This document shows positions 1 through 64,000 of a DNA stretch of 64,000 nucleotides, in pieces; positions within the stretch are counted from its first letter, which is position 1; each line of letters begins with the position of its first letter. The position numbers were made by a program, and so were the translations under genes. The stretch covers positions 110,381,319 through 110,445,318 of the forward strand of contig CP136066.1 of NCBI GenBank assembly GCA_032622095.1. The letters are read 5' to 3'. The notes under the pieces were generated by a model. That model ran no database searches. It had not been told where the DNA came from and saw nothing but the letters and a program-made list of their open reading frames with translations. The stretch is from Siphonodentalium dalli (Eukaryota; Mollusca; Scaphopoda; Gadilida; Siphonodentaliidae).

Positions 1-334
1 CGTACTACGTGCATGCTATTATGTGTGAGTGAATGAGGGATTGCCACGGTCAAACACAATTCTGGACGATCGATCGTACAATTATATATATATATATATA
101 TATATTGTAGAGAATACAATGTAGCAAAACGTAATGAGTAGAGATCAACCTTGGTGAAACGCAATGGGTTAATGGGTTAATTGGTCCAGTCGAATCATTG
201 TGTGGAAACTCAGCTGTCAACATGGATAGCTATGGCACAGAATTATGACTACCAATAGTCACCAAACTCCACCATAATAAATTGTCACGCCAACTATGCC
301 ACCGCTACTGTGGTACGTTGTCCGCAGCCATTCT
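1..334 (+). repeat. Dispersed repeat R1, copy 1 (contains AT microsatellite)
   Basis: This stretch reappears in reverse complement at about 13278-13600, and its right-hand part reappears in the same orientation at 14366-14511. Shared landmarks are the block CGATCGATCGT, the text around GTAGAGATCAACCTTGGTGA/TTTCACC, and the end ACTCCACCATAATAAATTGT followed by CCGCAGCCAT. An (AT)n run lies at about 83-105 and is much shorter in the other long copy. There is no coding capacity. It is a non-coding dispersed repeat, class unknown. Confidence 0.75.
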
Positions 335-754
335 AAGTAGAAGAACAATCAAAACAAAAGCAACAAATAAAGAGATTGGTACAATACAAGTTTAGAATGG
401 ATGTCGCACACCGAAAACTGATGCTTTTATTTATAGAATCAGCGGATGCCGCCATCTTGTCGCAAACGATATCGACTTCTACTGCATATCATGTGATGTA
501 ACAACGACACTTGAAAGCTGACTACGAGTTTGATAGCTCATGAAAAGCTACATTTGTGACCGGTCTGAAAATCATATAGCGAATATGATCAGAACCTTAG
601 AGCCTATGTGGTGTATTCGGGAATGTAAAAGATGCACGTCCCGAATTGACACTAAATTGGTGAAAATTCACTGAAGCGATTTTCCGCCTGAAATAAAACG
701 TTAAAATGTGTTGTAATAAACATGACTTGCAACACACATGTATGACGAAAACCC
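335..754. other. Stretch with no recognised gene
   Basis: No credible ORF, repeat match or RNA gene was seen here. It lies between repeat R1 and the SINE. Confidence 0.5.
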
Positions 755-1036
755 CACATGATTGATTGATTTGGGTTCAAATGTCGCTTTCAGCAACTAA
801 GGCCATATCACGACATGTCAGTTTTAGTGGTGGAGGAAATCCGCACACAATCCGACCATGTGCGGCAAATCACCGGCCATGGTCGAGTAACTGACAACTC
901 CACCATATAACGATTTCGAGTTACAAATCCACGATGGAAACATGTGGATTTGAACCCTCATCGCCAGCGCTGGAGGGCGAAACGGATTGGAGTTGTACCC
1001 CAAACCGATTGAGCCATCGAGGCCCCATCCCCACAT
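755..1036 (-). mobile_element. tRNA-derived SINE (MetaSINE-like)
   Basis: Read on the minus strand, the element starts with a tRNA-like head. It has an A box TGGCTCAATCGG (about 1015-1004) and a perfect B box GGTTCAAATCC (956-946), the two internal RNA polymerase III promoter blocks. The body carries TTTCCTCCACCACTAAAACT and ends with GAACCCAAATCAATCAATCA, a TCAA-repeat tail of the kind borrowed from a partner LINE. Mollusc SINEs of the MetaSINE group have this head, body and tail order; that assignment is from memory of the pattern. The spacing between A and B boxes is longer than in an ordinary tRNA. The 70-codon ORF across it is incidental. Confidence 0.75.
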
Positions 1037-1349
1037 GAATGTGTGATGACGATAATCATAACAGTATATTTCAATACATTTTCATGTATGCACGTTTCTA
1101 TATAACAGAGACTAATTAGATAGAACCCAAGAGCCGATTAAAAGGAGATTTTGATGACCTTCTTCTTCTATTTATTTAACCGCTCTCGTAGAGCAACCAC
1201 ACTATACAAATGTGTGTATACAGTTAAACATTAAATATTAAATAAACACAAACACAAAATCCTCTCTGATGGACCCAAGTATCGCATCCACAAATATAAA
1301 AATACGAAAGTCATTCAGTTAAGAGTTTGATGTTTGAACATAATGTTAT
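1037..1349. other. Stretch with no recognised gene
   Basis: AT-rich sequence with no credible ORF. Its last bases (1350-1358, GATTTTAGG) are the left target duplication of the foldback element that follows. Confidence 0.5.
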
Positions 1350-1370
1350 GATTTTAGGGGGTAGGGTTCT

Positions 1371-1482
1371 CTATTCCGAAGGTTCGCTATTCCGAAGGTT
1401 CACTAATCCGAAGGTTCACTAATCCGAAGGTTCACCAATCCGAAGGTTCACTATTCCGAAGGTTCGCTATTCCGAAGGTTTT
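1371..1482 (+). repeat. 16-bp minisatellite, left arm of FB1
   Basis: Seven tandem 16-bp units of the form CTATTCCGAAGGTTCG, with small variants such as CTAATCC and CCAATCC. Confidence 0.95.
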
Positions 1483-2160
1483 CTATTATGGGAGTTTTTA
1501 GCCAGAAATGAATCAAAATTGCCCCCCCCCCGTACATTTATACACCCCAATCTAATATCTAATTTGTCCCAGATGTCGGTTATTAATAGCAAGAAGACAG
1601 TATCAGTTTATCATTTTAATATTATAGAAAGTTGAAAACACAATGACTGAAATAAACTACGAGTTAGAGATGCATTCTACCCGAACTGGCAATCTGTACT
1701 TGAAAGAAACATCAACATTAAAATCAAAACAAAGTCAGAATTGCAGTCAGGTCCATTCAGCGGTATTCTGCTATACAGTAAGTTATAGCGCTCCAGTATT
1801 GATTGACCGTAAGAGCCCCACTGTTATAGTCCGCCTTTAGCATTTGGGACATTATATTAATCAAAATAACTCCTATGTAAATCATTTATAAATCAGATGA
1901 TTTATTGAAGTTATGTCTACGTAAAATAACACTTCCTAAAACGACAGATGTCGTTTTAGTCCTCAGCCGATAGACGACATAATTATATGTCGTTCTACTC
2001 GCCAAATATAAAAGGGTTAAATCTCAAGGAAACCCACGAAAACAAAAATCACATTAATTGTTTTAATGTTTTAAGTTATTTCCTTCATAAAAAGAGTCTT
2101 CGTACTAAAGAACCCTCTCAATACTTTAGAATATAGAATTAACTTTTAAAATAACAAAAA

Positions 2161-2272
2161 CCTTCGGAATAGTGAACCTTCGGAATAGTGAACCTTCGGA
2201 ATAGTGAACCTTCGGATTAGTGAACCTTCGGATTAGTGAACCTTCGGAATAGCGAACCTTCGGAATAGAGAC
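2161..2272 (-). repeat. 16-bp minisatellite, right arm of FB1 (inverted)
   Basis: Seven units of CCTTCGGAATAGTGAA, the reverse complement of the left arm. The GGATTAG variant units mirror the CTAATCC variants of the left arm, so the arms share not just the unit but the order of variants. Confidence 0.95.
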
Positions 2273-2332
2273 ATGTTCCCGATTTTAGGAGCTGTATTCT
2301 TTGTGTGTGGAGGGTATAACACAATCTGTCAG

Positions 2333-3039
2333 TTATAGTGATTGCAGCCTGACAATGTCCTCCTTTCTTATGTCCGCATCAGAGCACTGCACTAGCTTCC
2401 ATATGTCGAGAATGGCTTGCATCTGGACATCACCGCTTAAGGTTGTAAAAAGTACACCAAATAAAGAATGATATGCAGCTATGATGTTTGAAAGTGCTGC
2501 ATTTGGACACTGCTCCAATTTATCACACTTTAGGATAAAGTGTTCCAGGCTTTCTGGTTCCTTGCCACATAATTTACATATGCCATTAGAGTTGTTGTTC
2601 CAGCGTTGCCTATTAGCCTCAAGAGAGTAGGTATTAAATAACAGTCTCAGTTTGATCAATGAGCTCCGTACTGCTCTTGGTGGATCTCCGGTCACAAATG
2701 TTATAGGGTGGACTTGACCAGCAAGGAACAGATCTATGCATATAAACTGTAGAGATATGAATGAGATAATTCGTTCAACCAACTGGACCAGTACTCAACC
2801 ACTGCTTTAGAAACTTCTTCCTTCCAATCATGTTTCGGCCATGGCGATGTTAGAATATCATGTGCACCTCGTAGCCCATAATTTGATAAGGTCTTTCTCA
2901 CATCACATATATAAACCAGCTGCAGATATCGACTTGCAAAAGAGTAAGTTTTAACACACATTCCAATCCTCTTCTCTGACAAAGAGCCCCCATGTTTTCG
3001 TTCCCACGTAAAGCGGTTGGTAATAAAGAGTATTCTCAA
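2333..3039 (-). pseudogene. Non-LTR retrotransposon (LINE) C-terminal region, frameshifted
   Basis: Two overlapping minus-strand frames (3039-2734, then 2782-2333) together resemble the end of a LINE polyprotein. The second frame contains CKLCGKEPESLEHFILKC, the CxxC...H...C zinc-knuckle (zf-RVT type) that follows the reverse transcriptase in many LINEs, preceded by a basic stretch around RLLFNTYSLEANRQRW. The change of frame near 2740-2780 is a break. No polymerase motifs are present, so it is a 3' fragment. It lies directly downstream of the split LINE at 3430-8360 but has a different C-terminal sequence and is probably another family. Confidence 0.75.
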
Positions 3040-3429
3040 GTGATCTGTCTCACAACAGATCTGAATATCTTAGCCGTTCTTTACTGGGTGGATTATTATC
3101 AGGGCGGGGTAATAGTTATTTGGAGGGGTGACTTTCGTTGGCAATGGCAACACATGTCACAAATACACGTACGTGTGCATGAACCTAGATATATAGAATT
3201 TATTCAATGACTCGTAAACATGAACATATACATGTATAAGATGGATACAAACTAAGTTACTATGATACAGTTGCATATCATTATTAATTACATATATATC
3301 AATGAAGACAGAATGAGAAAATGACTGTAAACTTATATATTTGTACATTTCATGAATCCATCCTCAAGGGCAAGAAATCATTGATGATGGCCACAAGTAA
3401 ATGAGTGTTATTCACTGGTTGTCACGAAT
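3040..3429. other. Stretch with no recognised gene
   Basis: AT-rich sequence between two LINE fragments. It may include untranslated LINE sequence, but I could not align it to anything else in the window. Confidence 0.4.
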
Positions 3430-4690
3430 AATGGGAATTTAAGTGGCAGAAACCGGTATCGAATTTTAGAGTCTAAAGCTTACAGATGATAGTTCAAAAG
3501 TAGCACACATGTGCATGGGAATCTTTGGGGATAGCGCAAAAAAGTTTCAAATGAATGACTTAATGCCATTGCGGTCCCCTTGGGGCTCCCAGCCTCATGA
3601 GTGGAGGAAAAGCACGCTGAAAAATCTCTTCCAGATACATTTAAAAAAAAGTCTTAAAAGTATTATATGTACATGTCAATCACTTTTTAAAGTGAAATCC
3701 AATAGTGATTATAATACATTAGAAGTAATTTTACATTTCTGCGATTACTGAAAGATTCATTAAGTTTCAAAGATACTCCGGATACAAGTAACTCCGGAAC
3801 ATTTTAGACTTGTTGAGGAACAAAGTACAATTGACCCAATTAATAAAATAGAAATGGATTAAGTTCATTTTTCTTAAGATTTTCTAATAATTGGTGATTT
3901 ATACAAAACTTCCATTGTTTGATATCAGAAGATGTATGATATACCTCATTTAGCCCATTCCCCAGTTCAATTTAATACCTGTATAGGACAAAATATTATG
4001 ATCAAATGCTTTCACTGAGGGGTTGAATATTTCAAATTAGCAGAGAGTGTCTGGTATGAGCAATGTGAACATGCGAGAGTGAAATTTTCATTCAGGTAAG
4101 GTGGGCAGAACCCTTGGATTTTTGTACCACCATCGCCAACTTCCCAAAGCTCACCCTGTCCTGCACTGGAAGCCATTTCACTCTAGCAAATTCTGAATGA
4201 CCTATGTAAGATCTATTATTTAAATTGAGAATAAATTTAACCAGTCTGTTTTGCGAACCTTGAAGTCGCTTCTTCGATATATCAGTATGACTTGAGTACC
4301 AGAAATCACTGGAGTGATCGAAATGGCATTGAATAAGTGCATTTACAAGTTTTCATTTAGATACTTTGCTTTTCGGTACAAAAATGTTAATTTAGCATTA
4401 ATGTTACCAATAGCATGTTCGGCCATATGTTCCCCTTTCAAACACTGGTCCAATATTGCTCCCAGGTACTTGACTGATTTTCTCTGCACGATGTCCACCC
4501 CAGCTGACACCCAGCTCAGAGTACCGCTTAATCTCCTGGCTGTGCCAAACAAGATCGATTCAGTTTTCCACAAATGAATAGACAATTTATTATCTATAAA
4601 CCAAGCATTAAGCTGAGTCTTTGCCCAGCAGTGGGGACACCGCGCGCAGATACCAACAAGAAAACCATAGTCAGAAATGGTAACGCCACC
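3430..4690 (-). pseudogene. CR1/L2-like LINE, 3' half (downstream part of a split element)
   Basis: On the minus strand, the frame 4585-4343 reads KTESILFGTARRL, then VKYLGAILDQCLKGEHM, then LTFLYRKAKYLN. This is the palm-to-thumb segment that follows the YxDD box in CR1/L2 LINEs. Sequence upstream (4640-4585) still encodes WFIDNKLSIHL in the expected place. Further down, the non-coding text around 3520-3600 (ATAGCGCAAAAAAGTTTC, CATTGCGGTCCC) matches 30110-30150 in the second copy at 29744-31115. The part expected to precede it lies at 6838-8360, about 2.1 kb away, so the element was split by insertions. Stops and frameshifts make it inactive. Confidence 0.8.
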
Positions 4691-4740
4691 AAGATCATAT
4701 TATTAGCCATAAATATAAATTATAATATAATTATAATATA
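4655..4740. repeat. Short repeat shared with 58795-58905 (inverted)
   Basis: The text ATGGTAACGCCACCAAGATC and the following AT-rich run ATTAGCCATAAATATAAATT occur in reverse complement at about 58835-58895. It covers the junction between the LINE 3' half and the inserted sequences, so part of it may be LINE-derived. Confidence 0.6.
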
Positions 4741-4845
4741 AACTAGCTGTCATATTTCATGTGGGAAATTTGCATACTTCTATATATCAAGTTTTCCCGT
4801 TTCTCGTGTTATACATTAAATTCTTCAAACTGTCTTCTTTATTAC

Positions 4846-5570
4846 ACTAGCTGATGGGCCCGACTTCGTTCGGGCTGTTTCCCATCTGATATCCGGCGAA
4901 AGGCGCGATTTGACCTTGAATTGACTATTTTGAAAGTCAAGGTCAGGTCAGGGTCATAATTTGACCCGTCCAAATCACCCCCCGGAGAAAAGTACCCCTA
5001 TGTATCAAATTTTGTCGAAATCCGTCCGTTTTACCCGACTTGACCTCTAATTGACAATTTTGAAGGTCAAGGTCAGGTCGGAGTCATGATTTGACCCGTC
5101 CAAAACACTCCCCCCGACAAAAGTACCCATAGGTATCAAATTTCGTCGAAATCCATCCGTTTTACCCGATTTTACCTTTGATTGACCACATTGAAGGTCA
5201 ATGTCACGTCGGAGTCACGATTTGACCCGTTCAAAACACTCACCGGACAAAAGTATCCCTAGGTATCAAATTTCGTCGAAATCCGTCAGTTTTACCCAAA
5301 TAGACCTTGCATTGACTGTTTTAAAGGTCAAGGTCAGGTCGGGGTCACGATTTGAACCCACCCAAAACACTCCCCGGACAAAGGTACCCTAGGTATAACA
5401 TTTCATCGAAATCCGTCCGTTTTACCCGATTTGACCTTGAATTGACCATTTTGAAGGTCAAGGTCAGGGTCACGATTTGATCCGTCCAAAACACTTCCCG
5501 GACACAAGTACCCCTAAGTATCAAATTACGTCGAAATCTATGGAAAGCCGAAGGGGACTTGCTAGTTGCT
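4846..5570 (+). repeat. GGTCAAGGTCA repeat element, copy 1 (five units of about 130 bp)
   Basis: It starts TAGCTGATGGGCCCGACTTC, a GC-rich hairpin head, and continues with about five tandem units of 130 bp (the block GAAATCCRTCCGTTTTACCC recurs at about 5018, 5150, 5280, 5409). Each unit holds TTGACCTTGAATTGACC followed by GAAGGTCAAGGTCAGGTC. The usual tail with ACAG repeats, present in the 22.3-kb copy, is absent; the copy ends GGAAAGCCGAAGGGGACTTG. It sits inside a LINE that it helped split. Confidence 0.9.
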
Positions 5571-5639
5571 AATTGCTAGTTATACGACGCACGACTTGAC
5601 GCGGTTTTTTAAGGTGTTTCAGGGTGTTTCAAACTAGGA

Positions 5640-6226
5640 GATAGAAGTATTCTGCGTTTCAAATGGTGATGAATTATAGTATTTTATTCAAATTTTATGG
5701 CATAAATTGTTATTAAAACCGTATATACTATAAAAAAAATCGATGACTCGAAAATTAAGTGGGCCTTTAAACAAAGTCACAATTGCAGTTAGGTTCATCT
5801 CATACTCGTCTATTCAGCGATACTCTGCTGCGCAGTTTGTTATAGCCTCCAGTATTCATTAAGCGTTATGACCCCACTGTTATAATCCGCCTTTAGCAGG
5901 CGTATTCTTGCCTCTGAGATTATTGAGATATTACGTCACACGTAATGACATTAAATCGCATGTAAACATAGCAATTGTGTGGGCTGCGTGGCGTGAATAT
6001 GTAATGAGAAATAAGGTCATACGTAATGACATTAAACTCAAGAAAACTCAATACTTTAGAATATAGAATTAACCTTGAAATAACAAAAACCTTTGGAATA
6101 GAGAACCTTCGGATCGGAATAGCGAACCTTCGGAATAGTGAACCTTCGGAATAGCGAACATTCAGAGATCCTTCGGAATAGTGGACATTCGGGAAAGCGA
6201 ACCTTCGGAATACAGACATGCCCCCC
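5640..6226 (+). mobile_element. Foldback family FB1, partial copy (right end)
   Basis: The interior (for example AAATTAAGTGGGCCTTTAAA, CACAATTGCAGTTAGGTTCA, and CCCACTGTTATAATCCGCCT) matches the reverse complement of 51770-52290. It ends in a degenerate array of the 16-bp unit CCTTCGGAATAGYGAA at about 6090-6214, then GACATGCCCCCC, like the end of the complete copy. The left inverted array is missing. No ORF of note. Confidence 0.8.
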
Positions 6227-6439
6227 AATATTCATATTATATGCCCAGAGTTCAAAGGTATGGGCCCATACATTTCTAAATTTGGCCCGTAAAATATTGA
6301 CCCCAAATTGGAGCCCGCACAGAACAGAACTTAAGTCAACTGTACCTGTGTCATGTCCCAATGCAGGAGGGTCCATATATACCGCAACATTCATATTATA
6401 TGCCAAGAATTCAAAGGTATGGGCCCACGTAATGACATT
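6227..6439. repeat. Direct repeat pair between two FB1 ends
   Basis: The block ATTCATATTATATGCCMAGA followed by RTTCAAAGGTATGGGCCCA occurs twice, at about 6228-6266 and 6389-6427. The second copy runs straight into FB1 interior sequence (ACGTAATGACATTAAATCTC), so it marks the left boundary of the next partial FB1 copy. Confidence 0.7.
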
Positions 6440-6692
6440 AAATCTCAAGAAAACCCGCGAGAACAAAACAAAATCACATTTAATGTTTTAAGTTATTTCC
6501 TTCATAAAAAGAATCTTCGTGATAATTAACCCTCTCAATACTTTAGAATAGAATTAACCTTAAAATAACAAAAACCTTCAGAATAGAGAACCTTCGGAAT
6601 AGCGAACCTTCGAAATAGCAAATATTCAGAATAGAGAACCTTCGGAATAGTGGACCTTCGGGATAGCGAACCTTCGGAATAGAGACATGTCC
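6428..6692 (+). mobile_element. Foldback family FB1, second partial copy (right end)
   Basis: The interior ending (AAATCTCAAGAAAACCCGCG, TTTCCTTCATAAAAAGAATC, CCCTCTCAATACTTTAGAAT) matches 2020-2160 of the complete copy. It is followed by about seven variant 16-bp units (6574-6684) and the terminus GAGACATGTCCCCC. Together with the previous entry it forms two right ends in tandem. Confidence 0.8.
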
Positions 6693-6837
6693 CCCAATTA
6701 CGCCGGTGGCGTAAACAAATGTGCTAATCTGTGTCGGACTATCGGTACGGTTTACTCAAGTACAATCACCAATAATGCATTCGCCCATTCGTCCACGCGT
6801 AAATAAAATTACCAAAACATCTTACACCTGTGGCGTA
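6693..6837. other. Short unassigned stretch at the LINE break
   Basis: The motif GTGGCGTAAA occurs at both ends (about 6706 and 6829), followed by ACAAATG or TGAGGC. It may be the edge of the insertion that split the LINE, or diverged LINE sequence. Confidence 0.3.
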
Positions 6838-8360
6838 AATGAGGCAGCCATCTGTATACAGCAGAAGGTGACAATCAACAGCCTGACTTTACATAGAGCA
6901 GGAATAAAAGAGGTCCCACGACAGAGCAATGTGGGACACCACAGCTAATGTTTTGAAATTTGGACCAAGTTCCATTTACGTCTACCCGTTAGATATCTAC
7001 CAGAGATATACTGTCAAATCCTACTGCTTTAAGTTTTTGAAAGAGAATTCTGTGATCGACAGTATCGAAGGCTTTCTGTAGGTCAATAAGAACCATGCCA
7101 GTCATATACCCTTATCCAGTTCTTTACGGATATGGTCCGTTACATAAAGAAGACAGGAGTCTGTCGAATGACCGGGTCTTAAGCCAGATTGAAAATCATA
7201 TAAAAGTTTAAATTATATCAGGTGTTTTTCCCATTTGTTTATAAACCACCCTTTCCATAACTTTTGATACTTTTAGGACCGACACATGACGATAGTTGCC
7301 AGCCTGTGTCTTCTCACCATTGTATATGGGAACGACTCGAGCCTTTTTGAGGTTATTCGGTACCTCACCCAAATGGATTGATAAATGAACTATATGTATT
7401 AGTGGAGAATTCATGTTAACTAGAATATCCAGAACCTCTGTTTCTGAAACAACAAGTAAATGAAAGTCATTTTCCGGTTTCTTTGCTTTGTAAAATTTTT
7501 CAAAAGTCTTATTGCCGAAGCTGTGCCACAAAATTTCTGGAAATATTACAAAAGAAGGTACTAAATTCTTTGGCTATAGTTGGTTTTCAAAACAAATTTC
7601 ACTGTCTATTTTAAGACTAACATTTCCTGATGACTTCCCACCCTTTTTGGAGGGGGTCCCCAGTTTCTGGAGATATTTCCAAAGATGTTTGGTGTTTTTC
7701 TTATTTTCTTCAATTTTGGTAGAAAAATTAGCAAGTTTAGCTTTTTTTAATTAGACGTTGAGTTTTATTTCGGATAGATTTGAATTTTTCGAAATCAGAT
7801 ACAAGTTTGGTTTTTCTAATTTCTTTAGACATTGATCTCTCTGATGAATAAATGATATGATTTCGTCATCCATTCCTCTGTTCCCTGTCTGATTCGACCT
7901 TCTTAAGATGTGCTACTTAATTTATTATAGTATAAGTGGTGTCTCTTTAAAAAGGCCCACGCCCTCATGACATCATCGTATTCCAAGATCTTTACCCAAT
8001 CACATTCTATCATTATAAACTGAGGTCGAGTAGTTTTTCATACATCTTACCATTACTGGATTATGAGAGCCAACTTGATTTTAGGTATAAAATAGGTAAT
8101 GTTGTGGTCACTAAGATCAGAATCCAGAACGCCAGAGTGGCCTATTTTGACTGGATCAGATACACATATAAGATCCATCAAATAATTTGAAGTCTTAGTG
8201 ATAAGTGTAGAATCCTTGATGAGTTGAGAAAGACTAAACAGTCTATTGAACATTTCAAGACCATTTCTCAGGCTAATATCACACGAATTGTAACGCAACG
8301 AAGTCAGCCTTGACTTGATTGCTATACCAGGTGTAACGTGACTATCACACCGCAAGAATA
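6838..8360 (-). pseudogene. CR1/L2-like LINE, 5' half: endonuclease C-terminus and reverse transcriptase
   Basis: Reading from 8355 down: an endonuclease tail with FNRLFSLSQLIKDSTLIT and LICVSDPVKIGHSGVLDS then LSDHN (8200-8080); a linker encoding KKVESDRENRGMDDEIISFI (about 7905-7850); and the reverse transcriptase from 7531, with LGEVPNNLKKARVVPIY and GNYRHVSVLKVSKVMERVVY. Near 7110-7060 the frame reads LIDLQKAFDTVDHRI, the first catalytic aspartate block. Near 6950-6910 it reads SCGVPHCSVVGPLLFLLYV. The catalytic YADD box is changed to YTDG near 6860, and several stops and frame changes occur, so the enzyme is dead. The coding order continues in the 4690-3430 fragment. These LINEs copy RNA into DNA at a nicked target. 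Confidence 0.85.
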
Positions 8361-9690
8361 TTTCGACTTAAAAAAATATAAAACACCTAAGGCGGTTGTA
8401 ACATATCTACTGCTTGGGGTCACGTACTAAGGAAACAATGAACATTATATATATCCTCAGTAATATATTCACTGATACAAATAATCTTCACATAAGGATG
8501 TAACCATGGGGCATACCTTTCAGAGTGATGATGTTTGGGCTAATGACACGTGATCATAGCGGAACTGCGCCAACTATGTATGTGCGTGTGTGCCTCGAAT
8601 TGTGAATGATAAGATCGTGGCCTTATACTCTAAAATACAAATACCGTTATTTGAACCACGCGTAAATTTTAAAGTACAATAAATCTCGATGATTGAATAG
8701 TGTGAATAGTGTAGGCGACTTCTGGTGAATCATCAGACTAGATACTTTGACTGCTATTGCCTCAAAATATTGAACATTGAGGTCCTTCATTCTACAATAA
8801 ATGCAAATAGTTTTGTTTATTCATCTGAATCCAGTAAATAGTATGCATATGCATGTACTATAACCACACAAAGTTCACATAAATCATTTCTCGTCGATGC
8901 ATGATTGTTGTAAGTAAGAGGTATCGACATAACGCTGAATCTCAATCGACAATTAAAGAATTACACTGTTAAAAAAATCAGTAAAATACTATAAAACACT
9001 AATATTGTATTACAAAATTAATAAATTAAAAAGGAACGTGCGTTTTATGTGTATATAGGGCCCTGGTTTCTACAAAGCTGGATCAATTGGGACAACGAGC
9101 AATCGGTGACTCGAACTTCAGAAATTATTCTCTTGGTGTGTATATCACGGGCGTAACAGAACGTTTGATAAGTAGATTTTCATCAAAAAGTATGGGCACA
9201 AAATGCTTAGTGAATAAACTTGGCCATCTAAACTAATGCCTACTATTGTGTTATGTAACTCAGTTGTCTGTTTATTGGCACTTATAGTGCGATGAATACT
9301 TCCAGTGAATATAAAGTGCAATGTTCCGAAAATATGACATCTGAACTTCGGTGAAATGAACATATTTAGTCACCGATAAACAAACACATTTCCTTACACC
9401 GAGAGTCACTTCAAATTCGCCGTGTATTGCCAATTTGGATAACACTTTGTCAAAATATACCTACGTTGATCACCTTATACCATACTATTACAACAGCGGA
9501 GTGTTCGACATTATTTCAGGAGACGGGGTGGATCGTTTTTGCAGAAGAAAATTAAGAAACGGACAAACAATTTAAATACTTTCGATGATTCTCTTATTTA
9601 TGACAAATATGTTTAAAATAAACAAAAAACCAATGCCACTTTAGGTGGCTTTCCTACGAACTTCAGTTGTATGGTCATCCCAGGTATGTT
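8361..9690. other. Stretch with no recognised gene
   Basis: AT-rich, with only short ORFs that I cannot assign. Upstream LINE sequence (endonuclease N-terminus) was looked for on the minus strand and not seen, so the LINE appears 5'-truncated near 8360. Confidence 0.4.
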
Positions 9691-10130
9691 TGTTGTTAAA
9701 GATGCATAATCCGAATTAACGCTCGATTATAATGATTTCCTTGGCTTCGGGGGTAAAACAAATATTTGATTCGAGTTGAGGAACCCACCTATCAAAACTC
9801 AGAGTGATCAAATATCGATGTTTGAAATCTATATTATTTTTCACCACCGATAATTTTAGGTTGCCCAGTAAACAGCAGACAAGAAGACTTTTTCTGACCA
9901 AATTGCGAATGAATATGGATAACTCTAAAATCAAGTGGCTTTTTGTGTCAGATATCTGACACACGGCAAAATTTCGTTGAACCAAATGTTGATAAATAAC
10001 AGGTTTTGGGCAATTTTATATAGTTGACTGTGGTTAGCATTATTTTGGGGCAATTACTCGATTCTGATAACTGAAGCGGCATTTCAGAAAATGTTGTTGT
10101 TGTTGGAATCTGATTATATTGGGACAGTCG
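9690..10130 (-). repeat. Dispersed repeat R2, copy 1 (inverted)
   Basis: Reverse complement of the repeat at 24720-25150, 27245-27610 and 33995-34410. Landmarks in order on the minus strand are TCCAACAACAACAACATTTT, ATTGCCCAAAACCTGTTATT, TTATCAACATTTGGTTCAAC, the CCGCAATTTGGTC-like text, and GCGTTAATTCGGATTATGCA. No coding frame is conserved among copies. Confidence 0.85.
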
Positions 10131-10433
10131 AATCGTATTGAGTACCTTTAACTATAGATCAGGACACATGCTTGTAGTTATGTGAATCATTATATGCTCA
10201 GTAGCCAAAATTCATATTATCTTCTAACTATTCTCTGGACTGGAGAAAGGTTTGGTGAGTCTGGCTTATATACATGTGATATACCATATTGAATGAGCGC
10301 CCTTCAAGTAGAACATATTTCTTGTGACCGACTAGGATACAATAATAAAATACACATTGTATAAAAATACAAATAGGTGTGTGTGCACGATCAGACTGCA
10401 AGTTGTCGAAGTTATCAGAGCTCATCTCTCCTG
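10131..10433. other. Stretch with no recognised gene
   Basis: No repeat match or credible ORF was seen between R2 and the 122-bp tandem repeat. Confidence 0.4.
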
Positions 10434-10677
10434 GCATTCAACTGCTAATAAATACCGTAGTCACGTACAAGAAACAAATTCAGAAAGTATAATGATATTG
10501 TCTTCATCTGGAGAACGGTGTCACGGATATTTTAGTTCACAAGTACTACCAAGGTGCATTCAATTGCTAATAAATACCGTAGTCACTTACAAGAAAGAGA
10601 TTCAGAAAGTATCATGATATTGTCTTCATATTGAGAACGGTGTCACTGATATTTTAGTTCAAAAGTCTTACCAAGGT
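10434..10677 (+). repeat. Tandem duplication, two units of 122 bp
   Basis: The block CTGCTAATAAATACCGTAGT at 10442 recurs as TTGCTAATAAATACCGTAGT at 10564. Each unit ends with TTTTAGTTCA, AAGT, then ACCAAGGTGCA. Differences are scattered substitutions. Confidence 0.9.
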
Positions 10678-13033
10678 GCACCATCATCCAGACGCTGTTA
10701 ACATGTGTTGTTTGTGCGGCTGTGGTATCGCATGCATTGGGGGGGGGGGTGGGGGTAAGAGAATAATATGATATGAGAATTGTGAGAAACAGTCTGTCGA
10801 AGACTTTACATTGGCATTCCTTCGCTACCCGTCCCCCAGACACGCGTCCTCCATTCAGCACTATTCGGATCATTCAAATCCAATACAATGCATCGTGAAC
10901 GTATATGCCATGTGATTCTTCTTTGAATCTACCCCCCAATGACAGTTTTATAGTTATTTGTTATGTACGCGCACGTAACAAAGAGGGTTTGTGTACCCGC
11001 GGTGGGTAATATTGTGGCATTCATTGATCCACAACCACAATCAGGAAAAGCAACATTCTATCACAAAGAAACACGCAATATGGAGTCAGTGGTAATACAA
11101 AATCTATACGTTAATTAAAGCTGTGAGTTCCATCAGCAAATCCGGTCACACAGGGACAACTCTCCAGAGTAAGCGGAGTAGATGTGGGAGTAATAAAGTG
11201 AATTCCGGATATTGCTCATCAGCATAACATAAATATGCTTTATGCTCCCATCGTCACTCGTGTCGCATGCGTATGTAACTTGGGTACTCCCATTAAGGGA
11301 CCACAGGGGACGTATATAGCCACCTGGGGCTTGAGGAATCTCACCACCCAATCCAACAGATGTTATTGTCTGATACAGAATCAGAAGTGGGAATGTTTTT
11401 GATTTTATACCAAAAGTAGTATATTTTCTAATCCAGTAGGAAATTTTCCAACAGTTTGAAGGCTTTGATGTATACCAATTGGAATATTTCAGCGATACAT
11501 GTGACGCACTGTGTCGGTCGCTAGTTGTGGACTGGCACATGGTGACAAGGGGATGAAACCATTTTCAACAGTTGGAATTTTTAGACCAATAGTAGCATAT
11601 TTTTCTACTTTTTGTCAAAATTGTGGACTGTAATGGCCATCAGTTGGAATGTTTGAGGTAATATATCAGTTGGAAGGTTCTTATCCAAGGAGGATGGGAT
11701 GGGATGCAAATGGAATTTCACGAGTATGCATGGGCGTTCGGTGTGGTTCATTGCAAGGTGGACACCCCCAACGGAGACCCTCTACATATAGCTACGTCCC
11801 TATGCGTGGACACTATACATGGAGCTATACATATGCCCCATCATATATTACACCACGTTAGTGTGAAATTACCTGAACCAATATTTCGAGCATCAGACAA
11901 CTGCACCAGTCCAATAAAACATGGTAATTTGATTACAACAAACTTAATTCGCAACACACCGATTGGTCCTGGGGTTAATTCATTGTATTTCTTTTTGCAT
12001 ACTAGACAAAAACAAATTATGCAAATACATGATAAAAACCTTTTGAAAGCCGACACCTGACGAATAATGACATGTTCATATGTAGCTGCAAACAATATCT
12101 GCAAGAAATTATCAGATACAATTGTGTACTGATATTTTATTGCCGCAAAGAGTACACCGGTGAGAACGCAGCGGTTTAGATGGCTATGGTTGAGCTCAAT
12201 CAGAACAGTATTATTCGTGCTGGTATACGTGAACTGCGTCCGGTAAACAACATTTAGTCCATACTGGCAATTCACAGCATTATGAAATATCCAACTTTTG
12301 AACTTTATTACCGTATATTTGGGGTGGGGCGAAGCATCAGACCCATGTCCGACAACGTTGCAGGTACACGCCTATGTTACAAAGCAATACATAGTGCGAG
12401 CATATATGGGGGGGGGGGTGACAAAGGTTATTATGGTGTTTTGGCAAATCGGATGACCCCACCACATTGAGACCCCATATGAAGTTTTCTAGAGTTGTTG
12501 ATTTTGGTTTGGTTCGTGGGGATATGGTGTACATCACTTTACCAAACATACAGGGTGTATAGCGACATGGGACCCCCGTCAACTATGGTAAATTTGTTCA
12601 ACAGTTGGAAATTCCATACCTGACACAATATCAGTTGGAAATTTTCACACAACAGTAAGTTGAAATTGCTCTTGTAGTCTGCTTTCCCAACCAGTAATGC
12701 ATGTTGAATTTGTTGTTATAGTCGATTAGTTGCATATCTTTTGGTATCTTGGTCAAATTATTGATTCGGAATTTCCTCTATAGGTCCCTGCCTCTCCAGT
12801 AGTATCCAGTCCAAATTCAAGTAAAACAAATATAAACAACAAGGCATGTGAGGTACCAGGTGGGGAATTCAAAGCAGAGGGGGATGCAAATTGATGTATG
12901 CGAGAGTTTTGCGATGAATGGCAACAAGCCATATTTCCGACTAAATCCTGAAAAAATACCCATAATTCTACTGTGGTCAAGTGATCAATTACTTTGGACA
13001 TTACTGTATAGGGGGATAAAGGTTGTTTTTTTT
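10678..13033. other. Non-genic stretch with homopolymer tracts and CAGTTGGAAATT motifs
   Basis: Contains G-runs at 10740-10749 and 12410-12418 and repeated CAGTTGGAA motifs (11641, 11667, 12602, 12632). The text GGTGTGGTTCATTGCAAGGT near 11738 resembles GGTGTGGTTCAATGGGGTGG near 32150, followed in both by a GGTGGACACCCCC-like run, so a diverged repeat may be shared. Minus-strand ORFs of 135 codons (11540-11133) and 144 codons (12275-11841) are the longest, but I recognise no domain and they may be chance. Confidence 0.4.
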
Positions 13034-13157
13034 GTGATTTCGGAAATGCACAGAGCGAATATACTGTGGCAAATTTAGTTAATGGGCCATGGCGGAGACG
13101 GAGCACATTAACTGGTATTGCCACAGTATTTTCGCCCTATGCCTTTCCGAAATCACG
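13034..13157. repeat. Imperfect inverted repeat (hairpin of about 50-bp arms)
   Basis: The left arm has GTGATTTCGGAAATGCACAG then GCGAATATACTGTGGCAA; the right arm has ATTGCCACAGTATTTTCGCC then GCCTTTCCGAAATCAC. About 20 bases separate the arms. This could be a very short MITE. Confidence 0.75.
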
Positions 13158-13277
13158 TGGGAATATCTAGCGGTGAAGGCAAACTTTGTGACAGTTTATT
13201 GGTTATTCGACCGCCCCCCCCCCCCCGCAAATCGTTGATGTTTCAGGGGGTATATTGGCAGCAAGTGCAATAGAATC

Positions 13278-13600
13278 ATCAATGGCTGCGGACACACGTA
13301 TCACAGTATCCATGGAATAGTAGGTGTGACAATTTATTATGGTGGAGTTTGGTGACAATTGGTCCTCATAATTAATATGACATAGTAAGCCATGTTGCCC
13401 GTCGAGTTTCCGCACAATGAGTCGACTTGACCAATTAACCCATCGCGTTTCACCAAGGTTGATCTCTACTCATTACGTTTTGCTAAATTGTATTGGCTAC
13501 GATATATATAATTGCACGATCGATCGTCCAGAATTGTGTTTGACCGTGGCCTGGTGGCAATTCCTCATTGACTCACATATATGCACGTGGTACATTTGTA
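13278..13600 (-). repeat. Dispersed repeat R1, copy 2 (inverted)
   Basis: Reverse complement of 1-334, running from ATGGCTGCGGACACACGT to CATATATGCACGTGG. It is directly followed by a LINE 3' fragment, and then by a third R1 piece in the opposite orientation at 14366-14511. A C13-type homopolymer run at about 13214-13226 precedes it. Confidence 0.8.
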
Positions 13601-14332
13601 TATGACCTCAATGCATGCATGTTTATCTACTTATATTAATTTCATGAGTATTAAGACAGTACCCCAATTGCGTATTAAGACGGTTCCCCAATTGAGTCTG
13701 TTTTTTATTTTGCGACGTTTAGTTCTACGCATAAGATTTGACTCACTTACATTTTCTGAGAAATTACACGGGCGATTAGTAAGAACAATCGTGGCTGTTG
13801 GCAGAATGGGTTATTCATTAAGTTATCAAGTGGACTTGTGTGTTAGCGTGCAAAATATTACTGCGTGGTTGAGTAAAGATCAACAGCGACAAGACATTCA
13901 GGTAGATACATCCTTGACGAATACCGATTATTCCGACAGAATCTGCACTCTATGTAATCTCGAAATCGGCGATGAATATCACATGGTACTGAAGTGTAGG
14001 GAACTTAGCGATTAAGAATAAAATATCTAAAACCCTAATTCTATCAAAGACCAAACACTTTTAAATTAGCCGCTCTATTTAACTCCCGAAATCATAAGAC
14101 AGTTAAAAACCTGTCAGTATTTTTAGGAAGGTCCTTGAGATATTTAGGTCCCCCTGAAGCTTACTACCAGCAGCATGTCGAACTTAAACAGTGTAGGTAA
14201 AGAATATCGTCCACCCCATGTCTACATGTATACCTGTAATGATATATACATTGTATTTTTGTAAACAACTCTTCTGTAATGTCTATATTGACGATCTGAA
14301 TAAACTTAATTGAATTGAATTGAATTGAATTG
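13601..14332 (+). mobile_element. LINE 3' end (RTE-like), 5'-truncated, with AATTG tail
   Basis: The plus-strand frame ending at 14015 contains RICTLCNLEIGDEYHMVLKC, the CxxC...H...C knuckle at the end of a LINE polyprotein, matching the style of the family at 55390-56713. Non-coding 3' sequence follows to a tail of four to five AATTG units (about 14309-14332), a typical microsatellite-like LINE terminus. Everything before the knuckle is lost or unrecognisable. It lies between inverted pieces of repeat R1, which suggests insertion into or next to R1. Confidence 0.7.
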
Positions 14333-14365
14333 AGAGATCGAGCGTCACTGGTAGAACTTAGTAGA

Positions 14366-14511
14366 CTCATTGTGCGAATTTGCATAGGGCGACATGGCTT
14401 GCGATGGCATATTAATTATGACAACCAATTGTCACTAAACTCCACCATAATAAATTGTCACACCTACTATGCCTTCGCTACTGTGATACGTGTGTCCGCA
14501 GCCAATGTGTC
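14366..14511 (+). repeat. Dispersed repeat R1, copy 3 (partial)
   Basis: Matches the right half of copy 1 (ACTCCACCATAATAAATTGT, ACTATGCC, CGTGTGTCCGCAGCCAAT) and is the inverse of 13278-13420. Confidence 0.8.
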
Positions 14512-15569
14512 ATTACCGCGGGTCCTCATCCACAATGACAATGTATTTATATTTAAAATAGGATGTAAAATCGAGTTTTCGAGACTTAATGTAAACTTGA
14601 CCCATGCCCCCTGCATGGGGGCATGAATACCTCGCACCACATGTGTGTGTATAACGGTTGTTTTGTTTGCATTCTTTATCTCATTGAGACCAGTCTGTTA
14701 CCATTAATGCATGAACAAAGTGTATCCATAAAGTTCCATTTATATTAAAAACTAGCAGAAATTACATTTTTATAAAAAGCGACGAATATAAACAGGAAAT
14801 CACAATGAGCTCAGTCACCAGTACATGCTGTTTACTTAACCTGTCCTTGGGTTTTTAAAGCTATCATGCTTTTGAAGCTTTTTTGTCGTAGTATTTACTT
14901 GCAACATATTATGAAACGAATAACGCTTTGATATATTGAATGAACTAATGAATTATTTACGCTACATCTTGATGCGTGTTTTGCGTGTGGGAAAATATAG
15001 CTCAGTTTCTTTCTAAGACTTACCGGTTATAAAGACGTGTGTTGTTATTTTTAAAGACTATTCAATTAAAGGCCTATTCGTGACCAAATGTCAAGTTATG
15101 ATCATGTTATGTGTATCTTATAGCGTGGACTGCTGTGTGGAGATGTCATTACGTTCACCTGCCAATGAGATTAATGTCACAGAGAGTCACGACATTTTGC
15201 CACCTGCATGGTCCAGATTTCACTGATTGTGTTACACTATAAAGGGACCCAGGGCAGTCGCAGTGGGTAAATTTGCAAACAATATTAAAGTATGTAAAAA
15301 CATTAGCACTAACAACAGTGAGAGATAGATAAACTATGATCTTATATATTCATTATTGATAATTACCACATAAAAAAATGTCATGTATTGAAACCATTGT
15401 TATGTAAACAAAACTGTTACAGTGATGTGTCAAAAAAAACAAACAGCGAGAATCGTGCCATAAGTTCAAATATATTCGTATGCAAATTATTTTCAAAATA
15501 TGTTTTCAATGATTTGACCTTTTCCAATGTTTACAGTGAAATTTTAATTACACTTTTGAATCTTATTCG
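14512..15569. other. Stretch with no recognised gene
   Basis: AT-rich, no repeat match seen, only short ORFs. Confidence 0.4.
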
Positions 15570-16239
15570 ACTAATTTGACTTGTACTATATCGGTAATTC
15601 CGCCGTAACAGTAATGTGTATATGCTTGTCGATATACGATGTTTCTTTGTTATACCATAGTACATGTACATGATGTAAATAAAATTGAATACAAAATTTT
15701 TAAAAAAGTTTTACATGACAATGGTTTTGAGGTGCGAAATTTCATTATTGGCGAAATTAATAACAACGGCTATCTAATTTGCATGTATTTGTTAAGTATA
15801 GTAGTTTTGCTGACATTTATTCTATTATGCATGAACCCACTTCAAAGACATTGAGTCCCTTTAAATATGCATTCAGTGTTCCAGACCTCCAGTTACAACA
15901 ACAACTAATTTGACTTGTACTATATCGGTAATTCCGCCGTAACAGTAATGTGTATATGCTTGTCGATATACGATGTTTCTTTGTTATACCATAGTACATG
16001 TATATGATGTAAATAAAATTGAATACAAAATTTAAAAAACAGTTTTACATGACAATGGTTTTGAGGTGCGAAATTTCATTATAAGCGAAATTAATAACAA
16101 CGGCTATCTAATTTGCATGTATTTGTTAAGTATAGTAGTTTTGCTGACATTTATTCTATTATGCATGAACCCACTTCAAAGACATTGAGTCCCTTTAAAT
16201 ATGCATTCAGTGTTCCAGACCTCCAGTTACAACAACAAC
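15570..16239 (+). repeat. Tandem duplication, two units of about 334 bp
   Basis: Unit one starts ACTAATTTGACTTGTACTAT near 15570 and unit two starts with the same text near 15904; both end with CCAGACCTCCAGTTACAACA. I counted only a handful of differences by eye (for example ATTGGCG versus ATAAGCG and a shorter T run), so the duplication looks recent. No coding frame is meaningful. Confidence 0.95.
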
Positions 16240-16316
16240 ATAAAAATATATAATTCAACATCATGTTCTGCTTTGTTCTGTTGGAAACAAAATATGACAT
16301 TTACAATAAACCTATA

Positions 16317-16475
16317 TAAGGATTAACTGTCATGTGGACTGTTTTTATGGAGATGTAACGGTGAGGTAAGTGGACATAACTTGTGTAAAACCCGAAGGGT
16401 TTTACATACAAGTTATGTCCACTTACCTCACCGTTACATCTCCATAAAAATAGTCCACATGACAGTTAATCCTTA
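16317..16475. repeat. Long near-perfect palindrome with a GAA triloop
   Basis: The left arm (16317-16393) and right arm (16397-16475) pair almost completely: TAAGGATTAACTGTCATGTG pairs with CACATGACAGTTAATCCTTA, and so on inward to AAAACCC-GAA-GGGTTTT. I see one substitution (CTGTTTTT versus CTATTTTT) and one two-base indel. The centre is a C-GAA-G triloop. It could be a snap-back MITE or a product of hairpin-primed repair. Confidence 0.95.
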
Positions 16476-16479
16476 CATT

Positions 16480-17424
16480 TATATACATTTAGCGAAAAAG
16501 CCACTTTTGTAAATATACTTAAATCGAAAAGTGTATCGTGACAAGATCAGCCCAAAATACCCAATAGCACCCTTGGCAAAAGTTAATAGGAACAATTTAT
16601 CTTCATGTTGAAACCCGATGATGTATTAAGTCAATCCTGCGCGAGTCCAAATGCGCCCAAAACATTACGCGTTCGTCTTTCCAAACCTAATGACGTATCG
16701 ATGGTGTTATTAGCTTGGTGTTATGAGGCGTTACGCATTCACCGAGAAATAACTGCAACTAGCCACGTGGGCGCCGACCAATCAGAATGCTGGATTTAGT
16801 GATGACAACACTTAGTGTGTAAATATATATAAATAAATACTAAATATTATAATTTATTATTGAAACAAAAAGAAGAAAGTAATAAGTGTTGTCCCTCTAA
16901 AACATCCATCTGCAAACATGTTATTTTGTACACTAGCTCCTAAATAAGAAGTGATATAGGTTTCATGCTGGAACCCTAAATACATCTTTAAACCCCATGG
17001 ATATATGGACTGAATTTTTGTTCGCGTTTTGTTGCATTCCGATAAATACGATAACCCATTATATACTAAATGGTTTCTCAGAAGACGACAGACATATATG
17101 GACAGATAAAACAAGTGCAGAATACTATTAATTTGTGGGAAATGTTCAGATAATAAGTTCAACGTTTGTTGATCTTATCATATAAATATTTCCTAAGGGA
17201 AGTACTCGTGAATGAGTATTTCATAAATGAAGGTGTCGATACCTTTATACGGACTGCATATAGCACCAAAGACATATTTATTTTAAAATGGGTCCCGATG
17301 TTTGTTTAAACCAAAATGTGGCATAGAAATCGGACGTGCGGACTTGTGCGGATGTATAATAACAAAAATCATTACAAGATAACTTATGGTATCCCTTTAA
17401 AACGTCAAATATGTATATAATAAA
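16480..17424. other. Stretch with no recognised gene
   Basis: No repeat match or recognisable ORF between the palindrome and the LINE. Confidence 0.4.
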
Positions 17425-19225
17425 TTCAATAGCATGTTTCTTGGATGTATGGAAGGCATTTGATACCGTATGGATAAATGGCCTACTGTTCAAACTCATT
17501 CAACGTAATATCCAGGGAAAAAGTCTTAGAATAATTCATAATCTCCTAACTGGAATGAAATGTTCACTTATATACAACGGATATCAATCAAAATGGATTG
17601 ACGTACTTCATGGAGCCTGACAGGGGGTACCCTCTCCCCGATTTTTTACACCATATACATTGTCAGTTACTGTGGGATCTTGAGCGGGCGGCATGTGGTC
17701 TGAAAATAGGTGGCATTAATTTATGTTCACCAACTCATGCAGATGATATGTTGTTAATGTCGTTAACTCCAACTGGGTTACAATCACTCTGCTCAATTTG
17801 CAGTTCATACAACTCTATTTGGCGCTACAAATACAATGCATCAAAGAGTTACACAATAGTCTTCAATGAATCAAAAGCCGACCACTCTGGATCTCACAGG
17901 AAATGGACTCTTGGTCGAAACGAAATGACCGAAGTTACCTCCGTCACTCACTTAGGCATTGCTATAGATAAATTCAAATTCGCGTCATCCCTAGTAGATG
18001 AGGTATGCACCAAGATAAGAGGAACATTTTTTATGTTGTCAAATGCAGGTGTGTACGCAGGCGGTCTAACATCTGATATCACTAATACTGATAAGCTTAA
18101 ACTTGAACGCATTCACCGATTTTGCTTAAAACGTATTCAGGGTTTGCATCCCCAGACCCGCACGGCTATGGTAGAGGGGTTGCTTGGTATCCAGTCACTC
18201 AGTTACTTCATAACCAAACGCAGGCTGTCTTTGTATCGCTCATTATGCAATATGAGTAGTGACAAGGCTACGAAGCAACTTTTTTTTACTATCGCACATC
18301 TGAATCGTACTTCGCACAGGGGAGTCCTTTCATTAGAAAAGTTGAATCAGACCTTAAGGATCTGACGATTGCTCACGTGTATGAGGAATTTTCATCAGAA
18401 TCAAAAGTAGCGAATAAACACCATTGGAAGTCCCTGGTCAACAACGCAATGATGTCCAACTCTAGAAACGAATGGCAACACATTGTATCAACACATAGTA
18501 ACTTCGGTCGTTTCGCTACCGTCCAAACAAACCTGCACATGTCCCACCTTTGGAAAGCATGCCACAAATACCCCAGACACAAGAAATTTTACTTTCTCAT
18601 TGTGCAATTACTATGCATGTTGAAATTCGTTGAGGACATTGTGTGCATAAGATGTGGGGCAATTTATAATGATACCGTGAATCATGTTTTTAACGACTGT
18701 TCTTCTCTGGTAGACTCAAGAAATGACACATGGTACCGTTTCCTCTCACATTTCCACGTAGACTGTTATATGTGCATTGATAATCTCCCGGTGGACAAAC
18801 AAATGCTCATGTTCATTGGGTATATCCCAAATTCTCTCCATGGCATCGCTGATGATGTCCTGGAGATTGTCGATTTTATGGTGAGAGAAGCCGCTCAAAT
18901 CTGGTACCTATGGATGCTCGGGGATAATAGACATTAGTTCATTATAATGTTCCCCATATTTCATTCCTTCTCTAACCATCACTGCGTTGATATTTTCCAT
19001 CGTGTAATCTTTTACGTGTATATGCGCATGTTTACGGTTTTCAGGCCACTATATATATGTGTGTGTCCAATTATATTAATGTCTTGTGTCTCTGTGTTTG
19101 TACATAATTGTTTGTGCATGAAATATTTGTGTAATTCCTTATTTATATTCTACGTATTTTGCTTTATTATATATTGACTCTTCAGAAATGGAGGAATAAA
19201 AGATATATATATATATATATACATA
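17425..19225 (+). pseudogene. Non-LTR retrotransposon reverse transcriptase, 5'-truncated and frameshifted
   Basis: Three plus-strand frames join into one reverse transcriptase. 17411-17620 has FLDVWKAFDTVW (first catalytic aspartate) and ends in WIDVLHGA just before a stop where the GxxQG-type block belongs. 17598-18365 has THADDMLLMS (the xADD box, usually YADD) and the thumb with RFCLKRIQGLHPQTRTAMV. 18377-18937 ends with CIRCGAIYNDTVNHVFNDC, the terminal zinc knuckle. Frames change near 17610 and near 18325. A 3' untranslated tract runs to an (AT)n tail at about 19203-19222. The N-terminal fingers, endonuclease and ORF1 are absent. The LINE at 42060-43140 looks like a relative. Confidence 0.9.
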
Positions 19226-19499
19226 GCGTCTGTATTGCAGTATGCTTGTTCCAATCATCTTATTTTATCTTGCACCAGATTTTAAATAAAAAATAAAGTA
19301 GGTTTCATAAAAATTGGCATAGAACCTGGAATTCTGACAGGTTAAATTAAAATAAATCTCATTGAAATTATATATATGTTTAATACAATTGCCTACACAT
19401 ATAAATTCAAACTGCCAACGCTCTTCGGTCATTGGCTCATGCATGCCGAAGACGCGATTGGTTCGTTTTTTGTTGTCAATTCTATACGATATGATTTTC
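19226..19499. other. Short stretch with no recognised gene
   Basis: No gene or repeat match seen. Confidence 0.35.
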
Positions 19500-19915
19500 G
19501 ATTAAGGGTAATATACGTTCATACACTGGCAAGTTTGCACGGTATGGTTTGTAGGCATTTTGTCGTAGAAAACGATATGGTACCATAATATAAACGGAAA
19601 CAAGCACATAAAGTGCAACTGTGCCATAGCTAACTGCGTGCGAAGTAAAATCTCTGTAGTTCCAATAATAATGATGTTACCGAAATTTGCCTGCATATAT
19701 CAAGCAATTGTCTCGCAAGAATAATTCATACAGATATTTGAAGGCAATTCCAGTAGCACTGTTAAAAGTGGAACTAGATAAATTTTACTTCTCATGTCTT
19801 TCGCTTTGCACGTTTCCTTTAATATGCTGGTACCATTTGGTTTTCTATGACGAAATGCTCGCAAAACATACCGTGCAAACTTTCAGCGTATTAATGTATA
19901 CCCTAATTTCCATTT
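19500..19915. repeat. Imperfect inverted repeat, arms about 110 bp
   Basis: The left arm (about 19505-19612) with GCAAGTTTGCACGGTATGGT and TGGTACCATAATATAAACGG pairs with the right arm (about 19795-19910) holding ACCGTGCAAACTTTCAGCGT and TTAATATGCTGGTACCATTT. Divergence is roughly one base in four or five, so it is older than the other palindromes here. Confidence 0.7.
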
Positions 19916-20214
19916 AGTATTCTAACAATACAATTCAAATCACATCAATTAAATAATAAAACAATAATTAATAAATAAGTGTTGCCATGACATGTCCAAC
20001 TACATATATTTCTACAGTGCACATGATGACATGCATAATTTTTATTCAGAACGTTTATCAAAGCACTGCATGATCACGTTACAGTTTTTTCTGCTTATGC
20101 CAGGGTTTTCATTCCTGAATTCCTTCATTGGCATATATCGTTCTTTTAAAGATCCATGGTCCAAAGTGATACCAATAACAATTTAATTAATTAACTAGTG
20201 AATTAACGGTTAAT

Positions 20215-20480
20215 TCTCAGTTTACCATACAGGTAAAAGAAAAATGAACACTATTTGCAATCACCATCATTCGTATAAATTGTCACAGACAGCCCAAAAT
20301 TATATAAGACAGCCCAAAATTATAAAAACCATGCCTCAGTTTTACGCTGAAATGAACACGCAAAAAACGATCATTATTTAATAAAAACTCTCTTTATTAT
20401 TCACCGCTTTTGGGAAACGAAAACATGGACGCTCTTTATAAGAGGCCATTCGTTGGAATTTTAGCTCGACTGACGGTAGC
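20215..20480 (+). repeat. Dispersed repeat R3, copy 1
   Basis: Resembles 34405-34640 in the same orientation: AAGAAAAATGAACAC, ATGCCTCAGTTTTACGCTGA, GAACGCTCTTTAT-like motifs, CGCTTTTGGGAAACGAAAAC, CTCTTTATAAGAGGCCATTC, GCTCGACTGAC. In the second copy it is joined directly to repeat R2, so R2 and R3 may be parts of one longer element. Confidence 0.7.
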
Positions 20481-21559
20481 ATGGACCTCCCTACATAAGG
20501 GACGATCAGCGGAATATGCTGAAAAACATTAAACACGTGATAAAACGTTTTGGTTTGAAAGTCGATGAGTTAAAGTGATGTGAAACACTCCGGAAGGGTG
20601 ATCAAATAGAAATGGAGAATACTCTTGATCAAAGTAGTTATTTTTACGAATATTAATCCAAATTTACAACACACATCGTCATTCTTATATATTAATTAAA
20701 TGCAATGAGTCTCGATGGCGATATCATTTGCGTTAGTTTATCGCCCATTGTTGCGTCCCGAATCTAGATGTAAATATTTACAATTGAGCGTAGTTCAGAC
20801 GATGTTTTCTATGGAGTGGTATGGTTGATTTCTTTGAGATTTTCGGCGATGTTAGTATAATGATACATGCCCCCAGTTGACATAGCACTTGCGAACTAAT
20901 TTATCAGTTTCACACACCCGAACAAGTCCATAATATGTCTTTAAGAAGCTGGTGAGTATTGCAAATTGCTGACTGATACACATATCGTACTCCGAGGAGT
21001 AGAATGGTTTATAAATTAGGTCATGGCTGTCAACAAATATGCTTCACATGCTGATATTATTACCTACATCCATGAAAAAAACTAATCAGTCATGAATGAA
21101 GCAAGGTTTATTAGCGAAACCCTGCTTCTTATAACGTTATCGGTAAGTGGATCACTGGAGTTGGATTTTCGCATATCACGTGCGAGTTTCCATCAAACAA
21201 AATCCCGCCAGTGTGGAAATCGTAAACGTACAGTTAAACATGATGCTTTAGTACTGAAACAACCAACGACAAAACGCAAACGTATGGCATTCTGCCAATT
21301 CATTGTCGTGTCCAGAATGAGGTATACATGGTTCACACATACCTGGGGGAAATCATATCCTCGACCATTAACCGTGTATTGATATCAATAGAGTCTTCAT
21401 TCGACCCGGTTAAGATTTGAAACGACCAGACATTTCAGCAAAACGGTATTTATGTATGCTATCGGATGATTCGGTTTCAATAGTGATAGGTCCATGAAAG
21501 TTGTTGATAAAAGCCAAAGCCGAGATATACAAACTTTCTTCAGTAAACATTGGAATTAT
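20481..21559. other. Stretch with no recognised gene
   Basis: A 96-codon plus-strand ORF (21092-21382) has no domain I recognise. No repeat match seen. Confidence 0.4.
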
Positions 21560-22351
21560 TAATAGCTGGTGGGCCCGACTTCGTCCGGGCTGTTTCCCCT
21601 CTGATTTCATCGGGAAAAAAGTACCCATAGGTATAAAATTTCGTTGAAATCCGTATTTTACCCGATTTGACCTTGAATTGACATTTTTTAAGGTCAAGGT
21701 CAGGTCGGGGTCATCATCTGATCCGTCCAAATCACTCCCCGGACAAAAGTAAAAATAGGTATAAAATTCGTCGAAATCCGTCCGTTTTACTCGATTTGAC
21801 CTTGAATTGACCATTGTGAAGGTCAATGTCAGATCGCGGTCACGATTTTGATCCGTCCAAAAGACTCCCGGACAAAAGTATTCCTAGGTATCAAATTTCG
21901 TCGAAATCCGTCCGTTTTACCCGATTTGACCTTGAATTGACCTTTTTGAAGGTCAAGGTCAGGTCGGGGTCACGATTTGACCCGCTAAAAAGACTCCCGG
22001 GACAAAAGTAGCCATATGTATCAAATTTCGTCGAAATCTGTCCGTTTTACACGATTTGACCTTGAATTGACCATTTGAAGGTCAAGGCAAGGTCGGGGTC
22101 ACGATTTGACCCGTCCAAAACACTCCCCGGACAAAAGCATCCCTAGGTATCAAATTCGTCGAAATCCGTCCGTTTTACCCGATTTGACCTTGATTGACCT
22201 TTTTGAAGGTCAAGGTCGGGTCGGGGTCACGATTTGACCCGTCCAAACACTCCCTGGACAAAATTACCCCTAGGTATCAAATTTCGTCAAAATCCGTCTG
22301 GCAGTTTCCCCGGCCATATCTAACAGACAGACAGAAGTCCCAAAATATATA
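21560..22351 (+). repeat. GGTCAAGGTCA repeat element, copy 2
   Basis: Head TAGCTGGTGGGCCCGACTTC (21564), then about six tandem units of roughly 120-130 bp with TTGACCTTGAATTGACC and GAAGGTCAAGGTCAGGTCGG, then the tail GGCAGTTTCCCCGGCCATAT, short ACAG repeats and AGAAGTCCCAAAATATATAT. This shows the full head-core-tail layout. Confidence 0.9.
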
Positions 22352-22740
22352 TTAGACGAGCCGATGAGCCCGACGTTGTCCGGCTATTCAAAAACCAAAT
22401 TTCAAGTCGATAGCTCAACCCGTTTCCGAGATCTGGTCTGCGAATGCGCGAAGCTTGTGTCGCACGGGCTCGGCGACCCGATAAAAATCGTATCCGGGGC
22501 AAGATACATTCACATAGCAAATTTTAAGTCGATAGCTCCACCCGTTTCCGAGATCTCGTCTGAACATGCGCTGCATGGGCGTCGCACGGGCTCGCCAATA
22601 CGACAAGGACGACGCCTGGTCAAACTACACACACGTACCAAGTTTCGTCCCGATCGGTCCGAGAATAGTAGATTTTGTATAAATGACATACAGACAGACA
22701 GACAGACAGACAAACAGAGGTCTTCAAAATATATATGAGA
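22352..22740 (+). repeat. Related repeat element with a different core
   Basis: It has a similar head (GCCGATGAGCCCGACGTTGT) and a similar tail ((ACAG)n at about 22689-22716, then AAATATATATGAGA), but the core differs. Two units carry AAGTCGATAGCTCMACCCGT then TTCCGAGATCTSGTCTG and GTCGCACGGGCTCG. It lies head-to-tail between copies 2 and 3 of the GGTCAAGGTCA element. Confidence 0.8.
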
Positions 22741-23005
22741 CTAGCTGGTGGGGCCCGACTTCGTCCGGGCTGTTTCCCCTCTGCTTTCATCTGGATCTAA
22801 CATCGAAATCCATCAAAAGGCGATTTGACCTTGAATTTACCATTTTGAAGGTCAAGGTCAGGTCGGGGACACTCCCCGGACAAAAGTACATTAGGTATCA
22901 AATTTCGTCGAAATCCGTCCGGCAGTTTTCCTGCCATTGCTAACAAACAGACAAACAGACAGACAGACAGACAAACAGACAGAAGTCCCAAAATATATAG
23001 TAGAT
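22741..23005 (+). repeat. GGTCAAGGTCA repeat element, copy 3 (single core unit)
   Basis: Head TAGCTGGTGGGGCCCGACTT, one core unit with TTGACCTTGAATTTACC and GAAGGTCAAGGTCAGGTCGG, then GGCAGTTTTCCTGCCATTGC, ACAG/ACAA repeats (22945-22983) and AGTCCCAAAATATATAGTAG. A minimal one-unit version. Confidence 0.9.
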
Positions 23006-23766
23006 ATGCACAAAAATGTTTTTCAAGCTAAGACGCAAAAGCATTCAATTGCTGGTTTTTTTTTGAAAATAAAGTGGATATTTAAACATATTATCACTTT
23101 TATGTACATCGAAAAAAATAGATTCAAACTATATATAAACTAGAATTGATAATATAATGTTATAGGAAGTTTCAAAAACATGTGACGACAAAATGCACCA
23201 TATATACATGCACATCATTATATGCTTATACATATATTATGCATTGTCATTTATTATACATAGAATATGTTTGTCATTTAGTTATTTTTTCCATTAAATT
23301 GCTAGTCAGAATTTTTTTCTGACTTTTGTGTTTTCTAGTTTTTGAGTGGAACTCGTAATGAAGACTGATCTACAGTTAAAGAGCGAAAGTGCGATAAGAT
23401 AAGTTCTTAGTCAAAGTAATCTTACGTAATCAAGCATCACATACTGCAAATTACGAGAAACTTGTGTGCATTTTCGTTCTTCTTTGTTGTTTAGCTGTGT
23501 AATCTCATAAAATACACAATGCCCAAACATTCTCAACCAAAGCATGCCAAGAAGATGTAATCTCAAAACGTTGAGCCACGTCCAACTCGAATGTTGTCGA
23601 AAGTAATATATATACATAACGCAGTGAAAAGTGAAAAGCGCCCTTCAAATTGATATATTTGAATGTACACAATAGACTCAGTCTGGTGAACGTCGCCAAA
23701 ACCATTTCTATTCAGCGAAGAGCTTCCCCAAAATGACGTCACGGATTTTTAAAAATACATCGATGA

Positions 23767-24092
23767 TTGACAGGTGTCCCCACGTGTTATTTGTTGTGCT
23801 TCGCCGACTCATCAACCCACAGAAGGCCTGTGTCGCGACATAAACTTACAGAAGATAATATTTGTCGTGTGTGCGACTATTCTTTTTCGGGAGATGAACT
23901 CGCTGCATCAACGGGAAAGCTGCATCCGAGAGCAAAAAATAATGTCGTCATCAAAAATGATGCTTTAGAACTATTTAAAAGCATAAAATTAAGTCATTTC
24001 CTCGGTGTTTGACTTTCAGATGACTTTTTTACGGCAAATAATTTGATTTGCAAACCATGTTACAATAAAGTAAATCAAATACACGGACATGA
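23767..24092 (+). pseudogene. Small ORF with paired CxxC motifs, one in-frame stop
   Basis: From 23767 the frame has ICRVCDYSFSGDELAAST and then LELFKSIKLSHFLGV, where a TGA stop occurs at 24010-24012. The same frame resumes as LSDDFFTANNLICKPCYNKV and ends at the next stop (about 24090). Two CxxC pairs about 75 residues apart could bind one zinc ion, as in several DNA-binding domains of transposon and regulatory proteins; the family is not identified. It lies in the part of duplication unit 1 that is absent from unit 2. It may be a decayed exon or transposon-derived. Chance is possible but the paired CxxC argues against it. Confidence 0.4.
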
Positions 24093-24100
24093 GTAAAGTT

Positions 24101-24420
24101 CTATTTATATTTATGGGAGGCCAAGTTGGTACCATACGCAGGCCTACTAGTATTTATCAGGTCCAGCACATCCTTCAAATTAATCGGAATCGTACCGAAT
24201 ATATAATTTCGAAGCCATTTTTTCAATCTGTCTCTGTTGTATTTGCAAGCCTCGAAATCCGCTCTGTTACTATATTTAGAGGTGACATTATTGGAATCTC
24301 CGCCCACTAACACTTGTTTATTAACCCATACGGTTTCATTGGACGGAAAATAATTTACGCAATCAATCAGATTACGGAATCCCGAGGACTTGGAAATGAG
24401 ATAGCGATGTTATCCGTCAG
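24101..24420 (-). pseudogene. Possible LINE endonuclease fragment
   Basis: The minus-strand frame reads VWVNKQVLVGGDSNNV, then RADFEACKYNRDRLKKWL. The GGDSNNV block is like the GGDFN motif of apurinic-type LINE endonucleases. It is short, lacks the other catalytic blocks, and could be coincidence. Confidence 0.3.
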
Positions 24421-24719
24421 ACCTAATATTCAATGTTGTAATGAATATTTAGGTATGAGTTTACTCAGACTGACATAGACTGGGTTATATAATGATATTT
24501 TCAAGAAGTGTCTCATCGCCTGTTGTGACATCTACTGTGACGACTTCGTGCACACGCGTTCCACGTGCACACAGGGACGTGGCTATAGAGGTTCCCTGTG
24601 ATATAGCGTGTCCAACTTGATATTTCCAGATGCACCCCTTTAAACCAGGCCCACATTTCCAACAAAGAGAAATACCATTTGCACCCTCCTTTCGGTTAAA
24701 GTTCGATGGTCTCCATATC

Positions 24720-25150
24720 ATCAGATTCCAACAACAACAACAGCAACAGCAACATGTTTTGAAATTCCGCTTCAGTTATCAGAATCGATTAACTGCCCCA
24801 AATATAATGCTAACCATCAACTAGTACAAAATTGCCCAAAAACGTGTTATTTATCAACATTTTGTTCAACAAAATTTGGCAGGATTGTCAAATATTTAAC
24901 ACCAAATCCACTTGAGTTTAGAGTTATCCATCTTCATCCGCAATTTGGTCCGAGACCGTCGGCTTGACGAATATTTTTTAGGCCGCCAACAATTACATAT
25001 GTCGGGAAAGAAAACGATTTCAAAAATAGATATCTGAACTCTAATCACTGATATGTGGGTTCCTTGACTCGAATAAATATTTGTTACACCCGAAGTCAAA
25101 GAAATAGTAATTTGGGAGCGTTAATTCGGATTATGCATCTTTAACTAAGA
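24720..25150 (+). repeat. Dispersed repeat R2, copy 2
   Basis: Starts with CAACAACAACAGCAACAGC (a CAA/CAG microsatellite at 24730-24753), then CTTCAGTTATCAGAATCGAT, TTATCAACATTTTGTTCAAC, CCGCAATTTGGTCCGAGACC and GCGTTAATTCGGATTATGCA. It matches copies at 9690-10130 (inverted), 27245 and 33995. Confidence 0.9.
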
Positions 25151-25765
25151 AATATATACCCGTGTTATTTTTTCGATTTTATACAAGGGTCCCAATCAGA
25201 TCTTCAACAAAGTTCCCAGGATTTGAACTGGTGGAATATGATCTATACGGGCGTAGCCAGAGTATATATTTATGGCATAAACGAGCCATGTTTTTTAAAT
25301 TTGAGGTCAGACGATCATGCGTCCATTTAAAGAGACTCAAGGCATTCGATGTGGGTCCGTGCGAAATAATATATATCATACGATACGATTTATTAGCTTA
25401 TGTTGTCATAATTATAATGCTATTGAATCTATAACATACAGAACATGATAATACATAACATACATGACGCATGTACACAATGCACGTCTGCAAAACAACT
25501 ACCATCAATAAGTAAATGAAAAAAATAGATTGAGTTTGTTCCTATACATATATATCTTTATGAGATTTCGCTTGTCAAAACCATTGTTATGTAAACATTA
25601 CTGTTACAGTGGAATTATTAATATATACCAAAGTAAACGGTATAAACGTACTTATCTCATACAGAAACCCGGAAGCAGTGTGTAATAACTGAGCTCCACG
25701 CTCAGATTAAAATAAAACCCTCTTTGACGAATAATAGCGTCCCACTCCCTTTTATATATTTTATG
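25151..25765. other. Spacer between duplication units, no recognised gene
   Basis: No gene seen. The text AAACCATTGTTATGTAAACA near 25577 is close to 15392-15412 (AAACCATTGTTATGTAAACA), a short shared block of unknown meaning. Confidence 0.4.
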
Positions 25766-26552
25766 CAAATAAATGTGTTTCAAGTTAAGACGCAAACGCA
25801 ATTAATTAAATAAAGTAGATATTTAAACATCTATTCACTGTTATGTACCTCGAAATAAAAGATTCAGACTATATATATATATAAACTAGAATTGATAATA
25901 TAATGTAAGTTTCGAAAACATGTTAAAATGCACCATATATACATGCACATCATTATATGCTTATACATATATTATGCATTGTCATTTATTATACATAGAA
26001 TATGTTGTCATTTAGTTATTTTTTCCATTACATTGCTATTATGCATTTTTTTCTGACTTTTGTGTTTTCTAGTTTTTGAGTGGAACTCGTAATGAAGACT
26101 GATCTACAGTTAAGAGCGAAAGAGCGATACGATAAGTTCTTAGTCAAAGTAATTTTACGTAATCAAGCATCAAATACTGCAAATTACGAGAAACTTGTGT
26201 GCATTTTAGTTCTTCTTTGTGGTATAGCTGTGTAATCTTATAAAATACACAATGCCCAAACATTCTCAACCAAAGCATGCTAAGAAGATGTAATCTCAAA
26301 CTTTGAACCACGTCCAACTCGAAGGTAATATATACATAACGCAGTATATAATTGAAAAGCACCCTTAAAATTGATATATTTGATTGTACACATAGACTGG
26401 GTTATATAATGATATTTTCAAGAAGTGTCGCATCGCCTGTTGTGACATCTACTGTGACGACTCCGTGCAAACGCGTTTCGCGTGCTCCCAGGGACGTGGC
26501 TATAGAGGTTCCCTGTGATATAGCGTGTCCAACTTGATATTTCCAGCTGCAC

Positions 26553-27110
26553 CAGGGGGGGGGGGGTGGAAAAAAAAAATTCCGGCACGTATGCCAGGGT
26601 GGGTGGGTGGTCAAAGCCACCAACAAGCAATTTTTTATTTTTTCCGCAACTAAAAAAAATAATTCCTGCTTGTTTTTTAGTGTTTTGGCAATGAGTTGGG
26701 CTTCAAAACCACTTTGAATGAGAGAAATAATGTAATTCTAACTGTAAACTGACTGCAGGCAGTTATCGTGTTGTATTTTGTTGCAAATTTTGAAATCCAA
26801 GATGGCCGCTGGCAGCCATGTTTTTTTGGCCGAATGACCTCAAAATGACTCATTCCTATTTACATGTCCATGTTAACATCCATGATAAATAGTATGCACA
26901 GAAATTCATATACAGCTGTTTACAGTGAATTCCCCCCGCATATCTCTGTTTTAGTGTTAAAAGGGGGGGGGGTGGGTGTCAAAAAATGGTCGGAAAAAAC
27001 TGCCGAAAACGGAAAAAAATTTGGCGGTGGGGGTGGGTGGGTACAAAAAATTATCGAAAGGGAAAAAATGCCATACGTGCCTGAATTTTTTTTCCGACCC
27101 CCCCCCCCTG
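26553..27110. mobile_element. hAT-like non-autonomous transposon (MITE)
   Basis: The element begins CAGGGGGGGGGG, then GGAAAAAA and ATTCCGGCACGTATG, and ends CATACGTGCCTGAATT, TTTCC and CCCCCCCCCTG, an inverted pair. The flanking 7 bases GCTGCAC occur at 26546-26552 and again at 27111-27117. Duplication unit 1 has a single copy of this site (GATGCACCCC near 24630), so it is the empty site. CAGGG termini with a 7-8 bp duplication point to hAT. The interior contains ATGGCCGCTGGCAGCCATG, akin to the repeat at 44.4 kb, and no transposase. Confidence 0.85.
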
Positions 27111-27244
27111 GCTGCACCCCTTTAAAAACCAGGCCCGAATTCCCAACAAAGAGAAATACCATTTGCACCCTCCTTTCGGTTGAAGTTTACCGAATTTGAA
27201 ATATATATTATAAAGGAACATTAAAGGCACTCAATCCGATTCGA

Positions 27245-27610
27245 TGGTCTCCATATCATCAGATTCTAACAATAACAACAACAACATTTTTTGAAATGCC
27301 GCTTCAGTTATCTGAATCGATTAACTGCCAAAAAATAATGCTAACCACCGACAACTATAGTAAAAAATCCCCCCCCCCAAAAAAACGTGTTATTTATCAA
27401 CATTTTGTTCAACGAAATTTATAGTATGATTGTCAAATATTTAACACAAAGCCACTTGATTTTAGAGATATCCATCTTCATCCGCAATTTGGTCCGAGAC
27501 GAATATTTTCCAGGCCGCCAACAATTACATATATCGGGAAAGAACAAATTTCAAAAATCGATATCTGAGCACTCTAAGCGTTGATGTGTGGGTTCCTTGA
27601 CTCCCTTGTT
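27245..27610 (+). repeat. Dispersed repeat R2, copy 3
   Basis: Last block of duplication unit 2, with the same landmarks as copy 2. It ends where the 44-bp minisatellite begins. Confidence 0.85.
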
Positions 27611-27777
27611 CTATTATTGATATGCACGGTAAATATAAAGAGCGTCCATTGTTGTTCTATTATTGATATGTATGGTAAATATAAAGAGCGTCCATTGTTG
27701 TTGTTCTATTATTGATATGCATGGTAAATATAAAGAGCGTCCCTTGTTCTATTATTTATATGCACGGTAAATATATA
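27602..27777 (+). repeat. 44-bp minisatellite, left block
   Basis: About four units of the pattern TTGTTCTATTATTGATATGC followed by AYGGTAAATATAAAGAGCGT and CC(C/A)TTG. Confidence 0.9.
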
Positions 27778-28340
27778 GATAGAACCGCATTAGTGTCTGG
27801 ATTTTGACGAAATTATCGCACGAGATTTGTTGGCGGAACGATACCTCGTGTGCGGGACGCAGTCCCGCACGAGAGGTATCGCGTTCCGCCAACAAATCGA
27901 GTGCGATAATTCGTCAAAATCCAGACACTCATGCGGTTATATTTTTATTACATATCTCCGTATCATAGTATAAGTTGACTCACAATCGTATATCTCCGGT
28001 GCAGAAAATGTGAATTTAATTGAGTTTTAATGGCATTTAATGGTTAACGCAACAATAAGACAGGGAGCCCGTCTATCCGTGAGTGACCTTGACCCTTCTT
28101 TAATGATGCGTTTGAAATTAAATTCTGATAGATTTTCCAAATATATAACCCAATCAGCGCACTGCGATTTAGGCAAGTGGGTTGTCGCCATTGCGTTGAG
28201 AAAGTAAAAATAGTAACGGCGAGAACCAGTCTGACAAAAGTAAAAATAGTTCCGTCGACAGATTGCACTAGTGCGATTCTGAGAATTATCACACGCCTGG
28301 AAACTTGTGCGATCATGCGAATTACGTTGATAGATATGTA
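27778..28340. mobile_element. Insertion inside the minisatellite, carrying a long hairpin
   Basis: About 560 bp of non-satellite sequence interrupts the array between GGTAAATATA and AAGAGCGTCCC. The first 156 bp form the palindrome 27783-27938. The rest (27939-28340) has no recognised domain; a 90-codon minus ORF (28316-28044) gives no family match. Clear terminal repeats or a target duplication were not resolved, because the host array is itself repetitive. Confidence 0.6.
27783..27938. repeat. Long near-perfect palindrome with a GCA triloop
   Basis: The left arm 27783-27858 (AACCGCATTAGTGTCTGGAT inward to GTGCGGGAC) pairs with 27862-27938 (GTCCCGCAC out to CCAGACACTCATGCGGTT). Only a few mismatches and small indels are visible. 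The centre is C-GCA-G. Confidence 0.95.
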
Positions 28341-28893
28341 ATAAAAAGAGCGTCCCTTGTTGTTCTACTATTGATATGCATGGTAAATATAAATAGCACC
28401 CCTTGTTGTTCTATTATTGATATGCATGGTAAATATAAATAGCGTCCCTTGTTCTATTTTTGATATACATGTTAAATATAAAGAGCGTCCCTTATTGTTC
28501 TATTATTGATATGCATGGTAAATATAAATAGCGTCCCTTGTTGTTCTATTATTGATATGCATGGTAAATATAAATAGCGCCCCTTGTTGTTCTATTATTG
28601 ATATGCATGGTAAATATAAAGAGCGTCCCCTATTGTGCTATTATTGATATGCATGGTAAATATAAAGAGCGTCCCTTATTGTGCTATTATTAATATGCAT
28701 GGTAAATATAAATAGCGCCCCTTGTTGTTCTATTATTGATATGCATGGTAAATATAAAGAGCGTCCCTTATTGTGCTATTATTGATATGCATGGTAAATA
28801 TAAATAGCGTCCCTTGTTCTATTTTTGATATGCATGGTAAATATAAATAGCGTCCCTTGTTCTATTTTTGATATGCATGGTAAATATAAAGAG
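28341..28893 (+). repeat. 44-bp minisatellite, right block
   Basis: About thirteen units of TTGTTGTTCTATTATTGATA, TGCATGGTAAATATAAATAG and CGTCCC. Two alternating variants occur (AAAGAGCGTCCC and AAATAGCGCCCC), and some units are shortened by one TTG. The reverse complement contains ACGCTCTTTATATTTACCAT, a motif shared with other repeats in the window. Confidence 0.95.
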
Positions 28894-29072
28894 TGTTTGC
28901 CTAATTTATCCCCGAAGAATATTGAAAACAGTTGTTATGTTTGTTCGATGATATATTACAATGCCCGTATGAATATCAGTATTTCGTATATTTATCGAAA
29001 CATTTTAACCCTCTTTCTAAAAGTAGTAGAGACACAACCTGGAAGTCCAAAATGAGCCATGTCCGCTTAAAG

Positions 29073-29717
29073 GTGACCTATCCGAGTTGACATAATAAAA
29101 CCACAATATGTACGTTTTATAAACACCATAAAACCACGATGCGGTCAGATGATCGTAGCCCGTTTATATATAACCATGGTATATGCCAGATATATATAAC
29201 CGTACAAAAAAAAAACGCTGTGCTTTTGACCGTGTATTTATCCATGGTGTGTGTACCTCTGGTTGTCCGTAACCTGCTGTTATTGCTTTGAACTGTAATC
29301 AGAGGTACACACACCATGGATAAATACACGGTCAAAAGCACAGCGTTTTTTTTTTGTACGGTTATATATATCTGGCATATACCATGGTTATATATAAACG
29401 GGCTACGATCATCTGACCGCATCGTGGTTTTATGGTGTTTATAAAACGTACATATTGTGGTTTTATTATGTCAACTCGGATAGGTCACATAACCTATCCG
29501 AGTTGACATAATAAAACCACAATATGTACGTTTTATAAACACCATAAAACCACGATGCGGTCAGATGATCGTAGCCCGTTTATATATAACCATGGTATAT
29601 GCCAGATATATATAACCGTACAAAAAAAAAAACGCTGTGCTTTTGACCGTGTATTTATCCATGGTGTGTGTACCTCTGGTTGTCCGTAACCTGCTGTTAT
29701 TGCTTTGAACTGTAATC
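29073..29717. repeat. Palindromic repeat X: arm, loop, inverted arm, then a third direct copy
   Basis: The left arm 29073-29260 (GTGACCTATCCGAGTTGACA to GTGTGTACCTCT) pairs with 29301-29488, 188 bp each. I saw no mismatch on reading both through, and even the A10/T10 tracts agree. The loop is 29261-29300 (GGTTGTCCGTAACCTGCTGT onward). After 29488 a third copy, arm plus loop, runs forward at 29492-29717 with one extra A in the A tract. The right arm and third copy therefore form a second palindrome centred near 29490 (GGTCACATAACC). Partial X sequence recurs at 32527-32860 and 34733-34775. No gene is encoded. Confidence 0.95.
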
Positions 29718-29743
29718 ATGTTCGACTGGTGTTGTTAGATTGG

Positions 29744-31115
29744 TAATGAGATTAGATTAGATTAGATTAGATTTTATTTTGATAGTTCAGGTTATACATG
29801 TGTACATGAATACATATTATGGATATGTTTACAAGTTGAATCAATATAATACACAACAGTATATACATATTATAATTATAATAGTATATATTAAATATAA
29901 ATATGTTATATGTTGGGTTCTGATGAGACAGTTAGAGTTCAGACTGTGTAAATAATTGATATATACCGTAAGAGGATTTATCAATTTTCTCAAGAATTAA
30001 ATCATTTTATTTTATAGAGGTTGTCGTCAGAATATAAGGTAAATTATGTGGCAGAAATCTGTATAAAAATAGAAATACTCATGTGACCTGAGACCATCAG
30101 GGATAACGCAAAAAGTTCTCTAAACGAGAACTTAATTCCATTGCGGTCCCTGGTGGCTTTCGGCACATGGGCAGTGAGTGAAGTTCGAAACTTCGGAGCA
30201 CAATGTATAAAAGTATTTACAATATATAAATTAAATAAAAGCCATTTCAGAACGAGACTTATATGGAGAGGGAAAAGCTAATAAAATAAGTCAATACGCA
30301 AGCAATGTAACTTTAACAGCCCTTCGCCACTTGCATACACGCACCACTGCCATGTATGGCCGGCTTTGGACTGGTCTGTCCATGACCGAAAGATGAAAAC
30401 CCGAAATACAAGCAGCAGTAACGATATATGCAACTGGCCAAGTACTGTCATCGTACATTACAATATAAATTGAACTGCTGTATTGAGGAAATTCTAGTTA
30501 AAAGATGATAAAATAGATTGTTCCTAGTAAAAGGCAAATGGATTTTCTTCTCTTTTCATCAATTTCTCTAGTAGGTGTTGTTTAATGCAAAATTTCCAGT
30601 GTTTGAGATCAAAGGGGCACGAGTATGGTATACTTTATCTAGACCATTCCACAGTTTCGCTCCTGTAAAATAGAAACTGTGGATGCCCTTGGATTTTACA
30701 GAGGGTAATGAGTATTTCAGGGTCCCTGATCGAGTTACATATGTACAATGAGTACTAGCTAATATAAAATTATTGTCTAGATATGCTGGAGCTTTCTTTT
30801 CAGAGATTTTTAGTACCATCAGTATTTTTCTGAAGTCTACCCTATCACTCACTGGAAGCCATTTAACATGTTTAAATTCATTATAACCAATATGAGTCAT
30901 GCGATCTAGTTTCATGATAAATCTGACAAGTCTGTTTTGAGATGCTTGGAGACGCTTTTTTGTTTTTACTGTCAGACTAGAGAACCAAAAACCACTTGAG
31001 TAGTCAAAATGACATTGGATAAGAGCATTAATTAGAAGTTTTCTGCATTTTTCATTCAGATAGTTTGCTTTTCTGTATAAAAATTTCAGTTTTGCATTTA
31101 CCTTACTTAGCAGTT
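29744..31115 (-). pseudogene. CR1/L2-like LINE, 3' half, second copy, with AATCT tail
   Basis: The minus-strand frame 30915-30568 encodes VKWLPVSDRVDFRKILMVLK, then TRSGTLKYSLPSVKSKG and FTGAKLWNGL, the C-terminal region of CR1/L2-type LINEs. Upstream sequence to 31115 matches 4230-4400 of the split LINE (for example CAGTCTGTTTTG, GACATTGGATAAGAGCATTA, ATAGTTTGCTTTTCTGTATA). The 3' untranslated part runs to a tail of about five AATCT units (29749-29773, seen on the plus strand as ATTAG repeats). Similarity stops at about 31115, where it is 5'-truncated. Catalytic domains are absent. Confidence 0.85.
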
Positions 31116-32526
31116 TCTATGTCTTGTTTTGTCATATTTACTGTTTGAACTTTGTCTGCAATAGACGCTTTTTTATACTAGAATTTGCGCAACAGGAGCG
31201 CAGGGAAATCGCACGTCGATCGGTTTAAGGGTTTTTTTTTAAAGAAAAAATATTTATATGATATAGAGAGGCCAACAGAACGATACCATATACTATATTC
31301 GACTGCTTCCAATTTGTGTTTATTTGGATGTCTTTAGTGTAGTTTTGTGGTTATGAGAGCTCATTTATCCCCTGATGTCTGCTCCATACATGTGGTCTTC
31401 TCTTTTAAAATATCTATATGATTTCAAACAGGGGTGGTGCCAGGATATCCCCGGCCAGGTGTTATACGATTCCCCGACAGGGGGCGGGCTTTATCTACCG
31501 GTTTGCCAATTGCAGATCTCACCGACGGGGGTCGCTACCCTCCCCGACAAGGGTGCGGATGTAGCCACCTGACCCCCCCCCCCCCCCCGGGTGCCACTCA
31601 AGATAATTTAGTATCGATGATTTCTCGGCTTCATTGAAATTCCATCAATTTCTTAGTGACGAATTTGTTGTTTATAGACCAACATTTGCATATTTCCCTT
31701 TAATTTGCAAAATTCTGGATTGAAATGGCCATGTTGGCAATTTTCAAACCTATAACGGTGAGTGTCAGGTTGAAATTTTCCCAGAACTGGAAAGCATAAG
31801 GTCAGATTAGATGCTAGGATTGTCAAATTTTCATGTTCAAATTTTCAAAATGTTTTCGCATCGGGCCGTCCACCATCGTCCGACCCGTGTTTCCTGTGCC
31901 CTTGCCAGTAATTACTTGCTAATTAATTTAAGATAAAAAATATTATGGGTGTAAATTTGTCTGGCGTTATACCAATAGCTGTCTGGATTTTTTAATCTCA
32001 TACTGGGCCGAACCATCCTTTTCGTCCCTCCCTACATGGCTAGTGGCCACACGACTACTGGTCCATTTAGAATAGGCTACCATCTATAGTCGTCTCTGAG
32101 GGAACATTTGGGGGGGGTCCAAATTGAATTATGCAAACTTGTGAGTTTGGTGTGGTTCAATGGGGTGGATGCAGTTGGAAATTCCAAGGTGGAGACCCCC
32201 ACCCCAACAGAAACCCTGCAGCCAAGTCTCGCGTGCAATATATCCCAGACTCAACTAGGGGTGCCCCTCGTGACTTAGTTTCTACTTTCGGCATATGGCT
32301 ATTTGTTTTCTATCCAAGAATACACTGCACCGGCGGCAATATATTGACCATACTGCAAATGAAAACGCTTCAGTTGCGATCACACGGTAACGTCGTGATG
32401 CAAGTAAGACGATAATTGTGTCATTATACGGAAGACTGATTGTCAAAAAACGCAATATCAAAATACACAGGGCACGGCTTATCGATCCAAACTGTGGAGT
32501 ATGTTTTCTTTGTGTATTTCTCCCAT
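31116..32526. other. Non-genic stretch with a GC-rich patch
   Basis: Contains a C17-type run near 31572-31588 and a GC-rich patch (31433-31570). The segment near 32140-32230 resembles 11735-11800. No credible gene. Confidence 0.4.
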
Positions 32527-32860
32527 ATACCCATGGTTATAGATAAACGGGCTACGAGCATCTGACCGCATATGTATACGTTTTATATACACTATATATA
32601 AGACCACAACATGTACATTTTATATACACGATAACACCACCATTTGTTTGTTTTATATACACACCATAAAACCACCATCTATACGTTTTATATACACACA
32701 ATAATTATTAAAAAAAACACCATTTGTACGTGTTATATACACACACACTAAAACCACTATTTGTACGTGTATATACATCATAAAACCACCATACCGTGCA
32801 CCTGTACTTGTTATATACACACCATAAAGCCACCATCTGTATATATACGTTTTCGATATA
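32527..32860. repeat. Repeat X fragment followed by a tandem array of its end
   Basis: 32527-32570 reads like the inverted X arm (CATGGTTATAGATAAACGGG, CATCTGACCGCATATG). From about 32574 a degenerate 34-38 bp unit recurs about seven times, with CCATAAAACCACCATYTGTA, CGTTTTATATACAC. This unit is the terminal portion of X (AAAACCACAATATGTACG, TTTTATAAACACCA). Confidence 0.8.
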
Positions 32861-33994
32861 TACCGGAAAAATAATTCGATCGGACATGCAGGCCCATTAA
32901 TATGGCGTGTTGATGGCAAAGGTATCCACTTTCCAAACATATCCAAAGTTGTATACGTTTTGAATTGTGTCATGCAGGTCAGCAAAAATTCAAATAATGG
33001 TATCTTCTGAACTATAAATAGCGTACATGCATGCTTTCGTCGCCCAAAAGCGACAAATAGCCAATAGCGTTCTCAATTGCAATTGAGAACGCTATTGGCA
33101 TGTCAGCTTTATTTGTGGTTGTTATCGACCTATTGCTTTTTAAACGATTTTGTGGCGTTTGTGGTGATTGAAAGTATTTTTCCTTGTATTTTGCCTGGTG
33201 AGGGAAACTTTGCATAGTTGATGTCAATCGAAGCGGGCATCTTTAAGTCGAATGAGCTATAGAACTCTCTCAACTCTCTAATAGTCGGAACATACAACCG
33301 TTGTCAATATGCTTTCGAATGATATCAGTTTATCTTTCTCGGTGTAACTTCAGAATACGATATCTGCAATGATCATATGTGTATGCAATTAGTTGCCGCA
33401 TTGACTCGATACACAACGCATTCAATTATATATGTAAGGGCCACCCAGTTCATTTGTCCCAAGACAGAGAATATCAAATGAACACCATGCACCATATATA
33501 TACCAGTATCAAAGACACGAATATATAGCGCGCTGTGGTCTATATATCGTAGGCATAAATGGTACATAACATGCATGAGATCAACCGTGCACAGATTTTC
33601 TGATATAATGAATTCCGATCGGGTTTGTCGATAACTCGCTTGCGCTTACAAATGGTAATTTTTCGCCTAATGTATTTTTGAACTGCTGGTGATCTTTAAA
33701 GTTTAAAACGGTTTTTAATTATACATGTAGCATTTGCATTTCTCATAACACGAATCACACTAGTCTGCGTGTATCGGAATGCTCAATGTTTTTACATAAA
33801 AGATAAACCTTGACGTGACAATATGGTCTCCGCCGGGGTGGGGGGGGGGGGGGGGGGGGTCCAACTTAATGTTGAAATTTTCCTCAAACTTTCCAACTGT
33901 TTGAATTATCCAACCTGACACATTCAATGATTTCAAATTTTCTAATCGGATGCCTTACAGTACCAACAAAAAAATACCGAGAATAGGGAAATGT
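32861..33994. other. Non-genic stretch with a G-run
   Basis: Holds the 38-bp palindrome listed separately and a G19 run (33841-33859). Short ORFs here show no recognised domain. Confidence 0.4.
33061..33098. repeat. Perfect 38-bp palindrome
   Basis: CCAATAGCGTTCTCAATTG followed immediately by its reverse complement, with no loop. Confidence 0.95.
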
Positions 33995-34640
33995 TCGACT
34001 TTCGCCCCCATATCATCAGATTCCACCAATGTCGCTTCATTTATCAGAATCAATTAATTGCCCCCAAAATAATGCTAACCACAGTCAACTATAGTATAAA
34101 ATTGCCCAAAACCTGTTATTTATCAACATTTTGTTTAACGAAATTTTGCCGGTTTGTAAAATATTTGACACAAAAAAGCCACTTGATTTTATCATCTTCA
34201 TCCGCAATTTGGTCCGAGACCGTCTTCTTGTCGACTTTTACTGGGCCACTAAATATTATTGGTGGTGAAAATAATAGATTTAAAAAATCGATATCTGATC
34301 ACTCTGAGCTTTGATGGGTGGTTTCCTCGACTCGAATCAGATATCTTTTTTACCCCAGAAGCCAAGGAAATAGTAAAGTGTGAGCGTTAATTCGGATTAT
34401 GATTCTTTAAGTTAATTATCAGCTTACAAGCAAAAGAAAAATCTTAGCTATCACAATCGATCGTTTGGCACGGACATCGCAAAATACACAAAATCATGCG
34501 TCAGTTTTACCCTGTAAACGAGTACAAACGATCTTAATTTAGAACGCTCTTTATGATTTAACGCTTTTTTTGGCGAAGGAAGCATGAACGTTCTTTATAA
34601 GAGACGATCATTGTAATTTTGCTAGACTGACAAATATTCA
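33995..34640 (+). repeat. Dispersed repeats R2 (copy 4) and R3 (copy 2), joined
   Basis: 33995-34410 carries the R2 landmarks (CATATCATCAGATTCCACCA, CTTCATTTATCAGAATCAAT, CCGCAATTTGGTCCGAGACC, GCGTTAATTCGGATTATGAT). 34411-34640 carries the R3 landmarks (GCGTCAGTTTTACCCTGTAA, GAACGCTCTTTATGATTTAA, GTTCTTTATAAGAGACGATC, GCTAGACTGAC). Their adjacency suggests one composite element of about 650 bp. Confidence 0.8.
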
Positions 34641-34732
34641 AAACGGACTTCCTCTTTTGATAGTCGATATCTGGCCATCAAAACCTCCTGTTAATGGACC
34701 CATATCGATATATCACTTTTTTCTGTTATCGA

Positions 34733-34775
34733 AAACGTACCTATTGTGGTTTTGTGGTGTCAAATCGGACAGAGC
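34733..34775 (-). repeat. Short repeat X fragment
   Basis: GAAAACGTACCTATTGTGGT then GTGTCAAATCGGACAG matches the outer end of the inverted X arm (AAAACGTACATATTGTGGTT, GTCAACTCGGATAGG) with substitutions. It lies in the intron side of the exon at 34848-35529. Confidence 0.6.
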
Positions 34776-34841
34776 TTCTTCATATTCTACATTTACGATC
34801 TTTATTTTAGAAAATCGCGTTCAATCACGTGACGATTCAAC

Positions 34842-34847
34842 ACTTAC
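34842..34847 (-). other. Predicted 5' splice site (GTAAGT)
   Basis: On the minus strand the exon ends ...ACAA and the next bases are GTAAGTG, the near-ideal U1 snRNA pairing sequence. The unspliced frame meets a stop three codons on. Confidence 0.6.
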
Positions 34848-35529
34848 TTGTATTGCGTTCCGGGGTTATATTCTTGACAAAATTTTGTAGATCTTTGAGT
34901 AACAATCCTTGCGAACTAAGAAGATCCTTGACCGCGGATATAATCCAGTCAACCTTCTTCTTTAAAACGGTGACGTCATTAGAATTGTCATCAACAATTG
35001 TTTTAAGACTAGCATAATCCACATTGCACTGTTCGTGTACGTTCTCGATCTTCCGCGCGACGCTATTTATAGAGCCATCAATGTCCAGCTTCAACTGATC
35101 AACTTCCTGATCGTTTTTATATCGCAGCGCCTTTTCGCTGTGTAAACCGTCAACTAAACTGTTGACTGAAATATTAATAGTCCTCAACTTTGACTGGAAG
35201 TCTAATAATTGTCTTTCTATATTGGAATGATCAACGCTTGGGGCGACAACACCGGTACCACCTCCAGCAGGATTTCGAAAATCTACCATAACTAAATCCA
35301 TGTCAAGTTGGTGGCGACTTTCTAAGTACTCGAACTCTTGCCGCAGAAGTTTCAACTGTCGATATACCGGCACTCTTGGTCCTTTTCTGTTGCCCTTTTT
35401 GGGTCCCCTGTTGCCCTTCCGTTTGGAACCTCGTTTCCGACTAGCTTCGACGGACCATACCAACGAATCCAAATAAAGAAGAAGACACCAGACTAAAACG
35501 AAAAAATCTGCGAAACGCCTAAGATCCAT
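34848..35529 (-). CDS. First coding exon of a secreted coiled-coil protein
   Basis: I start at the ATG at 35529-35527 rather than the one at 35562. It has a better context (AAAATGG), and it makes MDLRRFADFFVLVWCLLLYL the N-terminus, a clear signal peptide with a 15-residue hydrophobic core and a likely cut near VWSVEA. Next come a basic, glycine-rich stretch (residues about 31-55, with KRKGNRGPKKGNRKGP), a heptad-like segment (about 58-85), a glycine patch (GGGTGVV) and a long charged region (about 105-220) with hydrophobic spacing typical of coiled coils. At 34847 the sequence GTAAGTG gives a strong 5' splice site after 227 codons plus one base (phase 1 intron). Without splicing the frame ends three codons later, so the protein continues in a downstream exon that I could not find. 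Extracellular molecules with an N-terminal coil and a C-terminal globular domain (fibrinogen-related or C1q-like) have this layout, but that is a guess. Confidence 0.65.
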
Positions 35530-35762
35530 TTTACATTGCCTCAATATGCTATGAACTAACAACGCTCATCATATTCATTAAGCACTTCAAGCGCACTGGG
35601 ACGCTTAGGTAAGTTATGTTTGACATATTTTCGGAAAATGTTTCTAATTTGTCTGACTGATTATCCTTGCGTGAGTGCTTCTCTGTGCCGAGTCCCTTCC
35701 TCGAGCGAGCGGCGATGGATAATGACGCCTTGTGCGCATCGCATGGAATAACCTCCTGAAAT
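35530..35762. other. Upstream region of the secreted-protein exon
   Basis: This would hold the 5' untranslated region and promoter. No clear TATA box or initiator could be picked out. It is less AT-rich than its surroundings. Confidence 0.35.
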
Positions 35763-35922
35763 CGATTAGGCTCATAATAAACACTGCGTTGGATAGGTCG
35801 TATCAGTGTGAGTGGCGTAAAGGATACACGTCGTCAGGCTCACAATGAGCACTGCGCGAGATAGGTCGTCTCTCAGTGTGCGCTGCGTAAAGGATACACG
35901 CGGTCCAACTCACAGGTTACAA
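35763..35922 (+). repeat. 71-bp satellite, outlying block
   Basis: Two to three units of the satellite at 36355-37085: GGCTCAYAATRARCACTGCG, GATAGGTCGTMTC, AGTGTGAGTGGCGTAAAGGA, TACACG. Confidence 0.85.
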
Positions 35923-36354
35923 ACACTTAATTATTTTCCATAGGCGACAGTATTAGCTAGAAGTCCCGCCGGCCATGGGTTAAGTCTATTTGAACTTCAA
36001 GTGGTCAATTTTCTCTTAGAACGTCATCCGCTGCACCAGTATGTGACAACAAACGCGCCCTTTTCGGTATTTTTTTCAAACGATAATCATGCATTTCCAC
36101 AACTACCCCATTTACTGCACAAAAATCAGCAGCATAAAAATACCCAGACCCCTTCTATAACTTCGGGACCCACCAGACTCTTCCTGGACATCTAAACATA
36201 CATGCTCGCCATATTTACGTAGGCTATGATTTTCTGTTCCCGCTTAGAGATATTTCCCTCAATGATAATCAACCAATCAGCAGCCAGAATTTTTTGTTTA
36301 TGCTGACTCGAGTTTCCCTATCCAAATTCAAGAAGCGTAACTCTATATAATTAG
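35923..36354. other. Stretch between satellite blocks
   Basis: No repeat match or credible gene. A 64-codon ORF (36001-36195) shows nothing recognisable. Confidence 0.4.
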
Positions 36355-37085
36355 TTGCTTGTAGCCATAAAGGATAAACGTGGTCAGGTTTATAATGAAC
36401 ACTGCGTGCATGGGATATGTCACATCAATGTGATTGGCGTAAAGGATACACGTGGCCAGGCCCACACTGAGCTCTGCGCGAGATAGGTCGTCTGTTTGAG
36501 CGGCGTAAACGATACACGTGTGGTCAGGCTCACAATGAATACTAAGTTGTATAGATCGCCTCAATGTGATTGGCGTAAAGGATACACGTGACCAGGCTCA
36601 CAAGGAGCTCTGCGCGAGATAGTCTCACAATGAATACAAAGTGGTATAGGTCGTCTCAATGTGATTGGCTTAAAGGATACACGTGGTCAGACCCACAATG
36701 AATACTAAGTGGTATTGGTCGCCTCAATGTGATTGGCGTCAAGCATAGACGTGCCCAGGCTCACAATGAGCTCTGCGCGAGATAGGCTCACAAGGAATAC
36801 TAAGTGGTATAGGTCGTCTCAATGTGATTGGCTTAAAGGAATACACGCGGTCAGGCTCACAATGAATACTAAGTGGTATAGATCGCCTCAATGTGATTGT
36901 CGTAAATGATACACGTGACCAGGCTCACAAGGAGCTCTGCGCGAGATAGTCTCACAATGAATACAAAGTGGTATAGGTCGTCTCAATGTGATTGACTTAA
37001 AGGATACACGTGGTCATGCTCACAATGAATACTAAGTGGTATAGGTCGCCTCAATGCGATTGGCGTCAAGCATACACGTAAATAG
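36355..37085 (+). repeat. 71-bp satellite with higher-order repeat structure
   Basis: Tandem units with GATTGGCGTAAAGGATACAC, GTGGTCAGGCTCACAATGAA, TACTAAGTGGTATAGGTCGT, CTCAATGT. Short variants carrying GGAGCTCTGCGCGAGATAG are interspersed. The run beginning ACCAGGCTCACAAGGAGCTC at 36591 recurs with the same order of variants at 36918, a higher-order period of about 327 bp. Confidence 0.9.
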
Positions 37086-37289
37086 AACGAGTTTGAGATA
37101 CCTTTTATCACATGATCAAATAAACGCGAAGTAACGCGAAGTATTCATCGAAAACAACAATCATAAACTTCAGCAATCGCAAGTCATTTAAATAATGACG
37201 TGACGTCATCGCACGCGCTAATATTACACGTGTGTCTTACCAATAGTTATGAAGCTGGTTTTGTGGGTTAATTATGTGATAAAAATATT
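37086..37289. other. Short spacer, no recognised gene
   Basis: Nothing recognisable. Confidence 0.35.
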
Positions 37290-37915
37290 TTCGTAACAGT
37301 TGATTCACTTGTTACGGTCTGGTACGGCTGTTTCGGTAACATTTTCAAAGCCAGCATTTTTCTCAGGGGGCGATACGTTGTTGTAGTCATGGTACGGGCT
37401 GGTACGGTGCGTTACAATCATTTTGGATTCATTTCGAACAAAATATTTTCGTAACAATTGATTCAATCGTAAATGGAGGAATTGGGACCGACAAAATCGT
37501 GGATAGTTTGTTCACGCGATTGCGATGTCGTCGTACATGATAATATCGTAGGTTGTTCGTAAGCATGTGATTGACTACCCTGCGATCTTTCCAGCCACGA
37601 TTTTTTCCTACACACGACTGCGATTACGTCGCAAGTGGCGGTATCCAAGGATACGCCACGATTTCGAATCTAAAATCAAACAGTGCTTGATATTTATTTT
37701 TTAGACTTGCGATATTGACGTGAGCATGCGCAGTCTAATCCTTCCACTTACGATTGAATAGTGGTCGTCTGAACGTTCACTTATACGGCTGTTATACGGT
37801 AAACTTTTCAAAGCCAGCATTTTTCCCAGGGGGGGGGGGCGATACGTTGTTGCAATCATGGTACGGTGCGTTACAATCATTTTGGATTAATTTCGAACAA
37901 GGTCGACCACGGTAA
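37290..37915 (+). repeat. Direct repeat pair of about 115-150 bp, offset about 470
   Basis: 37340-37440 and 37803-37903 share TTTTCAAAGCCAGCATTTTT, CGATACGTTGTTG, GGTACGGTGCGTTACAATCA and TTTTGGATT. The second copy has a G-run (CAGGGGGGGGGGGC) where the first has CAGGGGGC. Confidence 0.85.
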
Positions 37916-38529
37916 TATTAGTAGTTATATAAATACAATAAAAAACTTCAAAATGGCTAGTTTCGATAAGATATAAATTTCTGAAAATCTCCTGATGATT
38001 GAGATAAAACGAATTATTGGGCTGATTTGGATAAAACAAAATAGTTTTCGACTGGCGTGAAACTGGCCGCTAGATTGGTCGTGTAACATTGTACCAAGGT
38101 GAACCAGTGATAAACCAAGGTACGGCAAATGGATATATAGTTTTCGATGCTCACGTTTCTTGCCATATATGCCTGGGCTTAACGTTTGTTAACTTCACAT
38201 TTGTATATAATCGGAAAGAAAGATGTGCATCGGTGCTACTCTGTGTCCCAGCTATATTCACCGCTGTGACATACATGTAGGTCGTCTGTGCGAGTGCGCA
38301 ATTGATACTCGTTGCCGATTCACTGTCTTGCAGTCAGCACGTCACGCGTTACTCACATCAGCATACTGGCCATGACCATATATCTTGTACGTACTATTCC
38401 GTATAAAAGTGAAGTTTCTCAAAGTCACTTAAATGATTAAGTTGAACTATCCGCACACACGAAATACGACTAGTCCATCCAACAACTAGCATAATAAATG
38501 AGTCGAAATATCGCACTTATGTAACGTAC
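37916..38529. other. Stretch with no recognised gene
   Basis: Short ORFs only. It could include the 5' part of the decayed gene that follows. Confidence 0.4.
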
Positions 38530-40057
38530 ATGTTAATATGCACACATGTGGCATATAAACACATGCACCAATTGAACAGAATATTTTCGTTGCGTAAGAC
38601 AGCTGAAGTTGTAACGGTTTACACAGTCGCCGAGGCAGTAAACTTAGTGCAAGCTATTGACGGTCGTATAAGTGAGAATGTAATACTTATCATATGTATA
38701 TATCATGTGTCGTGTCTCACTACATCTGACACAATTACTACCGGTAGTCATTCTGATGACGTCCTTGTTGATATTATTGATGGCAGTATATACAGAAAAG
38801 ATAAGCTTATATTGTCCGATCCGGACAACATATAGGAATTATCCTTTATCAAGATGCCTTTGAAGTTGCGAATCTGCCAACAGAAGCACCATAGACCCCT
38901 TCAGGTTGGTTTGCTTTGTCGGTATGTAGATTTCAAAATTTTTAATCAGGATTCCATATTTAATTGCCTTATTGAAGATTTGACGGTTTTGGAAGAAAGT
39001 GTCATTGTTTTACATAAGTATAACTGGACTATGAATTGTGTACTTTTGGCGATAGTGGGGGACAATTTAGGTTCACACCGCATTGGAGGCTTCACAGACA
39101 ATTTCAGTACAACAATTCATATGTGCAGGTATGGTGAAATCACAAGGGAATCTTGTTTTTGTACAAAAACCTTATCTAACTGGAAAAGTTAGTCACGTTT
39201 CTGAATGTGATGGTTCGGGTATTATTTGTGGAATTAAAGGTACTACTGTTTTCAATAAGTTGAAATATTAGCATGTATGATAACCTGGTTTGCCTTCTTG
39301 TATAGGACATGATCTCTTCGAACATTTAGTTTCATATGATTTAGCTTTGTGTTTAAAATATATGATAACAACAGTAAAATGGTTCACAAATGAGCTAGGT
39401 CTGTAACTGAATCGACAGTTGTCCCAATTCTGCTTCCTTGGAAATGATGCTAGTATTAAACTAAATCAGTTAAAAGCAGATTGTTTTACAATAGGACGTC
39501 AACCTGTGCAAACCTCGTGTTTATAGGCTTCTACCTATCGTCATTTGTTATAAAAGTTTGGCAATTTGTCCTTATTCGGGAAATTGTTGAAAGTGAGTGG
39601 CCCCAAACTCGGCACTGGCTTGATAGCATTAAAAGTCTTAATCGAAGTCCATCTCGCTACAAGGCAGCAGCTATTGCCTGACACACCACTTTGATCAAAA
39701 TACCATTACCTTCTCACTAAGTCGATCTCTGTTTAAAATGTGGGCCTCTCATTCCACTGTGGACTTTGAGGTTTGAAAGTAAGCTCTCTTATTTTAAACG
39801 ATGGCTACCACAATATGGAACATTTTAGATATTAACCCAGCGTGCCCAAAAACGTTTACAAGTTGTGGTTGGTGAATAAAATTGGCTATTCTGCCTTATA
39901 TCCATTGAAAACTAACATATCTGATTCAACTTGGTTAATTGTTAGTATTGTAACCACTGACATTACAAGAAATATTTTATTTTACTCTCACAAACTTCAC
40001 ATAAATATCGACAAAATTTCACTTTTCAGGTTTGGAAAATATTTGTTAAAGTAAATT
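38530..40057 (+). pseudogene. Decayed multicopy gene, probably transposon-derived
   Basis: Plus-strand frames read in order: 38854-39192 has VGLLCRYVDFKIFNQDSIFN and LLAIVGDNLGSHRIGGF then a Cys-containing stretch (CRYGEITRESCFC); 39300-39480 has IGHDLFEHLVSYDLALCLKY and ITTVKWFTNEL, then LNQLKADCFT; 39690-39810 has KCGPLIPLWTLRFESKLSYF. The combination GDNLGSH.IGGF, then HDLFE.LV..LAL, then GPL..WTLRFESK..YFK, belongs to a protein family I recall as multicopy and unnamed in invertebrate and fish genomes. At least three stops or frame changes separate the blocks, so the copy is dead. Enzyme activity is unknown; I do not see a clear DDE triad. Confidence 0.6.
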
Positions 40058-40485
40058 GTAACTATAACTTTGGTATGAAAGGTGTTTATTGTTTTTGATC
40101 TATTTTACAGGTGTCACACTAAGGTGTTTATAGACCAAATTACACAAGATGGCTTCCAAAATGGCAACCAACTTCGTTAAACAGTTCAGTTTTCACATAT
40201 ATCCGGAACATTATTATATGCTGTTCCGAAAAGTTAGCAAATATTGTGACCCACTTGGTTATTATGCATGTTAGGTAATCAACTGACAACTAAATATTCT
40301 ATATAGTTGCCCCAGTTCATCACGGGTCATGGCAAATTCATTTTAAAGTTGCAGTATGAATTTTTGCCGAAAACGGCTTTTGGGATTTTTGAAAGGACAT
40401 GTGCAGAACTTTGAAATGGAACTGAGATGAACCATAACCATATGGCTATTGTGGCCCATTTTAGGATCAAAATTAATCAACTTGA
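40058..40485. other. Stretch with no recognised gene
   Basis: Follows the decayed gene and may include its 3' untranslated part. No repeat match seen. Confidence 0.35.
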
Positions 40486-41880
40486 TACAAGATAGAGGCC
40501 AAGATGTATACATGGAGTGGCTGTATGGTTGTATGTTTATGTGTGGATGTACGGTATACACGATGTGGCTGTATGGATACTGATGTGGTGTGTGGGTATA
40601 GCGAGAGCAGCTACATGCTTACATGATCATCTTTGTGATTTTATGTATATATGGAGTGACTGGTCATAGTGGAATGTACATGTGTACCTTGGGTGGCTAT
40701 TGGCACAGGTGGGTGTTCGTGAATATGTACAGGGAGTGCATGTATGGCCAATTACGAGGTGAATATGTGTACAAGGAATGAATGTATGATCATGAATGTG
40801 GTAAATATGTATACAGGGAGTGACTATGTTGACATGTGTCAGGTGTAGGAATATACCTGGTGTACATGTATAGTGACTCATGACTGTATGGTAATGTGTG
40901 ATGTGTACGGGTATACACGAGTGTGGCTGTATGGTCATGGGCGAGAGGTATGCGTATAACACGTGTGGATACATGTATACGACCATTAGTGATGTGTATA
41001 TGTATACTCGGGGTGACTCTATGGTCATCAGTGTGGTGTATATATCTATATTGAGTGGCTCTTTCGCAATGGGTGTGTCGGATAGATATACAGGGAGTGA
41101 CCATGTGAGGTGAATTGGTTTTCCAGTAGTGACTATATGATCATGAATGTGGTGAATAGGTATACAGTGAGTCACTATATGATCATGAGTCAGGTGTAGG
41201 AGTTTACCTGGTGTGCCTCTATGGTGATTCATGACGGTGTGGGTGTACGAGTATACACAAGTGTGGTTGTTTGGTCATGGGTGAGGGGTATTTGTATAAA
41301 GCGAGTGGCTATAAGACAATTGGTGAGGTGCATATGTATACACGGGGTTAAATCTATGGTCATGGGTGCGGTGTATATGTATATATTGGGTGGCTATTTG
41401 GCCATGGGTGTGGAGCATAGGTGTACATGGAGTGACTATGGCCACTGGTGAGGTCAATAGGTACACAGTGTTTGACTGTCTGGTCATCAATGTGGTGAAT
41501 GTGTATAGCGAGAGTGGCGAGAGTATACATGCTCTGCCTGCATTGTTACTGATGGATGTATGGTCATGTGTGGTGTGTGTGGGTATACATATATAATACT
41601 AAGGATTATTTATCGTACATATGCCTATTACATGTTTTTTATTTTAATGTGTAACTTTTCGTGTATTAACTGTTATCTGCAACTGCCTCCATTGGTGTAT
41701 TGCAATAAATCATCTTATCTTATCTTACGTGTGGCTGTACGGTCATCGGAGAGGTTTATGTGTATAAAACGAGCAACTATATTGTCATATTTGTGGTGAT
41801 TATGTATATATATGGAGGGAATGTATGGTCCTGGGTGGTTTGTACATGTGCAAATTGGGTGGCTATCGCTTAAAATATAT
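40486..41880 (+). repeat. GT-rich minisatellite of about 50 bp, interrupted once
   Basis: A degenerate unit with GTGWATATGTATACANGGAG, TGRCTRTATGGTCATGGGTG recurs throughout. It creates long artefactual ORFs on both strands, including a 201-codon one with repeated HIHDHIVTPC-like text. The array is interrupted by a LINE-like 3' end at about 41585-41727. Units vary from about 46 to 60 bp. Confidence 0.9.
41585..41727 (+). mobile_element. LINE 3' end with TTATC tail inside the minisatellite
   Basis: About 140 bp unlike the array, ending TTGCAATAAATCATCTTATC, TTATCTTACG. An AATAAA signal is followed by three TTATC units, the same tail style as the LINE end at 47234. Confidence 0.6.
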
Positions 41881-42059
41881 GTTATTCGATAGATAGGTCA
41901 TGTCAGAGAGTTCTCTTTATTGGTGGCGTTTATGCACAATGAAGGAAATGTTAAACGATTTTCCTGGCAATAGTTGATAAATTTGTATGCTATAAACTTA
42001 TTTAGTTTACATATCAAATTGCTATTGTTTATTGAAGGAAGGTAGTCCACACGCATGTG
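41881..42059. other. Short spacer, no recognised gene
   Basis: Nothing recognisable. Confidence 0.35.
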
Positions 42060-43140
42060 ACATGCCGTCGTACATTGATTACAAAGCTGCACAGCCCCTG
42101 TTTAGACAGTCTTTGCGTTCTACACTTCGCCACATCGAGCAGGAAGTGAATGCAAAACTTGAATTCCAAGCGAAGACTAATGATTTGTAGTTTTGGAAAA
42201 CAATCAACTCGAATGATCGAGTGTCGCAAGCAAACGGTCTCTGTTCTGTTATGTCATTCGGTGATCAAATTCCTCGCAATCCACTTGATATCTTGTCCGC
42301 ATGATTGTCTTATTTCGAAAGCCTATATAAACCAGGTATCCATGCTGATCCGGATTTCGAGGAATCCATACGGATGCGATTATCGTCAAATTTCCAAGCA
42401 TCATACAAAGCCTTCGCATGCACTACTTTCTGTGAACCAATTATCGTTTCTAAACTGACGGATGTCATGAGAATTCTCAAACGTGGAAAATCTAGTGGTA
42501 TTGAAATGTAGTTAGCGAACATCTCTTACATGGAAGCGACTCGTTTGGGTCATTAGTGTGTACAATGGAATGTTAGACCTGGAGTGGATACGACCTTCCC
42601 AAAAAATTTACATCAATGTTCCCGTATTAAAGGGTTCAGCAAAACCCTTCAGGATGCGGTTTCCTATGCACGCGATCTAGATACAAGATCATGTGTGTGT
42701 TTCTTGGACTCTGCGAAGGCATTATTGTACAATTATACGATCTATAGGCTTAAAAGCTAAAATTATGTACGTTGTGGCAAGCGTGAACAAAAATTGTACC
42801 AGTCATGTAATATACGGCGGTTCGCTCTCGGAGCCTTTCCCTTTCTTCTATCTCGTAAACATAAATGAACTACTGAACTCTCTCTGTGATTCCGAACACG
42901 GTCTACATACCTCTTGTGTGGCACCACCAGCTGCTTGTGAATACTGCTCTCGTGTGTTGTCCAAAGCCGTTCTGGAAAGTTTGATTGATATCTGCTACAA
43001 ATATAGCCAGCAATTGAGTTTCGAATTATCATGTACAAAGAGTGTGCGAGCAACATGAAGTGGCTTCTCGGTGACAGACCACTAATATAATCGACGGAAT
43101 GTGTTCATCTCGGTACTAAGCAATGCAAATTTCAGTGCAT
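42060..43140 (+). pseudogene. Non-LTR retrotransposon, pre-palm to thumb region with internal deletion
   Basis: The plus-strand frame encodes YIDYKAAQPLFRQSLRSTLR and EQEVNAKLEFQAKTNDL (42071-42187), then after one stop FWKTINSNDRVSQANGL. It continues as SYFESLYKPGIHADPDFEES (about 42310-42370), LTDVMRILKRGKSSGIEM (to 42511), then VCFLDSAKALLYN (about 42692), a remnant of the first catalytic aspartate block. After a deletion come YGGSLSEPFPFFYLVNINEL and LESLIDICYKYSQQLSFE. The ADD box is missing. Sequence near 43080-43130 still encodes STECVHLGTKQCKF, the thumb start. It resembles the LINE at 17425 (LDV/LDS-KA block, THLGI/VHLGT). Dead copy. Confidence 0.85.
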
Positions 43141-44000
43141 GCCCGCCCGTTGTTCTCTATACTATATGAAAAGCTGTGGAAATCATATTTCAGTTTTTTG
43201 TTTGTTTTTTGTTATAATTTTTTTTATTGTAATATAATATTAAGGGATCGGGGCACAAGTTTTGACAACTTACAATTTGGCTGGCAATAGCTTATTGAAA
43301 ATGTGCACACCATTACAAATGACTAGTATGCTACAATTCGTATCATCTGAAAAGCTGAGGAAATCATATTTCAGTTTCGCTTTTTTTTAAACATATGTTA
43401 TTATAATATAATATTCCAATATCTGGACACAATCGGTGACTCTACTCTGCGTGCTTTCCTCCCTGGAACATAGTCTTGCATCAAATGGAGCATATTATTC
43501 TTGACTCATCAACCTACTTGCTCGCAATGTTTCATTGTATTCGTGTGAACTCAATATAGTATCGCTCAGCACTCACATATCAAGTTATAACAGCTACAAT
43601 ATAGACTCTCTCGTCTCACACGCACATGACTACTTTAAAACAATGCACAATACTTCTTTGCTGGCGCGCTTACAGCGACGTTGTGATAACCATGACCATG
43701 TATATACCATATAGTGTAACCTATCTGTACATAATCTTCTCCCCAGATTTGTCTCTTTGTTTTTGTGTATATTTTCGTCAGTGCAAAGAAGTTGGACAAT
43801 AAATTAACTTTAATGAACAAAGCTATCATTTTGCATTTTGTGTTTTATGCGCTGCTTTTCGAAATAGTACTAATCCGCCGAAATCGATGTAAATATTGTT
43901 GGCGCGATGCAAGTGACCACGGGAAATACGCGCCTATTCATCACCAGTGAGAGATATAAGGAAATGTCTAATGGCTTTTTAATGATATAATAGGGGTTTC
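43141..44000. other. Non-genic stretch with a direct repeat pair
   Basis: The block GAAAAGCTGWGGAAATCATA, TTTCAGTTT, then ATAATATAATATT, occurs at about 43167-43240 and 43350-43425. No gene. The following sequence to 44400 includes a GTGT-rich patch at 44030-44065 and an (AT)n run at 44323-44339. Confidence 0.6.
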
Positions 44001-44400
44001 ATGTTAATTATATGAATATATAAATGCGAATGTGTGTGTGTGGATGGGTGTGTGAGGGTGTGTGAGTCGGGACAAAGAACGACTCGAATGCTCTTTAACT
44101 TTGCCTTATCGGGACAGCGAATGTGTGATTGGCGCTGGTTCGAACCCCGACATGGGCGAAAATCGGGACTGGTTTTCAAGCTGGATCTGAGTTGAGAGAT
44201 ATCTCAGTGTGCCATTCCGATCGATACATGGCCATTTCGATAAGAAATGAAAATATGTTCAAGCACACTAAAGTAAGCACATTTGAACACACATACACTG
44301 AGTCCGCGCCTGCATAAATCTGTTATATATATATATATACGCCGATACCATATATACAATTTCGGAGGAAGTTCATTAATATGATGATATATCAATTATG
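44001..44400. other. Stretch with a B-box-like motif, no recognised gene
   Basis: GGTTCGAACCCCGAC at 44139-44153 matches the tRNA T-arm/B box, but no A box or cloverleaf is evident upstream. It may be an old SINE head. Confidence 0.35.
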
Positions 44401-44439
44401 TGTCAACATCCGAACCGATCTTCAGACTGATACGATTCC

Positions 44440-46370
44440 CAACTTTCCTTTTTAGCTCAAGTTTACAAAGTAGAGATTGAGCAATTGCCATGGGTAGGCG
44501 TCCGTCGTCCGTGCGTCCTTCCGTCAACAATTTCCTTCGGCACGCCCTACAAGCCGCATCCCTCATCCGATCTTCTACCAAATGTAGGTTCAGGATGACC
44601 TTAAGATGGGAGCTATCGAATTTTCCCGAATTTCGTTGAAAAACATGGGAGCCAGCAGCTATCTTTGATTTCAATTTGATTTGAATCCATTGGCACACCA
44701 TACAGCCCGTATATATGGCCGGATCATTTGGTTTTAATTTTACAGGAATTATTATGATCACCTGTAGATAGGAGCTAACGAATTTGAACGACAGCCATCT
44801 TCGATTTATTTTACTCATTGCATCACTTGGAGCACACTACATGCCACATTTCTCATCCAATCATCACCAAATTTCGGTATTTACCTCTAGATGGGAGTCT
44901 CCTATTTTGACCGAATTTTTTTTGAAAATATGGCCGCCTGTGGCCATCTTGGAATTTATTCATTGTATGACTAAATCCTTTGGCACGCCTTACAGACCAC
45001 ATTTCTTATCCGATCGTCACCAAACTGCACATGGATCTTCGGGACGACCTCTAGATGGGGGCCTCCGATCTTGACCGAAATTTGTTTTTAAAATAAACTT
45101 GACCACCAGCAGCCATCTTTGATTTTGAAATGTAAATCCATCGGCACATCCCGCAGCCACATTTATTGGAGAATTTATTTGAAAATTTACGAGCATGTTT
45201 AGAATCACCTCTAGATTTGAGCTATTGAATTTGAAAAAAAAATCGATGAGCCATCTTGGATTCTACTCTTTGCATGACTAATTCCTTACAGAACTAATCC
45301 CTAGGGGCGTCAGGAAGACGGCCGATCTGGGCCATGTCGCTCCTGTATAATATCATTTTTGTTTGTTTATTATCACCATTGTCATAAGCTTCATAAGTTT
45401 CATCTGATGATCACCAAATTTCATATGGATTTTCGGGGGGACCTCTAGATGGGTGCCCACTATTTTGACCGAATTTTGTTGAAAACATGGCCACCACCAG
45501 CCATCTTGGATTTCAAAAATTTGAATCCATCGGCACACCCGCAGCACATATTTATTGAAGAATTGATTTGAAATGTACATGTATGTTTAGAAGCACCTCT
45601 GGATTTTACTCTTTGCATGACTAAATCCTTTGGTGCAGCCTACAAACCACACCCTTATCCGATCATCGCCAATCTGCATATGGATCTTCAGGGTGACCTC
45701 TAGTTTACTGTCCTTCCTCTTTATCATTCTATGCATGCTCAGCAAAAAATAGCTCCTTCACAAGTGGAGATGCATTGTCATTGACATTATCATTAGTGAT
45801 GTCCCCGTATATAGCTGAAGTGGTTCCCGGGGAGAATTAATTCAATCACGATGCATTCAGCCATTTTATTGCGCAACCGTTGACGTAATGCCGCGATGAT
45901 ATTTATTCAACGGAGTCCCAGCCATTGCATACATAGTATTCTATACTCATTGTACCACTAGTTTGTGGAATACACATATAGAACAACGCAATTGTGTGAA
46001 TTGGTTAACGTTTACTTGTGAAGCGATGGTAAAACGAGAAATTTTGACCGAAATTTGTTGAAAACATGGCCACCAGCAGCCATCTTGGATTTAAAATTTG
46101 AATCCATCGGCACAACCGCAGCCCACATGTATTGAAGATTTGATTTGAAATGTACAGGCATGTTTAGAAGCACCTCTAGATGGGAACTATCAAATTTGAT
46201 CAATTTTCGATGAAAAACATGGCCGGCGACAGCCAACTTGGATTTTACTCTTTGCATGACTAAATCCTTTGGTGCAGCCTACAAACCACACCCTTATCCG
46301 ATCATCGCCAATCTGCATATGGATCTTCAGGGTGACCTCTAGTTTACTGTCCTTCCTCTTTATCATTCTA
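44440..46370. repeat. ATGGCCGCC-type repeat block 1
   Basis: Degenerate units of about 200-260 bp alternate. One has AAACATGGCCRCCAGCAGCC, ATCTTGGATTTNAAATTTGA and ATCCATCGGCACA; the other has TTTGCATGACTAAATCCTTT, GGCACGCCYTACARRCCACA, TCCGATCRTCACCAAA, then GGATCTTCRGGGTGACCTCT, AGATGGGAGC. The same text recurs at 61950-63070. No coding. Repeats with this wording are, from memory, widespread in marine invertebrate genomes. Confidence 0.85.
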
Positions 46371-46683
46371 TGCATGCTCAGCAAAAAATAGCTCCTTCAC
46401 AAGTGGAGATGCAGTGTCATTGACATTATCATTAGTGATGTCCCCGTATATAGCTGAAGTGGTTCCCGGGGAGAATTAATTCAATCACGATGTATTCAGC
46501 CATTTTATTTCGCAACCGTTGACGTAATGCCGCGATGATATTTATTCAACGGAGTCCCAGCCATTGAATAAATAGTATTCTATACTCATTGTACCACTAT
46601 AGTTGGTGGAATACACATATAGAACAACGCAATTGTGTGAACTGGTTAACGTTTATTTGTGAAGCGATGGTAAAACGAGAGTT
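45601..46683 (+). repeat. Tandem duplication of about 440 bp, offset about 640
   Basis: 45601-46040 and 46240-46683 are almost identical, from GGATTTTACTCTTTGCATGA to GTGAAGCGATGGTAAAACGA. Differences include TTGCGCAAC versus TTTCGCAAC and CTAGTTTG versus CTATAGTTGG. The spacer between copies is ATGGCCGCC-type repeat. Confidence 0.95.
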
Positions 46684-46920
46684 TGAATTTTACCTCGCGG
46701 CACGACAATAGCGTGCACTAACGTTAACAAGATCACACCACTTTGTTGTTCTATGTTTATTTCACACTCTGCAATTTGTAGCTTATAATATTTGTAATAT
46801 AATATCATTTAGGTCGATTTTTATTTAATTGAACAAACGTATGCTTTATGTAGACTTTACCTAATAAGTTAGTGAATAAATTTTCTGTGAAAGTTGACGT
46901 CGCCAATACCGTTGTCGGCG
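46620..46920 (+). repeat. Diverged repeat, also at 47870-48185
   Basis: Shared text includes TGGTTAACGTT, ACTTTGTTGTTCTATGTTTA, ATTAGGTCGMTNTT, TTTAATTGARCAA, and TTTTCTGTNAAAGTTGACGT. The hairpin and LINE end lie between the two copies. Confidence 0.7.
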
Positions 46921-47040
46921 TAATTGGTTTGTATTGTTCAAGTACAATGCAATATGTTTTATTTAAATGTTTTGAAATCGTCTGTATTTTGCTGTATTTC
47001 GTAAACATAAAGGAATTGGTGTGCAGTAATATAAAGTGAT

Positions 47041-47197
47041 TATACAATGTTGTGTACAGTATGTATTTTTCTTGTACTAGTTCAGGTTGCGATGAAAAGT
47101 CATATTGGACGAGACGCATATATAGCATCGAGTCCAATATGACTTTTCACAACCAGGACGAGTACAAGAAAACGCATACTGTACACAACATTGTATA
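47041..47197. repeat. Inverted repeat with about 68-bp arms
   Basis: Left 47041-47110 (TATACAATGTTGTGTACAGT inward to CATATTGGAC) pairs with right 47132-47197 (GTCCAATATG out to ACTGTACACAACATTGTATA). A few mismatches and a 4-base indel are present; the loop is about 21 bases. Two other places (near 47768) show GTCTTATTGGACTCGATTCG, like the inner stem. Confidence 0.9.
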
Positions 47198-47233
47198 ATG
47201 ACATTGCTATTATCAGCTGTATGTATGTATGTA

Positions 47234-47671
47234 TAAGATAAGATAAGTTTATTGACAATTACACCCACACGGGGCCGATGTCACAACATAAATAACAATA
47301 AATATATATATGATACAATAAGTATACACAATTGTAATCAGAATTAAAATGGACAAATTTCATGTTTGTTGTTGAAAATTTGGTGTTTCAGACCTTTTGT
47401 GGAAAAGAGACGGACCATGTTACAGATGATATTGCACGTTTCTGTTTTGTCATTTCGCAGTATGAAAATGAATTTTTGGGCATCAGTCATATTAATAAAC
47501 TTGTGATTTACTTTATTTATTTCGTCAAAGAAACGGAGACGAATGCTTTTGTAAATAGGACATTTTAAAATAAAATGTTCCTCGGTTTCCGTTTCCAATC
47601 CACACTTTCTGCATATTCTCTTGTCTAGAGGAATCTTCGGTTGTTTATGGCGCCCTTTTTCAATTTCTAGA
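47234..47671 (-). pseudogene. LINE 3' end: zinc knuckle and C-terminus, with TTATC tail
   Basis: The minus-strand frame encodes KIPLDKRICRKCGLETETEE then HFILKCPIYKSIRLRFFDEI and INMTDAQKFIFIL, ending at 47344. This is the CxxC...H...C knuckle plus the helical tail seen at the end of RTE/CR1-like LINE polyproteins. The 3' untranslated part ends in TTATC repeats (47235-47249 on the plus strand, ATAAGATAAGATAAG). The reverse transcriptase itself is missing: at about 47671 the sequence changes to a TATG microsatellite. Confidence 0.85.
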
Positions 47672-47672
47672 G

Positions 47673-47704
<32 letters not shown>

Positions 47705-47731
47705 TGTATGTATGTATATATGCATGTATGT
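47672..47731 (+). repeat. (TATG)n microsatellite
   Basis: About twelve GTAT units, with a short ATATATGC interruption near the end. Confidence 0.95.
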
Positions 47732-49027
47732 AAATGACGTCACCCAGTCCTGATAACGTTTATAAAAGTCTTATTGGACTCGATTCGAGTCTAATATTAC
47801 ATTCGGGAGTCCATTATTACTTTCTCCCGGATTATCATGTGACGGCTTTTGCCCAGTTAGTTAAGGAATGGATAATAATAGATAGAACGACACAAGCGTG
47901 TGGAATGGTTAACGTTATTGCACGAGTTGGATGTGTCGCTTGTTAAACGAGAAGTGTAGGTTCGAGTTTCGCGTCATGACACACACGCACAAAAACGTTA
48001 ACACGTTCACACAACTGTGTTGTTCTATATGTTTAATGCACACTTTGTAGATATAGTGTGTAATATACTGGAAATTAGGTCGCTATTGTTTGATTTAATT
48101 GAGCAACGTGTGCTATATATGTTGACTATAAGTCATAATTTAGTGAAGACATTTTCTGTTAAAGTTGACGTAGTCAATGACGTTGTTGACGTGAAATCTT
48201 CTGTATTTTGCAAAAATAAACGAATGGGTGTGTAAAGCCGGAGCTATGATTCTTGTTGACATTATCGCCAATACAGATGACGTACATTACGTCGTGCATG
48301 GTCCGCTCCGGTCATAGCTGGCTATTCACCACACATAACAATAAATGTATATATAGTATCAATGGGGATCGCAAACATGGATTGAACTTATCTGACTGTA
48401 ACAGTGTGGAATAAATACAGAACACAACTTGCATCATAATCTTGAATCTTTTATCGAAATCGTTGCGGACGGCACATAGTCACATTAGGATGCGCGTTGT
48501 ATTCTGCCTATATACCTTCTAATCCCGGTCTTATATCAACGGTTGTTATCGTTTCAAAAATTCAAATCGACAATTTCAATTTCGACCTTAAACCCCGTTT
48601 AACTGAAGATGCCGAATCAGAACCATGACGTTGGCCTATCTTGGATCCGATCCACCTATATTTTGGCTTCAAGCGTAAATATTTTGGGCTAACTTGAAGT
48701 CTTGTTTCGATATAACAAAGCCGTATACGATACATGCATATCGTTATGGACATACCATGTAGGCCCTACATGACAGATCGTTAAATTCACTCAAACTGAA
48801 GTTTCTCAGAATGGTTTATATTCAAAATGAATCCAGACATTTGTTTGTTTATGTTGCCCATATATAGACATGCAAGTTATTTCTTATAAAGTGAAGTTGC
48901 TCAAAGACACTTCCACCCGAATCCGCCGTACCCATCCACCTGCTATGTTTATTTTCAATTTTGTTCATAAATTTGTGTTTTGTGGTGTCCATCTCTAGAC
49001 ACGACCGTTAATTCATAAAAGTGACGT
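47732..49027. other. Non-genic stretch holding the second diverged repeat copy
   Basis: 47870-48185 is the relative of 46620-46920. The rest shows no gene or repeat match. Confidence 0.5.
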
Positions 49028-49031
49028 TTAA

Positions 49032-49285
49032 CCCTTTGAGTGCCAGGTCGATTTTTGTATCAACCCATACACCCTGTGCCAATGCATTCTCTTATATATG
49101 CAAGTCGACCATATGTCGCCTCGCATATATAAGAGAATGCATTGGCCTAACAATTTTTTTTAATTTTTTTTTTTACAATTTTTTTACAATTTTTTTTACA
49201 ATTTTAATAATTTATTCTTATATTCTTTAACAGACTTATTTTGTAGGTTTAGGGCCGATGAGATCGGCCCCTGGCACTCAAAGGG
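49032..49285. mobile_element. piggyBac-type MITE
   Basis: The element starts CCCTTTGAGTGCCAGGTCGA and ends CCTGGCACTCAAAGGG. Both sides have TTAA (49028-49031 and 49286-49289), the obligatory piggyBac target. Inside is a second perfect inverted pair, GCCAATGCATTCTCTTATAT and its reverse complement (49058-49146), with about 20 bases between the arms. A T/A-rich run (49150-49205) follows. At 254 bp there is no transposase. Confidence 0.9.
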
Positions 49286-49388
49286 TTAATGAAATAGCTG
49301 GCACAGTTAGTTCTTGTTTTCTTTGAATTTTAGCGCTATTAGCTGAATAGGATCTTCCCGTACGAACATAGATGGTGTCTTTATTATT

Positions 49389-49880
49389 TAAAGGCACGTG
49401 AGGCCTTAATTGTCGAAAATATTCATATTTGTTCTAAACACCGTAAACAGAAAATCATTAAAACGCATACAGTTTTGTTCATATATACCATGACCATCGC
49501 GTAAACAGCATGTTATCATAAATACCTACTATATTTTACCTAAACAAGAGCCTGATTGGGTTACAGAGGACAGCACAATGCTACTGGCTAATCACACACA
49601 AATGACATAAACGCTCTTTATTAGTTCCATATCATGAACTCACCAACAAAGAACGCTCTTTATGTTTACCATCATAATATAAACAAACACCAGAAAAGTA
49701 ACTTTTTATGCTTTTGTTTACATAACAATGGTTAAACATATGAGAATAACATACTGTTTATGCGATATTTCTTATTTATATACGGACGGTCTACATTTTT
49801 GTGTTCTTTCTGTTTGTGGCGGTTTTTGACGGGTGGAAATATTTTCACAGGATACCCACCGCCAAGGCCAACCGTACCTT
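49389..49880 (+). repeat. Dispersed repeat R4, copy 1
   Basis: About 490 bp nearly identical to 61474-61975: TTTAAAGGCACGTGAGGCCT, GTCGAAAATATTCATATTTG, GTAAACAGCATGTTATCATA, AACGCTCTTTATTAGTTCCA, AAGAACGCTCTTTATGTTTA, GACGGGTGGAAATATTTTCA, ACCCACCGCCAAGGCCAACC. No coding frame. It carries two ACGCTCTTTAT motifs. Confidence 0.95.
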
Positions 49881-51580
49881 TAAACAAGGCTGATAGTTAA
49901 CATATTTACGCTTGAAGCTCTAACTGACGAGAAATCGGTGAATTATGGAGAAGGTCAACTTGACCGTTCGCTCGTGGCCAAGCATGCATGCGACACGCCA
50001 TGGCGGCCATGCATCGCACATTTTACATCACACATGATCGCATGTACACCTCTGTAACCCGGAACATACCGACAATATCCTCAGGAATCTCATGGTATCT
50101 CTTAATTATATATCAGACCTAATTTCGTTTGTTTGAAGTGCAATCTTTTATCCAGTCGTTTTATTGATATATCAACGCAGATCAATTGATTTTGCAGAGT
50201 AATTGAGTTTGCGGCAATCTCATTACTGGCCACCATTGCGTGACGATTTCCCGTCAAACGTCTGTATCTCACATAGAACAGAGCCATAATATTCGCATAG
50301 TCAGGACATAACGGCCTGCGAAAACATCTGGCTGTAGCATTGCTCGGATGCCTTCTTGTGAACTTTGTCATACATGTACTATAGCATGTCATCTGATGAT
50401 TGTTCCCAGATTAGAAAACAATCATCCAGGAATCTTCTCCACGATATTTTTACGTTTGCGATGGTCACATCATTGACTATCTCAATTTGTCGTACATAAT
50501 GTTTTCCAGGTAGGGCCATTTTTGTGACTATAGTTGTATCTATTTGTATATATGTGTATAATATATAAATTCCACCATGCAGGATAAAGAACAGCTGCGG
50601 CCTATAGGAGTGTCCGCCAAGTGTTAGTTAGAGATTCTCAGATTCGATCAGCCCAAAACTTCCCCTTTATTTAACTAGAATGAATCAAAATTCAAAACTA
50701 AGAGTGAGTTATTCCCTTCCATTGAAAATAATAGACTGACAGTACAGTCAAGATCAAAATTTATCACATAACACACGTTAATATCACGACAACTGATAAC
50801 TTTCTCGCTTCTTCTTGGGTTAGCACGAAAGTATTGTATTCTCACAATTTCATAGCTCGATGAATAATGTCTGTTATTAGTAGGCGGAGTTTTCATTAAC
50901 ACGGTGGGGAATCACGAGATTTGGAGTTAATGTGTCACATTCAAAATGGCCGAGGCGATCGCAAACCGACCACACTGATAGAAAAATGCCCGTCGCTTTA
51001 ACTGTGTCATACCGCGCAACATCGCTGCCAACGTTGGACCGTTAAGCATACGGTCAGGCTGTAACATGTTCCACGGTACAAAACTGTTTACGTAACTGGC
51101 AGACTAATAAGTAACAGTCAGACCGTTGTATTTGTTACTGTTCAACACCGTTTGTTTAATATTAAGACCGTAACTAATAATGGTCAGACGACTCAGACGA
51201 ATGGTATTTTTCAACGGGTCACCACCAAGTATTTGCCCTTAATATACCGTAGAATTAGCCCGTGGTGACAATATTATTTCCCAATAGGCATTACGGTTCA
51301 TATGTTTTAGAATGGTCGAAATTAGTATTATTCGTAACTGAAATATACATCTTAATTTTTCGATTACGCGTCATAGTTTTGATGAAATTTAAATCCTCAA
51401 TGCATAATGTGACAGACAATACTTATGAAACTTTGAAATTTGAAGACGATCAAACTTGTTATCTGCCTCGTGGGATTTAATCCAGAAAAAAGACTGTGTG
51501 ATGTGTTCACCTTTCATTGACTACTTTATAAATATGGCTGTAAGCAAAAAACGATAATACAACATGTAGCTGAAAAGCCC
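49881..51580. other. Stretch with no recognised gene
   Basis: Only unassigned short ORFs. 50674-50735 (GAGTTATTCCCTTCCATTGA, AAATAATAGACTG) resembles 52396-52440, a small shared block. Confidence 0.4.
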
Positions 51581-51590
51581 GGGGACATGT

Positions 51591-51750
51591 CTCTATTCCG
51601 AAGGTTCACTATTCCGAAGGTTCTGTATTCCGAAGATTCGCTATTCCGAAGGTTCGCTATTCCGAAGGTTCTCTATTCCGAAGGTTCGCTATTCCGAAGG
51701 TTCGCTATTCCGAAGGTTCGCTATTCCGAAGGTTCTCTATTCCGAAGGTT
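51591..51750 (+). repeat. 16-bp minisatellite, ten units (left arm)
   Basis: Ten units of CTATTCCGAAGGTTCN. The unit at 51625 has GTATTCCGAAGATTCG. Confidence 0.95.
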
Positions 51751-52395
51751 TTTGTTATTTTAAGGTTAGTTATATATTCTAAAGTATTGAGAGGGTTGGT
51801 TATCACGAAGACTCTTTTTATGAAGGAAATAACTAAAAACATTAAAACAATAAAATTTAATGTGATTTTGTTTTGTTTTCTCGGGTTTTCTTGAGATTTA
51901 ATGTCATTACGCATGGCGTTATTTCTCAATACATATTCCCGTCACACAGCCCACACAATTGCTATGTTTCCATTACGTATGACGTAATATCTAAATAACC
52001 TTAGAGGCAAGAATACGCCAGCAAAAAGCGGATTATAACAGTGGGGCTCTAACGTTTAATGGACACTGGCGGCTATAACATACTGCGTAGCAGAATATCG
52101 CTGACTAGACGGCTATGAGATGAACCTAACTGCAGTTGTGACTTTGTATTGATTTTAAAGGCCCACTTAATTTTCGAGTGACCGATTATTTTTTTATAAT
52201 TCCTTGATATACGGTTTTATTAACAATTTATGCCATGACATATGATTAAAATACTATAATACATCACCATTTGAAACGTTTGTGTCTCAGAAGATGCCCA
52301 TAGAGAAATAAAAAACAGCTGAAATCATAAAAAATATTCCCCCCGTTATGGCTCCCAGAATGCAACATAATTCAAACTAAAATGGATTTTCAAAT

Positions 52396-52892
52396 ATAGA
52401 GTTATTCCCCCCTCCATTGAAAATAATACACTTTGCGCAACAAAACCAGATGAAACTTCAGCACAAAAACACGTTGGTAACTCAACAAAAACAACATGTT
52501 TATTATACCGGTTTATTTCCGGATAAGTTGACCATACACTGTTAGAGAGCTTCCTATTTCAAATGGTATATAATGTGGCATATATACACAGAACAACACA
52601 ATGTTTAATACATAAAGCTACATGTATCACAGTTAAAACTCAACTCCATTTTCAATGGAAGGGGGGTAACTCTCTTTAAAATATAGAGTTATTCCCCCCT
52701 CCATTGAAAATAATACACTTTGCGCAACAAAACCAGATGAAACTTCAGCACAAAAACACGTTGGTAACTCAACAAAAACAACATGTTTATTATACCGGTT
52801 TATTTCCGGATAAGTTGACCATACACTGTTAGAGAGCTTCCTATTTCAAATGGTATATAATGTGGCATATATACACAGAACAACACAATGTG
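52396..52892 (+). repeat. Tandem duplication of about 210 bp with period 287
   Basis: From ATAGAGTTATTCCCCCCTCC to CAGAACAACACAATGT, 52396-52605 is repeated without visible change at 52683-52892. The spacer holds AATACATAAAGCTACATGTA, TCACAGTTAAAACTCAA, which recurs at 53728-53772 next to the gag-like pseudogene. Confidence 0.95.
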
Positions 52893-52987
52893 TAAATGAG
52901 TTTGTCGATACGGCACGAGTGCCGTCGTGGACGTATAGAACGAGAGGCGCTTGCACGAGTGCCGTATCGACAAACCCATTTACACAT
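52888..52987. repeat. Hairpin with 29-bp arms
   Basis: ATGTGTAAATGAGTTTGTCG, ATACGGCAC (52888-52916) pairs with 52959-52987 with one mismatch. The 42-base loop includes a second GTGCCGT/CACGAGTGCC echo. Confidence 0.9.
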
Positions 52988-53555
52988 CATGTCGCTTTGT
53001 GTTTATTACACGCTTCGAGTCCTAGAATCCGTGCATTAAAAATACAGACTTAGAAGGTTTATTTAGGCACATAGAGGGCGTGTTTTGTCATGTGTGATGA
53101 TGCTTTTATTTTATAGTTCCGGTTTCATGGTTGAGGAGAACGTCATGTACGTCATTTTACGTCAACGAGATGCGTATGGAACGTACGTTCCATACGTATT
53201 TGTACATATGGAACAGCAATAACACTGTACTTCTGGGAACAAGCGTGTTATATATGTGATCTGGGTGTTGATGTTTCTTTCAAATACATATTGTCAGTTC
53301 GGACAGACTGTATCTCTTACATGTAGTTTATTTCAGTGATGCCAATCATCGTGTTTTCAACTTTCCATAATAAACGATAAACTGATACTTTCTTCTTTCT
53401 AATAATAACAATTTGGGAATTAGAATGGTGTGTATATGCCTACGTGTACTATATGTGAATACTATAGTGCAATAGTATTTTTCATTCCGCGTGTGGTTTT
53501 TGTTGGGGGTGCAAATTTTGATTCATTTCCGGTTAAATACGCCCAAAATATAAAA

Positions 53556-53703
53556 CCTTCGGAATAGGGAACCTTCGGAATAGGGAACCTTCGGAATAGT
53601 GAACCTTCGGAATAATGAACCTTCGGAATAGGGAACCCTCGGAATAATGAACCTTCGGAATAGCGAACCTTCGGAATAATGAACCTTCGGAATAGAGAAC
53701 CCT
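53556..53703 (-). repeat. 16-bp minisatellite (right arm of the long FB1 copy)
   Basis: About nine units of CCTTCGGAATAGNGAA, with GGGAA and AATGAA variants not common in the other arrays. Confidence 0.95.
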
Positions 53704-53715
53704 ACTTCTAATCGG

Positions 53716-55118
53716 TCATGCCCTTTTAATACATAAAGCTAGAAAGCTACATGTATCACAGTTAAAACTCAAATTGATGTACCTGTAAAAGTATAACATC
53801 TTTATGGCATACTTTTTGTAAACATGCAAGGCGTGACCCTTGGAAACACAATTTTTGTGAATGCGTACATCACGACAATATATCAGTAACAGCTTGATGG
53901 GATTGAAACATTCAAGACAACAACAAAGCCCGTAATAACTAACAAATGTGCTGTATCTGTCTATTTTTACTTGTACCACTCTGAAATGAGGAGATTTCTT
54001 GGTGCATTTCAACCTTTGATATTCAGGCCTGCATTCTAATTCATTTGACTGTTGATTTATATAAGAACCTGAACTGTAACTTCCTCTAACATTCAAATTC
54101 TTGACATTCATTGGTTTTGATTTAGTATGCCCTACCAGCAATGGAGTTTCCAACATATTGATGTCATCACCCCACTTGGCTTGACCATACTCAATCTTGG
54201 GAATGAATGCTGCATAGAAATCAAGAAGTGATTTCCACTCATATATTTCATGATGATACAGGATTATATGACAATTTGCGAAGGAGCGCCAGACGCCCTT
54301 CTCTTTCCCTACCATTCTCAAGTCTTAAAACTATTTCCAGCTCTCCAGCAACCAATTGATTGAATGACAAATCTTTAAACCTTATTTCCTTGTTTACATA
54401 TTTTAATTGTAATAGAGATTGTGGACATAATTGTGGATACAAAATAGTTGCAGAAGGCTTTGCTTCCAGCCCAGATACAATTTTAGATTTTTTCGACCTC
54501 TACTCCGAAAGTTTTTCTTTGAACTGCACGTACCGCCACTACCGGTACTTTCACAATCACTTTTATCTGATGACTGACCTGGTTACTCGAGTCCTAAATT
54601 TAGCTTCTTCAATTTTGAAACCACTTCCTTTCTCAGTGGTTTGTCTTTCTCAATTCATCTAAATTAAAGGATTTACTTTGTTTAACTTTTAGAGTCAGTT
54701 TCTCAGCTTCTGCCAGCTCCTTTCTCGATCTCATCAACTCTTTCTGTAATTGTACTTTCCTCGCGTCTCTCTTTTCTTGGAGGATCGATTCCTTGTTTTG
54801 TTCATTCTGCTTGAGCTCCTGAATCATTACCAGTTCCCCTTCGTCTGCTTCCATTTCACATCCACTGTCATCCGGTCCATCGCTGGGCTATGGCTTCCGT
54901 GCGTATAAATCGCCATAATTTTGGTTGTTGTTCTCAGTCCCACTATTGGGCTGACTTGGTTCTTTGGCGGGAGTGTTTTTCCCAGAATTATTTTTGACAA
55001 CTTCACATTTTAGGTGTAACTTAGAGTAATCAACACTGTCAGCTCTGTTTTTCTTTCCTCTTTCGGCATACTGCATATAACAGTCACGTTCAACAACGAA
55101 ACAAATCGAGTGTTTCAA
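53716..55118 (-). pseudogene. Decayed gag-like ORF of a multicopy retroelement
   Basis: Reading from 55118 down: an N-terminal part (55118-54633) in one frame with a TAG stop at 54888-54886, ending in a charged coiled coil (NEQNKESILQEKRDARKVQL, then RKELAEAEKLTLKVKQSKS). A Ser-rich stretch survives in another frame (about 54600-54530). Then 54442-54300 has LKYVNKEIRFKDLSFNQLVA followed by GELEIVLRLENG. After a frameshift, 54280-54130 has WKSLLDFYAAFIPKIEYGQA and KWGDD. A Cys/His block follows (EYQRLKCTKKSPH, about 54010-53970). This order matches a gag-like or ORF1-type protein that I recall as multicopy in cnidarian and lophotrochozoan genomes. No protease or polymerase is present. Three breaks at least. 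Confidence 0.6.
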
Positions 55119-55383
55119 TTTTCAATCGAAGTGAATAAAATTTGTGTTGAGTCGATATGAATTATATTTTGGGCGCGAAACACGTTTACATGGATCAAGG
55201 TATTGTGGGAAATATTCATGAATCCTGGGTACTAGTGTCAAAGGTAATAATTAAGGTATATATAATACAGGGGCGTATCAAATGATTGTTTCGCGCCTAG
55301 TAATTACATATTTTGATTGCCAAAATAGCCCTGTGGCGAGATGCCCTTTGGGTAAAACTGATGACGACAAATATTAATGGCAG
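55119..55383. other. Short spacer between retroelement remains
   Basis: Nothing recognisable. Confidence 0.35.
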
Positions 55384-56713
55384 AATTCTCAATGTTATAC
55401 GTAGTATGTATGGAAACATCAAGTCATGCGTTGTACAAGGATGCTAGTCATGCTACCGATCAGACTTATTTACTTGTAATATGGGGTAATGCAAGGTGAA
55501 ACCCTATCACCTATTTTCCATGTAGCTTAACGACTTAGAATCCTATCTTGATAACTGTGCCATTGACGGCTTAAAATTTATAAACGACGCGTTTCTCGAT
55601 AAATTTGGAGAGAATATGAAAATAATGTGAGTATTGTATGCCGATGATACGATTATACTGGCTGAAGACCACAAAAGTATGCAGCGAGCGTTGAATGCAT
55701 TCGGCGATTACGCATCAGCCTGGAAACTGAGACAAATCTAAAGCAATGGTATTCGGTAACCGCAAGGATGACAACAGGGGACTATTGACTTGTTACGACA
55801 ATTATATTGATTACGTTGATACCATGACCTGTCTGTGGATTGATGTTTTCCATAACAGAAGGATCTGCCAAGCGGTAAAGAAAATTGCATCTGTTGGCAA
55901 GAAAGCCATATATAGTTTCGCAAGTTAAACAGAAAAAATACAGTTGAGTAACGACCTAGTTCTCACCTTATTTGATAAAACAATTGAACCAATTACTACG
56001 CACTGTAGCGAGGTTTGGGCAATGGAACAATTGTATGAGTTGGACAGTCTAGTCCTGGGATTTTATAAGCAGGTTCTGAAGATGAAAAGAAGTACCCCCA
56101 CAGTCATGGTCTATGGTGAAATTAGTACATATCCCCTGAGCATTTAATGTAAAATGCGTATGCTGAACTACTGGAGGCGAATTCTTGATGGCAAATGCTC
56201 ACATGTTGTGCAAAAGTTGTTACATTTGTATTGCACCTCAAAGATTCTGCGAAAACCAATAGGCGAGCGACTTGGATCTCGTGCATTAAGGGGTTAATCG
56301 ACTCTTCTGGACAAAACCACGTATGGGATGCACAATGTATTTTTTCCGGTTTTGATATGAGATATACATGTATGGAGAATAGATTTAAAGATCAAATCGA
56401 CATCGATAGTTCATCACGCGGTCGATTCTATCGGAACTTTAAAAGGGAATTTGGTTTTGAGGCGTATTTTACGAATTTACCTCGCGATTTATCACACATC
56501 ATGCGATTGAGGACAGCCAATCAGAGAATAGGAGTCGAAACTAGCTGGCGGGGAAAAGCAAGCAAGCGTAATAAAAACTATACTTCCCCCATTCTGACGC
56601 AAACAGTACACTTTGACATCTTAACATGTATCCCCACTTTATTATCATATTTTAATCATACAAGTGTTGTTTGTATACCTTTGTATTATATGTATTGCAG
56701 GCAGGAAGCCTAA
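55384..56713 (+). pseudogene. RTE-like LINE reverse transcriptase (palm to C-terminus), broken
   Basis: Plus-strand frames in order: a fingers/palm block with MQGETLSPIF (about 55488-55520); LNDLESYLDNCAIDGLKF; then VLYADDTIILAEDHKSMQRA (about 55634-55694), with an intact YADD catalytic box. Next come AMVFGNRKDDNRG and VKKIASVGKKAIYSFAS (to 55926), LVLTLFDKTIEPITTHCSEV (55950-56010), LKMKRSTPTVMVYGEISTYP (to 56145), and 56195-56713 with RFYRNFKREFGFEAYF and LRTANQRIGVETSW. The STPxVMVYGE and RxxNxRxxVETxxW blocks are typical of RTE-like LINEs in molluscs, from memory. At least five stops or frame changes break it. The N-terminal endonuclease is missing. Confidence 0.85.
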
Positions 56714-57923
56714 CTCTTTTTGTTAATCGTCAATTGTTTGTTGGAAAGGGGCGTCAATAAGTAAGCAATAACTTGTGCCCCAATCCAGTTAGCTATTTTT
56801 GCTAATAAAATATGTTTAAACTAACTGTACGTTATGTGGGCAGACAGACAGACATGACGAATATCATATCATATCCACTTGCAAAAGCATAGGGGGCCAG
56901 GCAGAAATATATACCGCGATGGTTCTGAGAGGAACATGCTAGATGGAAATTCTACATACTATCAGCGTCCCACAATCCAGAAATCCAGAAAGGCTTAGGA
57001 ATTTTTATTAAAATAAATATATTGTTTAATTTTAACGGCATGAACTTGGAAACACGCCCATTTTTAACTTTGACCATTTTCAGGTGCGCATAACACAACG
57101 GTGATTCGCCGTACAACTGATGAAACGGTATGGTGCCGTTGGATTACGACAGACCGACACCGTCAAATCAGTATGTTCTAACAGTGCAGAAACGAGAACA
57201 AATGCAATAAACTATAGGTTAATCATATATTAAATAGTATTTTGACAGCTAGGAGCATATGCTATACTATTTTTCAAACAAGCTGATATCTCATTTGTGT
57301 CCAAACTCACAGTAACTGTTGTTTGCACTAACATTCTGACCAAAGTTGTCAGTCGAAGGATTCTCCTAGATGTGTGGGCTGGTGTATTCCACGAACATCA
57401 GACTAGAACTTTGGTCAGAATGTTATATAAAACTACTGAGTATTTCCGAATAAATAAGGTATCAACTTGTTTTTAAAATAAACAAGCATATACTCATAAC
57501 AGTCAAACTGCTATGTTGGTGTCAGTTCCTCATTAACGCCCTCGGTGTATACTGTCCTAGATATTCTAGAGAGCTCTGGTTCGCTGGGCGTTTTATTTAT
57601 AGATAATGGGTTTTTCCGGTTGTGACAATTCGCAGTGGGTCCCTATTTGCGGTGGTCTATTTGCGGAAGTCCCAGAATTCGCATAGGTCCCCTAAAATGG
57701 TCGAAATATGTTGATTTTAATGAGGGAACGGGTGTGTATATGTCAATTGATACGTATTTTAAACAAATAACGACACGATCATCATAATAGTGGTTTGTTA
57801 TATCAATCATTTCATCATCATGATCATAATACGGAACATAATTCGTCCAATAACATTATTTGCAATGCTTGTTTACAAATATATGTATCGTCATTCGATA
57901 TTTACTTGTGAGTCACTTGAACA
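56714..57923. other. Non-genic stretch with a small inverted repeat
   Basis: AACATTCTGACCAAAGTT near 57330 is repeated inverted as AACTTTGGTCAGAATGTT near 57407. No gene recognised. The first 100 bases are probably LINE 3' untranslated sequence. Confidence 0.45.
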
Positions 57924-57925
57924 TA

Positions 57926-58385
57926 TTACTTGTCGTCGAACTCGTATTTTATATAATAGAAGAATGAGTCTATGTATATTTTGAATTGAACGAGTGTTGG
58001 AGCCTCAACAACGAAGTCTGGCAGAGAGTTCCAGCTATTTACACCCCTCTGCGTGAAGAAATATTTTTCTATGGCCTTGTTAACAATGGGCATCTGTAGC
58101 TTTTTATTATGTCCTCTTGTTCTTCCTGATGACTGTCTTTCTAATAGGTCACAGGCATTGATATTGTGATGACCATTCCACAGTTTATATACCTCGATTA
58201 GATCTCCTCTAAATATTCGATATTTTAAAGACATCAGATTGAGTCTTATCATTCGGTCTCGGTAGCATAGAGTTTTGATTTGACGAACTAGTCTCGTTGC
58301 CTTTCTTTGTATTTCTCTAACACAATGCTTTGATATTTGTGATGTGGGCTCCATGCAGAGTTACATTATTCGATGATAGGGCTGA
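57926..58385 (-). pseudogene. CR1/L2-like LINE C-terminal fragment
   Basis: The 142-codon minus-strand frame reads REIQRKATRLVRQIKTLCYR, LMSLKYRIFRGDLIEVYKLW, TRGHNKKLQ, FFTQRGVNSWNSLPDFVVEA and PTLVQFKIYIDSFF. This is the conserved C-terminal domain after the reverse transcriptase in CR1/L2 elements. In the next frame upstream (58385-58340) CNSAWSPHHK fits the preceding family text, so a frameshift lies near 58345. The 142 codons themselves are open, so this copy is not very old. Polymerase motifs are absent, so it is 5'-truncated. Confidence 0.85.
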
Positions 58386-61300
58386 CAATGCGTATGTAGA
58401 GCGATTAGAAAGTGTCGATGTCCAAGTTCGTGAAATTTCTATTGACTATGCCAATGATTTGAGAAGCTTTATTGTTTTAGGATATTGTAGGAAGGCTAAT
58501 CTGGCCGTGTTAAATTGAGCTATAGCGATCAGATATATCGCAGGACAACACATTTCGTGTGTTCGTGGGGTGTGTATTCGCTGGATGTCTTATAGTTGCA
58601 GTAACTATTATGACCGCGTTTATTGCTTTCGATGTTTAGGTATGAACAATGGCTGGGCCATGCACTCTTGGCGGGAACGCAATGCCTCTGATTTTGTATA
58701 CGCATTTAGAAGCTTTCTGGTGTGGTGAATAAGAAATCTGCAGTAATAAGCCGTAGTTTTTTGTAATAAATTGAAGGATTAGTTGTTTTAACGGAATTCT
58801 GAGGCGGTGCATTCATGTAACCAATATATTTTATATTATAATTTATATTTATGGCTAATAATATGATCTTGAGGGCGTTACCATTTCTGATTATTGATTT
58901 CTTGTATATTATGTTTTGTGCGTTTGCACTGGCCTCGGTCATTTATAATGCGTGGAACTCACCAACCCCGAAACCACGTGATCCCCACCGTTATTAAGGC
59001 AGCAGATAATGAAAAGTTGTTATTTGATCATTGATTTCGGCAGGACATTAGTGGAGTGTTGTTTCTTCTAGTCCAAGCTTTGTCACAGTGTTTTTAATGA
59101 AGTTAATTAATGTCTGTGATATTGCTCAATTTGGAAATAGTGATTTCTAGATGGCCTGGCTCGATTGCTTTAGTAGTTTGTTATGATTATGGTAGGCTTG
59201 GGAATTCATCAATATGTTCATAGTTTATTCGACATGATAATTTGATAATACAATGTTTTTGGACCTTCCTCTTTCTATTTGTATATAATATAGAATATGT
59301 TGCATATAATGTGATCTGTGGGATGGAAAATTAAGTGTGCCTTTAACTAATAATTTCTGATACAGTATGGACATTCTGTGTGTGCATGTAGAGCCAAAAC
59401 AGAGTCCCACAAAAGGTATGTTGGTATTTTCATACATATATCACCCGATGTCTATTTATCACCCCGTAGCATTGGAAATTATGTAGTATATATTATTGGG
59501 ATATACAGATGAGCCGCTTAAATAGCCGTTTTTTTGATTGACACTTAGTTGGTTCGTCTGATATGTTCGAATGACCATCTTATTTGGCATATATACATAG
59601 CCAACATCTTCTGTCGACGAAAGCGACGTCGCCCGGACCTCGAACATAAAATCCTTTTATATTATAAGTTTGAACCAAGCCTATTAAATGGCAACCAAAC
59701 CACTCATCGATGATTGCACGGCAGATCGGTTTGTTGGACTTTTGATTAAATTCGAAAAGGTTCAACGAAAAGCCATGGGTATATGTCCATAGAATCAGGT
59801 AGTTTAATTTACACACGACGAATGCATGGAAATACCGAACTTGGATCAAACAGAGACTACTATAATTTTATTGCGTGCCGATATGATAGAAACTTACTTA
59901 TATTTACTTGAGATTTACAATGTTGATACAGCAGGCATGTTTCGGTGCATGATATATACAACAACACGTGGTCCTGGCCATTCTCAGGGGCGGATCTAGG
60001 AAAAATTGAAAGGGGGCGCCATGAATATAGGCATATGTGATGCACAGCATCATCAGAGCCGCGCAATGGCAAGTGGGGGAGGGCACGACCCCCGGTGATT
60101 GTTTGGATACCACATTCAAAACGACGCGTTTTCCTGTGTCATGTGCCCATTGGAAGTCCACCGGATACTGATATTAACTTAACTGGAAAAGGAATAATAT
60201 TGAGATACATATACGCATTTTATATGTTGTCATCTGGGGTATGTATGCACACCTAAATCACAAATATATGCGGATCAACATATGTACCGATGTTACTACA
60301 CGAGGTATATTACATGAGTGGGCAGTATAATTACGGTATGCTATATGTGCACCGATACCTTAGTGGGATGGCGTACGCCCATATATCATTTATTTACGAT
60401 GATATACTGCCGCCAGTGCATTAGTTCGATGGTTTTATGTTCGGTAGTCCTAGGCAAACCTCCGTACTATCGAATGCTCCGACTATGTTGTATAGGCATA
60501 TCCCAAAGTGTAGTCGTCTCATTTCGTTTGCTACATGTAATATAGATGGAATAGACGTTTGACTTGCACAGTTTGAATTGCTATATCTATGTTTATAGAA
60601 AAACGTCGGGCGCCCAAAACTTGGCGCCGGGTCAGATATTTTCCGACGCTCAGAAACAAAATGTCGACAGAAATATTTTGCTCTCTCTCTCTCTCTCTCT
60701 CTCTCTGCATGGCGAAAATAGCCCGCGCAGGGCGCGGCCATGTCGCGGGATTTCTGATTCGCCCTTGCATGGATATACATCAAACAACAGTTAAAATACT
60801 TGTATACGTTTGAGTCAGATTAATGTAAAATATGTAAACTGTTGTATAGAGATAGTTTGTTATTTAACGCCATTTATAAATTTCTGCCACGGATAGCAGC
60901 AATGTTTTGTCATAGTAGACACTATAAATTTTATGCATATCTAAATCATAAATTTTCACTTATTTAGCGATCGTCCATTTATCATAAACATAGTCTGTGT
61001 AATAAAAAACGCATGAGGTGTCGTTTCGATTCTGAATGTATGTAAGGTGTGTGCGAGTTGCGTGCGAGAGTTCCCTCCATCCAAACCAGGAAATTATTTT
61101 CATTTTGTATATGAAACGTTTTAATGTCATGCATATATATTGTCAATAAAGAATTAAAAACAAAACAAAACAAAAACTTTCAAGTAAATTATAAAATTCT
61201 CAATATGGTTCAGCATTCAGTTTTAATGCAACTGTAGCCAACAGAAATGATCTGATCAGATCAAAATTAAGAAGTACGTTCGAGCTTCATAAATAAATAG

Positions 61301-61473
61301 AATATTTGAGAGATATTTCAATTTACGCAAATTATCATACGCCAAATGACGGCACTGGTCTAAAATAACGAAATAACCATAGGATCCAATGATAAACGTG
61401 ACATTTGATCGCAGCTGCGTGTAACCAACAAAATATGCCTGATACAGATCTGCATACGCTGAATGAGGCTGTT
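58386..61473. other. Mostly unrecognised stretch with small repeats
   Basis: 58795-58905 is the inverse of the short repeat at 4655-4740. CAGGGGCGGATCTAGG at 59985-60000, followed by AAAAATTGAAAGGGGGCGCC, looks like one end of a hAT MITE; the other end was not found. A (CT)13 run lies at 60680-60706. No gene could be supported; short ORFs show no domain. Confidence 0.45.
60680..60706 (+). repeat. (CT)n microsatellite
   Basis: An uninterrupted run of about 13 CT units. Confidence 0.95.
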
Positions 61474-61975
61474 TTATTAAAGGCACATGAGGTCTTAGTT
61501 GTCGAAAATATTCATATTTGTTCCAATCACCGCAAACAGAAAAACATTAAAACGCATACAGTTTCGTTCATATATATACCATGACCATCGCCTAAACAGC
61601 ATGTTATCATAATGACCTACTATATTTTACCTAAGCAAGAGCCTGATTGTCTTACGGAAGACAGCACAACTGGCTAATCACACACAAATGGCATAAACGC
61701 TCTTTATTAGTTCCATATCAGGAATTTACCAACAAAGAACGCTCTTTATGTTTACCATCATAATATAAACAAACACCAGAAAAGTTACTTTTTATGCTTT
61801 TGTTTACATAACAATGGTGAAACATATGACCATAACATACTGTTTATGCGATATTTCTTATTTGTATGCGGACAAAGTCTGTCTACATTTTGATATTATT
61901 TTTGTTTGTGGCGGTTTTTGACGGGTGGAAATATTTTCACAGGATACCCACCGCCAAGGCCAACCGTATCTTTAA
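61474..61975 (+). repeat. Dispersed repeat R4, copy 2
   Basis: Nearly identical to 49389-49880, same orientation, about 12.1 kb apart. Differences include loss of ATGCT near 61668 and CGGACAAAGTCTGTCTAC versus CGGACGGTCTAC. The end ACCCACCGCCAAGGCCAACC runs into ATGGCCGCC-type repeat here but not in copy 1. Confidence 0.95.
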
Positions 61976-61979
61976 CCTC

Positions 61980-63070
61980 AACTTGACGAAGCAGGTCCGT
62001 CAACAATTCCCTTTAGCACGCACTACAGGCCACATCCTCCATGCGATCGTCACCATAATCCATACGGATCTTCAGTCCAGATGGGAGCCGTCGATGTTTT
62101 CTTTCGAAATTCGTTAAATACATGGCCACCAACAGCCTTGTTTGGATCTCACATATAAATTCATTGACACACACTGCAGTCCAAATTTATTTGATGATTG
62201 TTTTTAACGTTCGCAGGCATGTTTAGGATCGCCTCTAGATTGAGCTATTGAATTTTAAATATTTTCGATAAAAAAAAATATGGCCGCCGGCAGCCATTTT
62301 AGACTTTACTCTTTGTATATATGACTAAATCCTTCGGCTCACACTACAGGCCACATCCCTCATCGGATCGTCACCAAACTTCATATGTATATTAGTGGTA
62401 TAACTTCTAGATGGGATCCATAAATATTTTTTCTCCGAATTTCACTAAAAAACATGGCAGCCAGTGGTCTACCTGGGTTTCAGTCATTGCGTGAGTAAAT
62501 TCCATATTGGTAACCCTATAGGCGCCATCACCCGTATTGGATTTCACATTTGAATCCATATGCACACCCTACAGCCCACATATATTGGAGATTTTTTTTA
62601 CTATACAGGCATGTTTTGGATCACCTCTAGATTGCAGTTATTGAATTTAAACGATTTAGATAGAACAAAAACATGGCCGATGGCAGCCATGCATCTTGAA
62701 TTTTACTATTTGCATGACTAAATCATCCGGAACGTCAATCAGACCACATCTCTCGTCCGATTGTCACCAAACATTTTATTGATCTTCGGGGTGACATCGA
62801 GATGGGAGCCATCACATTTTCCCTAAATTCGTTAACCTGAAGCCATCTTAGATTTCAGTTGAATTAATCCTCCGGCACATCCCGCAGCCAAGATTTATTG
62901 GAGAATTATTTTGAAAATTTACAGACAAATCTTTGATCACCTCTAAATGGGAGCTATTGAATTGGAACGATTTTCGACATGGAACATAGCCGCTGGGAGT
63001 CATCATGAATTTTACTCGTAGCACGCCGTACAGCCTGCATTTATCATTCGGAGAAATATTTGAAATGAAA
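61980..63070. repeat. ATGGCCGCC-type repeat block 2
   Basis: The same alternating units as 44440-46370: AGGCCACATCCCTCATCGGA, TCGTCACCAAACTTCATATG, ATGGCCGCCGGCAGCCATTT, GTTTAGGATCGCCTCTAGAT, AACATGGCAGCCAGTGG. About four degenerate rounds. Confidence 0.85.
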
Positions 63071-64000
63071 ACAAGTTCATCTACAATCCCTTAACTAAAA
63101 CTGTTTGACTGTCCTTATTCTTTGTTATGCATCGGCTGCTCAGCATAACATTAACGCCTCTCCAAGTTGAGCTATACAGTGTCATTGACTCGTTCAATGT
63201 GATCAATAATCGATCTATAACTTTTACTGGTCCCGATATTGGCGGACATGTCAAAATTCAATAATGGGAACAAATAACAAATTAGTTTTTTTGTTTCCCT
63301 CATTGAACAACTGTCCAACAATTAAGACACATTGAATGCAGATCACATTAATTGTTTTATACGTCCTGTCTCACTGGGTCATAAACAAATATACATTGAG
63401 TTGACAGAAGTTGATCAACGCAACTGAAAATACTGACTACCTGGTCACGGGATTTGTGGTTGATTGGCTACGAACTCCGACAGTAAACTGCGCTATGCAG
63501 TGAAGGTAAAACAAAAACTAACGATGGAGACCCCGTATATGATTTAGAATTTATGCGAGAAAATTCCCTGATTTTCGTAAACAATTACAAATGGTGATTT
63601 ATAAATGTAATTATGATTGACTCGTTTCGTGGACCAATTGGGGGTGTTATTATTTATATTGTGGTTATCATTTGATCAAGGATATACATGTAGTAATCCC
63701 TAGTTTCTTACAATTTATCAACAGGGGGCATACACAACCACCGATGTGGACGCAAAATATAATGTGGCAACGTAACTGGCTACACTATAACCAGCAGACC
63801 CACCGTGATGTCAATAACCGATTCCGCCTTTCGTATCTCACAATCCAGGTGTGGATGAAACATCAATCGACTAGGTGTTCAAACTGGGCTACGACTCAGC
63901 GCGAACATGGTGAATAAATACAACTTACCGCGGCCAAATTTCGTCAATTGACTTTGAGCTACTTAGCATGATCCCAATTGTATTGGGGGTTTCTCACCTT
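63071..64000. other. Stretch with no recognised gene
   Basis: An 81-codon ORF (63672-63917) shows no domain that I recognise. No repeat match seen. Confidence 0.4.

Follow-up and report, generated by a model that had tools for sequence, protein, structure and literature searches.

The window analyzed here, a stretch of 64,000 nucleotides from Siphonodentalium dalli (contig CP136066.1), contains a small inverted triplication at positions 29073–29718, in which one copy of a composite sequence (X) was tripled in place and recently, very probably through two template switches within a single replication or repair event. The locus sits in a 233-Mb contig of a genome of 2.23 Gb (9 contigs).

Anatomy of the triplet

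The triplet comprises two forward copies of X on either side of an inverted one. Copy 1 (29073–29301, forward strand) consists of X at 29073–29260 followed by a 40-bp loop at 29261–29300, with an ancestral left flank on one side and the first switch point at its other end. Copy 2 (29301–29488, reverse strand) is X inverted and without the loop, and copy 3 (29489–29718, forward strand) is again X plus loop, starting with ATA, either filler or variant, and continuing into the rest of a transposon-like repeat. The perfect 188-bp palindrome proposed from the letters alone was borne out, with 29073–29260 and the reverse complement of 29301–29488 matching at 188 of 188 positions, A10/T10 tracts included; when one mismatch is allowed the inverted arms stretch inwards to 192 nt, leaving a spacer of 32 nt. 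The strand carrying copies 1 and 2 (416 nt) folds at −234.9 kcal/mol compared with −42.1 ± 4.4 kcal/mol for shuffled sequences (z = −44), and a chance origin of the hairpin is therefore excluded.

The loop is present 3′ of copies 1 and 3 only, so that the order (X + loop), inverted X, (X + loop) given by the sequence-only reading is correct. That reading also had a third copy of X following at once. A forward copy is indeed found there, aligning at 29492–29718 (or from 29489, if its ATA is set against the GTG of the other copies) with zero substitutions over 185 bp, but it is not fully identical, having A11 for A10 and ATA for GTG at the first three bases. These differences, peculiar to copy 3, argue against an assembly or library artefact, in which a fold-back chimera or mis-joined reads would have generated the inverted and the extra forward copy. 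Palindromes are difficult to sequence, yet a fold-back chimera of the simple kind would yield a single inverted copy with no return to the correct right flank, and here the flanks are orderly and the locus lies within a 233-Mb contig, making such an artefact improbable.

The triplication implies no function and shows no sign of any. An Rfam scan found no RNA family in the window, and nothing tested supports a hairpin-RNA or miRNA function.

X is a composite of two dispersed repeats

X is not an element in its own right but a composite, in which the left end of one repeat (A) is joined to the left terminal repeat and first ∼160 bp of another (B). The left third of X (29073–29140) is the start of repeat A, a dispersed sequence whose left part recurs at many other loci and whose copies begin at approximately TTTAAAG|ATGCCCTGTCCGATTTGACA. 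In the window, the host copy of repeat A occupies 29067–33246 on the forward strand, with TTAA at its start (29067–29070) and at its end (33243–33246), termini of the form AG(G)TG(A)CC... and ...GGGCATCT, and an internal minisatellite of 33–35 bp. Near its right end, at 33060–33099, is a perfect, spacerless 40-bp palindrome (GCCAATAGCGTTCTCAATTG / CAATTGAGAACGCTATTGGC).

The right-hand two thirds of X, from 29141, have at least 39 further matches in the genome at about 82–93% identity, most of which begin sharply at GC[AG]GTCAGATGCTCG. The matching sequences belong to repeat B, which is transposon-like, with terminal inverted repeats of ∼54 bp (GC[AG]GTCAGATGCTCGTAGCC...) and a size of ∼1.83 kb in one complete copy (locus L009, 294–2124). 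At another locus (L067), repeat B is present as two adjoining copies with a single base between them, which suggests that B inserted beside or into its own termini. The copy whose left end was triplicated (29557–32569, forward strand) sits in the minisatellite of repeat A, and is itself interrupted by a later insertion, C (about 29749–31107, reverse strand), giving a nested arrangement of C within B within the minisatellite of A across 29067–33246. Insertion C ends in (GATTA)n on one side and contains a 182-amino acid open frame that looks, by eye only, like the C-terminal part of a LINE; the frame has no match in Pfam.

One ancestral copy, tripled in place

The left flank of copy 1 (TTAAAG|GTGACC) is the left terminus of repeat A as found in its other genomic copies, and the right flank of copy 3 is the remainder of repeat B. 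The outer flanks are therefore the two sides of a single original insertion, with the additional sequence generated between them. A deletion of 1 bp and an insertion of 4 bp (ATAT) are found in all three copies of X and in none of 20 other copies of repeat B (0/20), and three substitutions in the loop, common to copies 1 and 3, are likewise absent from the 20. Junctions 1 and 2 each occur once in the 2.23-Gb genome in a pattern search allowing up to 3 mismatches. Taken together, the single ancestral flanks, the shared private mutations and the unique junctions indicate that one copy was triplicated in situ, recently.

X differs from other copies of repeat B by 4% at minimum and 6% at the median, compared with 0% among the copies of X themselves, and the triplication is thus much younger than the repeat that was copied. 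With no substitution in about 3 × 185 sites, divergence per copy is below about 0.5% (95%, rule of three). Perfect symmetry of the arms had been taken to mean either very recent origin or active arm-to-arm correction. The former is upheld, with zero substitutions among copies that share an older set of private mutations, and the latter is not needed, as recency alone accounts for the absence of substitutions. An older triplication, held identical by arm-to-arm gene conversion, would also give perfectly identical arms, and gene conversion is described, at least for large sex-chromosome palindromes, as keeping the arms alike. To our knowledge, however, the arms in known cases of palindrome gene conversion measure kilobases and more, against 188 bp here; no copy shows age, the underlying repeat being about 4–6% from its relatives; and a young event explains zero substitutions over 188 bp without correction. 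Conversion is accordingly a very doubtful explanation for this locus.

The uniqueness of the junctions bears equally on the suggestion that a hairpin underwent rolling replication. X does contain a transposon terminal repeat, as might be expected of a hairpin element able to move or replicate itself, whether inserted as one unit or generated by a rolling hairpin. The genome search proposed earlier to learn whether X is usually single, paired or triple found no other full-length copy of the composite and each junction pattern only once. As neither X nor its junctions were found elsewhere, X is not bounded on both sides by element ends, and its flanks are the split halves of a single ancestral insertion, rolling replication or self-propagation of X is scarcely credible. 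Template switching, the other origin that had been suggested, was supported.

Junctions and proposed mechanism

Junction 1 (29297–29301, forward strand) lies at a short interrupted inverted repeat that pre-existed in the ancestral sequence, in which AATCA at the 3′ end can pair with TGGTT at 29260–29264 to form a 5-bp stem with one G·T pair and a 32-nt loop, 42 bp overall. A stem this good at a fixed pair of bases 41 apart is found at 0.46% of random sites in this genome, and extension from the AATCA/TGGTT primer yields exactly the inverted copy. Very probably, synthesis proceeded forward through X and the loop up to 29301, where the 3′ end AATCA would have folded back on TGGTT and primed reverse synthesis, giving an inverted X without the loop. 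Near 29073–29076 the strand would have switched again, with ATA added or kept, and regained the original template, since copy 3 has a forward-oriented loop and leads directly into the right flank; X and the loop would thus have been copied a second time before synthesis continued into that flank. From this arrangement we infer that priming was by fold-back, that the event ran in this direction and that its setting was replication, as opposed to break repair.

At junction 2 (29480–29500, forward strand; GGTCAC-ATA-ACC) both sides map to ancestral 29073–29076, the inverted copy ending at ancestral 29073 and copy 3 resuming at 29076 (or at 29073, should ATA be a variant form of GTG). The junction falls on the quasi-palindrome GGTGACC (29072–29078), 2–5 bp inside the terminus of repeat A; beyond GGT-G-ACC there is no clean pre-existing inverted repeat at this site, where the three odd bases (ATA) are found. 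Some copies of repeat A read ATACCC, and junction filler is nonetheless a simpler account of the ATA at the start of copy 3 than an allelic origin or an older state.

The position of junction 2 raises the alternative of a two-step event, in which a double-strand break, located at the left end of repeat A or close to it, was followed by fold-back of the end or sister fusion and then by error-prone joining, with no switch at a fork; a transposase cutting at the TTAA end of repeat A perhaps caused the break. The near symmetry of the junction and its 3-base filler, as in end joining, are compatible with this, as is its closeness to the terminus of A. Against it, copy 1 retains an intact left end of repeat A, junction 1 is far from any element end, and by rough estimate 10–20% of such cases would be expected to lie within 5 bp of an element end by coincidence. 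A break followed by joining is therefore unlikely, with two template switches the preferred reading. It would be more speculative still to propose that transposase cleavage at the TTAA end of A provoked the fold-back, with transposon ends acting as seeds of small inverted triplications, and that the pair of outward-facing B termini (29141–29420) could become a new foldback or MITE unit; we give this little credence.

Comparison with small inverted triplications

The triplet has the architecture that defines small inverted triplications (SITs), with a DUP/IN/DUP form at its own locus and flanks that are single and ancestral. SITs are abundant in rad27Δ yeast and present in human tumours, and have median sizes of 148/160/148 bp, a spacer of 30 and junctions that are reverse-complementary over 6 bp (Lei et al. 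2026; PMC13334657). Their duplicates range from 7 bp to >10 kb and the inverted part from 20 bp to kilobases, with the spacer near 30 (PMC13334657). The values here, 226/188/226 with a 32-nt spacer and a 5-bp junction stem, are within the published range, and the triplet is similarly near repeated DNA. With regard to the reverse-complementary junctions, typically of 6 bp, the triplet agrees with the published patterns at junction 1, where the 5-bp stem includes one G·T, but no more than loosely at junction 2, which has GGT/ACC and a 3-base filler in place of a 6-bp repeat.

The proposed route to SITs, attributed to errors in flap or Okazaki-fragment processing (FEN1), begins with a 3′ flap folding back, continues with synthesis in reverse and ends in a second, return switch, which the authors leave unresolved (PMC13334657). 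No FEN1 defect is known here, and the triplet is found in a whole-organism reference, whereas SITs are known from rad27-deleted yeast or tumours and were not seen in 15 human genomes (PMC13334657); inheritance in a normal germline is therefore an extension of what has been described. The triplet represents a base-resolved, apparently young SIT in the reference, seemingly germline, of a large eukaryotic genome, where such events are rarely described, and it illustrates how a perfect, striking palindrome can be accounted for with no mechanism to maintain it. Tabulating such triplets across the genome, along with their stems and spacers, would show if the fold-back rules of rad27Δ yeast extend to normal germlines.

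Comparison with other rearrangements

ODIRA in yeast also produces inverted triplications without loss of flanking sequence, at interrupted inverted repeats of 2–14 bp, mostly 40–80 bp overall (PMC10766183). Junction 1, at 42 bp overall, resembles these, whereas junction 2 is weak and lacks a clean inverted repeat, and the triplet is far too small to hold a known origin, 188 bp making an origin unlikely. DUP-TRP/INV-DUP rearrangements have an identical order of copies but span kilobases to megabases and have their junctions within long inverted repeats (PMC4352052). In short-range template switch mutations, local copying of the reverse strand likewise makes perfect inverted repeats, although these are usually tens of nucleotides in length and usually a single inverted stretch (PMC7954356). 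Copy 1 and the inverted X now carry outward-facing transposon terminal repeats, as foldback transposons and MITEs do. Unlike those elements, the pair formed in place, has no dispersed copies (its junctions being found once in 2.23 Gb) and has no target-site duplication around it, the left flank being the end of A and the right the rest of B.

Inverted repeats in the genomic background

The triplet is an ordinary, known type of copying accident, of which it is a clean, germline-type example. A k-mer scan that recovers the known case found no second clear X/inverted X/X triplet in 258 kb of the genome. In 184 kb, made up of the window and 12 random stretches (120 kb), close inverted repeats were mostly 85–98% alike, and several of these look like foldback-type elements. 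One other near-perfect palindrome seen there, without a spacer, consists of a 30-bp minisatellite in inverted arrangement within one of the random stretches, of 10 kb (L077, 401–674), apparently a second recent local inversion event in this genome. Within the window, a hairpin at 16314–16478 with arms of 71 nt (97% complementary) and a 23-nt spacer may be a foldback-type element, and a 164-bp near-palindrome at 27779–27942 is 87% self-complementary. The window also includes a 334-bp tandem duplication with 98% identity at 15570–16239.
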